Shown one piece after another: positions 1 to 44,534 of a stretch of DNA of 44,534 nucleotides. Positions within the stretch are counted from its first letter, which is position 1. Each line of letters starts with the position of its first letter. The DNA is taken from the NCBI GenBank assembly GCA_015767405.1, contig JADWMG010000003.1, forward strand, positions 1 to 44,534, written 5' to 3'. This DNA comes from Actinomycetota bacterium. Its GTDB lineage: Bacteria; Actinomycetota; Acidimicrobiia; Acidimicrobiales; Ilumatobacteraceae. Position numbers and translations under genes: made by a program. The notes beneath the pieces are model-generated. The model did not search any database. It was not told where the DNA came from and was given only the letters and a program-made list of their open reading frames with translations.

Positions 1-22
1 ACTTCAACCCCTCGCTCATCGA

Positions 23-69
23 TTTGTGTCAGCACATACCGATGGCACACCGGTATGTGCTGACACAAA
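23..69. repeat. Family I hairpin repeat, copy 1 (47 nt)
   Basis: The arms tttgtgtcagcacataccg (23-41) and its exact reverse complement (51-69) form a 19-bp perfect stem around a 9-nt loop. The unit is 47 nt, the same length as the four other copies of this family at 85, 16903, 16975 and 17049. It lies downstream of the minus-strand nuclease lipoprotein gene, whose stop is at 183. It could act as a terminator or a REP-like element; the sequence alone does not decide. Confidence 0.85.
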
Positions 70-84
70 CCCCGGCGGTGTCGA

Positions 85-131
85 TTTGTGTCAGCACATA
101 ACGTTGGCGCACCCGTAGGTGCTGACACAAA
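85..131. repeat. Family I hairpin repeat, copy 2 (47 nt)
   Basis: The outer arms tttgtgtcagcac and gtgctgacacaaa (the latter reads ggtgctgacacaaa at its 5' edge) pair, and the apical part differs from copy 1. It starts 62 nt after copy 1, so the two form a direct tandem. It is the nearer of the two to the minus-strand stop at 183. Confidence 0.8.
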
Positions 132-182
132 CCCGGGGGGACAAGCGATGGGGCGGGGGCGGCACCTGAGCGGCGCGTCGAA

Positions 183-1112
183 CTATGCGGACTCTCCGTA
201 CGCGAAGACAGCGACAAGATTGCCGCTCGGGTCGCGGAGGAAGACCGTGTCGCCGGCGTTGTTCCAAACCGCGCCCTTGCCGTCGCACCAGAACACCTCG
301 TCCGCGTCGTCGTCACCACAGCCGGTGTAGAGCGTCACAGATCGGCCGGGGTCGACTACGAACCCGTCGAACGAGTAACGATGCGAGGCCGATTCGTCGG
401 CGACCTCCCATTCGTCCAAATCGATTGGCTTGTCCGCGACGCTCGTGAACCGAACCCATTCTCCGTTGAGGTTCTCACTGTCATCGCCGGGCGCATCCGA
501 ATTGACCTCAACTTCGATCACCATTCCCTCAACAACAGGATCACCGCAAGCGTCGGGCGCCCAGAGTCCAACCTGCCCACGCTGCGCGGTCGCCTGCAGA
601 TCCGAATAGAGCGCGTCACGGGCGACGTCGGGTTCGTATCGGCGAGAGATCGCGTAACCGCCGGCAACAAGAGCTGCGCCGACATCGATCCCCTCGGCCG
701 TCTCCACGTATCGAAGCGATCGCTCGAACTGGTCGAGGTCGGTTTGATCGGCGACGAGCACCAGGTTTGCGTCAGCGACAAGATCCTCCAGAGCATCGGA
801 GGCTTCCTCGCTGAAACACTCCCCCGACTCGGGCGTGTTGATACCGAGGACCCTGACCTTCAACTCGCCCCCAGGACCGACCACATAGAGCGTGTCGCCG
901 TCGACAACCTCCGTTGCCCGCCAGAACTCTCCCTCGGATTGGGATGAGGCGGTGCCAGAAATGATGCTGCCATCATCGGCAGGCAATTCGGTGCGGACAG
1001 AGCTACTTGTTGCATCGCCTTCTCCATCGGACCCACACGACGCGAGAAGGCCCGCTGCAAGAACTCCAATTACCGCCAGCCCCCTGAGCGAAATACGAGT
1101 GACGCCATTCAC
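183..1112 (-). CDS. Secreted lipoprotein: thermonuclease (SNase) domain plus lamin-tail domain
   Basis: This is a predicted extracellular, lipid-anchored nuclease of 309 aa. I chose the GTG at 1112 because it leads directly into a basic, hydrophobic signal peptide ending in the lipobox LLASC (Cys about 26), and it leaves a 22-nt gap to the upstream gene. An SNase-like domain spans about 60-195, with VVDGDTL, RVLGINTPE and the catalytic-type FERSLRYV segment. A lamin-tail-like beta domain follows at about 205-305 (NGEWVRFTS, LDEWEV, near-terminal NNAGDTVFL), as often found on secreted bacterial nucleases. An acidic, Ser/Asp-rich linker follows the lipobox. Family knowledge suggests calcium-dependent cleavage of DNA or RNA outside the membrane. 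The cyclic-nucleotide-binding gene just upstream on the same strand may be co-transcribed. Two family I hairpins lie beyond its 3' end. Confidence 0.85.
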   Translation of the reverse strand: MNGVTRISLRGLAVIGVLAAGLLASCGSDGEGDATSSSVRTELPADDGSIISGTASSQSEGEFWRATEVVDGDTLYVVGPGGELKVRVLGINTPESGECFSEEASDALEDLVADANLVLVADQTDLDQFERSLRYVETAEGIDVGAALVAGGYAISRRYEPDVARDALYSDLQATAQRGQVGLWAPDACGDPVVEGMVIEVEVNSDAPGDDSENLNGEWVRFTSVADKPIDLDEWEVADESASHRYSFDGFVVDPGRSVTLYTGCGDDDADEVFWCDGKGAVWNNAGDTVFLRDPSGNLVAVFAYGESA

Positions 1113-1134
1113 GGGATCCTGCGACGTGCCTGCG

Positions 1135-1527
1135 TCAGGAATCAGGTGACCGCGCGGCCACGGTCTCCTCGACCCGCTCCACAATGGCCGGGAATTCCTC
1201 CATCATGGTCTTGAACTCCCAACCCATCACCCAAGCCAGAACGGAACGGGTAGTAGGGGTAACGCGTGCGTTTCGTTTATCACCGGCGACAATTCCCGCT
1301 TCGCCGAAGAATTCCCCGGGGCCGAGCTGTGCAACCAACTCGAAGTCGCGGTGGACATCGACCTCGCCCTCGAGGATTACGAAGAACTTGTAGGAGAAGT
1401 CGCCTTCGCTCACAAGACTGCTGCCAGCGACAAACTCACGTTGCTGGAACAACCCCGTGCATTTCTCGACTTCCTCAGTTGTCAGCCCATCGAACAACGG
1501 CAGCGTATTTAGATCCAGCGTCCCCAT
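1135..1527 (-). CDS. Single-domain cyclic nucleotide-binding (cNMP/CRP-type) protein
   Basis: This 130-aa protein is essentially one cNMP-binding beta-roll. It carries the glycine-rich VSEGD turn, ILEGEVDV, and the phosphate-binding cassette GEFFGEAG (about 71-78) followed by RNARV, close to the usual R-[TS]-A pattern that contacts the cyclic phosphate. No helix-turn-helix or kinase domain is attached, so it is not a complete CRP regulator; it may sense a nucleotide or bind a partner. The ATG at 1527 is preceded by AAGGTG at a suitable distance, which I prefer over the adjacent GTG at 1530. The nuclease lipoprotein gene follows 22 nt downstream. Confidence 0.85.
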   Translation of the reverse strand: MGTLDLNTLPLFDGLTTEEVEKCTGLFQQREFVAGSSLVSEGDFSYKFFVILEGEVDVHRDFELVAQLGPGEFFGEAGIVAGDKRNARVTPTTRSVLAWVMGWEFKTMMEEFPAIVERVEETVAARSPDS

Positions 1528-1739
1528 CACTTTTCACCTTGATCCCTACGTACTCGGAGCGTTTCGCCTCCGAGGCACAATAGCCCATTTCCGGCGGTAT
1601 TGACATGAGACAACAGGGCTTCTCTGGTCCACGACTGTCGATTCAGTACCTGGAATCTGGATGAAAGCCTCACCCGAACTACTCACACTTTGAGCCCGAT
1701 ATCAGCCCGTACCCTGCCACGAACAGATCCGATCTTGAC

Positions 1740-1768
1740 TTGACTTGATCAACGCGGGAGCCGATACA
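1740..1768 (+). promoter_or_regulatory. Possible promoter for the small ORF at 1775
   Basis: TTGACT at 1740-1745 (overlapping another TTGACT at 1735) is separated by 17 nt from GATACA at 1763-1768. Transcription from it would begin at about the ATG at 1775, giving a leaderless message. The -10 match is weak, so this is only a candidate. Confidence 0.25.
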
Positions 1769-1774
1769 GAGAAC

Positions 1775-1867
1775 ATGAGATCCTCCCTGCATGCTCTTCA
1801 TCAGCGCTCGGGACTGGCTGGGCCAGTGCTGTTCGCCGTCATGGCGTTCCTGATGTTGGCCAGCTGA
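1775..1867 (+). CDS. Possible 30-aa single-span membrane peptide
   Basis: The otherwise gene-free stretch 1528-1959 contains a short frame of 30 codons. Its N-terminus is basic and polar (MRSSLHALHQRSG) and its second half is a continuous hydrophobic segment (GPVLFAVMAFLMLAS), so the product would be a one-helix membrane peptide. There is no Shine-Dalgarno sequence, but a promoter-like TTGACT-17-GATACA sits where a leaderless transcript would start. A strong hairpin (1891-1939) follows the stop by 24 nt. I recognise no family. The frame may also be chance; the rest of 1528-1774 shows only a 7-bp hairpin (about 1553-1574) upstream of the cNMP gene. Confidence 0.3.
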   Translation: MRSSLHALHQRSGLAGPVLFAVMAFLMLAS

Positions 1868-1890
1868 CGCCGGCCGCCAACCGCCATTCG

Positions 1891-1939
1891 GAATGCGTGA
1901 ACAAGTTGCGCGCATAGTGCGCAAGAAGTTCACGCATTC
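1891..1939. repeat. 49-nt two-level hairpin (singleton)
   Basis: The outer stem gaatgcgtgaac (1891-1902) pairs perfectly with 1928-1939. A 3x3 internal loop follows, then an 8-bp inner stem (1906-1913 with 1917-1924, one G-T) closed by the triloop ATA. It lies 24 nt after the small-ORF stop and 21 nt after the stop of the minus-strand gene ending at 1960, as expected of a bidirectional terminator. The centre cgcatag resembles the centre of the family II repeats. Confidence 0.8.
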
Positions 1940-1959
1940 GGGTTTGGGGTGAGGCAATC

Positions 1960-2259
1960 TCAGCGATGGAATTCAACGCAGAACTTGACGGCGCCCACTG
2001 GGTGCACGTGATGCGGGCGCTGCGGTGGAATCACCTGTCGATCTCCTGTCGCGAGGCGACGAACGTTTGAAGGGGCATCCTCGAACACGAAGTCGAGCTC
2101 CCCCGATTCAACGATCACTTGCCCCCAGACGCCCTCGGCAACTTGATGGGCCGCGAGCAATCCGGCAGGAACCGTGTTTTCGTCGAAGACCGGTGTCGTC
2201 CGCGCCAGAGTCAATCCGTCAGGAAGCTGCGCGAGTTCCACGGCACTAGGCTGGCGCAT
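1960..2259 (-). CDS. DUF1971 / YeaR-TehB-like small cupin protein
   Basis: The protein is about 99 aa and matches the DUF1971 (YeaR/TehB C-terminal-like) fold: LPDGLTLARTTPVFDE, then VPAGLLAAHQ, a GVWGQ strand, and the ending IPPQRPHHVHP...KFCVEFHR. Members are single beta-barrel cupins linked in other bacteria to tellurite or nitrosative stress, with no firm biochemical activity. The ATG at 2259 overlaps the end of the universal stress protein gene by 14 nt, so translational coupling is likely. A longer start at 2301 would overlap more and adds a basic, unconserved leader. It is the last gene of a run acylphosphatase, universal stress protein, DUF1971. Confidence 0.75.
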   Translation of the reverse strand: MRQPSAVELAQLPDGLTLARTTPVFDENTVPAGLLAAHQVAEGVWGQVIVESGELDFVFEDAPSNVRRLATGDRQVIPPQRPHHVHPVGAVKFCVEFHR

Positions 2260-2713
2260 CCTCGTGGCCTGCGCCCTGCGCCAAGACTGGGCAGACCGCA
2301 TTGCGAACTATATGGTCGGAGGTCGAGCCAACCATCGCCCGACGGAAGCCGCCCCGGCCGCTTGTGCCGATTACCACGACACTCGCAGGCAACGACGCCG
2401 CGAGGTCAACAATTGCCGGGCCGGGCGAACCGACGATCGACATCAGCTCGGCATTCTCGAGCCCGAGAGCCGTGACGGTCTCGTCGAGGATCTTCTTCGC
2501 TGCCTCGTCACCACTCGTCACGATGTTCTGTATCCCCCCGGCATCCCAGGCTCCAGTCATGAAGCCACTCCCGGTTTCCAAAGCGGGGTCGACCGGCGAC
2601 GACACGGTGACCACGATCGTCCGATCTGCCGGCGCCAAGAGCGGCAGCGATTGCTTGAGTGCGTGGAGCGCCAGCTCCGAACCATCTGTGCAGAGCATCA
2701 CGATCGAATCCAT
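2246..2713 (-). CDS. Universal stress protein (UspA family)
   Basis: This is a 155-aa single-domain Usp. It starts with MDSIVMLCTDGSELALHAL, the usual first strand with the adenine-contacting Asp. It ends with VVVIGTSGRGG...GSTSDHIVRNAVCPVL, which contains the ATP-binding signature G-2x-G-9x-G-(S/T). It is therefore likely a nucleotide-binding stress or dormancy protein of the cytoplasm. Upstream in-frame sequence is arginine-rich and unlike the family, so the start at 2713 is preferred. The gene lies 56 nt behind acylphosphatase and overlaps the DUF1971 gene that follows. Confidence 0.9.
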   Translation of the reverse strand: MDSIVMLCTDGSELALHALKQSLPLLAPADRTIVVTVSSPVDPALETGSGFMTGAWDAGGIQNIVTSGDEAAKKILDETVTALGLENAELMSIVGSPGPAIVDLAASLPASVVVIGTSGRGGFRRAMVGSTSDHIVRNAVCPVLAQGAGHEDAPA

Positions 2714-2769
2714 GTCACCAAGTATTGCGGCCGTCAGCCCGTTCCGCACAGTCGACTCTGTGAGGTGGG

Positions 2770-3063
2770 CTACTCCGGCGAAGCGGCGCCTGAAACGATG
2801 CGAAAGTGCCGATCGCCACGAGGTGCTTCGTCGAGGACTTCGAGCGCGGTCACATTCGCTTGCGGCGGGCCCATCTGGCACCACTCGAGCAACGTGTCGA
2901 CTGCCTCGCGAGTGCCTTCTGCCGCGAGCTCGACGCTCCCGTCGGAAAGGTTGCGAACCCAACCTGCCACTCCCAGATCAATCGCCATCGAGCGGCACGA
3001 GTCACGGTAGAAAACGCCCTGAACCCGGCCAGACACGATCACCCTGCACCGCACGACGCTCAC
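2770..3063 (-). CDS. acyP: Acylphosphatase
   Basis: A 97-aa protein matches the usual acylphosphatase size of about 90-100 aa. It shows signature 1, GRVQGVFYRDSCR (the Arg that binds the acyl-phosphate), and signature 2, GWVRNLSDGSVE (the catalytic Asn). It hydrolyses acyl phosphates such as 1,3-bisphosphoglycerate or acetyl phosphate. The GTG at 3063 gives the canonical N-terminus (VSVVRCRVIVS); an in-frame extension up to 3180 is atypical for the family. It is divergent from tldD, so 3064-3199 should hold promoters for both. Confidence 0.9.
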   Translation of the reverse strand: MSVVRCRVIVSGRVQGVFYRDSCRSMAIDLGVAGWVRNLSDGSVELAAEGTREAVDTLLEWCQMGPPQANVTALEVLDEAPRGDRHFRIVSGAASPE

Positions 3064-3199
3064 GCCACCAGTCTCGCCGATCGTCTCCCAGGCAACCAGG
3101 CGGCCATCAACAAGAGCTTCCGTCGACGATGCGCAACCTTCCGCCGAGCCCATCCATCTAACCGACCGCCGATCCGTCATCGGCGCGTACGCTCACGGG

Positions 3200-4651
3200 A
3201 TGACCGATCTGCTCATCGAGTCGAGCCAACTCGAAGAACTACTCCGCCAGGCACTGCCCACCGACGTCGACTACGCGTCCGCTCGGCTCGTGGACGAGAG
3301 GTCCGAGCACCTGTCCGTGAGGCAGAACAAGCTCGAACCAATCTTCAACGACTTCGACACCGGAGTGATGATCTCGATCTGGGATGGCGGTGGGCTCGGA
3401 TACGCGGCGACCGCCGATCTGAGCGCCAGTGGGCTCGCAGCGGCAGTCGCTCAGGCCCGGCACTGGGCGTCGGTAACCGCAGGGGCCATGGTTACGACGG
3501 CTCCACCGTCCGAACACGCCGTAGGCACATACGCCTCGCCGGTCGAGGTCGACTGGGACACACTCCCGCTGACCGACAGGCTCGAGTTGCTCCAGCAGCA
3601 ATCACGGCTGCTCGGTATCGACGAGCGCATCGTCGACTGGCGGGCCTCACTCGTCCGCCGAGAGGTCGACCAGCTTCTTGTCACCTCGGGCGGCGCCCGA
3701 ATCGAACAACGCTTCCGTTTCGTCTACCCCAGCCTGCGGGCAACCGCCAACGAGGGCGCGAACACCCAGATCCGAACCTTCGGTGGCCACGCCTTCTGCG
3801 GGCAGGGCGGAGCAGAAGTCTTGGGTCGATACGGATTCGGTGATGCCGCTTCGCAGATCGCCGAGCAGGCACTCGAACTCCTGACTGCTCCGAACTGCCC
3901 GACCGAAACGATGGATCTCCTGCTCGCACCCGATCAGATGGTGCTGCAGATCCACGAGTCGATCGGCCACCCACTCGAACTCGACCGAATTCTCGGCGAC
4001 GAACGCAACTACGCCGGAACGAGCTTCGTCACGCCGGAGATGTTCGGCTCCTTCCAGTACGGGTCCGAACTGCTCAACGTCACGTTCGACCCAACCGTCC
4101 CGGGCCAGCTCGCCAGCTACGGCTTCGACGACGACGGCACGCCTGCCGTACGGCAGCACCTGATCGACAACGGGATCCTCGTTCGAGGGCTCGGCGGCGA
4201 TGTCTCCCAAGCCCGCAGTGGCCTTCCCGGTGTCGCCAACTCTCGCGCCTCAGGATGGAATCGCCCACCGATCGACCGCATGGCCAACCTCAACGTCGAG
4301 CCGGGCGAGTCGACCGTCGAGGAGCTGATCGGCTCCATCGAGGACGGTGTGTATCTCCACACGAACAACTCCTGGTCGATCGACGACAGCCGCAACAAGT
4401 TCCAGTTCAGCTGCGAGTTCGGCCAACGAATCGAGAACGGCGAGATCACCGGCACCGTCCGTAACCCCAGCTACCGCGGCATCTCGCGCACGTTCTGGCG
4501 CAATTTGAAGGGGGTCGCCGATGCCAACAGCTTCACCGTGATGGGCACGCCCAACTGCGGGAAGGGTGAGCTGAACCAGATGGTCGGCACGGGGCATGCC
4601 TCGCCCGCCTGCCTGTTCGGCGACGTCGAAGTGTTCGGAGGCGAAGAATGA
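3200..4651 (+). CDS. tldD: TldD family metalloprotease subunit
   Basis: This 483-aa protein is TldD, the catalytic half of the TldD/TldE heterodimer that degrades unfolded peptides and, in other bacteria, trims microcin or RiPP precursors. The zinc motif HESIGH (His252, Glu253, His257) is intact, and the third ligand is the Cys of PNCGKGE (about 453). It also has the conserved GGDVSQARSG and the FSCEFGQRIENGEI strand typical of the family's C-terminal barrel. The stop overlaps the start of tldE by four bases (ATGA), so the pair is co-translated. No RiPP precursor gene is visible next to it, so a general peptide-clearing role is the safer reading. Confidence 0.93.
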   Translation: MTDLLIESSQLEELLRQALPTDVDYASARLVDERSEHLSVRQNKLEPIFNDFDTGVMISIWDGGGLGYAATADLSASGLAAAVAQARHWASVTAGAMVTTAPPSEHAVGTYASPVEVDWDTLPLTDRLELLQQQSRLLGIDERIVDWRASLVRREVDQLLVTSGGARIEQRFRFVYPSLRATANEGANTQIRTFGGHAFCGQGGAEVLGRYGFGDAASQIAEQALELLTAPNCPTETMDLLLAPDQMVLQIHESIGHPLELDRILGDERNYAGTSFVTPEMFGSFQYGSELLNVTFDPTVPGQLASYGFDDDGTPAVRQHLIDNGILVRGLGGDVSQARSGLPGVANSRASGWNRPPIDRMANLNVEPGESTVEELIGSIEDGVYLHTNNSWSIDDSRNKFQFSCEFGQRIENGEITGTVRNPSYRGISRTFWRNLKGVADANSFTVMGTPNCGKGELNQMVGTGHASPACLFGDVEVFGGEE

Positions 4652-5985
4652 GCGAAGCAGACCACACCTACTTCGATGAGCTGATCACCGCCGCGACAAC
4701 CCGGCTGGTCGGCGACGAGGTGCTCCTCGCCAATGTGACGGGGGAACGGACCGACTTCATCCGGCTCAACAACAACGACGTCCGCCAGGCCGGAACGGTT
4801 GTACAGCGCCGTCTCGCGGTCGACCTCATCGAGGGACAGCGTCACGTCGCCGGAGCGTTCCAGCTGACCGGCGAGCGCTCGATCGACGACGCACGTCTCA
4901 CCGCGCTTCTGGGCCAACTGCGCGAGCAGCGCCGCCTCGTGGCCGACGACCCGTACTTACTCTTCAACACCTCGCCGACCTCAACCGAGCGGATCGAGGC
5001 AGGTTCTATTCCCGAGCCGGATGCCGCGCTCGCCGACATCCGGGCAGCTGGCAAGGGCCGCGATCTCGTCGGCATCTACGCGGCCGGCGACACATACAGC
5101 GGGTTCGCGAACTCGCTCGGCCAACGCAACTGGTTCCAGTCGGCGACGTTCAACCTCGACTGGTGCTTCTACCTGCAGGCCGACAAGGCAGCGAAGAATC
5201 TCTACGCCGGTTTCAACTGGGACGAAGACGCATTCGCCCGCAAGATCGACTGGTCGAATCGCCAGCTCGCGGCACTCGAGCGCGATCCCATCAATCTGTT
5301 GCCTGGCGAGTACCGCACTTACCTGGCACCACGGGCGATGGAAGAGTTCGTGCACTTGATGTCGGTGTACGGCGCCTTCGGCCAACGAGCTCACGCCACT
5401 CGCCAGACCCCCCTACTACGGATGATCGCCGACGACGCGACGCTCTCGCCGCTCATCACCATCTCGGAGAACACGGCCGAGGGCATAGCCCCAAACTTCC
5501 AGTCGGCCGGATTCATCCGCCCGGCCACCGTGCCACTCGTCGTCGATGGTCAATACGCGCAGACCCTCGTTTCACCACGCTCGGCGCAGGAGTACGGCAT
5601 TCCGACCAATGGGGCTTCGAATGGCGAGTACCCCGAATCGATGACGATCGCCCCGGGCACTGTGGCCACCTCGACGGTCAGCGAAGCGCTCGATACTGGG
5701 TTGTTCGTCGGCAACCTGTGGTACACCAACTTCTCAGACCGCATGGCGTGTCGCACCACGGGCATGACACGATTTGCCACGTTCTGGGTGGAAGACGGAG
5801 AGATCGTGGCCCCCGTCAGCGTGCTGCGTTTCGATGACACTGCGTACAACCTCCTCGGCGACCAGTTGGAGGGCCTCACCGACGAAACCGAAGTGCTCCT
5901 CGACACGTCGACCTACATCGAACGCTCCACGATGAGCAGCCAACTTCCCGGAGCTCTGGTCGGCGCGATGCGCTTCGTGCTCTGA
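4648..5985 (+). CDS. tldE: TldE/PmbA family protein, TldD partner
   Basis: At 445 aa this is the non-catalytic partner of TldD. It shares the two-domain PmbA/TldD architecture but has no HExxxH motif, as is normal for TldE. Family-type segments include GIYAAGDTYSGFANS, the PGEYRTYLAPRAMEEFVH region and the late GLFVGNLWYTNFSDR. It begins in the ATGA overlap with tldD. The gene ends 32 nt before a family II hairpin that also follows the convergent sulP gene. Confidence 0.92.
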   Translation: MSEADHTYFDELITAATTRLVGDEVLLANVTGERTDFIRLNNNDVRQAGTVVQRRLAVDLIEGQRHVAGAFQLTGERSIDDARLTALLGQLREQRRLVADDPYLLFNTSPTSTERIEAGSIPEPDAALADIRAAGKGRDLVGIYAAGDTYSGFANSLGQRNWFQSATFNLDWCFYLQADKAAKNLYAGFNWDEDAFARKIDWSNRQLAALERDPINLLPGEYRTYLAPRAMEEFVHLMSVYGAFGQRAHATRQTPLLRMIADDATLSPLITISENTAEGIAPNFQSAGFIRPATVPLVVDGQYAQTLVSPRSAQEYGIPTNGASNGEYPESMTIAPGTVATSTVSEALDTGLFVGNLWYTNFSDRMACRTTGMTRFATFWVEDGEIVAPVSVLRFDDTAYNLLGDQLEGLTDETEVLLDTSTYIERSTMSSQLPGALVGAMRFVL

Positions 5986-6016
5986 GCCGTCCCCACTTCC
6001 ACAACCACCAATTTCT

Positions 6017-6067
6017 CGTTTGTAGGCAGTTTTTTGGTCGTATGCGCCGAAAAATTACCTACAAACG
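6017..6067. repeat. Family II hairpin repeat, copy A (51 nt)
   Basis: The arms cgtttgtaggcagtttttt and aaaaattacctacaaacg pair along most of their length, with one A-C and one G-T position. It lies between the convergent tldE and sulP genes, 32 nt from one stop and 9 nt from the other, a position suited to a bidirectional terminator. Related copies start at 9133, 9239, 10203, 23283, 28524 and 29110. Confidence 0.88.
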
Positions 6068-6075
6068 AAAGACCG

Positions 6076-7791
6076 TCAACTTCGGTCGGACGGGTGCCCG
6101 ATGTCGTCACGTTCGTGGCCTAGTACCGAATCGACTGCGGCGCCGACCGTTGGCGCAAATCGCTCCGGTCCGAAACGATCATCGAGCCCATACCGTACGA
6201 GGCGATCCTTCACCGGGCCCTTCATCTCGGCGATGATGAACTCGATGCCGGCGCCGGCGAGGAAGTCGTCGAGTTCAACGAGATCATCGACCGCGGTCGA
6301 GTCGATATCGGTGATCGCCTCAGCCGCCAGGATCAACGTGGTTATCTCAGGGCCGGCGGCCACCACCGACCGCACGTAATCGGCGAACATGCCACCGTTG
6401 GCGAAGAACAGGGGCGCGTCGAAACGCAGGATAACGATGCCATCGATCCGATTGCCCTCTGGGTGACGGCTTTTGTCGTGGTACCCGCGCGTGCCAGGAA
6501 TCTGCACGAGTTCGGCTCGGTACGGACGCCAGGCTTCGTTGACGAACGCAATGAACGACAGCGCGATCGCGATGACGATGCCCTCCAGCACCCCGACCAA
6601 CACCACCCCCAGAAATGCCGCGATCGACAGCAGTCCCTCGATTGGATTGATCTTCATCAGCCGAACAACAGCAGGAACATCGATGAGGGCACTGGCCGCG
6701 ATGATGACCACTGCCGCGAGCGTCGACGATGGCAGATAGTTCGTAAGCCCCGGCGCGGCGAGAATGAAACCCACGATCAGCAGGGCGCCGGTCACTCCGA
6801 CGAGTTGCGTGCGCGCGCCCGCCTGCTCTGCCACCGGCGTGCGCGACGATGACCCCGACACAGGAAACCCTCCGAACATGCCACTCGCGATGTTGGACAA
6901 GCCAATACCCCGCATCTCCTGACTGCCGTCAACGCTCTGGCCATGGCGTGCCGCGAACGCTCGCGACAGCACCCCGGTGTCAGCGAAGGCGATCAGCGCG
7001 ATACCCAGGGCCGGACCGATGAGGGAACCGACGTCGCCCCATGTCAGGCCTCCCAACGCAGGAGCGGGCAAGCCACTCGGGAGGGCTCCGACAACCGGCA
7101 CTTCATCGTCCAAACCCGCCGCTGCAACCCAGATGATCGCCCCGACAACGGCCACCAACACGCCAGGTACACGCCTGAACAAAAGGCGCAACCCGATCAT
7201 CACCGCCAGCGAAACGATGCCGATGATCATTGCCGTCGAGTTGACGAGCCCGTCGGACACACCCTCGATTGTGGAGCGAAGATCACCGACGAACGAGTCA
7301 GACCCGTTCGTGAAGCCAAGAAGTTTGGGGAGCTGGCCGACGATCACGACAACCGCGATGCCGTTGAGGTAGCCGACGCGAATGGGCTTGGAGAGCAGGT
7401 CCGTGACGAACCCAAGATGCAGCACCCCGCCAAGCAGCAGCAGGAATCCCATCATGATGGCGAGTAGCCCTGCAAGCGCTACGGCGCGGTCCGGATCGCC
7501 GGCGGCGAGGGGGAGAATCGAGGCCGCGATAATTGGCGCGAGCGCGGAGTCCGGACCGAGAATCAATATCCGCGACGGCCCGACCAGTGCATAGACAAGC
7601 AGCGGCACGATCGTTGCGTAGAGACCCGTCTCAGGTGGCAGGCCGGAAGCCTCCGCGTAGCCCATCCCGGCCGGGATGAGCAGTGCTGTCAGCACGACCC
7701 CCGCGAGCAGGTCGTAACGCAACCACGACCGCTGGTAGTTCGCGAGCACGTCGAGGCCAGGAAGCCAATACCGGCGTTCGCTCGCTCGCAT
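6076..7791 (-). CDS. SulP family anion permease with STAS domain
   Basis: This 571-aa protein is a SulP/SLC26-type transporter. The first ~430 residues hold about 10-14 hydrophobic segments, with the family signature region near the N-terminus (DLLAGVVLTALLIPAGMGYAEASGLPP is the sulfate-transporter signature zone) and a QLPKLLGF motif. The C-terminal ~130 residues form a cytoplasmic STAS domain (GIVILRFDAPLFFANGG, then DSTAVDDLVELDDFL). Substrates in the family are sulfate, bicarbonate and dicarboxylates; the sequence does not tell which. No carbonic anhydrase or sulfate assimilation gene is adjacent. Transcription ends at the family II hairpin. Confidence 0.9.
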   Translation of the reverse strand: MRASERRYWLPGLDVLANYQRSWLRYDLLAGVVLTALLIPAGMGYAEASGLPPETGLYATIVPLLVYALVGPSRILILGPDSALAPIIAASILPLAAGDPDRAVALAGLLAIMMGFLLLLGGVLHLGFVTDLLSKPIRVGYLNGIAVVVIVGQLPKLLGFTNGSDSFVGDLRSTIEGVSDGLVNSTAMIIGIVSLAVMIGLRLLFRRVPGVLVAVVGAIIWVAAAGLDDEVPVVGALPSGLPAPALGGLTWGDVGSLIGPALGIALIAFADTGVLSRAFAARHGQSVDGSQEMRGIGLSNIASGMFGGFPVSGSSSRTPVAEQAGARTQLVGVTGALLIVGFILAAPGLTNYLPSSTLAAVVIIAASALIDVPAVVRLMKINPIEGLLSIAAFLGVVLVGVLEGIVIAIALSFIAFVNEAWRPYRAELVQIPGTRGYHDKSRHPEGNRIDGIVILRFDAPLFFANGGMFADYVRSVVAAGPEITTLILAAEAITDIDSTAVDDLVELDDFLAGAGIEFIIAEMKGPVKDRLVRYGLDDRFGPERFAPTVGAAVDSVLGHERDDIGHPSDRS

Positions 7792-8016
7792 ACTGACTTT
7801 CTACTCGGTCGCCGGTCATGTCTCCAGGCCTGTGGCTCGACCGTCGCCGACCGAGAGCAGCGTTGATCGATGCGGTTCTGCGCGCGCTGGCCTGCGGCAC
7901 GAACTCCTGCGTCTGTGTAGTTCTTGAACAGCTGGTCCGCCAAAGTCCACACGCATACGACGAACAGGCAATGATGGAGGGATGGGGATCCACCACCTGC
8001 TCCACGAGAAGAAGCG

Positions 8017-8475
8017 ATGACACCTCAATCCCCGGGGCACGAAGACCCCGAAGACCAGAGGGGCACGAGCGCGCAACTATGGGCCGACCGGGCTCACGCA
8101 CTCATCGAAGCCAAGGGTCCCGACGGGCTCGCGGAAGTGCTGCGGGACGACTTCGTCCAGGAATCGCGACGAGTTACATCGCTCGAGGTGCGGCGTGACG
8201 GAATGCTCGGAGCAGCGCGGACGATGCGCGATATGGGGCTCCATGTGAGTGGCGTCGCGGTGGCCGTCGCCGGTGACCTATGCGTCCTCACGCGACGCTC
8301 GTATACGAATAGCAGCAGCGTCGTCGAGCTCTTGGCAGTCAGTGTCTGGGATGAAGACGGACGCCTAGTCAGGCTGATCCAATTCGATGTCGATGCACTC
8401 GACGCCGCACTCGCCGAACTCGCCGAAGTGGCCGGCGAACCAGCGGTACTACTCACCCCGACTCGGGAGGACTGA
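8017..8475 (+). CDS. NTF2-like (SnoaL-type) protein
   Basis: A 152-aa protein in the NTF2/SnoaL-like fold. The pattern LRDDFVQESRR, RDGMLGAARTMRDMG, and the ending VWDEDGRLVRLIQFDVDALDAALAELAE matches the small NTF2-like module seen alone or at the end of actinobacterial multidomain regulators. No catalytic residue can be assigned. The ATG at 8017 follows a purine-rich GAGAAGAAG. The 225 nt between it and the divergent sulP start hold no gene that I can support. Confidence 0.7.
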   Translation: MTPQSPGHEDPEDQRGTSAQLWADRAHALIEAKGPDGLAEVLRDDFVQESRRVTSLEVRRDGMLGAARTMRDMGLHVSGVAVAVAGDLCVLTRRSYTNSSSVVELLAVSVWDEDGRLVRLIQFDVDALDAALAELAEVAGEPAVLLTPTRED

Positions 8476-8577
8476 GCGAGTTAGCCGACGATCCGGTATT
8501 GGTGCTCCATCTCCCGCCGGTCCTCACGTCGCCGATCTGGTGTCGGTCCCGCAGCGGACCTGACACTCTGTAGGTAG

Positions 8578-9114
8578 ATGAATCTTCCTCCGCCGACCCC
8601 GCAACCACCGCGTCAGCAGCGACCGCAGACTGAACCGATCGGACCCACCACCCCAACGGTCACTTCGGTACCGGTCGCTTCGGGCTCGACGGGTCCGCTG
8701 AAGGTGATCGGCAACATCCTGTGGCTCTTGCTCGCTGGATTGTGGATGGCTATCGCCTACGTCGTCGCTGGGATCATCATGTGTATCACCATCATCGGCA
8801 TCCCGTTCGGCATCCAGTCGTTCAAGCTCGCTGGCTACGCGCTGTGGCCGTTCGGCCGGATGGTGTTGCAACGCGTCGATCGCGACCCTGCATTGTCGTG
8901 CCTCGGTAACGGGCTGTGGTTCGTGCTCGCCGGACTGTGGCTGGCAATAGGCCATCTCATCACCGGCCTGCTGCTGTGCATCACGATCATCGGAATTCCA
9001 TTCGGGATTGCATCGTTCAAGCTCGCCGGACTGGCGCTGGCGCCTTTTGGCAAGACTGTGGTCAAGGCCGGCGCCCCACTGCCGCCTGACACGACGGTCT
9101 ACCTGATCGTCTGA
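8578..9114 (+). CDS. YccF domain-containing inner-membrane protein
   Basis: This 178-aa membrane protein has a proline-rich cytoplasmic N-terminus (about 1-40) and two copies of the YccF repeat: LWxxLAGLWxAI followed by CITIIGIPFGIxSFKLAxxALxPFG, at about 47-98 and 120-165. E. coli YccF also has two copies, so the layout is complete. The function of the family is not established. Two family II hairpins lie immediately downstream. Confidence 0.88.
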   Translation: MNLPPPTPQPPRQQRPQTEPIGPTTPTVTSVPVASGSTGPLKVIGNILWLLLAGLWMAIAYVVAGIIMCITIIGIPFGIQSFKLAGYALWPFGRMVLQRVDRDPALSCLGNGLWFVLAGLWLAIGHLITGLLLCITIIGIPFGIASFKLAGLALAPFGKTVVKAGAPLPPDTTVYLIV

Positions 9115-9132
9115 GCGCCTGACACCAATTCC

Positions 9133-9183
9133 CGTTTGTATGCAATTTTCGGGCGATATGTGACGAAAAATTGCACACAAACG
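9133..9183. repeat. Family II hairpin repeat, copy B (51 nt), with compensated arms
   Basis: This copy carries tgcaatttt where most copies have ggtaatttt. The opposite arm has changed to match (aaaattgca), so two base pairs are replaced by other base pairs. After one mismatch, flanking caattc (9126-9131) and gaattg (9185-9190) lengthen the stem. It begins 19 nt after the YccF stop. Confidence 0.88.
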
Positions 9184-9238
9184 AGAATTGCGCTCCCTCG
9201 CGGGCTTCGACTCCCGGCGCCCGCCCGCCCGCCATTTT

Positions 9239-9289
9239 CGTTTGTAGGTAATTTTCTGCCACATCGGACCGGAAAATTACCTACAAACG
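9239..9289. repeat. Family II hairpin repeat, copy C (51 nt)
   Basis: The consensus arms cgtttgtaggtaatttt and aaaattacctacaaacg are perfect. The copy follows copy B after 55 nt, and together they occupy the gap between the YccF gene and the gene starting at 9322. The 9184-9238 spacer is GC-rich and shows nothing else. Confidence 0.88.
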
Positions 9290-9321
9290 GAAAAGCAGGG
9301 CAGATGAGGGATGATTGATCG

Positions 9322-10188
9322 ATGGATCCGAGAATTGCGCGCTCCGTCTGGCACCAACTGGAAGCGATCAACGCTGTCGCTTACTTCACCGATGAGTGCC
9401 GGGATGCCGCATCCGACCTCGGCTTCAAGGGATTCTGGATGGGATATTTCGCCTGCCGGGCTTCCCCGATGGGTGCTGTTCCTGCCGGAGTCGTCGAGGC
9501 AACCTTCTTCAACTTCCATCCGAGCCGGGTCAGGCGCGCCATCCCCGATGCCTGGGCGATCGCGGACCCGGCGGAGGTCGTGATTGCTCGATCGAGTGAG
9601 GCCGCCGCGGCACTGAGACGGCTCCTCCCGAGCGGTGACGCAGAACGACTTGCCGGCACAGTGACCCCTGCGCTCCGCGTGGCTATCGACACAGCCGACA
9701 GCGCTGGTCGGCCGCTGTTCGCCGCGAACCGGGATGTCTCTGTGCCGGACGACCCAGTAGCCGCACTTTGGCAAGCGGCGACCACATTGCGTGAACACCG
9801 CGGCGACGGCCATGTGGCATTGCTCACCAGCGTCGGCCTCGACGGCTGCGAGGCACACGTCCTCTTCGCGGCGGGTGAAGGAATCGATCCGGAACTCTTC
9901 CAGCAAAGCCGAGGATGGAGCGGCGACGACTGGGCCGCCGCGTGCGAAAAGCTCTCCGCACGCGGGCTGATCGCATCGGACGAGTCGTTGACAGCCAGTG
10001 GCCGGCAGCTGCGTGCACAGATCGAAAACGACACCGACACGCTCGCAATGGCTCCCTATTCAGCCGTGGGCGAGCCTGCTATCGACCGACTCCTCGACGC
10101 ACTCTCGCCCGCCGCCAGTCAGGTCGCGGCATCTGGCGACCTGATCTTCCCAAACCCGATGGGCCTCCCCGACCCACGCAACGCGTGA
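9322..10188 (+). CDS. SCO6745 (SalK)-family protein
   Basis: This 288-aa protein resembles the actinobacterial SCO6745/SalK family. It starts IARSVWHQLEAINAVAYFTDE, continues GFWMGYFACRASPMG with FFNFHPSRVRRAIPDAW, and has a C-terminal winged-helix-like part (SRGWSGDDWAAACEKLSARGLI, SLTASGRQLRAQIE). Members are found near natural-product and other genes and are often annotated as helix-turn-helix proteins; the biochemical role is unknown. It stands as a single gene between family II hairpins B/C and D, so it is probably its own transcription unit. Confidence 0.75.
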   Translation: MDPRIARSVWHQLEAINAVAYFTDECRDAASDLGFKGFWMGYFACRASPMGAVPAGVVEATFFNFHPSRVRRAIPDAWAIADPAEVVIARSSEAAAALRRLLPSGDAERLAGTVTPALRVAIDTADSAGRPLFAANRDVSVPDDPVAALWQAATTLREHRGDGHVALLTSVGLDGCEAHVLFAAGEGIDPELFQQSRGWSGDDWAAACEKLSARGLIASDESLTASGRQLRAQIENDTDTLAMAPYSAVGEPAIDRLLDALSPAASQVAASGDLIFPNPMGLPDPRNA

Positions 10189-10202
10189 CCCTCGTCATTT
10201 CT

Positions 10203-10254
10203 CGTTTGTAGGTAATTCTTTGGGCCTATACGACCAGAAAATTGCCTACAAACG
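10203..10254. repeat. Family II hairpin repeat, copy D (52 nt)
   Basis: The arms cgtttgtaggtaattctttggg and ccagaaaattgcctacaaacg pair with T-G and small mismatches. It begins 15 nt after the stop of the SCO6745-family gene. It is one base longer than most copies. Confidence 0.85.
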
Positions 10255-10340
10255 GAATGGGCACGGAATGGGAGCTCGGAAACCGGCCGTTACACCCCTC
10301 GTTCACACTGGAAGCAGGACGAACGAAAGGCTCACAATCC

Positions 10341-10793
10341 ATGCTGGTATTGATCGCGACTCACGAATTCCAGGGCGCCGCCCCCGGCGACTACTCACAC
10401 ACGGTTGATGGTGAACTGGTCACTGCTGTCGTCACCGAGTGCGGATCCTCCGATCGCTGTGGATGCAACCGCGGGTTCCCGGGGCTGGCGAGCGCCAAAG
10501 CGACCACCACGGCGATGATCGTCGACCGTCCCGGCGTCACCGAAGAGGACCTACGTGATGCGATCTACGACTGGCTCGACCGCGGCGGTTGGATCGACTT
10601 GATCGAACAGGGGGCCGACGAGCGCAACGATCTCGACGATGACCCATTCGAATACCCCGACAGCAGGATCGAAGACATGATCGATGAACACCTCGAGATG
10701 ATCAACGACGTATGCGCCTCATTCCAGCTCGGCACCGTGCTCAGTCGCCGCGGCCCACTAATTTCCTCCCGTTCAATGCCCGCCGCAGCCTGA
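10341..10793 (+). CDS. Conserved actinobacterial protein with Cys cluster (DUF7715-like)
   Basis: The product is about 150 aa. I chose the ATG at 10341 because MLVLIATHEFQGAAPGDYSHTVDGELV is the typical start of a small actinobacterial family that I recall as DUF7715, while upstream in-frame sequence overlaps the hairpin. The middle carries a cysteine cluster CGSSDRCGCNRGFPGL, followed by ASAKATTTAMI and a helical acidic C-terminus. The cysteines could bind a metal; no function is known to me. GAAAGG lies about 13 nt upstream. A 20-bp hairpin follows the stop by 13 nt. Confidence 0.65.
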   Translation: MLVLIATHEFQGAAPGDYSHTVDGELVTAVVTECGSSDRCGCNRGFPGLASAKATTTAMIVDRPGVTEEDLRDAIYDWLDRGGWIDLIEQGADERNDLDDDPFEYPDSRIEDMIDEHLEMINDVCASFQLGTVLSRRGPLISSRSMPAAA

Positions 10794-10805
10794 TCCCAAC
10801 CCGTT

Positions 10806-10848
10806 CTCGTGAACTTTTACCGACGTGTCGTCGGTAAAAGTTCACGAG
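10806..10848. terminator. Perfect 20-bp hairpin with 3-nt loop, likely terminator
   Basis: ctcgtgaacttttaccgacg (10806-10825) is matched exactly by its reverse complement at 10829-10848, with loop TGT. It starts 13 nt after the preceding stop and lies 44 nt before the methyltransferase gene. There is no T-tract, which is common for actinobacterial terminators. It is unrelated in sequence to repeat families I-III but has the same build. Confidence 0.75.
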
Positions 10849-10891
10849 TTCGTGAGTGTGAAGCGGAGGGCCGATCTGCTCTGATGTACCA

Positions 10892-11509
10892 ATGGGCCTT
10901 TATGAAACCTACGTCCTTCCGCATTTGATCAACTGCGCTTGTAGCGGTGGCGATGTGAAACGTCAGCGCCAGAAGATCGTTCCGCAGGCTGAGGGCCGCG
11001 TGTTGGAGGTCGGGATGGGGCCTGGGTTGAACCTGCCGTTCTACGACCGTGACAAGGTCGAAATGGTATGGGGTCTCGAGCCGTCGGAGGGAATGCGTCG
11101 TAAGGCAGCCGAGCGGATCCTCGAGTCCGACATCGAAGTCCGATGGCTCGGCCTGCCCGGCGAGGAGATCCCGCTCGACGACAACAGCGCCGACACCGTT
11201 GTACTCACCTACACCCTGTGCACGATCCCCGACTGGGAACGCGCGCTCGGCCAGATGCAACGCGTTCTGAAACCTGGCGGCAAGCTCCTCTTCTCCGAGC
11301 ACGGTGAAGCCCCAGACGAAGCGGTGCGTACATGGCAGGCTCGAATCGACCCCGTATGGACGCGCGTGGCCGGCGGCTGCCACGTCAATCGTCCGATACC
11401 GAAGCTGATCGAATCGTCAGGATTCGGAATCGACACGATCGAATCCGACTACCTCCCAGGCCCGAAGATCGGCTCCTACCACTACTGGGGCGTGGCGACT
11501 CAACGCTGA
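10892..11509 (+). CDS. Class I SAM-dependent methyltransferase (METTL7-like)
   Basis: A 205-aa Rossmann methyltransferase. Motif I is VLEVGMGPGLNLPFY (about 37-51), motif II has GLEPSEGMRRKA, and later motifs are DTVVLTYTLCTIPDW and LKPGGKLLFSEHG. The N-terminal LPHLINCACSGGDVKRQRQKIVP and the C-terminal region rich in YLPGPKIGSYHYWGVA match the group that includes METTL7 thiol methyltransferases. Small-molecule methylation, perhaps of thiols, is likely; the substrate is not visible. It is followed by a separate cupin gene. Confidence 0.82.
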   Translation: MGLYETYVLPHLINCACSGGDVKRQRQKIVPQAEGRVLEVGMGPGLNLPFYDRDKVEMVWGLEPSEGMRRKAAERILESDIEVRWLGLPGEEIPLDDNSADTVVLTYTLCTIPDWERALGQMQRVLKPGGKLLFSEHGEAPDEAVRTWQARIDPVWTRVAGGCHVNRPIPKLIESSGFGIDTIESDYLPGPKIGSYHYWGVATQR

Positions 11510-11578
11510 CTGACTCACCGTCTCACCCGCGTCGCTATCTGGTATAGCGTTCACATTCCGCATCGAGAGGGGATCAAC

Positions 11579-12115
11579 ATGGGTATTCGACGGGTGGTCA
11601 CGGGCCACGACAGCGAGGGCAAGGCCGTGTTCGCTAGTGATGAGGTGGTGGATCCAATCAACCTCGATCTTCTACCAGCGACTGACTTCTACCGGCTATG
11701 GGGCTCCGACGAACCCGCGCGATTTCCGGATGATGGCTCCAAGCCTTCGAGCCACAACTATTTCCCGGGACTCGGTGGATTCCGATTCGGCCTCTTCAGC
11801 GTGGCACCAGACTCAGTAACACTCGTCGACGACATCGACTTCGATGCGGCACTGGCCGAGCTGGAGAACAAACTCCCGGGCCTTGGTGGTCACCTCGAAC
11901 CCGAACACCCCGGAATGCACACGACAGCAACGATCGACTTCGAGTACGTGATATCGGGTCGATGCGTTCTCGAACTGGACGACGGCGCAACCTGTGAACT
12001 GAGCGCCGGCGACACAGTAATCCAGAACGGAACACGGCACGCTTGGCGCAACCCGTACGACGAACCTTGCCTGATGGTCGTGGCCATCATCGGTGCTCAC
12101 CACGCCAGTGCCTGA
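11579..12115 (+). CDS. Cupin-domain protein
   Basis: This 178-aa protein has a C-terminal cupin barrel. Cupin motif 1 is degenerate (HPGMHTTATIDFEYVISGRCVLELD) and motif 2 is AGDTVIQNGTRHAWRNP. The N-terminal ~75 residues (FYRLWGSDEPARFPDDG) are typical of the cupin group found next to sugar or aromatic catabolic genes. Two metal-binding His (HTT, RHAW) and the Glu are retained. GAGGGG lies 8 nt before the ATG. Upstream, TATAGC at 11543-11548 within the small dyad cgctat-n5-atagcg (11533-11549) may be a -10 element with an operator. Confidence 0.8.
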   Translation: MGIRRVVTGHDSEGKAVFASDEVVDPINLDLLPATDFYRLWGSDEPARFPDDGSKPSSHNYFPGLGGFRFGLFSVAPDSVTLVDDIDFDAALAELENKLPGLGGHLEPEHPGMHTTATIDFEYVISGRCVLELDDGATCELSAGDTVIQNGTRHAWRNPYDEPCLMVVAIIGAHHASA

Positions 12116-12167
12116 CAATCCGCCGACGGCCCGGCACTAGTGTCCGCTACATGCAGGGAGACACGAC

Positions 12168-13157
12168 ATGCGCGTGACAGTTCTCGGAGCCGGTTCGTGG
12201 GGTACGACAGTCGCAGCACTCGTCGCGCGCCGCCATGACACCGTGCTGTGGTCGCGCGATCCGGAGCATGCCGCATCGATCCAGAAGACGCGAGAAAACG
12301 CTAGGTACCTGCCAGGCACCTCACTTCCCGACGATCTACGCGCCACCAGCGATCTCGCCGAAGCCGCCGGCCATGCCCAGGTCCTGATCGTCGGCATACC
12401 GACAAGCGGGTTTCGCGAAACCATCGAAGCGGCAGCACCGTTCGTAGCGCCGTGGATCCCCGTAATCAGCCTCTCGAAAGGCTTCGAGCAGGGCACCCGT
12501 TTGCGGATGACCGAACTCATCCAAGAGGTGCTGCCAGGGCGGCCCGCGGCAGCCCTGACCGGGCCAAATATTGCCCGCGAAATCATGGGCGGCAGCGCCG
12601 CGGCCAGCGTTCTGGCCACGCCCGACCTTGACGTCGCAACCGAACTCCAGCATCTCCTGCAACGCGGAGTTTTTCGCATATACACCAACACCGATGTGCT
12701 CGGATGCGAACTTGGTGGCGCGCTCAAGAACGTCGTCGCGATTGCGAGCGGCATCGCCCAGGGATTGTTCGTCGGCGACAACACTCGCGCAGCGGTAATG
12801 ACCCGCGGGCTTGCCGAACTCACCCGACTCGGCGTGGCCATGGGTGCCAACCCAGCGACGTTCTACGGGCTGGCCGGAATGGGCGACCTGATGGTGACCT
12901 GTATGAGCCCGCATAGCCGCAACCGTCATGTTGGCGAGCAGCTCGGCCTGGGCATCCCCATCGATGAGATACTCGGCGACATGACGATGGTCGCCGAAGG
13001 CGTGAAGACGGCGTCGACCGTTCACGAGATGGCTGCCGAATACGACATCGCAATGCCCGTCTGCGAGTCCGTCTATCAGGTTGTCGCCGGCGAGATCACC
13101 GCCCCCGAGGCCTACACCGGTCTCCGCCAGGCAGGCCAAGAAGCCCAACCAGGCTGA
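12168..13157 (+). CDS. gpsA: Glycerol-3-phosphate dehydrogenase [NAD(P)+]
   Basis: This 329-aa enzyme interconverts dihydroxyacetone phosphate and sn-glycerol 3-phosphate, the backbone for phospholipid synthesis, in the cytoplasm. It has the dinucleotide motif GAGSWGT (7-13), the Lys of SLSKGFEQ (about 104), TGPNIAREI, the catalytic Lys in GGALKNV (187), and GLAGMGDLMVTC with SRNRHVG, all hallmarks of GpsA. The length is normal. AGGGAG precedes the ATG. A nearly palindromic GCACTAGTGT lies 25 nt upstream of the start. The Gfo/Idh/MocA gene follows on the same strand after 67 nt. Confidence 0.95.
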   Translation: MRVTVLGAGSWGTTVAALVARRHDTVLWSRDPEHAASIQKTRENARYLPGTSLPDDLRATSDLAEAAGHAQVLIVGIPTSGFRETIEAAAPFVAPWIPVISLSKGFEQGTRLRMTELIQEVLPGRPAAALTGPNIAREIMGGSAAASVLATPDLDVATELQHLLQRGVFRIYTNTDVLGCELGGALKNVVAIASGIAQGLFVGDNTRAAVMTRGLAELTRLGVAMGANPATFYGLAGMGDLMVTCMSPHSRNRHVGEQLGLGIPIDEILGDMTMVAEGVKTASTVHEMAAEYDIAMPVCESVYQVVAGEITAPEAYTGLRQAGQEAQPG

Positions 13158-13224
13158 CCGATCCACACGCTGTCAGACGAGCGTCCGACACACCTCGCCG
13201 ATCGTCCGCATCAAGGAGCAACAC

Positions 13225-14409
13225 ATGGACACAAATCCGGTCATCGAGATGTTGGGGCGACGACTCCGACTCGCGGTCATAGGCGGTGGCCCGGGAAGCT
13301 TCATTGGAGCGATGCATCGGACCGCGGCGCGGCTCGATGACCGCTACGAGATTGTCGCCGGCGTGTTGTCGACTGACCCCGACCGATCTCGCGCAGCAGC
13401 ACTGGCGATCGGCATCGAGCCCGACCGCGCCTACGCGACCGGAACAGAACTCCTCAACGCGGAGTCAGCGCGTCCCGACGGGGCCGACGTTGTCGCGATC
13501 ATGACACCCAACGACAGCCACCGTGAGTACGCCAACGCCGCACTCCGACACGGTTTCGACGTGATCTGCGACAAGCCGATCGCCAACACCCTCAACGAGG
13601 CGCTGGATGTACTCGCGACGGTCGAGGAGACAGGCCTCGTGTTCTGTGTGACACACAACTACACGGGTTACCCGATGGTGCGTCAGGCCCGAGCAATGAT
13701 CGCCGACGGACAGATCGGCGAAATACAGCTCATTCAGGTCGAGTACGTGCAGGGTGGAAAGGCCGCCGAACGTGACCCCGATCACGATCCGGCCGACGGC
13801 CCCCTCCCGTGGCGCTATGACCCCGTGCGAGGCGGGCCGTCGCTCGTGATGGGCGATATCGGCACGCATGCACACAACCTCGTCCGCTTTGTGACCGGAC
13901 TCGAAGTGACCGAACTCGCGGCCGAGGTCGGCCACATCGTGCCTAATCGACTGGTCGACGATTATGCGGGCGCGCTGCTCCGGTTCGACAATGGCGCCCG
14001 AGGGTCGTTCTGGGTCACTCAGGCTGCTGCCGGTGTCGAGAACTGTCTGCGAATTCGTGTGTCGGGTACTCGGGGCACGATCGAGTGGATGCAGGAAGTG
14101 CCGACCCAGTTGGTGTTCAAACCTCTCGGTGCTCCCTCGGAGATCCGCACGCCCAACGGACCTGGCACTCTGCCCTTGTCGGCACGCGCATCCCGTATCG
14201 TCGCCGGCCATCCGGAGGGCTTCCACGAAGGATTCGCCAATCTGTACTCCGATGCCGCCGAAGCAATCGCCGCTCGACGTTGCGGGACCTCCGCCGACCC
14301 TCTCGCCCTTCACTTTCCGAATGCAGTTGACGGAGTCAAGGGTGTCGCCTTCGTCGAAGCCGCGATTACGTCGAGTCTGAGCAACGGGGCGTGGACCTCC
14401 GTCGGCTAG
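13225..14409 (+). CDS. Gfo/Idh/MocA family NAD(P)-dependent oxidoreductase
   Basis: A 394-aa dehydrogenase of the Gfo/Idh/MocA type, which oxidises sugars, inositols or related polyols. The Rossmann motif is VIGGGPGSFIGAMH; the catalytic-zone motif CDKPIANT (EKP-type) and a downstream GDIGTHAHNLVRF, in which His residues act in catalysis, are present. The C-terminal domain has the usual open sheet. The ATG at 13225 is fixed by AAGGAG nine bases before it; an earlier in-frame start would overlap gpsA. The substrate cannot be told from the sequence. It converges on the TMEM175-like gene with 31 nt between them and no clear hairpin. Confidence 0.9.
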   Translation: MDTNPVIEMLGRRLRLAVIGGGPGSFIGAMHRTAARLDDRYEIVAGVLSTDPDRSRAAALAIGIEPDRAYATGTELLNAESARPDGADVVAIMTPNDSHREYANAALRHGFDVICDKPIANTLNEALDVLATVEETGLVFCVTHNYTGYPMVRQARAMIADGQIGEIQLIQVEYVQGGKAAERDPDHDPADGPLPWRYDPVRGGPSLVMGDIGTHAHNLVRFVTGLEVTELAAEVGHIVPNRLVDDYAGALLRFDNGARGSFWVTQAAAGVENCLRIRVSGTRGTIEWMQEVPTQLVFKPLGAPSEIRTPNGPGTLPLSARASRIVAGHPEGFHEGFANLYSDAAEAIAARRCGTSADPLALHFPNAVDGVKGVAFVEAAITSSLSNGAWTSVG

Positions 14410-14440
14410 CCGGCAACCCACCAGCGGGCAGGGTCAGAGA

Positions 14441-15133
14441 TCAGGACGGGTCTTCTGAAGCGGCTTTGGTGCGCGAGCCGGTGTCAAGAAAAGTGACCAG
14501 TGCGAAATAGATCCCTGGCATCGCGAAAAACAAGAACAGCGACAGACCCGGAGCGACGTCAGCCAGCAGCATCGCCACTATGTAGACAACCATCGGCGAC
14601 GCAGCAGCGATCCTGCTGACGCGACGTTGCTGTTTGTTGGCGACCGTCCAGAGCAAGCCGGGGTGACTGTCCAGGTACAGGTCAATCCACGTTCGGATCA
14701 ACGTTGCAACGATGAGCACCAATCCGTACAGGCGCAAAGCAGCCGGGTCCGATGAGTACTCTCCGAGAACCGAAGCGACGAACGGGACCATCGATACCGG
14801 CAAGAGGAACAACAGATTGATCCAAATCAAGTTGAGGTCGACGTAGCGCACGTTGGCGAAAACGCCACGGTGCCACACCCAGTACATCCCCACGATGAGA
14901 AAGCTGATGACGAACGCGACAAAGGTCGGCCGCACCTCCTCGAGCGCATCGGCCAGCTTGACTCCCGGGCCGAGATCTGGAACCTCGAGATCGAGCACGA
15001 GAATCGTGATGATGATGGCGAACACGCCATCCGTCAGTGTGAGAACGCGTTCAGGACTGAGCTTTCCACGAGAGCGCTCGTCGTGCTCAGCCGCTTCGTC
15101 ACCCGAGTTCATCGGTTGCCGCTCGTCGTCCAC
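14441..15133 (-). CDS. TMEM175-family potassium channel-like membrane protein
   Basis: A 230-aa protein with six hydrophobic segments. The first contains LTDGVFAIIITILVLDLEVP, the signature of prokaryotic TMEM175 channels (FSDGVFAI with a hydrophobic gate), and HRGVF follows the third. Bacterial TMEM175 proteins have one six-helix unit and form tetrameric potassium channels; this length fits. The start is uncertain: GTG at 15133 or ATG at 15112, both before the conserved part. It stands alone, convergent with the Gfo/Idh/MocA gene. Confidence 0.82.
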   Translation of the reverse strand: MDDERQPMNSGDEAAEHDERSRGKLSPERVLTLTDGVFAIIITILVLDLEVPDLGPGVKLADALEEVRPTFVAFVISFLIVGMYWVWHRGVFANVRYVDLNLIWINLLFLLPVSMVPFVASVLGEYSSDPAALRLYGLVLIVATLIRTWIDLYLDSHPGLLWTVANKQQRRVSRIAAASPMVVYIVAMLLADVAPGLSLFLFFAMPGIYFALVTFLDTGSRTKAASEDPS

Positions 15134-15179
15134 ACTTCGACAATAGACCTAACTCGCATTCCTCCCGTGCCCGGACGAT

Positions 15180-16106
15180 TCAGAATTCGTAGGTCATCCC
15201 AGTGAGCTCTTCCGATGCCGTCCAAAGCCGTCGGGCGTCGTCGTCATCGCGTGCTCGACCGCTCATTCCTCGTTTCACCGGATGACCTCGCTGCTCGCCT
15301 AGACCGTCCGGGCCGAAGTAGTCACCGCCGGCAACATCCGGATCAGTGGCGGCCCGAAGAGTTGGTAGTGCCCCCATAGCCGCGTTCTGCATCATTATCT
15401 CGAGAACCGGGCGAGACAGCTGCATCGTCTTGTAGAGGATCCCGGGAGGGGACTCGGAGCCAAGATTGGTGCTCGTTCCACCTGGGTGGGCGGCCACCGC
15501 AATCACATCATCGCCCGCATCAGCGAGACGCCGTTGGAGCTCACGAGTGAACAAGAGATTGGCAAGCTTGCTCTGGAAGTACGCCGGCCACGGTGAATAC
15601 GACTTCTCGCTGTTCAGGTCGTCGAAGTTGATCTTGCCCGGCCGGTGCCCCTGGCTACTGATCGACACAATCCGCGAGCCGGGCGTGTCTTTGAGCACAT
15701 CGAGCAGCAGGCCGGTGAGCACATAGTGACCGAGGTGGTTGACGCCGAACTGCATCTCGAACCCCTGTGCCGTCCGCTGCTCAGGCGTCGCCATGAGGCC
15801 GGCGTTGTTGATGAGGACGTCGAGGTGATCGTGAGTCGACAAGAACTCAGCGGCGGCCTGCTTCACCGAATCCAGGTCAGACAGGTCCATCTCGAGGATC
15901 TCGGTTGTTCCGCTCGGGGCGGTCTCGCCGATCCTGGCGACGGCATCTTCAGCCTTGGCGCGGCTTCGGCATGCCATCACGACAGTCGCCCCGTGTTGTG
16001 CCAATGCCCGGGCTGCCTCATACCCAATTCCGCTGTTGGCCCCTGTGATGAGCACCACTCGCCCTGCCTGATCGGGGATGTTCTCTTCCGTCCATTTTTC
16101 GCTCAT
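15180..16106 (-). CDS. Short-chain dehydrogenase/reductase (retinol dehydrogenase-like)
   Basis: This 308-aa SDR has the cofactor motif TGANSGIG (21-28), NNAG (about 100-103), Ser about 151 in VSISSQG, and the catalytic pair Tyr176/Lys180 in YFQSKLAN. The size and the extended C-terminus fit the 'oxidoreductase, retinol dehydrogenase-like' SDR group. The preference for CRSR at the end of the second strand suggests NADP(H). The ATG at 16106 is preceded by GAAGGAGG with 7-nt spacing, which beats the ATG eight codon-bases nearer the SD. It is divergent from the hydrolase gene at 16176, with a 69-nt shared promoter region. Confidence 0.9.
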   Translation of the reverse strand: MSEKWTEENIPDQAGRVVLITGANSGIGYEAARALAQHGATVVMACRSRAKAEDAVARIGETAPSGTTEILEMDLSDLDSVKQAAAEFLSTHDHLDVLINNAGLMATPEQRTAQGFEMQFGVNHLGHYVLTGLLLDVLKDTPGSRIVSISSQGHRPGKINFDDLNSEKSYSPWPAYFQSKLANLLFTRELQRRLADAGDDVIAVAAHPGGTSTNLGSESPPGILYKTMQLSRPVLEIMMQNAAMGALPTLRAATDPDVAGGDYFGPDGLGEQRGHPVKRGMSGRARDDDDARRLWTASEELTGMTYEF

Positions 16107-16175
16107 CTGCATGCCTCCTTCAGACACGATAGGCGCCGCTACAAGCCACACCTTCCAGCACGCCATACTGCATAC

Positions 16176-16865
16176 ATGGCTGCGGAACACCCGACCGGCC
16201 CACCATCTCGGTGGAAGACGGCAGCCGAAGCGCTGAGCGGGCTGGAAGCAATCCGATTGGCCACTCGCACGCAGCGTCTCTCCCGCTCGCCACTCGGCGA
16301 TGATGGTCCAGTCATTCTGGTACCCGGTCTCGGCGCTACCGACGTGTCGATGCTGCCACTTCGCCGCTTCCTTCGGGAGCGTGGCCACCGGGCCAAGTCG
16401 GCAGGATTCGGGCGGATCCACTCCGACGTCCCCTTGCTCGCACGACAACTCATCGAGCGAGCCGACGCATTTCATCGCGAAAGCGGACGCAAGGTTGCAC
16501 TCATCGGCTGGAGTCTCGGCGGCCTACTCTCCCGGGAGACCGCCCGTAATCGGCCCGATCTGATCGAAAGGGTCATCACGTTCGGAACACCAGTTGTCGG
16601 CGGTCCGGCCCACACCGCGTTCGCCAGGCGTTACACCGATGACGAGATCGCGCAGATCGAGATCCTGATCAACAAGCGCAGCCAAGTACCGATCGAGGTG
16701 CCGATCACCGCCATCTGGAGTAGGCGCGACGGCGTAGTTTCAGGCCGCGCCTGCGTTGACCACTACTCCCCGAATGTCGAGAATCTCGAGGTGAGCAGCA
16801 CCCACCTCGGCATGGCCCTCGACCCTGACGTCTGGTCGATCATCGCCAAACGCCTTGCTGCCTGA
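16176..16865 (+). CDS. Alpha/beta hydrolase (lipase/PGAP1-like)
   Basis: A 229-aa alpha/beta hydrolase. The sequence VILVPGLGATDVSMLPLRRFLRERGH is the oxyanion-hole strand, GWSLGG (Ser about 113) the nucleophile elbow, WSRRDGVV carries the likely acid and STHLGM the likely catalytic His. The pattern resembles triacylglycerol lipase/PGAP1-type esterases. There is no signal peptide, so it probably acts in the cytoplasm. It ends 38 nt before three tandem family I hairpins. Confidence 0.85.
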   Translation: MAAEHPTGPPSRWKTAAEALSGLEAIRLATRTQRLSRSPLGDDGPVILVPGLGATDVSMLPLRRFLRERGHRAKSAGFGRIHSDVPLLARQLIERADAFHRESGRKVALIGWSLGGLLSRETARNRPDLIERVITFGTPVVGGPAHTAFARRYTDDEIAQIEILINKRSQVPIEVPITAIWSRRDGVVSGRACVDHYSPNVENLEVSSTHLGMALDPDVWSIIAKRLAA

Positions 16866-16902
16866 CCTGACCTTCCGGTCCATCCCTACCGCCCGCCCCG
16901 GA

Positions 16903-16949
16903 TTTCTGTCAGCACATACGGCGACGCCACAGGTAATTGCTGACACAAA
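16903..16949. repeat. Family I hairpin repeat, copy 3 (47 nt)
   Basis: The arms tttctgtcagcacatac and a diverged ggtaattgctgacacaaa pair with mismatches, making it the most diverged of the three tandem copies here. The cluster lies between the convergent hydrolase and MOSC-protein genes. Confidence 0.75.
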
Positions 16950-16974
16950 CCGCCGGGCTGACGGGCGCAACAAA

Positions 16975-17021
16975 TTTGTGTCGGCACAAACCCGTGCGCC
17001 ACAGGTAAGTGCTGACACAAA
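16975..17021. repeat. Family I hairpin repeat, copy 4 (47 nt)
   Basis: The outer arms tttgtgtcggcac and gtgctgacacaaa pair with one G-T. An AA/AA internal loop follows, then an inner stem with one mismatch and a CGC triloop. With its 5' flank gggctgacgggcgca it forms one unit of a 74-nt tandem duplication shared with copy 5. Confidence 0.8.
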
Positions 17022-17048
17022 CCTGAGCGGGCTGACGGGCGCAGGAAG

Positions 17049-17095
17049 TTTGTGTCGGCACAAACCTGTGCGCCACAGGTAAGTGCTGACATGAA
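17049..17095. repeat. Family I hairpin repeat, copy 5 (47 nt)
   Basis: The inner stem acctgtg-cgc-cacaggt is a perfect 7-bp helix, and the outer arm ends in gacatgaa rather than gacacaaa. The start is exactly 74 nt after copy 4, with the same 5' flank. It lies 48 nt beyond the stop of the minus-strand MOSC gene. Confidence 0.8.
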
Positions 17096-17142
17096 CCTGC
17101 GGGTGGAGGGCCGCGCGGGTGGAGGATTGGGGGCGGGCCGGG

Positions 17143-17988
17143 CTAGATGAACTCGAGGGGGTCGCCTGCTCGGATGGTGCCGGGAGTCGTGATGGTGGCG
17201 TAGATGCCGACGTTCTGATCGAGGTCACGGACGATGTGACGCAGCACTGCCGGATCGGCGGGAAGAGAATCGTCGATCTCTCGAGTCACCATGATGCAGC
17301 GAGGACACTGGGCGGCAAACTCCACGACTGCAGAACCGATGCGGGCCGAGCGCCCGGTCCAGTCGGCCTCTGGATGGCCTAGGCCAGAAGCCGATACATC
17401 ACCTGTGTCGACCACAATCGACGGACGAAATCGGCGCACATCGATCTGCGAATGGGGCAAGGCCGCGGCGAGCGCTGTGAGCGCTGATTCGGTCATCACC
17501 ATGAGGGGGAACGCGTCGTAGTAGGTGCCGGGAGGGGACTCGAACTCCACCAATTCCGGCGGGAACACCGAGAAGTCTGGAAGCGGCTCACCCTCCTCAC
17601 GCCCAAAGATCGAACCCAGCTCGGCCATCATGTCGTCGTTGTCCGGATCGCCGCGTCGGTAGTGGTCCCTATCATCGGCGGGGCGAAGACGTTCCAATCG
17701 CACCTGATGATCGAGCGCAGCGCTGACCCGATCATCGACATCCGCGTCACTCGTTCGTACCTCCGAGCCGTCGGGCAATGTGATTGCCACGTCACCGTCG
17801 TCGACATCGCGCGCAGCGCACTGCATCAGCGAACCAATCTTCTTCGCCCCTCGGATTCCCCCACGCTCGAGATCACGGACAGCCCACGTGCGGTCGCCCA
17901 CGATCCCGAGATCATCGAGCTCGACCGAATCAACCACCCCACCGACCATCGACTTCACCGGATACCGCCAGAGTTGAGTGACCTGCAT
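17143..17988 (-). CDS. MOSC domain-containing protein
   Basis: A 281-aa protein with an N-terminal MOSC beta-barrel (VTQLWRYPVKSMVGGVVDSVELDDLGIVGDRTWAV) and a C-terminal MOSC domain (VRRFRPSIVVD...RIGSAVVEFAAQCPRCIMVT). In this family the conserved Cys near the end (PRCIMVT) handles molybdenum-cofactor sulfur; related proteins reduce N-hydroxylated compounds (YcbX/mARC). An activity on a molybdenum cofactor is therefore likely but unproven. The ATG at 17988 has AGGG upstream. It follows the alcohol dehydrogenase gene by 58 nt and may end that transcript. Confidence 0.87.
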   Translation of the reverse strand: MQVTQLWRYPVKSMVGGVVDSVELDDLGIVGDRTWAVRDLERGGIRGAKKIGSLMQCAARDVDDGDVAITLPDGSEVRTSDADVDDRVSAALDHQVRLERLRPADDRDHYRRGDPDNDDMMAELGSIFGREEGEPLPDFSVFPPELVEFESPPGTYYDAFPLMVMTESALTALAAALPHSQIDVRRFRPSIVVDTGDVSASGLGHPEADWTGRSARIGSAVVEFAAQCPRCIMVTREIDDSLPADPAVLRHIVRDLDQNVGIYATITTPGTIRAGDPLEFI

Positions 17989-18046
17989 GACCAAACCCTA
18001 TTCGCGTCCTATCACCTGCTCGATGAGCGGAGCATTGCGCGGTCAG

Positions 18047-19057
18047 TCACATCGTCAATACGGCGGCACCGTCGATCTCGCCGCGCTGCAACCGATCGAG
18101 CGCCAAATTCGCATCGGCTAGCGGATACACATCGACGACAGTACGGATCGGGATCTCGAACGCGAGCGCAAGGAACTCCTCGGCATCACGACGTGTGAAG
18201 TTGGCGACGCTGCGCAGACCACGTTCTCGCCACAGCAAGTCGTAGTCGAACGACGGGATCTCATCGAGGTGGATGGCGTTGATCGCCACGGTTCCGCCGG
18301 GACGCAAGGCACTCAGCGCCGCCACCACGACCGAGCCGACCGGTGCGAACGTGATCGCCGCGTCGAGCGGTTCCGGCGGCGGGTCGTCGTAGCCGCCCGC
18401 CCACACCGCGCCCATCTCGAGCGCCCGTCGTTGTTCAGTCGAACTGCGCGTGGCGACGTAGACCTCGCATCCCCAATGCAGTGCCACCTGGATTGCCAGC
18501 AGCGCCGACGCGCCAAAGCCGAACAGCCCGAGTCGGCCACCCGGCTGGATTCCCGAAATATTCAACGAGCGGTACCCGATCACCCCGCCGCAAAGCAGCG
18601 GGGCCGCTTCCTCATCGGTGAAGCCACTGGGAATCGCGAACGCGAAATCTGCCAGAGCGACCATCGACTCGCCGTAGCCACCGTCACGATCCCAACCAGT
18701 GAACTGAGCCTCGGCACAGAGATTCTCTCGGCCGGTCGAGCAGAGATCACACTCACCACACGAGCCACCGAGCCACGCCACCCCGACACGATCACCCGGA
18801 TTCCACTGGGCCACGCCCTCGCCAACCGCCCGCACGCGACCAACCACCTGGTGCCCGGGCACGATCGGGAGACGACGTGCGGGCAGGTCACCCTCCACCA
18901 ACTGAAGGTCGGTACGGCACACGCCGCACGCCGACACATCAATTGCGATCTCACCAGGCCCGGGCGTTGGGACGGTTCGGTCAACGAGCGCCAGCGGGTT
19001 CTCGGCAGCAGGCCGCGGAGAGGCGAGCTCCTGAACACGATCCAAACGTAACGTCAT
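18047..19057 (-). CDS. Zinc-dependent alcohol dehydrogenase (AdhP/AdhA-like)
   Basis: A 336-aa medium-chain dehydrogenase. The catalytic zinc ligands are Cys44/47 (SACGVCRTDLQ) and His69 (PGHQVVG); the structural zinc ligands Cys100, 103, 106 and 114 (GSCGECDLCSTGRENLC) are all present. The cofactor loop reads GFGASALLAIQ in place of GxGxxG, as in other members of the 'zinc-binding alcohol dehydrogenase' group with long-chain substrates. The start at 19057 lies 10 nt behind the P450 stop, so the two genes are surely in one transcript. It plausibly oxidises an alcohol made by the P450. Confidence 0.9.
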   Translation of the reverse strand: MTLRLDRVQELASPRPAAENPLALVDRTVPTPGPGEIAIDVSACGVCRTDLQLVEGDLPARRLPIVPGHQVVGRVRAVGEGVAQWNPGDRVGVAWLGGSCGECDLCSTGRENLCAEAQFTGWDRDGGYGESMVALADFAFAIPSGFTDEEAAPLLCGGVIGYRSLNISGIQPGGRLGLFGFGASALLAIQVALHWGCEVYVATRSSTEQRRALEMGAVWAGGYDDPPPEPLDAAITFAPVGSVVVAALSALRPGGTVAINAIHLDEIPSFDYDLLWRERGLRSVANFTRRDAEEFLALAFEIPIRTVVDVYPLADANLALDRLQRGEIDGAAVLTM

Positions 19058-19067
19058 TCGCCACGGA

Positions 19068-20312
19068 TCAATCGACAGCGATGTCGAGTCGCTCGAGGCC
19101 GCGCAAGTTGATTCGTCCGTTCCAACCCGGTTCGCCGACAACCCGAGCATTCGGAAAACGCCGGATGAAACTGCCGATTGCCACCTGCGCCTCCATACGA
19201 GCCAGTGATGCCCCGAGGCAGTGATGAGCACCACTACCGAACGACAGATGCTGGCCGGCACCTTCGCGGCGGACGTCCATCTGATCGGCAGTCGGCCCCC
19301 ACTTCGCGGCATCTCGATTAGACGATGCCAAACCGGCCAGCACTGCGCTGCCCTTGTCGATCGTTTTGCCTCCGAATGTGACCTCGTCCATTGTGATGCG
19401 ACGTGAGAACTGAACGGGGCTGATGTAGCGAAGTAGTTCGTCGACCGCGTTGACATCAAGCGATGGATCGTCGCGCCACACCGCAAGTTGGTCGGGGTTA
19501 CGCAGAAGCTCGTAGATGCCAGTGCCAATGAGATTGACAGTGGTCTCGTGGCCTGCGATGAACAACAACGAGACCTGATCACGTAGCTCCACTGACGACA
19601 ACCGGTCGCCGTCCTCCTCGGCCTCGATCAACGCTGTCAGCAGATCATCGGCCGGGTTTGCTCGCTTCCACTCGATGACCTGATCGATGTGAGCGTCCAT
19701 CATCTTTCCGGCGTCGATCGCCGCACGGATTTCGTCGTCGGTGATGATCGGATCGATGGTCTTCACGAGCGCCGATGACCACTCGGCAATGAGATCTTTG
19801 TCAGCCTCCGGCATCCCGAGCATCTCGGAGATCACATCGAACGGCAATGGAAATGCCAGCTCCGCAACGATGTCGGACGACCCGCGAGACTCGACCGCAT
19901 CGAGAATCTCATCGACCAGTTTCTGAATTCGAGGTCGCAGCTCCTCGATCGCCGAGGGCGTGAATGCCTTGCTCACGAGACGGCGGAGCCTTGTGTGATC
20001 GGGCGGATCAACGCTGAGGATGCTGGTGCTCGGCTCGAGCGATCCGCCCGCTGCCGCGACAACTGCTGCGTACTTCTCGTCCTGCACCTCGATGTTGGAG
20101 TCGCTGACACTCATCGCCGGGTCGCGCAGCAGTTTGAATACGTCCTGTTGGGAAAACAGGATCCACTGACCGGTGAGCGAAAGGTGAACGGCATCGTTCT
20201 CACGCAGCTCGGCAAGATGCGGGTATGGGTTCTCCACGTACCCGGGCTCGAGCGGGTTGAAGAACATGGCATCGCTCGCCGACGCGAGATCGTTTGTACC
20301 GGTAGCGGTCAT
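19068..20312 (-). CDS. Cytochrome P450
   Basis: A 414-aa class I bacterial P450. The I-helix has AGHETT, the K-helix ExxR is ELLR, the SRRITMDEV and RDAAKWGPTAD regions are usual, and the heme loop FGSGAHHCLGASLAR places the axial Cys at about 365. Early SVDPPDHTRLRRLVSKAFTP is the C-helix heme contact. It needs a ferredoxin and reductase, neither of which is encoded nearby. The partner genes (alcohol dehydrogenase downstream; WS/DGAT and PlsC upstream) suggest a lipid or hydrocarbon substrate, but this is inference. Confidence 0.95.
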   Translation of the reverse strand: MTATGTNDLASASDAMFFNPLEPGYVENPYPHLAELRENDAVHLSLTGQWILFSQQDVFKLLRDPAMSVSDSNIEVQDEKYAAVVAAAGGSLEPSTSILSVDPPDHTRLRRLVSKAFTPSAIEELRPRIQKLVDEILDAVESRGSSDIVAELAFPLPFDVISEMLGMPEADKDLIAEWSSALVKTIDPIITDDEIRAAIDAGKMMDAHIDQVIEWKRANPADDLLTALIEAEEDGDRLSSVELRDQVSLLFIAGHETTVNLIGTGIYELLRNPDQLAVWRDDPSLDVNAVDELLRYISPVQFSRRITMDEVTFGGKTIDKGSAVLAGLASSNRDAAKWGPTADQMDVRREGAGQHLSFGSGAHHCLGASLARMEAQVAIGSFIRRFPNARVVGEPGWNGRINLRGLERLDIAVD

Positions 20313-20357
20313 GGACGAAGGCTACGACACGTGCGACTGCCGCGCCCGCTCGAAAGC

Positions 20358-21809
20358 CTATGACGCCAGGATGTCGGCGAATGCGCTCTCGACGGCATCC
20401 CGGAAGTCTTCAGGCGCATCGATTGCCGTCGGATCGATGAACAGCCCGATGTCGAACCGGTTCTCGTACGACAACGCCGTTGCGTTACATGCGGTCCCGG
20501 CCACAGGACCCATCGTGACTATCTGTAGTACTCGCGCCCCGGAGATGTAGAGCGCGAACGGGGCGCCACGAAGATTCGACGTGGCAAAGTCGATCTTGCC
20601 CGCTGCCGCACGCGCAGCGCTGGTGAGAACCGTCGTGGGTAGCCAGTTCGCTATTCCCGCCATCGCACCAAATCCACCCCCCGTCGACATGGACTCCCGC
20701 TTTTCGGCGAGCCGCAGATGGATATCCGCGATCCGCTCGTCCAGAGGCACCACTGCACCGGGCAGCTGGACGGGAACAGGTGTGAATGCGTTTCCGCCGA
20801 CAGCACTATCAGTCCGGGTGCTGATCACGAAACTGGTGTTGTATGCGTCAACTTCAACTCCGCGATCGGCGTGATATCGAACTGCACCCTCGGTCATTCC
20901 GGCGAGGAAAACATCATTGATGGTTGCGCCGTATCGCTTCGAAGCAGCCTTCAATTCATCGAGCGGCAGGCTGAGGTGTTCGAGGTGACGATGACGGGAA
21001 CGCGTCTTCCACAAGGGCGAGCCTCCCTCTACTTCGTTGCCGGCACCAGTGAGTGCGCCGATGGTCGATGTCGCGACGCCAAGCGCACCGCCAACGGCTT
21101 CGCGTGCACGTTTCGGATCGGCGGGCCAGATCGCAACCTCGCCCGCAAGTCGGCGAGCGTTACCGAGCTGTCGACGGGTGAGATGGCCGAGCGATTGCAC
21201 AACTGTCGTTGGGAAACCGTCGGCCAAATCACCGCCCATCTGCTTTGCGTGGTGCGACTCGACTGCATCGGCGACGATCTGCTCGAGATCCACCTCATCG
21301 GGCGCAGGCTCGTTGGGGTCGACTTGCTGGTACATCTCGGCCATCCGAAGTTGGCCAATTCCGTCGCTGACGGCATGGTGCACGACCGACCAGATCGCTG
21401 ACCGACCGCCTTCCAAACCGTCGATCGCCACGAACCGCCACAGCGGGCGCGTTCGATCGAGCGGTTCCTGGTAGAGCTGCGCGGCAAGATCGAAGAGTTG
21501 CCGCTCGGAACCTGGCTTCGGCAAGGAAATACGCCGTGTGTGAAAGGCGATGTCAAACTCTGGATCTGGCACCCAGGCCGGCGGAGCCACGCGTCCGAGG
21601 CCCGGTACCACCCGCTCGTACAGACGGGGAATCCTGCTGACCGCGCTCCTCATGGTGCGGCGGAAGTGGTCCTCGTCCATCGATCCCTCGAGGATCGCCA
21701 GCGCGGCTCCACTGGGGTTCAGCCACGGGTCTTTTTCGATGTTCCACATGAGCGACTCTTCGTCAGACATGCGGTCGTCGAAACTCATCTCACGTTCTTG
21801 TGCTTCCAT
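20358..21809 (-). CDS. WS/DGAT/MGAT family acyltransferase
   Basis: A 483-aa wax ester synthase/diacylglycerol acyltransferase-type enzyme. The catalytic HHxxxDG motif is HHAVSDG (His144, His145, Asp149, Gly150). The C-terminal DUF1298-type half contains NDVFLAG-like and SNLRGAPFALYISGARVLQIVTMGPV segments. It transfers acyl groups from acyl-CoA to an alcohol or diacylglycerol, yielding storage wax or triacylglycerol. GAGGAA precedes the ATG at 21809. The preceding gene on the same strand is HAD-PlsC, and mycobacteria also place a WS/DGAT gene next to plsC. Confidence 0.92.
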   Translation of the reverse strand: MEAQEREMSFDDRMSDEESLMWNIEKDPWLNPSGAALAILEGSMDEDHFRRTMRSAVSRIPRLYERVVPGLGRVAPPAWVPDPEFDIAFHTRRISLPKPGSERQLFDLAAQLYQEPLDRTRPLWRFVAIDGLEGGRSAIWSVVHHAVSDGIGQLRMAEMYQQVDPNEPAPDEVDLEQIVADAVESHHAKQMGGDLADGFPTTVVQSLGHLTRRQLGNARRLAGEVAIWPADPKRAREAVGGALGVATSTIGALTGAGNEVEGGSPLWKTRSRHRHLEHLSLPLDELKAASKRYGATINDVFLAGMTEGAVRYHADRGVEVDAYNTSFVISTRTDSAVGGNAFTPVPVQLPGAVVPLDERIADIHLRLAEKRESMSTGGGFGAMAGIANWLPTTVLTSAARAAAGKIDFATSNLRGAPFALYISGARVLQIVTMGPVAGTACNATALSYENRFDIGLFIDPTAIDAPEDFRDAVESAFADILAS

Positions 21810-21835
21810 TGGTTCCTCGTTGGTCGATTGGATAG

Positions 21836-23260
21836 TCAGGAGTCGGTGCCGGGGCGGCGATCAGATTCCGCGTCAGGATCACCGCGGTAGCCGGACGGAT
21901 ATGTCAGCACCAGTTCCTCCGGTGTCGGGGTGTGGGGCTCACGAGCCTCCGGCGGCAACAGTGCAACGAGAGCCTTCATGATTCTCTTCGTGTCAGCATT
22001 CGGGCTCTTGTACTTCAACTTCACGGGCGGTCCAACTGCCGCGGTCACTAGCGGGCGATCGGTGAGCGACAGGCGAGGAAGCCGTGCGCTGCGCGGCCAA
22101 ACCTTCTCGGTTCCCCACAAGCCGACCGGTATCACGGGAGCTTTCGTGGCCGCTGCGATACGGGCGGCACCCCATCGCCCCTTCAGCTCGGGATCGAAGA
22201 AGGCGGGGCCTCGTGGGATGGTTCCCTGTGGAGCCATCATGAGAATGTCACCAGCATCAACTGCTTCGATGGCGGCGTCGAGCGGCTCATCTGACCCCGT
22301 CCCGCGGTCGACACGGATACCGCCGGCGGCACGCATCAGACGACCGATGATCGGAGCGTCGAACACTTCCTTCTTGCCCAGACCGCGCACATTGCGGCCT
22401 GCCTTGGCGATAACGAGGCCCATCACAGTCGGGTCGAAGTAGGAACGGTGATTGAACACCACAATCGCCCCGCCGGTCTCGGGGATGTTCTCTATCCCCT
22501 CGAACTCGATGCGCGCGTTCGGAGCGAGGATCTCCGGTCGCATCATCGGGCGACTCCACTCCTGAATCTCGAGACCACCCACCTTCGCGACTCCATCAGA
22601 GCGGTCAAAGTGACGAACCGGCCACCCTCGAAGCGCAGCCGTAGCTCGGAGCTGGAAATCCGGATTCACGGCGACAGGGTGGCCGACCATTGCCAGCAGC
22701 GGTGAATCGAAGTAGCTGTCGCTGTACGCATAACTCTGCGACAGGCGGACTCCACTTTCATCTGCCCAGACGGCAACGGCATCAGCCTTGGTTCGACCCC
22801 ACACGAAGTCGCCATCCATAGCGCCGGTGAAGAAGTCTCCGTCACGCTTCCACTTCGTGGCGACAACAGCGTCGAATCCGAGCCGCCTCGCAAACGGCTC
22901 GACGAAAGGCATCGGCGATGTGGTTGCCATCACCAGCAGACGACCGGCCTCTCGGTGTTCCTCGATGACCTTGGCTGCCTGCGGGAGGAGCAGTTCGGCC
23001 AATTCTTCCGCGGCACCGTCCATCGCCACCTGGACATCGTCGACACACCAGCCCGCTCCGGCTCGGCTCGCTAGCCGCGCTGGTTGCATCATCAGCCAGT
23101 TCTCGCCGAACTGTTCGTAGAAACGAGTCAGTACGTCAGCGAGCGGCAACTCTCCCGACCCTCCCAGCCCAGCATCACCCAGGTGCTTGCGAAACACGGT
23201 CGCCGACGACGATGTGATCAGTGTGCGATCGAGATCGAAGATGGCAGCAGCGCGCGACAT
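21836..23260 (-). CDS. HAD-IB phosphatase fused to 1-acylglycerol-3-phosphate acyltransferase (PlsC)
   Basis: A 474-aa fusion. Residues 1-220 are a HAD-IB domain with FDLDRTL (Asp9, Asp11) and the late SDSYFDSPLL. Residues 240-455 are a PlsC domain with NHRSYFD (His271, Asp276) and PQGTIPRG, where most family members have PEGT. HAD-PlsC fusions are known in mycobacteria (Rv2483c). The PlsC part makes phosphatidic acid and the HAD part could then dephosphorylate a lipid intermediate. The WS/DGAT gene follows after 26 nt. Transcription probably begins in the hairpin-bearing gap 23261-23348. Confidence 0.9.
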   Translation of the reverse strand: MSRAAAIFDLDRTLITSSSATVFRKHLGDAGLGGSGELPLADVLTRFYEQFGENWLMMQPARLASRAGAGWCVDDVQVAMDGAAEELAELLLPQAAKVIEEHREAGRLLVMATTSPMPFVEPFARRLGFDAVVATKWKRDGDFFTGAMDGDFVWGRTKADAVAVWADESGVRLSQSYAYSDSYFDSPLLAMVGHPVAVNPDFQLRATAALRGWPVRHFDRSDGVAKVGGLEIQEWSRPMMRPEILAPNARIEFEGIENIPETGGAIVVFNHRSYFDPTVMGLVIAKAGRNVRGLGKKEVFDAPIIGRLMRAAGGIRVDRGTGSDEPLDAAIEAVDAGDILMMAPQGTIPRGPAFFDPELKGRWGAARIAAATKAPVIPVGLWGTEKVWPRSARLPRLSLTDRPLVTAAVGPPVKLKYKSPNADTKRIMKALVALLPPEAREPHTPTPEELVLTYPSGYRGDPDAESDRRPGTDS

Positions 23261-23282
23261 GGCTAAAGACTACGGCCCCACA

Positions 23283-23333
23283 CGTTTGTACGTAATTTTT
23301 CGGTTCATAGCGCCAGCAAATTACCTACAAACG
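23283..23333. repeat. Family II hairpin repeat, copy E (51 nt)
   Basis: cgtttgtacgtaattttt pairs with gcaaattacctacaaacg apart from a C-C mismatch and a small apical irregularity. Flanking CAC and GTG extend it. It ends 15 nt beyond the stop of the LLM oxidoreductase gene, which reads leftward. Confidence 0.86.
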
Positions 23334-23348
23334 TGGATTGGGATGGGT

Positions 23349-24260
23349 TTAGGCGTTGGCGGCGGCCATCGTTGACCGCGTTCGTTCGCGTTCGTCGCGA
23401 TTGCCACCCATGACGACACCGGTGAAGTCGGTTGCGCCAGCCGCCGCGATGCGGTCGAGGCCTTCACGCACCTCAGCTTCGCTGCCGATCAACGAAATGT
23501 CTTCAACACCGTGCACTCCCTCGATGTCGAGCATCGCTCGATACGAGGGCAGAACCGCGTAATCCTTCAGGACCGCGCCAACGAATTCCTTGGCGGGCTT
23601 CGGGTCGTCCGTCACCCACACGGGAAGGCTGCACACAACGCTCGGAGCAGGCCGGCCCGCCTCACCGGCCGCCTCGGAGATGATCGGAACGATCTGTTGT
23701 TCCAGCGTGGCTGGCCCGACACACCACAGGATCGTGCCATCACAGCGACGACCGGCAATCTTCAGCATCTGCTCACCGAGTGCTGCCAGCATCACCTTCG
23801 GGGGATCATCGGTCGGCCTCGGACCACCACCGTTGAAACTCCACACCTCCCCGTCGTGATCGACCGCGCCATCCGTCAATAACGGCTGTAGCACGTCGAG
23901 ATAGTCGAGCATGTGCCGGATCGGGCGTTCCCACTTCATGCGCAAACCGTCCTCGACCGAGACCTTGTGCGCCAGCCCGATTCCGAGAATCAATCGTCCA
24001 CCGGTTGCGGCCTGAGCGGTTAGAGCCTGCCCCGCCAGCGTATGTGGGTGCCGCGACCAAGTCGGAACGACCGCCGTGCCCAACTCGATGGTCGATGTAC
24101 GAGCGCCCGCCAGACCCAATGCTGCGACAGCATCGAGCAGACCGCCCTGGGCCAGCCAATAGCTATCGAATCCCGCCGCTTCACTCTCTTCGATGTCGTT
24201 CAGGATCTCGTCGAGGTTGGGCTGGACGAGCTTGTCAGATCCGTTGATTCCGATGCGCAT
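23349..24260 (-). CDS. LLM class F420-dependent oxidoreductase
   Basis: A 303-aa luciferase-like flavin/F420 oxidoreductase. It begins MRIGINGSDKLVQPNLDEILNDIEESEAAGFDSYWLAQGG, with the TIM-barrel landmarks ELGTAVVPTWSRHPHTLAGQALTAQAATGGRLILGIG. The C-terminal part has GSEAEVREGLDRIAAAGATDF. F420 rather than FMN use is inferred from the resemblance to actinobacterial members. The substrate is unknown. It is the first gene of its transcript; an exact palindrome GCACTAGTGC lies 67 nt upstream. Confidence 0.9.
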   Translation of the reverse strand: MRIGINGSDKLVQPNLDEILNDIEESEAAGFDSYWLAQGGLLDAVAALGLAGARTSTIELGTAVVPTWSRHPHTLAGQALTAQAATGGRLILGIGLAHKVSVEDGLRMKWERPIRHMLDYLDVLQPLLTDGAVDHDGEVWSFNGGGPRPTDDPPKVMLAALGEQMLKIAGRRCDGTILWCVGPATLEQQIVPIISEAAGEAGRPAPSVVCSLPVWVTDDPKPAKEFVGAVLKDYAVLPSYRAMLDIEGVHGVEDISLIGSEAEVREGLDRIAAAGATDFTGVVMGGNRDERERTRSTMAAANA

Positions 24261-24358
24261 GCTGCTCCGATCCGGCGCCCCAGGACCGGATGCGCTCGAC
24301 TGGATCGTAGGCGCACTGCTTCGGCAGCACTAGTGCCCCGACCCGTATCGTCAGTTGG

Positions 24359-24781
24359 TCAGGCGAGTTGTGCCTCGATCTGGCTGCGCAGGACGTGCTC
24401 GGGCTGCGCGCCGATGACGGTGTCGACGAGTTCGCCGTCGCGCATGAACAGCAGCATCGGAATGCTCCGTGCGTTGTACTTCTGAGCGATGCGCGGTGAC
24501 TCGTCGACGTTGACCTTGACGACCTTCAACGAACCGGAGAACTCCTGTGAGAGCTTCTCGAGTATGGGTGCGACCATCACGCACGGTCCACACCATGGCG
24601 CCCACAGATCTACCAAGACCAAGCGTTTCGTTGACGCCGCCTGCTCGAAGTCGCTGTCTCCGGCTTCGACCAACCACGGGAGATCCTTGTGGCACTTCGC
24701 GCAGCGCGGGCTGCCGGGTGCTGAAGTCGGCACACGATTCTTCGCGTCGCACGATGGACACTGCACAACTTGATTCGCCAT
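24359..24781 (-). CDS. Thioredoxin with N-terminal zinc ribbon (thioredoxin 2 type)
   Basis: A 140-aa protein of the TrxC type. A zinc ribbon (Cys8, Cys11, Cys27, Cys30) precedes a full thioredoxin fold with LWAPWCGPC (redox Cys64/Cys67) and the cis-Pro loop RSIPMLLF. It reduces protein disulfides in the cytoplasm, in other bacteria often under oxidative stress. The ATG at 24781 has GGAGG only one base upstream, which is too close for ordinary initiation, so the transcript may be leaderless. It is divergent from the thioesterase gene; only 45 nt separate them. Confidence 0.92.
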   Translation of the reverse strand: MANQVVQCPSCDAKNRVPTSAPGSPRCAKCHKDLPWLVEAGDSDFEQAASTKRLVLVDLWAPWCGPCVMVAPILEKLSQEFSGSLKVVKVNVDESPRIAQKYNARSIPMLLFMRDGELVDTVIGAQPEHVLRSQIEAQLA

Positions 24782-24826
24782 ACCTCCAAGATACGGCTGA
24801 TGCTTGCTTCGATCTACAGTCAGCCC

Positions 24827-25228
24827 ATGACCGATGCGACAGAACATGGCCAGTTCCCCCTCCGGGACTTTCTCGGGATGGAGCTCTCGGGCGACAAGCC
24901 TGGTTCGGGCACTGCAACGGTTGAAATCACCGAGAAGCACCACAACCCGAACGGCGTCGTCCACGGTGCCGTGCTGTTCGCCCTCGTCGATACGGCGATG
25001 GGCAAGGCGACGATGAGTGTGCTCGGTGAGGGCGTCTTCTGCGCGAGCGTCGAAGTCTCCCTACGCTTCATCCGACCGGTGAGCGTCGGCGCCGTAATCG
25101 CTGAGGCCACCGTGCTCAAACGGGGACGCCACGTCGTCCACCTCGACGCCCGTATCCACGACTCCGAAGACCGGCTGATCGCGACAGCTGACGGGACATT
25201 TGCGATAATCGATGGGACTCCGCGCTAG
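24827..25228 (+). CDS. PaaI-family hotdog thioesterase
   Basis: A 133-aa hotdog protein with the PaaI-type active-site region HHNPNGVVHGAVLFALVDTAMGKA, where Asn and the HG pair position substrate, then VSLRFIRPVSVGAVIAEA. It hydrolyses acyl-CoA thioesters, most often aromatic or hydroxylated ones. It uses the ATG at 24827 and is followed by the CHAD-CYTH gene after 34 nt on the same strand. Confidence 0.9.
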   Translation: MTDATEHGQFPLRDFLGMELSGDKPGSGTATVEITEKHHNPNGVVHGAVLFALVDTAMGKATMSVLGEGVFCASVEVSLRFIRPVSVGAVIAEATVLKRGRHVVHLDARIHDSEDRLIATADGTFAIIDGTPR

Positions 25229-25262
25229 TTGCGGTCTCATCGCACGATTGACTGGATGTGTA

Positions 25263-26762
25263 ATGGCGTACGTCCTCAGCCCAACCGAGTCGACAGAGAG
25301 TGAGATTCGCCGCGTCGCCACCGAGCGTCTCGACGACGCGATCGGATTGCTCGATGGGCTGACCGGGAGCGAACCTGCCGAGATCGAAGAGGCCGTTCAC
25401 AAGGTCCGCAAACGATGCAAGGAAGTCCGAGGGTTGGCGCGTCTTGTCCGTCCGGCTTTGGGGTTGAAATTCAAACCGTTCGACCGGGCAGTACGCGACG
25501 CTGCAGCGACGCTGTCGTCGATCCGCGACGCGCACGCAATCTTGGCCACGTTCGACAATCTGCGCGCGGCCCAGGCCGGTTCGGCGACCACCGAACTCGA
25601 TGAAGTCCGTATAGGACTAGCTGCCCTCGCCGCAGACGCCACGATTCAGCTGCAACAAGGAGACACCAGGCTGGCGGTCGCCCGGGCACTGCTGGCCGTG
25701 GCCAAGGAGCAGATCGACGACTGGACAATCCCCTCCGGGTTCTCACCGCTTGGCGACGGACTGCACACGACGTATCGAGACGGCCGCAAGGGGCTGCGCA
25801 GAGCCTGCAACAAAACAACCGATCGCCGCATGCACGAATGGCGCAAGGCGGTCAAGTACCTCTGGTATCAGATCCGCCTGCTCGAGCAGGCGGCGCCGAG
25901 CATTCTCAAGCCCCTGATCAACCGGCTCGACGACCTCGGCGATGCACTCGGTGACGATCATGATCTCACCGTTCTCATCGAGCGGCTCGATCGAGATCCT
26001 CACGCGTACGGCAGCCCGAAAGCTGTCAAGCGCACCCGACGCCTGGCCAAGAAACAGCAACGCGAACTCCGAAAACGGGCATTCCGGCTCGGCGAGACGC
26101 TCTACGTAGAAGACGACCAGGCCTTCGTTGCACGAATCAAGGCCTACTGGAAGACCACCCTCAAACGTGGGGAAGAACGCCCAGCCGGCGGAATCACAGA
26201 TCTAATCGACAGCGCCCCTGAGACACGCACGACAGCCGATAGAGGTCTGCCCGATGTTGCCGATTCGGGCAAGACGATTGAACGAGAACGTAAGTATCTC
26301 GTTGACAGCCAGACCGATCCGGCTGATGTCGGCGCTGCGCTTGGTGAGGGAATCGAGCTGCGCCAGGGGTACCTCGCCGTCGACACTGGCGTCGCCGTTC
26401 GCGTCCGCGACGCGGGGCCAGAGGGCTGCACACTCACGATCAAGGCCGGCGGTGGTGCGGTCCGGACTGAGCTGGAGTGGTCGATTGACCAGGCGATCTT
26501 CGACGAGGCATGGACGCTGACCGGCGAACGGCGGGTGGCGAAGACCCGCTACCGCATCCCGTTTGGTGAGCACACGATCGAGCTCGATGTCTTTGCGGAC
26601 GCACTCGACGGTCTGATCGTTGCGGAGGTCGAGTTCGACTCCGACGAGGCGATGGCACGGTTCGACCCACCCGAGTGGTTCGGCCTCGATGTCACCGACG
26701 ACATGCGATACACGAACTCGTCCCTGGCCGCCCACGGCCTCGACGAGCGCGATGCAGGGTGA
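25263..26762 (+). CDS. CHAD-CYTH domain protein (CHAD first)
   Basis: A 499-aa protein. The N-terminal half (about 15-300) is a CHAD domain: helices rich in His, Arg and Lys with HKVRKRCKEVRGLARLVRP, HEWRKAVKYLWYQIRLLE and LGDALGDDHDL, which bind polyphosphate. The C-terminal part (about 338-495) is a CYTH/ThTPase fold with ERERK (Glu340-Lys344), LTIKAGG, and ELDVF. CYTH enzymes act on triphosphates (ThTP, tripolyphosphate, cAMP synthesis). Most fusions carry CYTH first and CHAD last, so the order is reversed here. The ATG at 25263 is chosen over an upstream start inside the thioesterase gene. Confidence 0.88.
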   Translation: MAYVLSPTESTESEIRRVATERLDDAIGLLDGLTGSEPAEIEEAVHKVRKRCKEVRGLARLVRPALGLKFKPFDRAVRDAAATLSSIRDAHAILATFDNLRAAQAGSATTELDEVRIGLAALAADATIQLQQGDTRLAVARALLAVAKEQIDDWTIPSGFSPLGDGLHTTYRDGRKGLRRACNKTTDRRMHEWRKAVKYLWYQIRLLEQAAPSILKPLINRLDDLGDALGDDHDLTVLIERLDRDPHAYGSPKAVKRTRRLAKKQQRELRKRAFRLGETLYVEDDQAFVARIKAYWKTTLKRGEERPAGGITDLIDSAPETRTTADRGLPDVADSGKTIERERKYLVDSQTDPADVGAALGEGIELRQGYLAVDTGVAVRVRDAGPEGCTLTIKAGGGAVRTELEWSIDQAIFDEAWTLTGERRVAKTRYRIPFGEHTIELDVFADALDGLIVAEVEFDSDEAMARFDPPEWFGLDVTDDMRYTNSSLAAHGLDERDAG

Positions 26763-26769
26763 TCGGCCA

Positions 26770-27004
26770 TGAGCAATGGGCGCATCCAGCGCGTGCATCG
26801 CTCACAGGGGCCGAGCCAGACGTAGCAACATGAGCGATTTGCGTGCCCAGCGCACGCATCGCTCACAGGGGCCGAACGAGGTGCGGCGAACGGGCGACAT
26901 GAGCGAAGTCGGCATCCAGCGCGTGCATCGCTCACAGGACAGAACCCAACCCGAGAGATGTGAGCAATGGACGCCTTGGGTTCCATCGGTGAGTGCATCG
27001 CTCA
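26770..27004. repeat. Family III hairpin cluster, four copies (61-nt period)
   Basis: Copies lie at 26770-26804, 26831-26865, 26900-26934 (35 nt each) and 26961-27004 (44 nt, larger loop). Each begins TGAGCgATG and ends catCGCTCA, so the ends pair, with variable centres such as gcgtgc-ccagc-gcacgc. Start-to-start distances are 61, 69 and 61 nt. They fill the gap between the CHAD-CYTH stop (8 nt away) and the amidase gene. Confidence 0.85.
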
Positions 27005-27059
27005 CTGGGATGTGGCTGACGGCGGGAGTTGGTCCGCCGAGAACTGATAAGACGTGGCG

Positions 27060-28505
27060 ATGAGCGACGAACTGCATTGGATGTCGGCGAGCGATCTGGC
27101 CAGCTCGATTCGCGCTGGCGAGATTTCGAGCGTCGAAGCACTCGACCACTTCGTAGAGCGAATCAAAGAACTCGACGGGCCGGTCAACTCAGTCATCCAG
27201 TGGGATCTAGCGCGAGCGGGCGCAGCAGCAATTGCGGCCGATCAAGCGGTCGCCGACGGCGACGAACTCGGGCCGCTTCACGGCGTACCGATGACGATCA
27301 AAGATTCGTTCCAGACCGAGGGTTGCATCACAACTTCCGGGTCGCCCGATCTGGCCGACTTCGTTCCGACGGAGGATGCCTGGCCAGTCGCCCGGCTGCG
27401 CGAGGCCGGAGCGATTCCCTTTGCCAAGACAAACCTCCCGCTGTTCGCTGACGACATCCAAAGCTTCAACGAGGTGTACGGCACAACCAATAACCCGCAC
27501 AACCTCGATCACACCCCCGGTGGTTCCTCCGGTGGGTCGGCCGCTGCATTGGCGATGGGTTTCACCCCACTCGAGTTGGGCAGCGACATCGGCGGATCGA
27601 TCAGGGTTCCAGCGCACTACTGCGGAGTGATGGGCCACAAGCCGAGCTTCGAAATCGTTCCCGCCCATGGCCAGATTCCGGGCCTCCCCGGAACTCTGTC
27701 TCAGGCCGACCTCGCGGTGGCAGGTCCACTGGCTCGGACGGCAGGCGACCTCGAACTTGCACTCGACGTAATGGCCGGACCTGACCGATGGGCATCACCG
27801 GCGTGGCGCCTCGACCTCCCCGCGAGCCGGGCTGACAGCCTCCCCGAGTTCAGAATTGCTGCCTGGGTCGACGATCCGGATTGTCCAGTCGACGCGGACA
27901 CGAAACGCGTGCTCGACGAAACTGTCGCGGCGATCGTCGCGGCGGGCGGAAGCGTCGACACTGGCGCCCGGCCCGACTTCACACTTGCCAAGTCGTTCAA
28001 CGTGTTCGGCGACTTGCTGTTTGCCGCGCTATCAGGCGGGCACCCCCGCGACAAGCTCGATCACATGGCGACCGACACCAGCGAAACTCCGCTCGGCTGG
28101 GTCAAACGCAGCACGGCCGCCCGCCACCGCGACTGGCTGTCAGACCACGAGCGACGCTTGCAAATCCGCGAACGATGGGCCGAATTCTTCGGCGATTTCG
28201 ACGCGATCCTCATGCCAGTCCAGGCTCGGCCGGCCATCCTCCACGATCATTCGACGCCACAATTCGCGCGCACTGTCGACATCGGCGGCGTGGAACGGCC
28301 GTATCTCGATCTGTGGCCATGGATCGCCCCGGCCGGTGTCGGTTACCTCCCGGCAACGGTGGTCCCAGCCGGAATGAGCGCCGACGGACTACCGATCGGA
28401 GTGCAGATCGTTGGTCCGTTCCTTCACGACCGCACCACTCTGCGCCTCGCTGATCTCATTGCAGATCTCCGCGGCGGTTGCCCGCGACCTGCCCTCGCCA
28501 CCTGA
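27060..28505 (+). CDS. Amidase-signature family amidase
   Basis: A 481-aa amidase. The catalytic Ser-cisSer-Lys triad is visible: Lys81 (GVPMTIKDS), the GGSSGG serines near 156-157, and the nucleophile Ser180 in GSDIGGSIRVPAHYCG. The N-terminus (SASDLASSIRAGEISSVEAL) is the normal start of this family. It hydrolyses carboxamides; the substrate is not evident, and no GatB/GatC genes are nearby. The ATG at 27060 is preferred over the GTG two codons upstream. A family II hairpin follows 19 nt after the stop. Confidence 0.92.
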   Translation: MSDELHWMSASDLASSIRAGEISSVEALDHFVERIKELDGPVNSVIQWDLARAGAAAIAADQAVADGDELGPLHGVPMTIKDSFQTEGCITTSGSPDLADFVPTEDAWPVARLREAGAIPFAKTNLPLFADDIQSFNEVYGTTNNPHNLDHTPGGSSGGSAAALAMGFTPLELGSDIGGSIRVPAHYCGVMGHKPSFEIVPAHGQIPGLPGTLSQADLAVAGPLARTAGDLELALDVMAGPDRWASPAWRLDLPASRADSLPEFRIAAWVDDPDCPVDADTKRVLDETVAAIVAAGGSVDTGARPDFTLAKSFNVFGDLLFAALSGGHPRDKLDHMATDTSETPLGWVKRSTAARHRDWLSDHERRLQIRERWAEFFGDFDAILMPVQARPAILHDHSTPQFARTVDIGGVERPYLDLWPWIAPAGVGYLPATVVPAGMSADGLPIGVQIVGPFLHDRTTLRLADLIADLRGGCPRPALAT

Positions 28506-28523
28506 ACTCTCCATGGAAAATCA

Positions 28524-28574
28524 CGTTTGTAGGTAATTCTTGGGCTCTATGTGCCCGAAAATTACCTACAAACG
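28524..28574. repeat. Family II hairpin repeat, copy F (51 nt)
   Basis: cgtttgtaggtaattctt and gaaaattacctacaaacg pair, and inner gggc/gccc forms a second helix. CAC/GTG extend the ends. It sits between the convergent amidase and SRPBCC genes, 19 nt and 6 nt from their stops. Confidence 0.88.
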
Positions 28575-28579
28575 TGGTT

Positions 28580-29056
28580 TCAGGCCTGTTCGACGAGTTG
28601 CTTGAGATTCTGCAGCGCAATATCGAGTTGCTTGGCGTTCTGCTTCCACATCACATCGAGGGCCTTACCGAAGCCGCGTTTGGCCTGAAGGCCCTGGCGG
28701 TAGATGACGCGTGAGCCAGTGTCGGCCGGTTCGATGCGAACCGATTCGGCCATCGATTCGAGGATCGGCAACTTCGACCTCACAATGGCGAAGGCGAAGT
28801 GCTCGTTCTCATCCCAGGCGGTGAATTCCTCGTCGAGCGGCAGTTTCTTGACGGTCACGCGGCGGCCGCCGCCGACACCCGTCGGTGATCCGAGGACGAC
28901 GACCGAATCGAGCGCCGCGAACCATTCAGGCCAAGACGAATGATCGCTGATTCGCTGCCAGACCGCTTCAGGCGGAGCCGAAATCTCGATGGTGCGCTCG
29001 ACCCTGATCGGGGCGGCGTCAATCCACTCTGGCGGCTGAAGGGTATGTGCTGGCAT
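28580..29056 (-). CDS. SRPBCC (START/Bet v1-like) ligand-binding protein
   Basis: A 158-aa SRPBCC fold: IRVERTIEISAPPEAVWQRISDHSSWPEWF, the middle GRRVTVKKL and the terminal helix ALDVMWKQNAKQLDIALQNLKQLVEQA. Members bind hydrophobic ligands or act as polyketide cyclase/dehydrase-like proteins; nothing here shows which ligand. The ATG follows a GGGAGAGAG ribosome site. It lies between family II copies F and G, so it is probably monocistronic. Confidence 0.87.
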   Translation of the reverse strand: MPAHTLQPPEWIDAAPIRVERTIEISAPPEAVWQRISDHSSWPEWFAALDSVVVLGSPTGVGGGRRVTVKKLPLDEEFTAWDENEHFAFAIVRSKLPILESMAESVRIEPADTGSRVIYRQGLQAKRGFGKALDVMWKQNAKQLDIALQNLKQLVEQA

Positions 29057-29109
29057 CGTCTCTCTCCCGGTTGAACCAGCCGTACACGCTAGCCCGCGCG
29101 CCGACTACA

Positions 29110-29161
29110 CGTTTGTAGGTAATTTTCTGGCGCATAGAGCCCAAAAAATTACCTACAAACG
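29110..29161. repeat. Family II hairpin repeat, copy G (52 nt)
   Basis: Both arms are at the family consensus (cgtttgtaggtaatttt / aaaattacctacaaacg) with ggc-gcataga-gcc at the top. It ends 5 nt beyond the stop of the minus-strand FAD oxidoreductase gene. Confidence 0.9.
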
Positions 29162-29166
29162 GTGAA

Positions 29167-30597
29167 TCAGCGGATGGCGCGGTCGACGAGACCGGAAAGG
29201 CGGGAAGGTTCCTTCCCAGCGACCTCTTGGTCATCGGCTCGAGCGGCAAGGGAGAGCGCCCCGTTGATTCCAATCCAACGCAGGGGTTCGGGCTCCCACT
29301 TTCGTGAACGATGCTGCACCCACGGCAGGGTCACCAGATCAGATTCAGTAGCGGTGATCAGGTCAGCGAGAGTTCGGCCGGCGAGATTCGAAATGGCCAC
29401 ACCCTCACCGACGTAGCCACCGGCCCAGGCGAGTCCCGTGGCACGATCGAGACCAACAGACGGCCGCCAGTCACGTGGCACTCCGAGCACGCCACCCCAT
29501 CGATGCGTGATGGCAACACCGTCAAGTACCGGGAGCAGATCAACGAGAGTGGCCGCAATTCTTTCGTGTACGCCAGACGACTGTTCGGTCGCGGCATCGA
29601 TTCCCGACCCGTATCGGTAAGGCGCCCCCCGCCCGCCGAACGCGATGCGATCATCGGTTGTCCGCTGGCCGTAGATGACCATCCGACGATCATCGGCGAA
29701 GGTCTCCATTCCGCGGAGTCCGATCTCATCCCACACATCCTCGGAAAGTGGCTCGGTCGCGATCATGAGCGAGTACAGCGGAACCAACGAGCGGCGTTGT
29801 CCCGGCAGATCGCGGGTGTACCCCTCGGTAGCGCGAACGACTACGTCGGCAGACACAACACCCGTGCTTGTCACAGCTCGGGCTCTGGTCCCGACAGAAC
29901 CGACAGGCCCGCCGGAAGCACCCGAAGCGGTCGCAGAGAGGATCTCGGTAACAGCAGTCTCCTCGACGATCGTGCCTCCAAGTTTCTCGACTACGTCAGC
30001 GAGCCCGCGGGCCAGACGGGCCGGTTGCACTCTGGCCCCCGGCGCGTACAGCACACCGCCGAGAACGCTGGTCGCTCCGAGACGGCCGACCGCTTCATCC
30101 GCATCGAGAACCCGGGCATCATCCTCCCCGAATCCGTGCGTACGCAATTCATCCAGCCACTCGCCCTGACGTTCCAACTGCGGCGCCGTACGAGCCAAGC
30201 GAATGACTCCCCCCTTGGCGAACCCGCAGTCGATTCCTTCGGCAGCAACGACACGCCCGACCTCGTCGACCGTGTCCATCGCGGCGCGCGTCAGCCGGAT
30301 CCCACCATCACGACCACCGAGGCTGATTGCCCCTTCCAGCTCGCCGGCCATCTCACCCACGCACCAACCGCCATTGCGACCGGACGCGCCGAAACCGACG
30401 ACCTCTCTCTCGATCACCATCACGCGCAGATCAGGGTCAGCCTTCAAGAGCGAGTACGCAGTCCATAGACCCGTGTAGCCCCCGCCGACGATCGCTACGT
30501 CAACGTCTGTGTCGCCATCAAGCGATGGGCGAGCTCCGAGCGATCCGGGAAGCTGGTCAAGCCACAGCGACTTGGAGCGCAATGAATCTTCGTTCAC
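29167..30597 (-). CDS. FAD-dependent amine/amino-acid oxidoreductase (DAO family)
   Basis: A 476-aa DAO-type flavoprotein. The FAD motif is VAIVGGGYTGLWTAYSL (about 34-50), followed by the acidic end of strand 2 (VMVIE) and GFGASGRNGGWCVGEM. The C-terminal region has THRWGGVLGVPRDWRPSVG and GLAWAGGYVGEGVAISNLAG. The closest functional relatives are gamma-glutamylputrescine oxidase-like enzymes, so an amine substrate is likely but not shown. The GTG start is 6 nt behind the stop of the PEBP-like gene, so both are in one operon. A family II hairpin ends the gene. Confidence 0.88.
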   Translation of the reverse strand: MNEDSLRSKSLWLDQLPGSLGARPSLDGDTDVDVAIVGGGYTGLWTAYSLLKADPDLRVMVIEREVVGFGASGRNGGWCVGEMAGELEGAISLGGRDGGIRLTRAAMDTVDEVGRVVAAEGIDCGFAKGGVIRLARTAPQLERQGEWLDELRTHGFGEDDARVLDADEAVGRLGATSVLGGVLYAPGARVQPARLARGLADVVEKLGGTIVEETAVTEILSATASGASGGPVGSVGTRARAVTSTGVVSADVVVRATEGYTRDLPGQRRSLVPLYSLMIATEPLSEDVWDEIGLRGMETFADDRRMVIYGQRTTDDRIAFGGRGAPYRYGSGIDAATEQSSGVHERIAATLVDLLPVLDGVAITHRWGGVLGVPRDWRPSVGLDRATGLAWAGGYVGEGVAISNLAGRTLADLITATESDLVTLPWVQHRSRKWEPEPLRWIGINGALSLAARADDQEVAGKEPSRLSGLVDRAIR

Positions 30598-30603
30598 GGG
30601 CGG

Positions 30604-31368
30604 CTACTGCCGTTCGTAGGTTGCGCTGACCTCGACCTCGAGGATCACCGCAGGCTCGATTGCCGTGAAGAGCTCTCGTCCATCGAGATCCTCAGGAAGC
30701 TCGATCACAGCGTCGAGTGCATACAACGTGAAGACGTAGCCGTGCGGACCGTCGCCCGGAGGAGGACACGGACCGAACCAGCCAGCTGTGCCGGTGTCGT
30801 TGAGGCCGTATGTGAAGTCGTCGTTCTCATCGGTGATCTCAGTGGCATCAGCCGCAATGTCGTACACGACCCAGTGCACAAACGGATCGGGCGTGGGAGC
30901 GTCGGCGTCGTCCATGATCAGCGCCAGTTGCTGCGTGCCGTCCGGCACTGCCGTGACGGTGAGAACCGGGACATCATTGGGGCCATCACAGGTGAAGTTC
31001 TCCGGGATCGTGCCTCCGTCATCGATGTCAGCGATCGTGAACGTCAGCTCAGGATCAACGGGAGCTGCCGTCGTTTCCGGCGCCGACGTTGTTTCTGGTG
31101 CCGACGTCGTTTCCGGCGCGTCGGTCGATGCAGGAGTTTCCGTCGTTTCCGGTATCTCCGTCGTCGCTGGAGACTCCGTCGTTGCGGCGCTGGCCGAATC
31201 GGTGGTCACCGACCCGTCATCTGAGTCATCGCCATCGGAGACAATCAGAACAATGACCCCGATCAAGGCCACGACCACTCCCACCACCACCGCGATCATC
31301 CAGCCGCGAGGGGATCCGTTCCCATCACCATCATTCGCGTCGTTTGGCGTCGTCGAATCGTCGGTCAT
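30604..31368 (-). CDS. Membrane-anchored YbhB/YbcL (PEBP/Raf-kinase-inhibitor-like) protein
   Basis: A 254-aa protein with a short cytoplasmic tail (1-23), one transmembrane helix (about 24-46, GWMIAVVVGVVVALIGVIVLI), an extended Thr/Glu/Pro/Ala linker (about 55-105, with ETTSAPETT repeats) and a C-terminal PEBP-like domain. That domain has DADAPT, FVHWVVYDI and GPCPPPGDGPHGY, matching the YbhB/YbcL family, and so would face the outside. The role of the family in bacteria is unclear. It is the first gene of a two-gene operon with the FAD oxidoreductase. GAC/GAG triplets in the linker DNA form imperfect direct repeats. Confidence 0.88.
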   Translation of the reverse strand: MTDDSTTPNDANDGDGNGSPRGWMIAVVVGVVVALIGVIVLIVSDGDDSDDGSVTTDSASAATTESPATTEIPETTETPASTDAPETTSAPETTSAPETTAAPVDPELTFTIADIDDGGTIPENFTCDGPNDVPVLTVTAVPDGTQQLALIMDDADAPTPDPFVHWVVYDIAADATEITDENDDFTYGLNDTGTAGWFGPCPPPGDGPHGYVFTLYALDAVIELPEDLDGRELFTAIEPAVILEVEVSATYERQ

Positions 31369-31421
31369 GACACGACCCTAATCCCGGCTGTCAACACGCG
31401 AGCTCAACGAAATGAAACGTT

Positions 31422-31436
31422 TGGGGTCTGACCCCA
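31422..31436. repeat. Short palindrome of GGGGTC/GACCCC type
   Basis: tggggt-ctg-acccca (31422-31436) forms a 6-bp stem with a 3-nt loop. It lies between the PEBP-like start and the reductase stop, 15 nt past the latter. The GGGGTC core recurs in the large palindrome at 43561, so both may be REP-type remnants. Confidence 0.5.
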
Positions 31437-31451
31437 TTCGTGCCATTCGTC

Positions 31452-32444
31452 TCAACTGCTGGGGTCGACAACCCAACGACCGCGGACCTGACCGGCGAGA
31501 ATCGTCGGACCGCGATCGAGTAGCTCGGTCATCGGGACTACCTCGGTCAACGATGTCAGAACGTCACCAGGAAGATCCCGATTCAGACGGTCCCACGCTG
31601 CCACACGTGCGGGCATCGGAGCCATCACCGAATCGCATCCCTGAAGTCGGACCGACCTCAAGATGAAAGGCATCACCGTGGTCGGAAGATCCGCACCTCC
31701 GGCCAGACCACAAGCTGCGACGGTTCCACCGTATTTCATCTGGCTGATCACTTTGGCGAGCATCTTGGAGCCGACGGTATCGACTGCCCCAGCCCACGTT
31801 TCGGTGTCCATGGCCCTGGCCTTCTCCGTCATTTCCGCACGAGTCAAGAATGCCGTGGCCCCGAGGCCAGCGAGATAATCGTGTGTCTCAGGACGACCCG
31901 TGACCGCCGTGACCTCGAAGCCAAGCCGGGCGAGAAGAGCAACTGCAACCGACCCGACCCCGCCCGCGGCGCCCGTGACGACAACGGGGCCATCTGCGGG
32001 CTTCACACCAGCGTCTTCGATCGCCATCACACACAACATCGCCGTGAAGCCGGCGGTACCGATCGCCATAGCGGTGAGGGCCGACATCCCTTCCGGGCGC
32101 TTCACCAACCACTCGGAACGAACACGTTGACGCTCCGCGTATCCACCCCAGTAGCTCTCGCCGACCCTGAAGCCTGTGGATATCACCTCGTCCCCGACCA
32201 CGAATTCAGGAGAATCGCTGGCGACAACCGTGCCAGTGAGGTCAACGCCCGGCACCATCGGATAGCTACGAACAATGTTCGCGATGCCCTTCAACGCCAT
32301 CCCATCTTTGTAGTTGAGCGATGAGTAGTCGATCGCCACTGTGACGTCACCATCGGGAAGGTCGGCGTCAGTGAGTTGTTCGATAGCACCCACTGGGCCG
32401 TCGTCGCCTTCGCGGAGTACCAGTGCATTGAACGTGTCAGTCAT
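31452..32444 (-). CDS. Acrylyl-CoA reductase-like MDR family oxidoreductase (AcuI/YhdH)
   Basis: A 330-aa quinone-oxidoreductase-type MDR enzyme without zinc ligands. The segments YSSLNYKDGMALKG, PGVDLTGTV, VVVTGAAGGVGSVAVALL and ATAFLTRAE match AcuI/YhdH, which reduce acrylyl-CoA to propionyl-CoA with NADPH. AcuI detoxifies acrylate made from 3-hydroxypropionate or DMSP. The ATG at 32444 gives MTDTFNALVL; an ATG three codons upstream is possible. It is divergent from the sulfurtransferase gene with 68 nt between. Confidence 0.87.
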   Translation of the reverse strand: MTDTFNALVLREGDDGPVGAIEQLTDADLPDGDVTVAIDYSSLNYKDGMALKGIANIVRSYPMVPGVDLTGTVVASDSPEFVVGDEVISTGFRVGESYWGGYAERQRVRSEWLVKRPEGMSALTAMAIGTAGFTAMLCVMAIEDAGVKPADGPVVVTGAAGGVGSVAVALLARLGFEVTAVTGRPETHDYLAGLGATAFLTRAEMTEKARAMDTETWAGAVDTVGSKMLAKVISQMKYGGTVAACGLAGGADLPTTVMPFILRSVRLQGCDSVMAPMPARVAAWDRLNRDLPGDVLTSLTEVVPMTELLDRGPTILAGQVRGRWVVDPSS

Positions 32445-32512
32445 GTGGGACATCGTGACAGACCGCCCACTGGACGCCGATATCGGAGCTGTCGCCGTGC
32501 CAGGCTGGACCG

Positions 32513-33358
32513 ATGACGAACCCCGAGATGCCGCCACCGATCGTCGACTCGAACTGGCTCCAGTCACAGCTCATGCAGCGACCCGACGACGTCATCACCT
32601 GCGATGTTCGTTCGACGATGTCCGGAGCCGACTCGGCGAACGACTTCCTCGGCAGGCATCTCCCCAGGGCTCGGCTCGTGCTGCTCGAGTCCGCCCTCGC
32701 TGTCGAGCCGGCGGGCACAGAAGGCCGGCACCCGCTCCCGACACCAGCGGCATTTGCCGATGCACTCGGCGCCCTCGGAATCGGCAACGACGTGACGGTC
32801 GTGGCATACGACAATCAGGGCGGTGCGTTCGCTGGACGGCTTGTTTGGATGTTGCGGATCATCGGACAACCTGCGGCATTGCTCGACGGCGGCACCGACG
32901 CTTGGAGCGGCCCCATGGAGACTGGTCCCGGCGCCACCCAAAGCGTCGAGCGAGAGACTGTCGAGTGGCCACTCGACGCGATTGCGGATGCCGATCAGGT
33001 CGTTGATCACATAGCCACGGGAGGAGTTGTGATCGACAGTCGTGCGGCAGAGCGGTACGCCGGTGAGATCGAGCCAATCGATGCTGTGGCCGGCCACGTG
33101 CCCGGCGCGATCAACCTCGTCTTCGGTGAGAACCTCGGACCAGACGGTCGATTCCGCGCACCCGCGCAACTGGCCGAGAGATTCAGCGAGGCGCGGACCG
33201 ACCCACGGGCGATCGTCTACTGCGGCTCGGGCGTGACCGCCTGCCACAACGCTCTGGCGATGGAGTACGCCGGGCTCGAGCTGCCGCGCGTGTACGTCGG
33301 GTCATGGTCCGGTTGGTCGTTCGACACCAACCGCCCCGTCGCCACCGGCGGCAACTAG
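32513..33358 (+). CDS. Thiosulfate/3-mercaptopyruvate sulfurtransferase (tandem rhodanese)
   Basis: A 281-aa protein with two rhodanese domains. The N-terminal one (to about 130) is catalytically dead (VVAYDNQGGAFAGRLVWML). The C-terminal one holds the active Cys237 in YCGSGVTACHN. It transfers sulfane sulfur to cyanide or other acceptors; which donor it uses cannot be seen. Its last codons overlap the end of the convergent molybdopterin oxidoreductase frame by four bases. A family III pair follows 15 nt after the stop. Confidence 0.92.
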   Translation: MTNPEMPPPIVDSNWLQSQLMQRPDDVITCDVRSTMSGADSANDFLGRHLPRARLVLLESALAVEPAGTEGRHPLPTPAAFADALGALGIGNDVTVVAYDNQGGAFAGRLVWMLRIIGQPAALLDGGTDAWSGPMETGPGATQSVERETVEWPLDAIADADQVVDHIATGGVVIDSRAAERYAGEIEPIDAVAGHVPGAINLVFGENLGPDGRFRAPAQLAERFSEARTDPRAIVYCGSGVTACHNALAMEYAGLELPRVYVGSWSGWSFDTNRPVATGGN

Positions 33359-35616
33359 CGAGTTCGAGGTGATGAGCGATGTGCGCACCCTGTGCATGAA
33401 CCGCTCACAGGCTTGAGTTCGAGCTCGAGGTGATGAGCGATGTGCGCACCCTGTGGGCTTGGGGTGCATTGCTCACAGTTGGTACGGGGCGGTTTTGTCG
33501 TGATCCGCGCCCGGTCGCCCGCAACAAGCCCGATCGAAGCTGCATCCGACGGCGAGAGGCGGAGAGCGCCCTGCTTGTCGTTCTTGCGCCAACCCGGATC
33601 GCGGAAGATCGTGTTCGCCGTCGAAGAGCGCCGTTCGCCAGCCGACAGAACGAGGGGAAAGGCATCGTTCGAAGTCACGGGCGACTCCTCGCTCGCCAGC
33701 GCATCCATCTCGGCCATCAACTCGGGGATGACCAGGTTGACACGGCCGTCCGGTGTGACCACGCGTCGCATGGTCTCGTCGTAGTCGTCCACCGAGAAGA
33801 CCACGCCGGACGGGTTCGCCAAGATCGCGTCGAACAGCGCCTCGCCAGCTGAGTCTCCACCTTCGCGAGATCCGTGGCCTGCTCGGCGAATCGATGCATC
33901 CCAGAAGTTCGCCGACGTTTGAGTCAAGCCCCAGATCGCCGCAGCGCCAGCGGCAGCCACCCCATCAGGAGTAGTCAGAGTAGGCCCGAGCGTCTCGTAC
34001 ATGATGATTGCGAGCAACCCTCCGAGTTCGGGCCGCGCTCCAATGAGGGTGAACAGCGCCGTCGCATATTCGGCACGTCCCTTCTCGGCGGCTTCGCGCA
34101 GCGACGCGAGATCAGCATCGCTGTAGGCGCCAAAGGCCCTGCACAACCGAGAGTGGATCTCGTACTCAGGCAGTGTGCCCGCCAATGGTTCGAAGATTGG
34201 CCGGCGGAGATGGAACACGTTTTCGGGAAACTCGAGATTGAAGAACGTGCACTCCCACTTCTCGAACTGCGAGGCAGCGGGGAGCACGTAGTCGGCGCAC
34301 CTCGCCGTTTCAGTAAACGCCACGTCGATGACCACAACCAGATCGAGGGCGGCGAGCGCTTCGCGCATCCGCTGACTGTCGGCGAGCGAGTGGACCGGAT
34401 TGCCCGACTCGATCAACATCGCCCGAAAGCGATCAGGGTGATCGCTGAGGATCTCATCGGGAATCACGTTGCACGGAACCAGACCAGTAACCAGCCGGTG
34501 TCCCGTCACGGGAGTACACGGGACAGATCCGTCAGGCCTCTCAGAGCCCGACCCACCCACCACCGACGCAATCGAGGTGTGAATGTTCATCCCACCGCGC
34601 ACACCGAAATTCCCGGTCAGCAGCACGACCAACTTCTCTAGATAGCTGTTGAGCGTCGAGTGCGGAGCCTGCTGAATCCCGAGATCTTCGAATATCGACA
34701 CGCCTCCGGTCGCGGACCCGATCACCCGAGCGACCTCACGAACCGTCGCCTGATCGACCCCAGCCTTCGCGCAGGAGGATGAAACGTCAACTCTCTCCAG
34801 GTGCTCTCGTAGATCGTCCAGCCCGTTTGCGTTGTCGCTCAGCCAACGGTCGGCGAGAAGTCCTTCCGCGACGAGCACCTTCAGCAACGCAACGAGCAGG
34901 TGGGCGTCGCCGCCGGGCACAGGGCGGAGGTGATAGTCGGCCAGGTCAGCTGACTCGGAGCGGCGCGGGTCGATGACGATCATCGTCCGTTCGGGATCCT
35001 TGGCGATCGCCTTCAGCACGCGGCGGGCCTGGGGAAAACCGTGCGACTGCCACGGGTTCTTTCCCCAGAACACCGCTACCTGGGCGTGTTCATAGTCGCC
35101 CGTCGTGTGGCAAGACGGCTTGCCGAAGAGTTTTCCATCAACCCAGAACTCACCGGTCTTCTCTTGAGCCAACGCGTTGGAGCTGTACTCGATGCCCAGA
35201 GCAGCACGGAATGAACCGCCATAACCGCCACCGAGATGATTGCCCTGTCCTCCACCGCCGTAGAAGAGGATCCGTTCGCCACCGTGTTCGTCGATTACAT
35301 CCTGGAAGCGAGCCGCGATCTCCGCGATCGCGGTGTCCCAATCGATCTCTTCGAACGTGCCGTCTTCACGGCGCCGGAGCGGCGACGTCAAACGGTGTGG
35401 GCCGTTCTGATAGTGGTTCAGCCGCAGGGCCTTTTCACAGGTGTAGCCAGCTGATCCAGGGTGCGACTTGTCGCCCCTGACGCGGACGATTTCGGAGCCA
35501 TCGATCTTGACCTCCACGCCACAGTTGATGGCACAGAGAATGCACGCCGACTTGCGCCACTCAGGATCGTTGCTCGCGGCGGATCCACCAGCGGGTTGGT
35601 CGGTCAAGTCAGTCAT
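33355..35616 (-). CDS. Molybdopterin oxidoreductase with truncated, repeat-encoded C-terminus
   Basis: About 753 aa in the BisC/formate dehydrogenase-like superfamily. The N-terminal [4Fe-4S] ligands are CILCAINC with a fourth Cys in YTCEKALR. Cofactor-binding landmarks FYGGGGQGNHLGGGYGG, VAVFWGKNPWQSHGF, MIVIDPRRSESADLADYHLRPVPGGDAHLL, ESGNPVHSLADS and YVLPAASQFEKWE are present. The C-terminal MopB domain starts normally (LVLSAGERRSS, RLSPSDAASIGLVAGDRARIT) but stops after about 45 residues. The remaining ~40 residues are translated family III repeats. About 80 residues expected of this domain are missing. The ATG at 35616 has AAGGGG upstream and is preferred to 35634. The enzyme's substrate is unknown; activity is doubtful. 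Confidence 0.88.
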   Translation of the reverse strand: MTDLTDQPAGGSAASNDPEWRKSACILCAINCGVEVKIDGSEIVRVRGDKSHPGSAGYTCEKALRLNHYQNGPHRLTSPLRRREDGTFEEIDWDTAIAEIAARFQDVIDEHGGERILFYGGGGQGNHLGGGYGGSFRAALGIEYSSNALAQEKTGEFWVDGKLFGKPSCHTTGDYEHAQVAVFWGKNPWQSHGFPQARRVLKAIAKDPERTMIVIDPRRSESADLADYHLRPVPGGDAHLLVALLKVLVAEGLLADRWLSDNANGLDDLREHLERVDVSSSCAKAGVDQATVREVARVIGSATGGVSIFEDLGIQQAPHSTLNSYLEKLVVLLTGNFGVRGGMNIHTSIASVVGGSGSERPDGSVPCTPVTGHRLVTGLVPCNVIPDEILSDHPDRFRAMLIESGNPVHSLADSQRMREALAALDLVVVIDVAFTETARCADYVLPAASQFEKWECTFFNLEFPENVFHLRRPIFEPLAGTLPEYEIHSRLCRAFGAYSDADLASLREAAEKGRAEYATALFTLIGARPELGGLLAIIMYETLGPTLTTPDGVAAAGAAAIWGLTQTSANFWDASIRRAGHGSREGGDSAGEALFDAILANPSGVVFSVDDYDETMRRVVTPDGRVNLVIPELMAEMDALASEESPVTSNDAFPLVLSAGERRSSTANTIFRDPGWRKNDKQGALRLSPSDAASIGLVAGDRARITTKPPRTNCEQCTPSPQGAHIAHHLELELKPVSGSCTGCAHRSSPRTR
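33373..33475. repeat. Family III hairpin pair (61-nt period)
   Basis: Copies lie at 33373-33407 (35 nt) and 33434-33475 (42 nt), starting 61 nt apart. The flank AGtTCGAGGTGATGAGCGATG is shared by both with one difference, so a 61-nt duplication is likely. On the minus strand they are read in frame as the last codons of the molybdopterin oxidoreductase. Confidence 0.85.
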
Positions 35617-35699
35617 CTGGGCCCCTTTTGCCATCAGCCGAACTGGATGGCTCGACCCAGAAGCTAACGCGCACCGATTCCAACGGCCAGAATGCAGCG

Positions 35700-36437
35700 G
35701 TGAGCGGAACCCAACTGGCGATCGTGCTGATCGCTGTCGTCATCGGCTCTGTGGTCAAATCGGTGACTGGCATGGGCCTGCCACTCATCGTGATTCCGAT
35801 CGCCTCGCTATTCGTCGACGTCAACGACGCCGTCGTCGTCATCGCATTACCGAATGTCCTGGCCAACGCTGTGCTCGGTGGACGCGAACGACACAGCGCC
35901 AGCGAAACACGCGACCTTCCGGTGCTCGCGATCGCGGGGATCATAGGCGCCATAGGTGGGACTCTGTTGTTCGTCAACCTGCCAGAGACCCCGCTCGTGA
36001 TCGCACTGATTGTCGCGATCATTTTCTACATCGTACTCTTCTTTGCCCACCCAGATCTTCGAACCACACCACAACAATCGAAACGTTGGGCGCCTCTCAT
36101 CGGTGGTGTCGGCGGAACCTTCCAAGGAGCGATCGGGATCTCCGGACCGATCATCGGATCATGGATCCACAGCTATCGACTGCCGCGCGGCGCACACATT
36201 CTGTCGGTCACGTTTCTGTTCTTCATCACAGGCTTGACCCAGCTCTTGGTCCTCATCGCCAACGGAGAACTCTCCGGTCGCCTGACAGCGACGTTGCTCG
36301 CCTGCATTCCCGTTCTGGGGTCGATCCCGCTCGGTACACGCCTCCGCGGCGTCGTCTCGAATCGCGGGTTCGACCTCGCCATCGTCGGCATGCTGAGCCT
36401 GTCGATCGTCGCGCTCACCGTGCGAACGTTCCTCTAG
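35700..36437 (+). CDS. TSUP (TauE/SafE) family membrane transporter
   Basis: A ~245-aa protein with about eight hydrophobic segments and the TSUP motifs VVIGSVVKSVTGMGLPLIVIP (first half) and GGVGGTFQGAIGISGPIIGSWI (second half). Relatives export sulfite or other small sulfur compounds, and some import C2 acids. It is divergent from the molybdopterin oxidoreductase gene and lies near a rhodanese gene, so a sulfur role is plausible. The GTG at 35700 is preferred, as an earlier TTG would overlap the divergent gene. Confidence 0.85.
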   Translation: MSGTQLAIVLIAVVIGSVVKSVTGMGLPLIVIPIASLFVDVNDAVVVIALPNVLANAVLGGRERHSASETRDLPVLAIAGIIGAIGGTLLFVNLPETPLVIALIVAIIFYIVLFFAHPDLRTTPQQSKRWAPLIGGVGGTFQGAIGISGPIIGSWIHSYRLPRGAHILSVTFLFFITGLTQLLVLIANGELSGRLTATLLACIPVLGSIPLGTRLRGVVSNRGFDLAIVGMLSLSIVALTVRTFL

Positions 36438-36457
36438 GAGTCGGGCCAGACCTCGGG

Positions 36458-36463
36458 TAGATT
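36458..36463 (+). promoter_or_regulatory. Candidate -10 element of the thiamine operon
   Basis: TAGATT (TANNNT type) lies so that transcription would begin at about 36470, just before the first helix of the TPP riboswitch. No convincing -35 element is visible upstream. Confidence 0.4.
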
Positions 36464-36473
36464 GGAAGGGTCC

Positions 36474-36562
36474 ATACGGGGAGCTCGCTGGCACGGCGGG
36501 CTGAGAGGGTGAGCGCCGTCACCGACCCGAGAACCTGATCCGGGTAATGCCGGCGGAGGAAA
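36474..36562 (+). promoter_or_regulatory. TPP riboswitch (THI element)
   Basis: The TPP aptamer is recognised by GGGGAGC at 36478, CTGAGAGG around 36501-36508, GACCC then GAACCTGATC at 36531-36540, and GGGTAATGCCGGCGG at 36542-36556. The Shine-Dalgarno GGAGG (36555-36559) is the end of the aptamer, so ligand binding should hide it and block translation. It is immediately followed by the ATG at 36566. Confidence 0.93.
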
Positions 36563-36565
36563 CGC

Positions 36566-37285
36566 ATGAATGAACGAGTTGTCATCATCACCGGAGCAGC
36601 ACCGCTCCCTCCCGACATCGTTGATCTGATTCCCGACGATGCAGTCCTGCTCGCCGTGGACGGCGGGCTCGATCACGCTCTCGCCGCCGGTCTCGAACCG
36701 TCAGGACTCATCGGAGACCTCGACTCCGTCACCGACGAGGGATTGACCTGGGCGGCACGAAATGCGACGATCACCCGCCACCCGACCGACAAAGAGCAGA
36801 CCGACACCGAACTCGCCCTCGCTCTGGCCGTCACGATGGATCCCGAACACCTCACACTGATCGGCGGCGGCGACCGGCTCGACCACACCGTCGCCGGCAT
36901 CGGTGCCCTCGGCGCCCTCGCACTCACCAGCATTCCGACACTGGACGCGTGGTGGGGCGGCCAACACATCAGCGTCGTCCATGGGCCCGGAAAGGCAACA
37001 CTGCGACTTCTCCCAGGCTCGACGATGTCGTTGTTGGCGATGCACGGCCCATGTACGAAGGTGACGCTGACCGGCACGCGCTGGGAGCTCGACGAGATCG
37101 ATCTCGATCCGGTTGTCGGGCTGGGAGTGAGCAATGAGGTGACCGTTAGTGGCGGTGAGGCGGACGAGGACAACGGCGGTGAGGTCGCCGAAGTCGAGGT
37201 CTTCCTTTCTGGTGGGATCCTCACGATCTTCGATCAGCCGGCCGTGGTCGATGCCGAGAGCGCCGACGAGGAGACCGGGTCGTGA
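36566..37285 (+). CDS. thiN: Thiamine pyrophosphokinase
   Basis: A 239-aa enzyme that transfers pyrophosphate from ATP to thiamine to give TPP. Motifs GDLDS (50-54), DKEQTDTE (75-82) and GGGDRLDH (100-107) are those of bacterial/eukaryotic-type TPK. A short acidic, glycine-rich stretch near residues 195-208 (SGGEADEDNGGEVAEV) interrupts the usual C-terminal beta barrel. It is the first gene under the TPP riboswitch; its stop overlaps the next start by four bases (GTGA), so an imported-vitamin salvage operon is clear. Confidence 0.92.
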   Translation: MNERVVIITGAAPLPPDIVDLIPDDAVLLAVDGGLDHALAAGLEPSGLIGDLDSVTDEGLTWAARNATITRHPTDKEQTDTELALALAVTMDPEHLTLIGGGDRLDHTVAGIGALGALALTSIPTLDAWWGGQHISVVHGPGKATLRLLPGSTMSLLAMHGPCTKVTLTGTRWELDEIDLDPVVGLGVSNEVTVSGGEADEDNGGEVAEVEVFLSGGILTIFDQPAVVDAESADEETGS

Positions 37286-38460
37286 GCAAGCAGTTCTCGC
37301 CCCCCACCGGTCGAGGCCTGGCCGGCAAGCACGGAGTTGCAGTCGCCGCGGCAGCCGCATTGGCCCTGACCGTCGCCGCCTGCAGTAGCGACAGCAACGA
37401 CGACAGCTCGACGGAACCAGCCGGCACGGTGGCCATCGCGAATCCACCCGTGCCTCCGACAGCCAGCAGTTCTCCGGAAGGTGAACGCTCGGTCACGCTC
37501 GTCGCCTATGACTCTTTCCCCGAGTCCGATACTTCGCTCAACGATGCGCTCAACCAGTTCACCGACGAAACCGGAATCGACGTCAACCTGCTGATTGCCG
37601 GCGACACAGGAACGATGCTTGCCAAGGCGTCGCTCACGGCCGGCAACCCCGAGGGTGACGTGATGTGGGGCATCGACAACACGTTCCTGTCGCGGGCCAT
37701 CAACGACGACATATTCGAGGCCTACGTCGCCTCGAACGCCGATGTTCTACCAGACGAACTCACGGTGCTCGCCCCGAACGGCGAGGCCACTCCTGTCGAT
37801 TTCGGCGACGTCTGCGTGAACTACGACATCGCCTGGTTCGGCGACCGTGAGCTCGCACCACCGAACACAATGCAAGACCTCACCGACCCCGCATACAAGG
37901 ACCAGTTCGTCGTGCAGAACCCGGCAACGTCTTCACCGGGACTCGCGTTCCTGCTGGCGACGATCGACGAATTCGGCGCCGACGGCTGGCAGGACTACTG
38001 GACTGCGCTGAAAGACAACGGCGTCGAAGTCGTCGACAGCTGGACGCAGGCCTACTACGAACGGTTCTCATGGGCCGGAGGTGGGCCAAAGCCGCTCGTA
38101 GTCAGCTACGGGTCAAGCCCACCCGCGGAGGTCGTGTTCGCTGACCCTCCTCGCGAGGACGCTCCCACCGGTGTCGTCGCGACGACGTGCTTCCGCCAGG
38201 TCGAATTTGCGGGAGTACTAAGGGGCACCGCTGCTCCCGCTGAAGCGCGCGAACTCATCGACTTTCTGATCGACAATCAATTCCAGTCAGAGCTGGCTCT
38301 GAACCTTTTCGTGTATCCCGCCAACGTCAACACGGAGCTCCCACAAGAGTTCCTGGACTTTGCCGTCGTACCTGCCGAGCCGCGCACACTCGACCCGGCA
38401 CTGATCGAATCCAACCGATCGGCCTGGATCGACGAGTGGACGGAGTTGGTACTCGGGTGA
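37282..38460 (+). CDS. thiB: Thiamine-type ABC transporter substrate-binding lipoprotein
   Basis: A 392-aa extracellular solute-binding protein. A basic, hydrophobic signal peptide ends in the lipobox TVAACSS (Cys about 34). A Ser/Asp/Pro linker follows, then the binding domain (SVTLVAYDSFPESDTSLNDALNQF, GDTGTMLAKA, PLVVSYGSSPPAEVVF, PANVNTELP). Its position behind a TPP riboswitch and thiamine pyrophosphokinase identifies thiamine as the likely ligand. It starts with GTG inside a GTGA overlap. Confidence 0.88.
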   Translation: MSKQFSPPTGRGLAGKHGVAVAAAAALALTVAACSSDSNDDSSTEPAGTVAIANPPVPPTASSSPEGERSVTLVAYDSFPESDTSLNDALNQFTDETGIDVNLLIAGDTGTMLAKASLTAGNPEGDVMWGIDNTFLSRAINDDIFEAYVASNADVLPDELTVLAPNGEATPVDFGDVCVNYDIAWFGDRELAPPNTMQDLTDPAYKDQFVVQNPATSSPGLAFLLATIDEFGADGWQDYWTALKDNGVEVVDSWTQAYYERFSWAGGGPKPLVVSYGSSPPAEVVFADPPREDAPTGVVATTCFRQVEFAGVLRGTAAPAEARELIDFLIDNQFQSELALNLFVYPANVNTELPQEFLDFAVVPAEPRTLDPALIESNRSAWIDEWTELVLG

Positions 38461-40076
38461 GTCAATCGCCCTCTCGGCAACCGAGGTGGCTGATCTTCTC
38501 GCTCGCGATCATTCCGATCATCGGACTCGGAGTCTTCTTTCTCTGGCCCTTCCTCACACTGCTCGCCGAAGCCGTCACCGGTGAGGCGATCACCAACACA
38601 CTGACGCGCCGGTCAACCTGGGAAATCGCCTGGTTCACACTGTGGCAGGCAACCGTCTCAACTGTCGGAACCATCATCATCGGGCTTACCCCCGCGTACG
38701 TTTTCGCCCGGTACAAATTTCATGGACGCGAACTACTGGTTGGACTACTCACGGCAATCTTCGTCCTCCCGACAGTTGTGATGGGCGCAGCGTTCCTCGC
38801 GCTGTTGCCGACCTCGCTCGATCGAACCATCTGGGCCGTGCTCGGCGCGCACGTCGTGTTCAACCTCGCAGTTGTCATTCGGGTTGTGGGCACAATGTGG
38901 GAGCACCTTCCAACCGACATGGAAGCCGCCGCGGCGACGCTCGGCGCGAACCGGTGGCGCGTGTTCACCGACATCTCGTTTCCCCTGATCCGGCCCGCCG
39001 TGACCGCTGCGGCGGCAATCGTGTTTCTGTTCACCTTCACCTCGTTCGGTGTGATCAGAGTTTTGGGTGCCACCGGAACTCGCACGATCGAAGTGGAGAT
39101 CTGGCGACGCACAACACAACTCGGTGAGATCAGCGAGGCCGCGGTCCTCGCACTCCTGCAACTCGGCATCCTGGCCCTAGTGGTGTTGTGGTCGACGTTT
39201 GCGCAGCGACGACATAGTCGAGCACTCCGGCTCGAACCTCTTTCTCCTCGACGAACACCGCGGACCAAGGGTGAGCGCCGCTTCGTGGCGATTGTGGTCG
39301 GATGCACGGCGATCGTTGCCTCTGTGCCCTTGATCGCACTCGCTGTCCGGTCATTCTCGACGCCCTCAGGTTGGTCGACGACTGCGTGGACCAACCTTGG
39401 GCAGACCGAGATACGACCGGGGATTCGGATCGGCATCGATCCAGTCAACGCCCTCGGGAACTCGCTGCGAATTGCTGTGTGGGCAACATTGATCGCGGTT
39501 GTCGTGGGCGGCGTTGCCGCGTTGGCGATCGCCGCGGCAGGCCGTTCAGGGCGCTTCCTCGATACGGGCCTGATGCTTCCGCTCGGTGCGTCCGCTGTGA
39601 CGATCGGATTCGGAATGCTGATCACCTTCGATGCGGATCCCTTCGACTGGCGAGCGTCGTGGTGGTTGGTCCCGGTGGGCCATGCACTGATCGCAGTGCC
39701 ATTTGTTGTTCGTACCGCATTGGGTCCGCTGCGAGCGGTTGATCCAGCGATGACCGAAGCTGCGGCCACGCTCGGAGCGGCACCGGCACGAGCCTGGCGC
39801 GAAGTTGTAGTGCCATATTTGTGGCGGCCGTTGGCTGTCGGAGCCGCGCTCGCGGCGGCGATTTCACTCGGTGAATTCGGCGCGACCAGCTTCTTGTCAC
39901 GATCTGGCGGTGAGACCTTGCCCATTGCGATCGAACAACTCCTCGGTCGAACGGGTTCGCTGCTCCAGGCGCAGGGCTACGTACTAGCGACGATGCTCGC
40001 ACTGACAACTGTGGTGCTCGTGGCGATCGTCGACCGCCTCCGCGACCCCGGCCAAAACGAAGCAGAGGGCTCGTGA
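38457..40076 (+). CDS. thiP: Thiamine-type ABC transporter permease (two-fold)
   Basis: A 539-aa permease made of two fused six-helix units. The coupling EAA loops are EAAATLGANRWRVFTDISFP and EAAATLGAAPARAWREVVVP. The fusion of two BPD_transp_1 units is the ThiP/FbpB layout. GTG at 38457 is used in a GTGA overlap with thiB; an earlier ATG would sit inside thiB. It should form the membrane channel with ThiQ. Confidence 0.9.
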   Translation: MSQSPSRQPRWLIFSLAIIPIIGLGVFFLWPFLTLLAEAVTGEAITNTLTRRSTWEIAWFTLWQATVSTVGTIIIGLTPAYVFARYKFHGRELLVGLLTAIFVLPTVVMGAAFLALLPTSLDRTIWAVLGAHVVFNLAVVIRVVGTMWEHLPTDMEAAAATLGANRWRVFTDISFPLIRPAVTAAAAIVFLFTFTSFGVIRVLGATGTRTIEVEIWRRTTQLGEISEAAVLALLQLGILALVVLWSTFAQRRHSRALRLEPLSPRRTPRTKGERRFVAIVVGCTAIVASVPLIALAVRSFSTPSGWSTTAWTNLGQTEIRPGIRIGIDPVNALGNSLRIAVWATLIAVVVGGVAALAIAAAGRSGRFLDTGLMLPLGASAVTIGFGMLITFDADPFDWRASWWLVPVGHALIAVPFVVRTALGPLRAVDPAMTEAAATLGAAPARAWREVVVPYLWRPLAVGAALAAAISLGEFGATSFLSRSGGETLPIAIEQLLGRTGSLLQAQGYVLATMLALTTVVLVAIVDRLRDPGQNEAEGS

Positions 40077-40708
40077 GCTCGCTCGACGTTCACCACATGA
40101 CTGTGTCGTTCGACGAGACGGTCGTGCTCGACGATGTGTCGTTGTCGCTCGCTCACGGAGAGACCGTGGCATTACTCGGCCCCTCTGGCAGCGGCAAGAG
40201 CACTTTGCTGCGCGCCGTTGCGGGCATCATCGCTCCCGATTCAGGAACGGTGGAAATCGACGGCATCGATGTGACTCACACGCCCACTTATCGCCGCGGT
40301 GTCGGAATGGTGTTCCAGGACAATCAGCTGTTTCCACATCGATCAACTCTCGACAATGTCGGATTCGGTCTCAAGATGGCGGGAATCGAACGCTCCGAAC
40401 GCAACGAGCGCTCCGCGCTCTGGCTCGAACGAGTCGGCCTGGCGGGATTCGCAGACCGGCGCGTGACCGACCTCTCAGGCGGTGAAGCCAAGCGAGTTGC
40501 ACTCGCTCGCACGCTCGTCGCCGAGCCGTCGATCGTTCTACTCGACGAGCCGTTGACCGGCCTCGACCGTGAGCTCCACGACCGTCTCGCAAATGAACTG
40601 GTCGGGATCCTGACGACCGCGGCAGCAACCACCCTGCTCGTCACGCACGACCCGGAGGAAGCTGCGCTCGTCGCCATCCGGTCAGTGCAACTCGAAGACC
40701 TCCGCTAA
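40073..40708 (+). CDS. thiQ: Thiamine-type ABC transporter ATPase
   Basis: A 211-aa ATPase with Walker A GPSGSGKST, Q-loop VFQDNQLF, signature LSGGEAKRVALAR, Walker B IVLLDEP and the switch His in LLVTHD. It energises the importer with ThiP. GTG start in a GTGA overlap. It ends 37 nt before a family III hairpin pair. Confidence 0.9.
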   Translation: MSSLDVHHMTVSFDETVVLDDVSLSLAHGETVALLGPSGSGKSTLLRAVAGIIAPDSGTVEIDGIDVTHTPTYRRGVGMVFQDNQLFPHRSTLDNVGFGLKMAGIERSERNERSALWLERVGLAGFADRRVTDLSGGEAKRVALARTLVAEPSIVLLDEPLTGLDRELHDRLANELVGILTTAAATTLLVTHDPEEAALVAIRSVQLEDLR

Positions 40709-40744
40709 CCCGGCCGCCGAGCGACCACGATCCAGAATTCAACA

Positions 40745-40841
40745 TGAGCGATGCAAGCAGCCTGTGCGTTCATTGCTCATCACGCTCGAAATTGCCTAAC
40801 TCCGATGAGCGATGTAGGCGACCGGTGCGCTCGATTGCTCA
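40745..40841. repeat. Family III hairpin pair (61-nt period)
   Basis: Copies lie at 40745-40779 (35 nt) and 40806-40841 (36 nt), again 61 nt apart from start to start. Both end in attgctca and begin tgagcgatg. Read on the plus strand they are free of stops and could extend the next gene upstream, though a start inside the repeat is unlikely. Confidence 0.83.
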
Positions 40842-40923
40842 CACCTCTCCTCCACTATGGGACATCACCCATGCAACAAGGCTGCGCCAGAGAGCTCGGC
40901 ACCTTCGAGAACTAGCGACAGCG

Positions 40924-41136
40924 ATGGAGACGTCACCGGTGATGAACCTCGACCACCACGCTGACGACGACACCTGGCGCGGCCGTAAACCCGCCCTGTG
41001 TCGAGCGATCCTCGCCGCCAATCAGCACCAGCTGCACGCCGCAGCAGAAGACCTTCGGTGGCAGGCGTACCTCTTCGAACAGCAAGCCCTCGAAATCGAG
41101 GTCATGATCCGACGCGGCATCGTGCTCGCCGGCTGA
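40924..41136 (+). CDS. Small helical protein of unknown function (70 aa)
   Basis: I do not recognise this gene. The ATG at 40924 (or 40942) gives a compact, mostly helical 70-aa product with TWRGRKPALCRAILAANQHQLHAAAEDLRW and an acidic N-terminus. An in-frame upstream start at 40744 would encode the hairpin repeats and is rejected. Its stop is two bases before the ATG of the large gene at 41139, so they are one operon. It may be a small partner of the downstream protein. Confidence 0.5.
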   Translation: METSPVMNLDHHADDDTWRGRKPALCRAILAANQHQLHAAAEDLRWQAYLFEQQALEIEVMIRRGIVLAG

Positions 41137-41138
41137 CC

Positions 41139-42842
41139 ATGGAAATCGGCTACGACCCGAACAGGATTCGAACCCTCTCACGCCAGACCACCGCATCGAT
41201 CCACTCGCTCGGCGCCCTGCGGTCGTCAGATCAAGCGGCAGCGGACGCACTCCGAGCCGCCAAACTCATGCGCAGAAATCTCGAAGAGCTGTGGATGCCG
41301 CTGCTGCGCGAGATCGAGCACAGCGATGCCATGGTCAGCTGGCTCAGGACAGCTCTCGAGGCCATCCGTGCAAGCGGTGCCCGAACTGCCCAATGGTTGA
41401 CTCTCGACGACGCCGGCAAGGCGGACAAACACGTGGCCGACAACGCTCAACCCCGGGCAGTCTTCTCGGAATTGTCTGACACCGAAATGCTCAGCTGGCT
41501 CGAGTTCGCCGGTAACGACACGTTTCCCTGGCTCGATCACGACGGACAATCAAGCAGCGCACTCAGGGGTTTCTCGGAGGACCTCGCAGTCCGCGTCAAC
41601 GCTGACGACTCTTTCGCCGAACGCCTTCTAACTCTCGCTCCGTCGACGCAACTGATCGCCCTCGCCACGGGAGAGGCAACATTTCCGGCGGCCTTTACCC
41701 GCGACGTCATAATCGCGATGCTGGGTTCAGTTCCCTGGTTCAGTGGGCTCGATGCCCTCGCCGACGCCCACGGGGTTCAGGTGGCAATGTCAGCTCTCCT
41801 TGACGACCCTGCAAAGTGCCTAGATGTGCTGGCGGACACCGAGGCGCTGTTCGCGCTCGCGCGATGGCCACTCCTCGACACCACCACTCTCCAAGAATTC
41901 ACGACCGCCGGGCTGTACGAGGCCGTACGCATCGATGTTGGCAGGCTTGGCGATGGCTACGAAGTGCTCAGCGAATTGACCCGACTCGCCAACGGTCCCC
42001 TTGATGGCGGCATGCAAGCGGGAATCGCACGTGGTGTTGCAATCGCCATGACCGGCTACATCGACACGCTCGCTCCGGCAGTACGGCACGAAGGTTCCAA
42101 TCCCGTTCTCGTGATCGACGAGGAGTACAACGTCGAGATCGACCTCGGCACGTACGACGAAGTGGTCGACCTGTTCGGCGCCATCATGCGTGACGCTCCG
42201 GCCCAGGCCGCACTCGGCACGGCCCTGGGCAGCTACACATACACGGTCGTGGATGAGCTTGGTGAGAACATCACAAGGCACCTCGGCCTCGATCGCGTGA
42301 CGCGTTTCGCCGATCTTCTCGGTGACGCGGCACGCGCCGAACAGGCCGAGCTGGTCATGGCCGCCGCAGCCGCGGAAGCTTTTCGCGAGCAACTCGGCGG
42401 AGCCGCCAGATTCGGAATCGATGCCGGCCTGACCGCGAGCGGCGTCGGCCTGATCGCCCGCGGTCTCGCAAGTCGCGCGACCAAGATCGCCGTCGATTGG
42501 GCTGCACAGGTCGACCCTGGCGAGATGCCCGATCATTCAATTCCCAGCCAAACGTACGACCTGATCACGGTCGCCGCAGTTGCACTCGTCACTGAGAAAC
42601 CTTCGCTGCGAGCATCACTCCGACTGGGAAAGATCGACGATGACAGCTGGGACGAGGTCGACGAACAGCTGACCGCCATTGAGAAATCAGCCAACCCACG
42701 CGAGCGCCAGCGCAACATATCGATCCTGAACCGATACATCGAAGACGAACTCCCCGCCCTTGGCGGCTACATGAGAGAAGTCCGCAACATCGAGGGCCTC
42801 GACGAACTCACCGAAGGTCGAAATGCAGTCGGCGAAGACTGA
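41139..42842 (+). CDS. Large helical protein of unknown function (567 aa)
   Basis: I do not recognise this family. The 567-aa protein begins MEIGYDPNRIRTLSRQTTASIHSLG, an alpha-helical hairpin that resembles in size and pattern the N-terminus of WXG100/ESX-type proteins (NLEELWMPLLREIEHS). It is then all-helical and Ala/Leu-rich, with a more acidic central region (DEEYNVEIDLGTYDEVVDLFGAI) and a late segment (LRLGKIDDDSWDEVDEQL). No signal peptide or membrane helix is obvious, though Ala/Gly-rich stretches occur at about 430-480. The ATG at 41139 is chosen, as an earlier start would lie within the 70-aa gene. Confidence 0.6.
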   Translation: MEIGYDPNRIRTLSRQTTASIHSLGALRSSDQAAADALRAAKLMRRNLEELWMPLLREIEHSDAMVSWLRTALEAIRASGARTAQWLTLDDAGKADKHVADNAQPRAVFSELSDTEMLSWLEFAGNDTFPWLDHDGQSSSALRGFSEDLAVRVNADDSFAERLLTLAPSTQLIALATGEATFPAAFTRDVIIAMLGSVPWFSGLDALADAHGVQVAMSALLDDPAKCLDVLADTEALFALARWPLLDTTTLQEFTTAGLYEAVRIDVGRLGDGYEVLSELTRLANGPLDGGMQAGIARGVAIAMTGYIDTLAPAVRHEGSNPVLVIDEEYNVEIDLGTYDEVVDLFGAIMRDAPAQAALGTALGSYTYTVVDELGENITRHLGLDRVTRFADLLGDAARAEQAELVMAAAAAEAFREQLGGAARFGIDAGLTASGVGLIARGLASRATKIAVDWAAQVDPGEMPDHSIPSQTYDLITVAAVALVTEKPSLRASLRLGKIDDDSWDEVDEQLTAIEKSANPRERQRNISILNRYIEDELPALGGYMREVRNIEGLDELTEGRNAVGED

Positions 42843-42876
42843 TCCAGCACGCGCCGGTGTGGAACCACCGAGGCAG

Positions 42877-43539
42877 TCAGAAAACTCTGGCTGGCTCCAG
42901 CCCGTCGATCTCGCTTCGGCCCATCAACCACCCGAGACGAACACCGGGTGTCGCCTGAAGTGCCTGGGCTGGCAACTCCGTCATTCCCATTGGTTGACGC
43001 GCCTTCCACAACATGCCCATTCGCCACAACTCCAGGCGCACATACTCCGGCTGCAGATCGGCAAATGTGTAGCCGATGTCCAAGTCGACGTGATGAATTG
43101 CGACCTCACGGATCCTGAAGAACGGGAGGTCCTTCAAAGCAACCTCACCCGCCGGCCCGATGCCGCTTCCCTGCCAGTCAGACGCATCCCAACGCTCTTC
43201 GAGGTTCGCTATGGATTGGCGCAACGACGCGAGCTGCTCGACGGCACTCCTGGTGGAACCCGTCTCGATATCAGCTGCACGCCCCTCAACTCCACCTGGG
43301 TACTGCTGTGCAATGCGCCCTTCAGCAGCGGCATCGAAGATGCCAGCGTGCCCGTCGCCACTGTTGGTGATGTGAGTCAGAACGTGCCCGCATGTCCAGC
43401 CGGGAAGCGCTGAAGGAGCGGCCATGTCGAGTGAGTCGGCCTCGACAAGGGCGTCTAGTGCGTCGAGTAGCCGCCGATGCTCCGCCTTGGCCAACGCCAA
43501 GTCACGGTCGAGTTCGCGTGGATCGTGTTCCTCGGGCAC
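42877..43539 (-). CDS. Maleylpyruvate isomerase-family mycothiol-dependent enzyme (DinB-like)
   Basis: A 220-aa DinB-like four-helix protein. SALPGWTCGHVLTHI and the His-rich REVAIHHVDLDIGYTFADLQP give the metal-binding triad of the mycothiol-dependent maleylpyruvate isomerase family (TIGR03083-type). Mycothiol use is family knowledge and fits an actinobacterium. The actual substrate is not evident, as no gentisate pathway gene is near. It is divergent from the 6-phosphogluconate dehydrogenase gene. Confidence 0.88.
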   Translation of the reverse strand: MPEEHDPRELDRDLALAKAEHRRLLDALDALVEADSLDMAAPSALPGWTCGHVLTHITNSGDGHAGIFDAAAEGRIAQQYPGGVEGRAADIETGSTRSAVEQLASLRQSIANLEERWDASDWQGSGIGPAGEVALKDLPFFRIREVAIHHVDLDIGYTFADLQPEYVRLELWRMGMLWKARQPMGMTELPAQALQATPGVRLGWLMGRSEIDGLEPARVF

Positions 43540-43560
43540 TCTGCGACATTACCGCCCCGC

Positions 43561-43622
43561 GTAACGCCAGGGGTCAGGCACCTCGAGTTATGTAACACGA
43601 GGTACCTGACCCCTGGCGTTAC
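43561..43622. repeat. 62-nt near-perfect palindrome with GGGGTC core
   Basis: gtaacgccaggggtcaggca continues to 43585 and pairs with 43598-43622 with one C-A mismatch (25-nt arms). The inner gtta-tg-taac adds 4 bp. Unlike the other hairpins it lies between divergent gene starts (43539 and 43645), 22 nt from each. It resembles REP-like GGGGTCAGGC elements that I recall from other bacteria. Confidence 0.8.
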
Positions 43623-43644
43623 AAAACATGGCAATCTGTGAGGT

Positions 43645-44534
<890 letters not shown>

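Follow-up and report, generated by a model that had tools for sequence, protein, structure and literature searches.

Prokaryotic MopB oxidoreductases share an Fe4S4 domain and a molybdopterin domain with a C-terminal dinucleotide-binding domain; in the MopB superfamily, it is domain IV that holds the pterin dinucleotides. REP sequences are short imperfect palindromes that are dispersed, extragenic, and placed close behind stop codons (PMC12306157), and they are known targets of insertion sequences (PMC1525189). Palindromic repeat DNA may also be read as part of a protein, as described for the Rickettsia palindromic elements (PMC10969869).

Here, we describe a MopB oxidoreductase gene that ends in REP-like repeat DNA. 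The window (i.e. the whole stretch of DNA that was analysed, 44,534 nucleotides) is an entire contig (C415) of a metagenome assembly of an uncultured actinobacterium, with 438 contigs and 3.35 Mb, that is 89.5% complete. Its MopB has the same Fe4S4 and molybdopterin domains as other prokaryotic members, but its C-terminal dinucleotide-binding domain is cut after K714. As in the Rickettsia palindromic elements and other in-frame repeat fusions, the tail of the window MopB is translated palindromic repeat DNA; however, the Rickettsia elements insert inside genes and encode a conserved peptide, whereas here the gene end has been lost and the reading looks accidental. The case is best read as a further example of a known phenomenon, truncation with read-through into a REP-like repeat. 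The features of the locus, in window coordinates, are the following:

32513..33358, plus strand: rhodanese-type sulfurtransferase, the convergent neighbour, in a place conserved in a genome of the same genus (G002)
33355-35634, minus strand: MopB open reading frame of 759 residues, from the ORF translation
33493..35634, minus strand: residues 1-714, the body of the MopB oxidoreductase, with homology to relatives and no internal stops
33355..33492, minus strand: MopB read-through tail, residues 715-759 and stop, antisense to the junction and the repeats, with no orthologue relationship
33355..33358: CTAG, in which the MopB stop (complement of 33355-33357) and the sulfurtransferase stop (33356-33358) overlap on opposite strands
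33359..33455, plus strand: region of a 36-bp direct repeat, copies at 33359-33394 and 33420-33455, 35/36 identical
33373..33407, plus strand: repeat unit 1, a 35-bp imperfect palindrome (TGAGCGATG...CGCTCA)
33434..33475, plus strand: repeat unit 2, 42 bp (consensus plus 7 bp), starting 61 bp after the start of unit 1
33477..33492: junction of about 16 bp, non-repeat, separating unit 2 from the last MopB codon with homology
35628..36437, plus strand: TauE/SafE-type exporter, divergent from MopB, with the same layout in a second genome (G079) and adjoining the sulfurtransferase in G002

The position of the break was established by alignment with 83 distinct orthologues, in which the last residue shared with the window MopB is K714 (...GDRARITTK, window position 33493). 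The original prediction had recognized a break but placed it after GDRARIT, and homology reaches two residues further. A search of named genomes gave a similar boundary: homology ended at query residue 711-717 in nearly all of the 80 loci kept, and the few matches reaching 733 or 738 represent chance similarity within the tail. Every one of the 83 orthologues continues past K714, by 62-92 residues, and none is shortened; the relatives have an intact end without the repeat. About 75 residues are gone from the window protein, in line with the some 80 residues of the cofactor-binding domain predicted to be missing. With them went all 21 nearly invariant positions of the orthologue tail, the blocks of which include GHxSLPNGxG, GVAPNELT, RDxxAGTPxHK, and PARxE. 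Up to residue 714, the protein is ordinary, with identity to orthologues of up to 75% across residues 25-714. Many of the closest named relatives belong to Acidimicrobiales or Ilumatobacteraceae, and among solved structures, FdhF-type formate dehydrogenases (7qv7) are nearest in sequence; a literature search on the mycobacterial Rv0197, which had been suggested for comparison, found no paper. Matches were obtained to PF04879 (N-terminal Fe4S4, E 2.9e-11) and PF00384 (central molybdopterin domain, E 1.5e-31) but not to PF01568 (C-terminal molybdopterin dinucleotide-binding domain), which three relatives do match.

The 45 residues that follow K714 are indeed, as had been proposed, the minus-strand reading of two hairpins and their flanks (the earlier count was some 40 residues), and the frame does run without a stop until it overlaps the sulfurtransferase stop. 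The codon log-odds of this tail are lower than those of all 670 equal-length windows of the body. AlphaFold2 modelled most of the first three domains with high confidence, with block means of pLDDT falling to 54-72 in the remnant of domain IV (651-710) and to 31-52 in the tail, values that denote a lack of confidence and are no proof of unfolding. When an intact relative was modelled with the same sequences, most of the corresponding region scored 73-94, and the low blocks were those at 661-680 and 731-750.

Within the body, 2 of about 170 near-invariant positions are changed (0-16 in the other orthologues, median 1), the terminal branch length of 0.29 equals the median, and general decay is not visible. 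Because the body is free of such decay, either the gene was truncated recently or its shortened product still has a use. That the shortened MopB functions, with or without its repeat-derived tail, would be compatible with an intact, stop-free body under normal constraint; yet 21 near-invariant residues are lost, none of the 83 orthologues is shortened, and the tail combines the codon use of non-coding DNA with very low confidence in the model; we regard this reading as highly improbable. A recent truncation appears more likely, because every orthologue seen conserves the missing segment, which is part of the dinucleotide-binding domain. The protein retains its FeS and central domains and, because much of the domain that holds the pterin dinucleotides is gone, it is probably inactive or unstable; to this extent the loss of activity suspected earlier is likely. 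For changed specificity, the other outcome that had been envisaged, we find no support, since the lost segment is conserved and serves cofactor binding and structure, and the tail in its place is non-coding in codon use and modelled with very low confidence. The absence of an intact orthologue from G002 suggests that the gene is dispensable in this genus.

The neighbourhood was compared with those of the two related genomes. In G002, nearly the same genes as those at 24.3 to 44.5 kb of the window occur in nearly the same order, with MopB absent, the sulfurtransferase followed directly by TauE, and no repeats at the syntenic places. In G079, a MopB orthologue (75% identity) with an intact end and TauE form a divergent pair, and the genes beyond are the same. 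Both flanks of the junction are thus in their expected places, being collinear with G002 and, upstream, with G079; furthermore, the MopB body meets non-repeat bases, which leaves an assembler little opportunity to collapse repeats. Judged on these grounds, misassembly at the junction seems unlikely, which answers the concern that the original prediction had raised. An assembly or sequencing error at the repeat might be suspected in a metagenome assembly so fragmented, repeats being common misjoin points; however, the missing end is encoded in none of the nearby frames, as a frameshift would require, and a search of the whole assembly matched only part of a paralogue, with the end itself on no contig, which leaves such an error very unlikely. 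The junction was also sought in viral contigs, with no match. Elsewhere in this neighbourhood, a TPP riboswitch lies at window 36467-36581, and downstream of it are an ABC transporter cluster and a gene resembling that for thiamin pyrophosphokinase.

At the MopB end, two palindromic units and a direct repeat occupy window 33359-33476. A 27-nt core of the repeat (at most 3 mismatches) occurs twice in the window, both times here, with 0 occurrences expected by chance. The units belong to a dispersed family with the consensus TGAGCRATG-N3-GC-N7-GC-N3-CATYGCTCA, a 35-bp imperfect palindrome present at about 30 loci, mostly as tandem pairs; its locations include window 26770-27005, 33373-33475, and 40745-40842 and loci L138-L162 elsewhere in the assembly. 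Searched with a model of the unit, this genome yielded 116 matches, among which many palindromes count for both strands; nine relatives yielded fewer, with 31 for G009 and 1-7 for each of the rest. G009 carries a related but different palindrome (GCGATGAGCGATGAGGCCGC...GGCGGCCTCATCGCTCATCGC; L165-L174), mostly in single copies.

A consensus cut-off yielded 52 units, and the spacing of 23 neighbouring pairs among them was exactly 61 bp in 19 cases, 62 bp in 2, 69 bp in 1, and 70 bp in 1, and the 26-bp linkers are unrelated (mean identity 0.32). The units are asymmetric, and pair members, which are 69-100% identical, have the same orientation in nearly all loci; most loci hold one to three units. 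Almost all loci lie outside called genes, usually within some 60 bp behind a gene 3' end. By approximate gene calls from a simple codon-score script, 29 loci are flanked by convergent genes (10), tandem genes (9), or divergent genes (4), or have one side unknown (6).

Like REP sequences, this family consists of short, dispersed, extragenic imperfect palindromes near stop codons that are host to insertion-sequence insertion. It differs from them in lacking a conserved GTAG or CGTC foot (absent from position counts of the 52 units with 8-bp flanks), in being arranged mostly as tandem pairs with a fixed 61-bp period, and in having no units beside the one Y1-type transposase gene; a RAYT-type link was sought in the 3.3-kb locus of this Y1_Tnp gene, the only one in an assembly that is incomplete. 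Identity with REPINs was rejected, as pair members share orientation instead of being inverted, and identity with CRISPR arrays was rejected on the small number of units per locus and the range of pair identity. An RNA-hairpin function was likewise dismissed: paired or two-sided stem changes were no more frequent than in shuffles, and the MopB repeats had no Rfam match. Because arm letters are conserved without covariation, recognition as DNA would fit the units better than a conserved RNA structure.

Insertion into the family is documented at contig C89, where a 1237-bp IS30-type element (L152 1559-2795) lies in a repeat unit, the parts of which outside the element, minus a 3-bp duplication (GGC), match the 35-bp consensus. 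Two more exact matches to the left end of this element, at window 26974-26991 and on C285 (L268 437-454), abut unit halves with the element body absent, like deletion scars; no unit lies near either of two other full-length IS30-type genes. Unit 2 at MopB contains a short insert, GGCTTGGG, that resembles the end of this insertion sequence, and an IS30 scar was considered as the cause of the truncation; this candidate was dropped, as the orientation and position of the insert misfit the other insertions and the right arm of the unit is intact. No evidence links the IS30-type element to the MopB deletion.

Twenty repeat-facing genes were scanned, and of those that matched a Pfam profile, most extend to its end or nearly so, on which ground general trimming of gene ends by the repeats was rejected. 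A MocA-type oxidoreductase gene (L159 520-1494, on C277) beside a single unit reads on into that unit; of its 324 residues, those beyond 280-285 lack homology to four orthologues, and last residues like those of the orthologues occur in another frame, before the unit. This looks like a separate internal deletion with a frameshift near the 3' end, not a join at the unit. MopB is thus an exception among repeat-facing genes. That an undescribed paired-palindrome family attracts IS30-type insertions and that deletions there repeatedly trim neighbouring 3' ends, MopB being one product, strikes us as quite doubtful.

The arrangement is probably explained by a real 3' truncation of the MopB gene, through a deletion that joined its body to a pre-existing repeat pair. 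Ancestrally, the sulfurtransferase and MopB genes would have converged on a two-unit REP-like repeat lying between their stop codons, a typical site for the family. A deletion, at least some 220 bp long, would then have taken away the stop codon of MopB with the ~75 codons before it and joined codon 714 to sequence beside unit 2. Since then, translation would have crossed the two units in antisense and ended in the CTAG that overlaps the sulfurtransferase stop. Because the normal position of a pair is behind a gene end, and often where two genes converge, the layout requires no insertion if a deletion extended to a pair that was already there; an intact MopB together with the repeat pair was found in none of the strains compared. 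The original prediction suggested that the repeats, or the duplication that made them, had replaced the gene end. Repeat DNA does stand in its place, but the repeats need not have been the agent. Instead, insertion or duplication could have placed the pair within the 3' part of MopB and displaced the end of the gene: it directly adjoins the truncation, G002 is free of repeats at syntenic places, and pair members can be identical, meaning that copying occurs. Against this, no remnant of the MopB end lies beyond the repeat, so that a deletion would be needed as well, and the pair sits just behind the sulfurtransferase stop, the normal position for the family. We consider such an insertion unlikely and infer a deletion. 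An 11-bp inverted match links window 33329-33339, at the sulfurtransferase end, with 33484-33494, at the MopB junction; it is possibly due to chance or a trace of how the join formed.

The repeat family is a more interesting object than the truncation itself, and what gives it wider interest is a pitch fixed at 61 bp between units whose linkers are unrelated, a regularity as yet without explanation. The loss at MopB is most likely recent and fairly ordinary, and the gene offers a clean example of the state soon after the loss of a gene end at a palindromic repeat. Annotation would label the truncated MopB a normal oxidoreductase despite its missing conserved cofactor-binding segment, a caution that domain hits alone are insufficient for inferring molybdoenzyme activity in such genomes.
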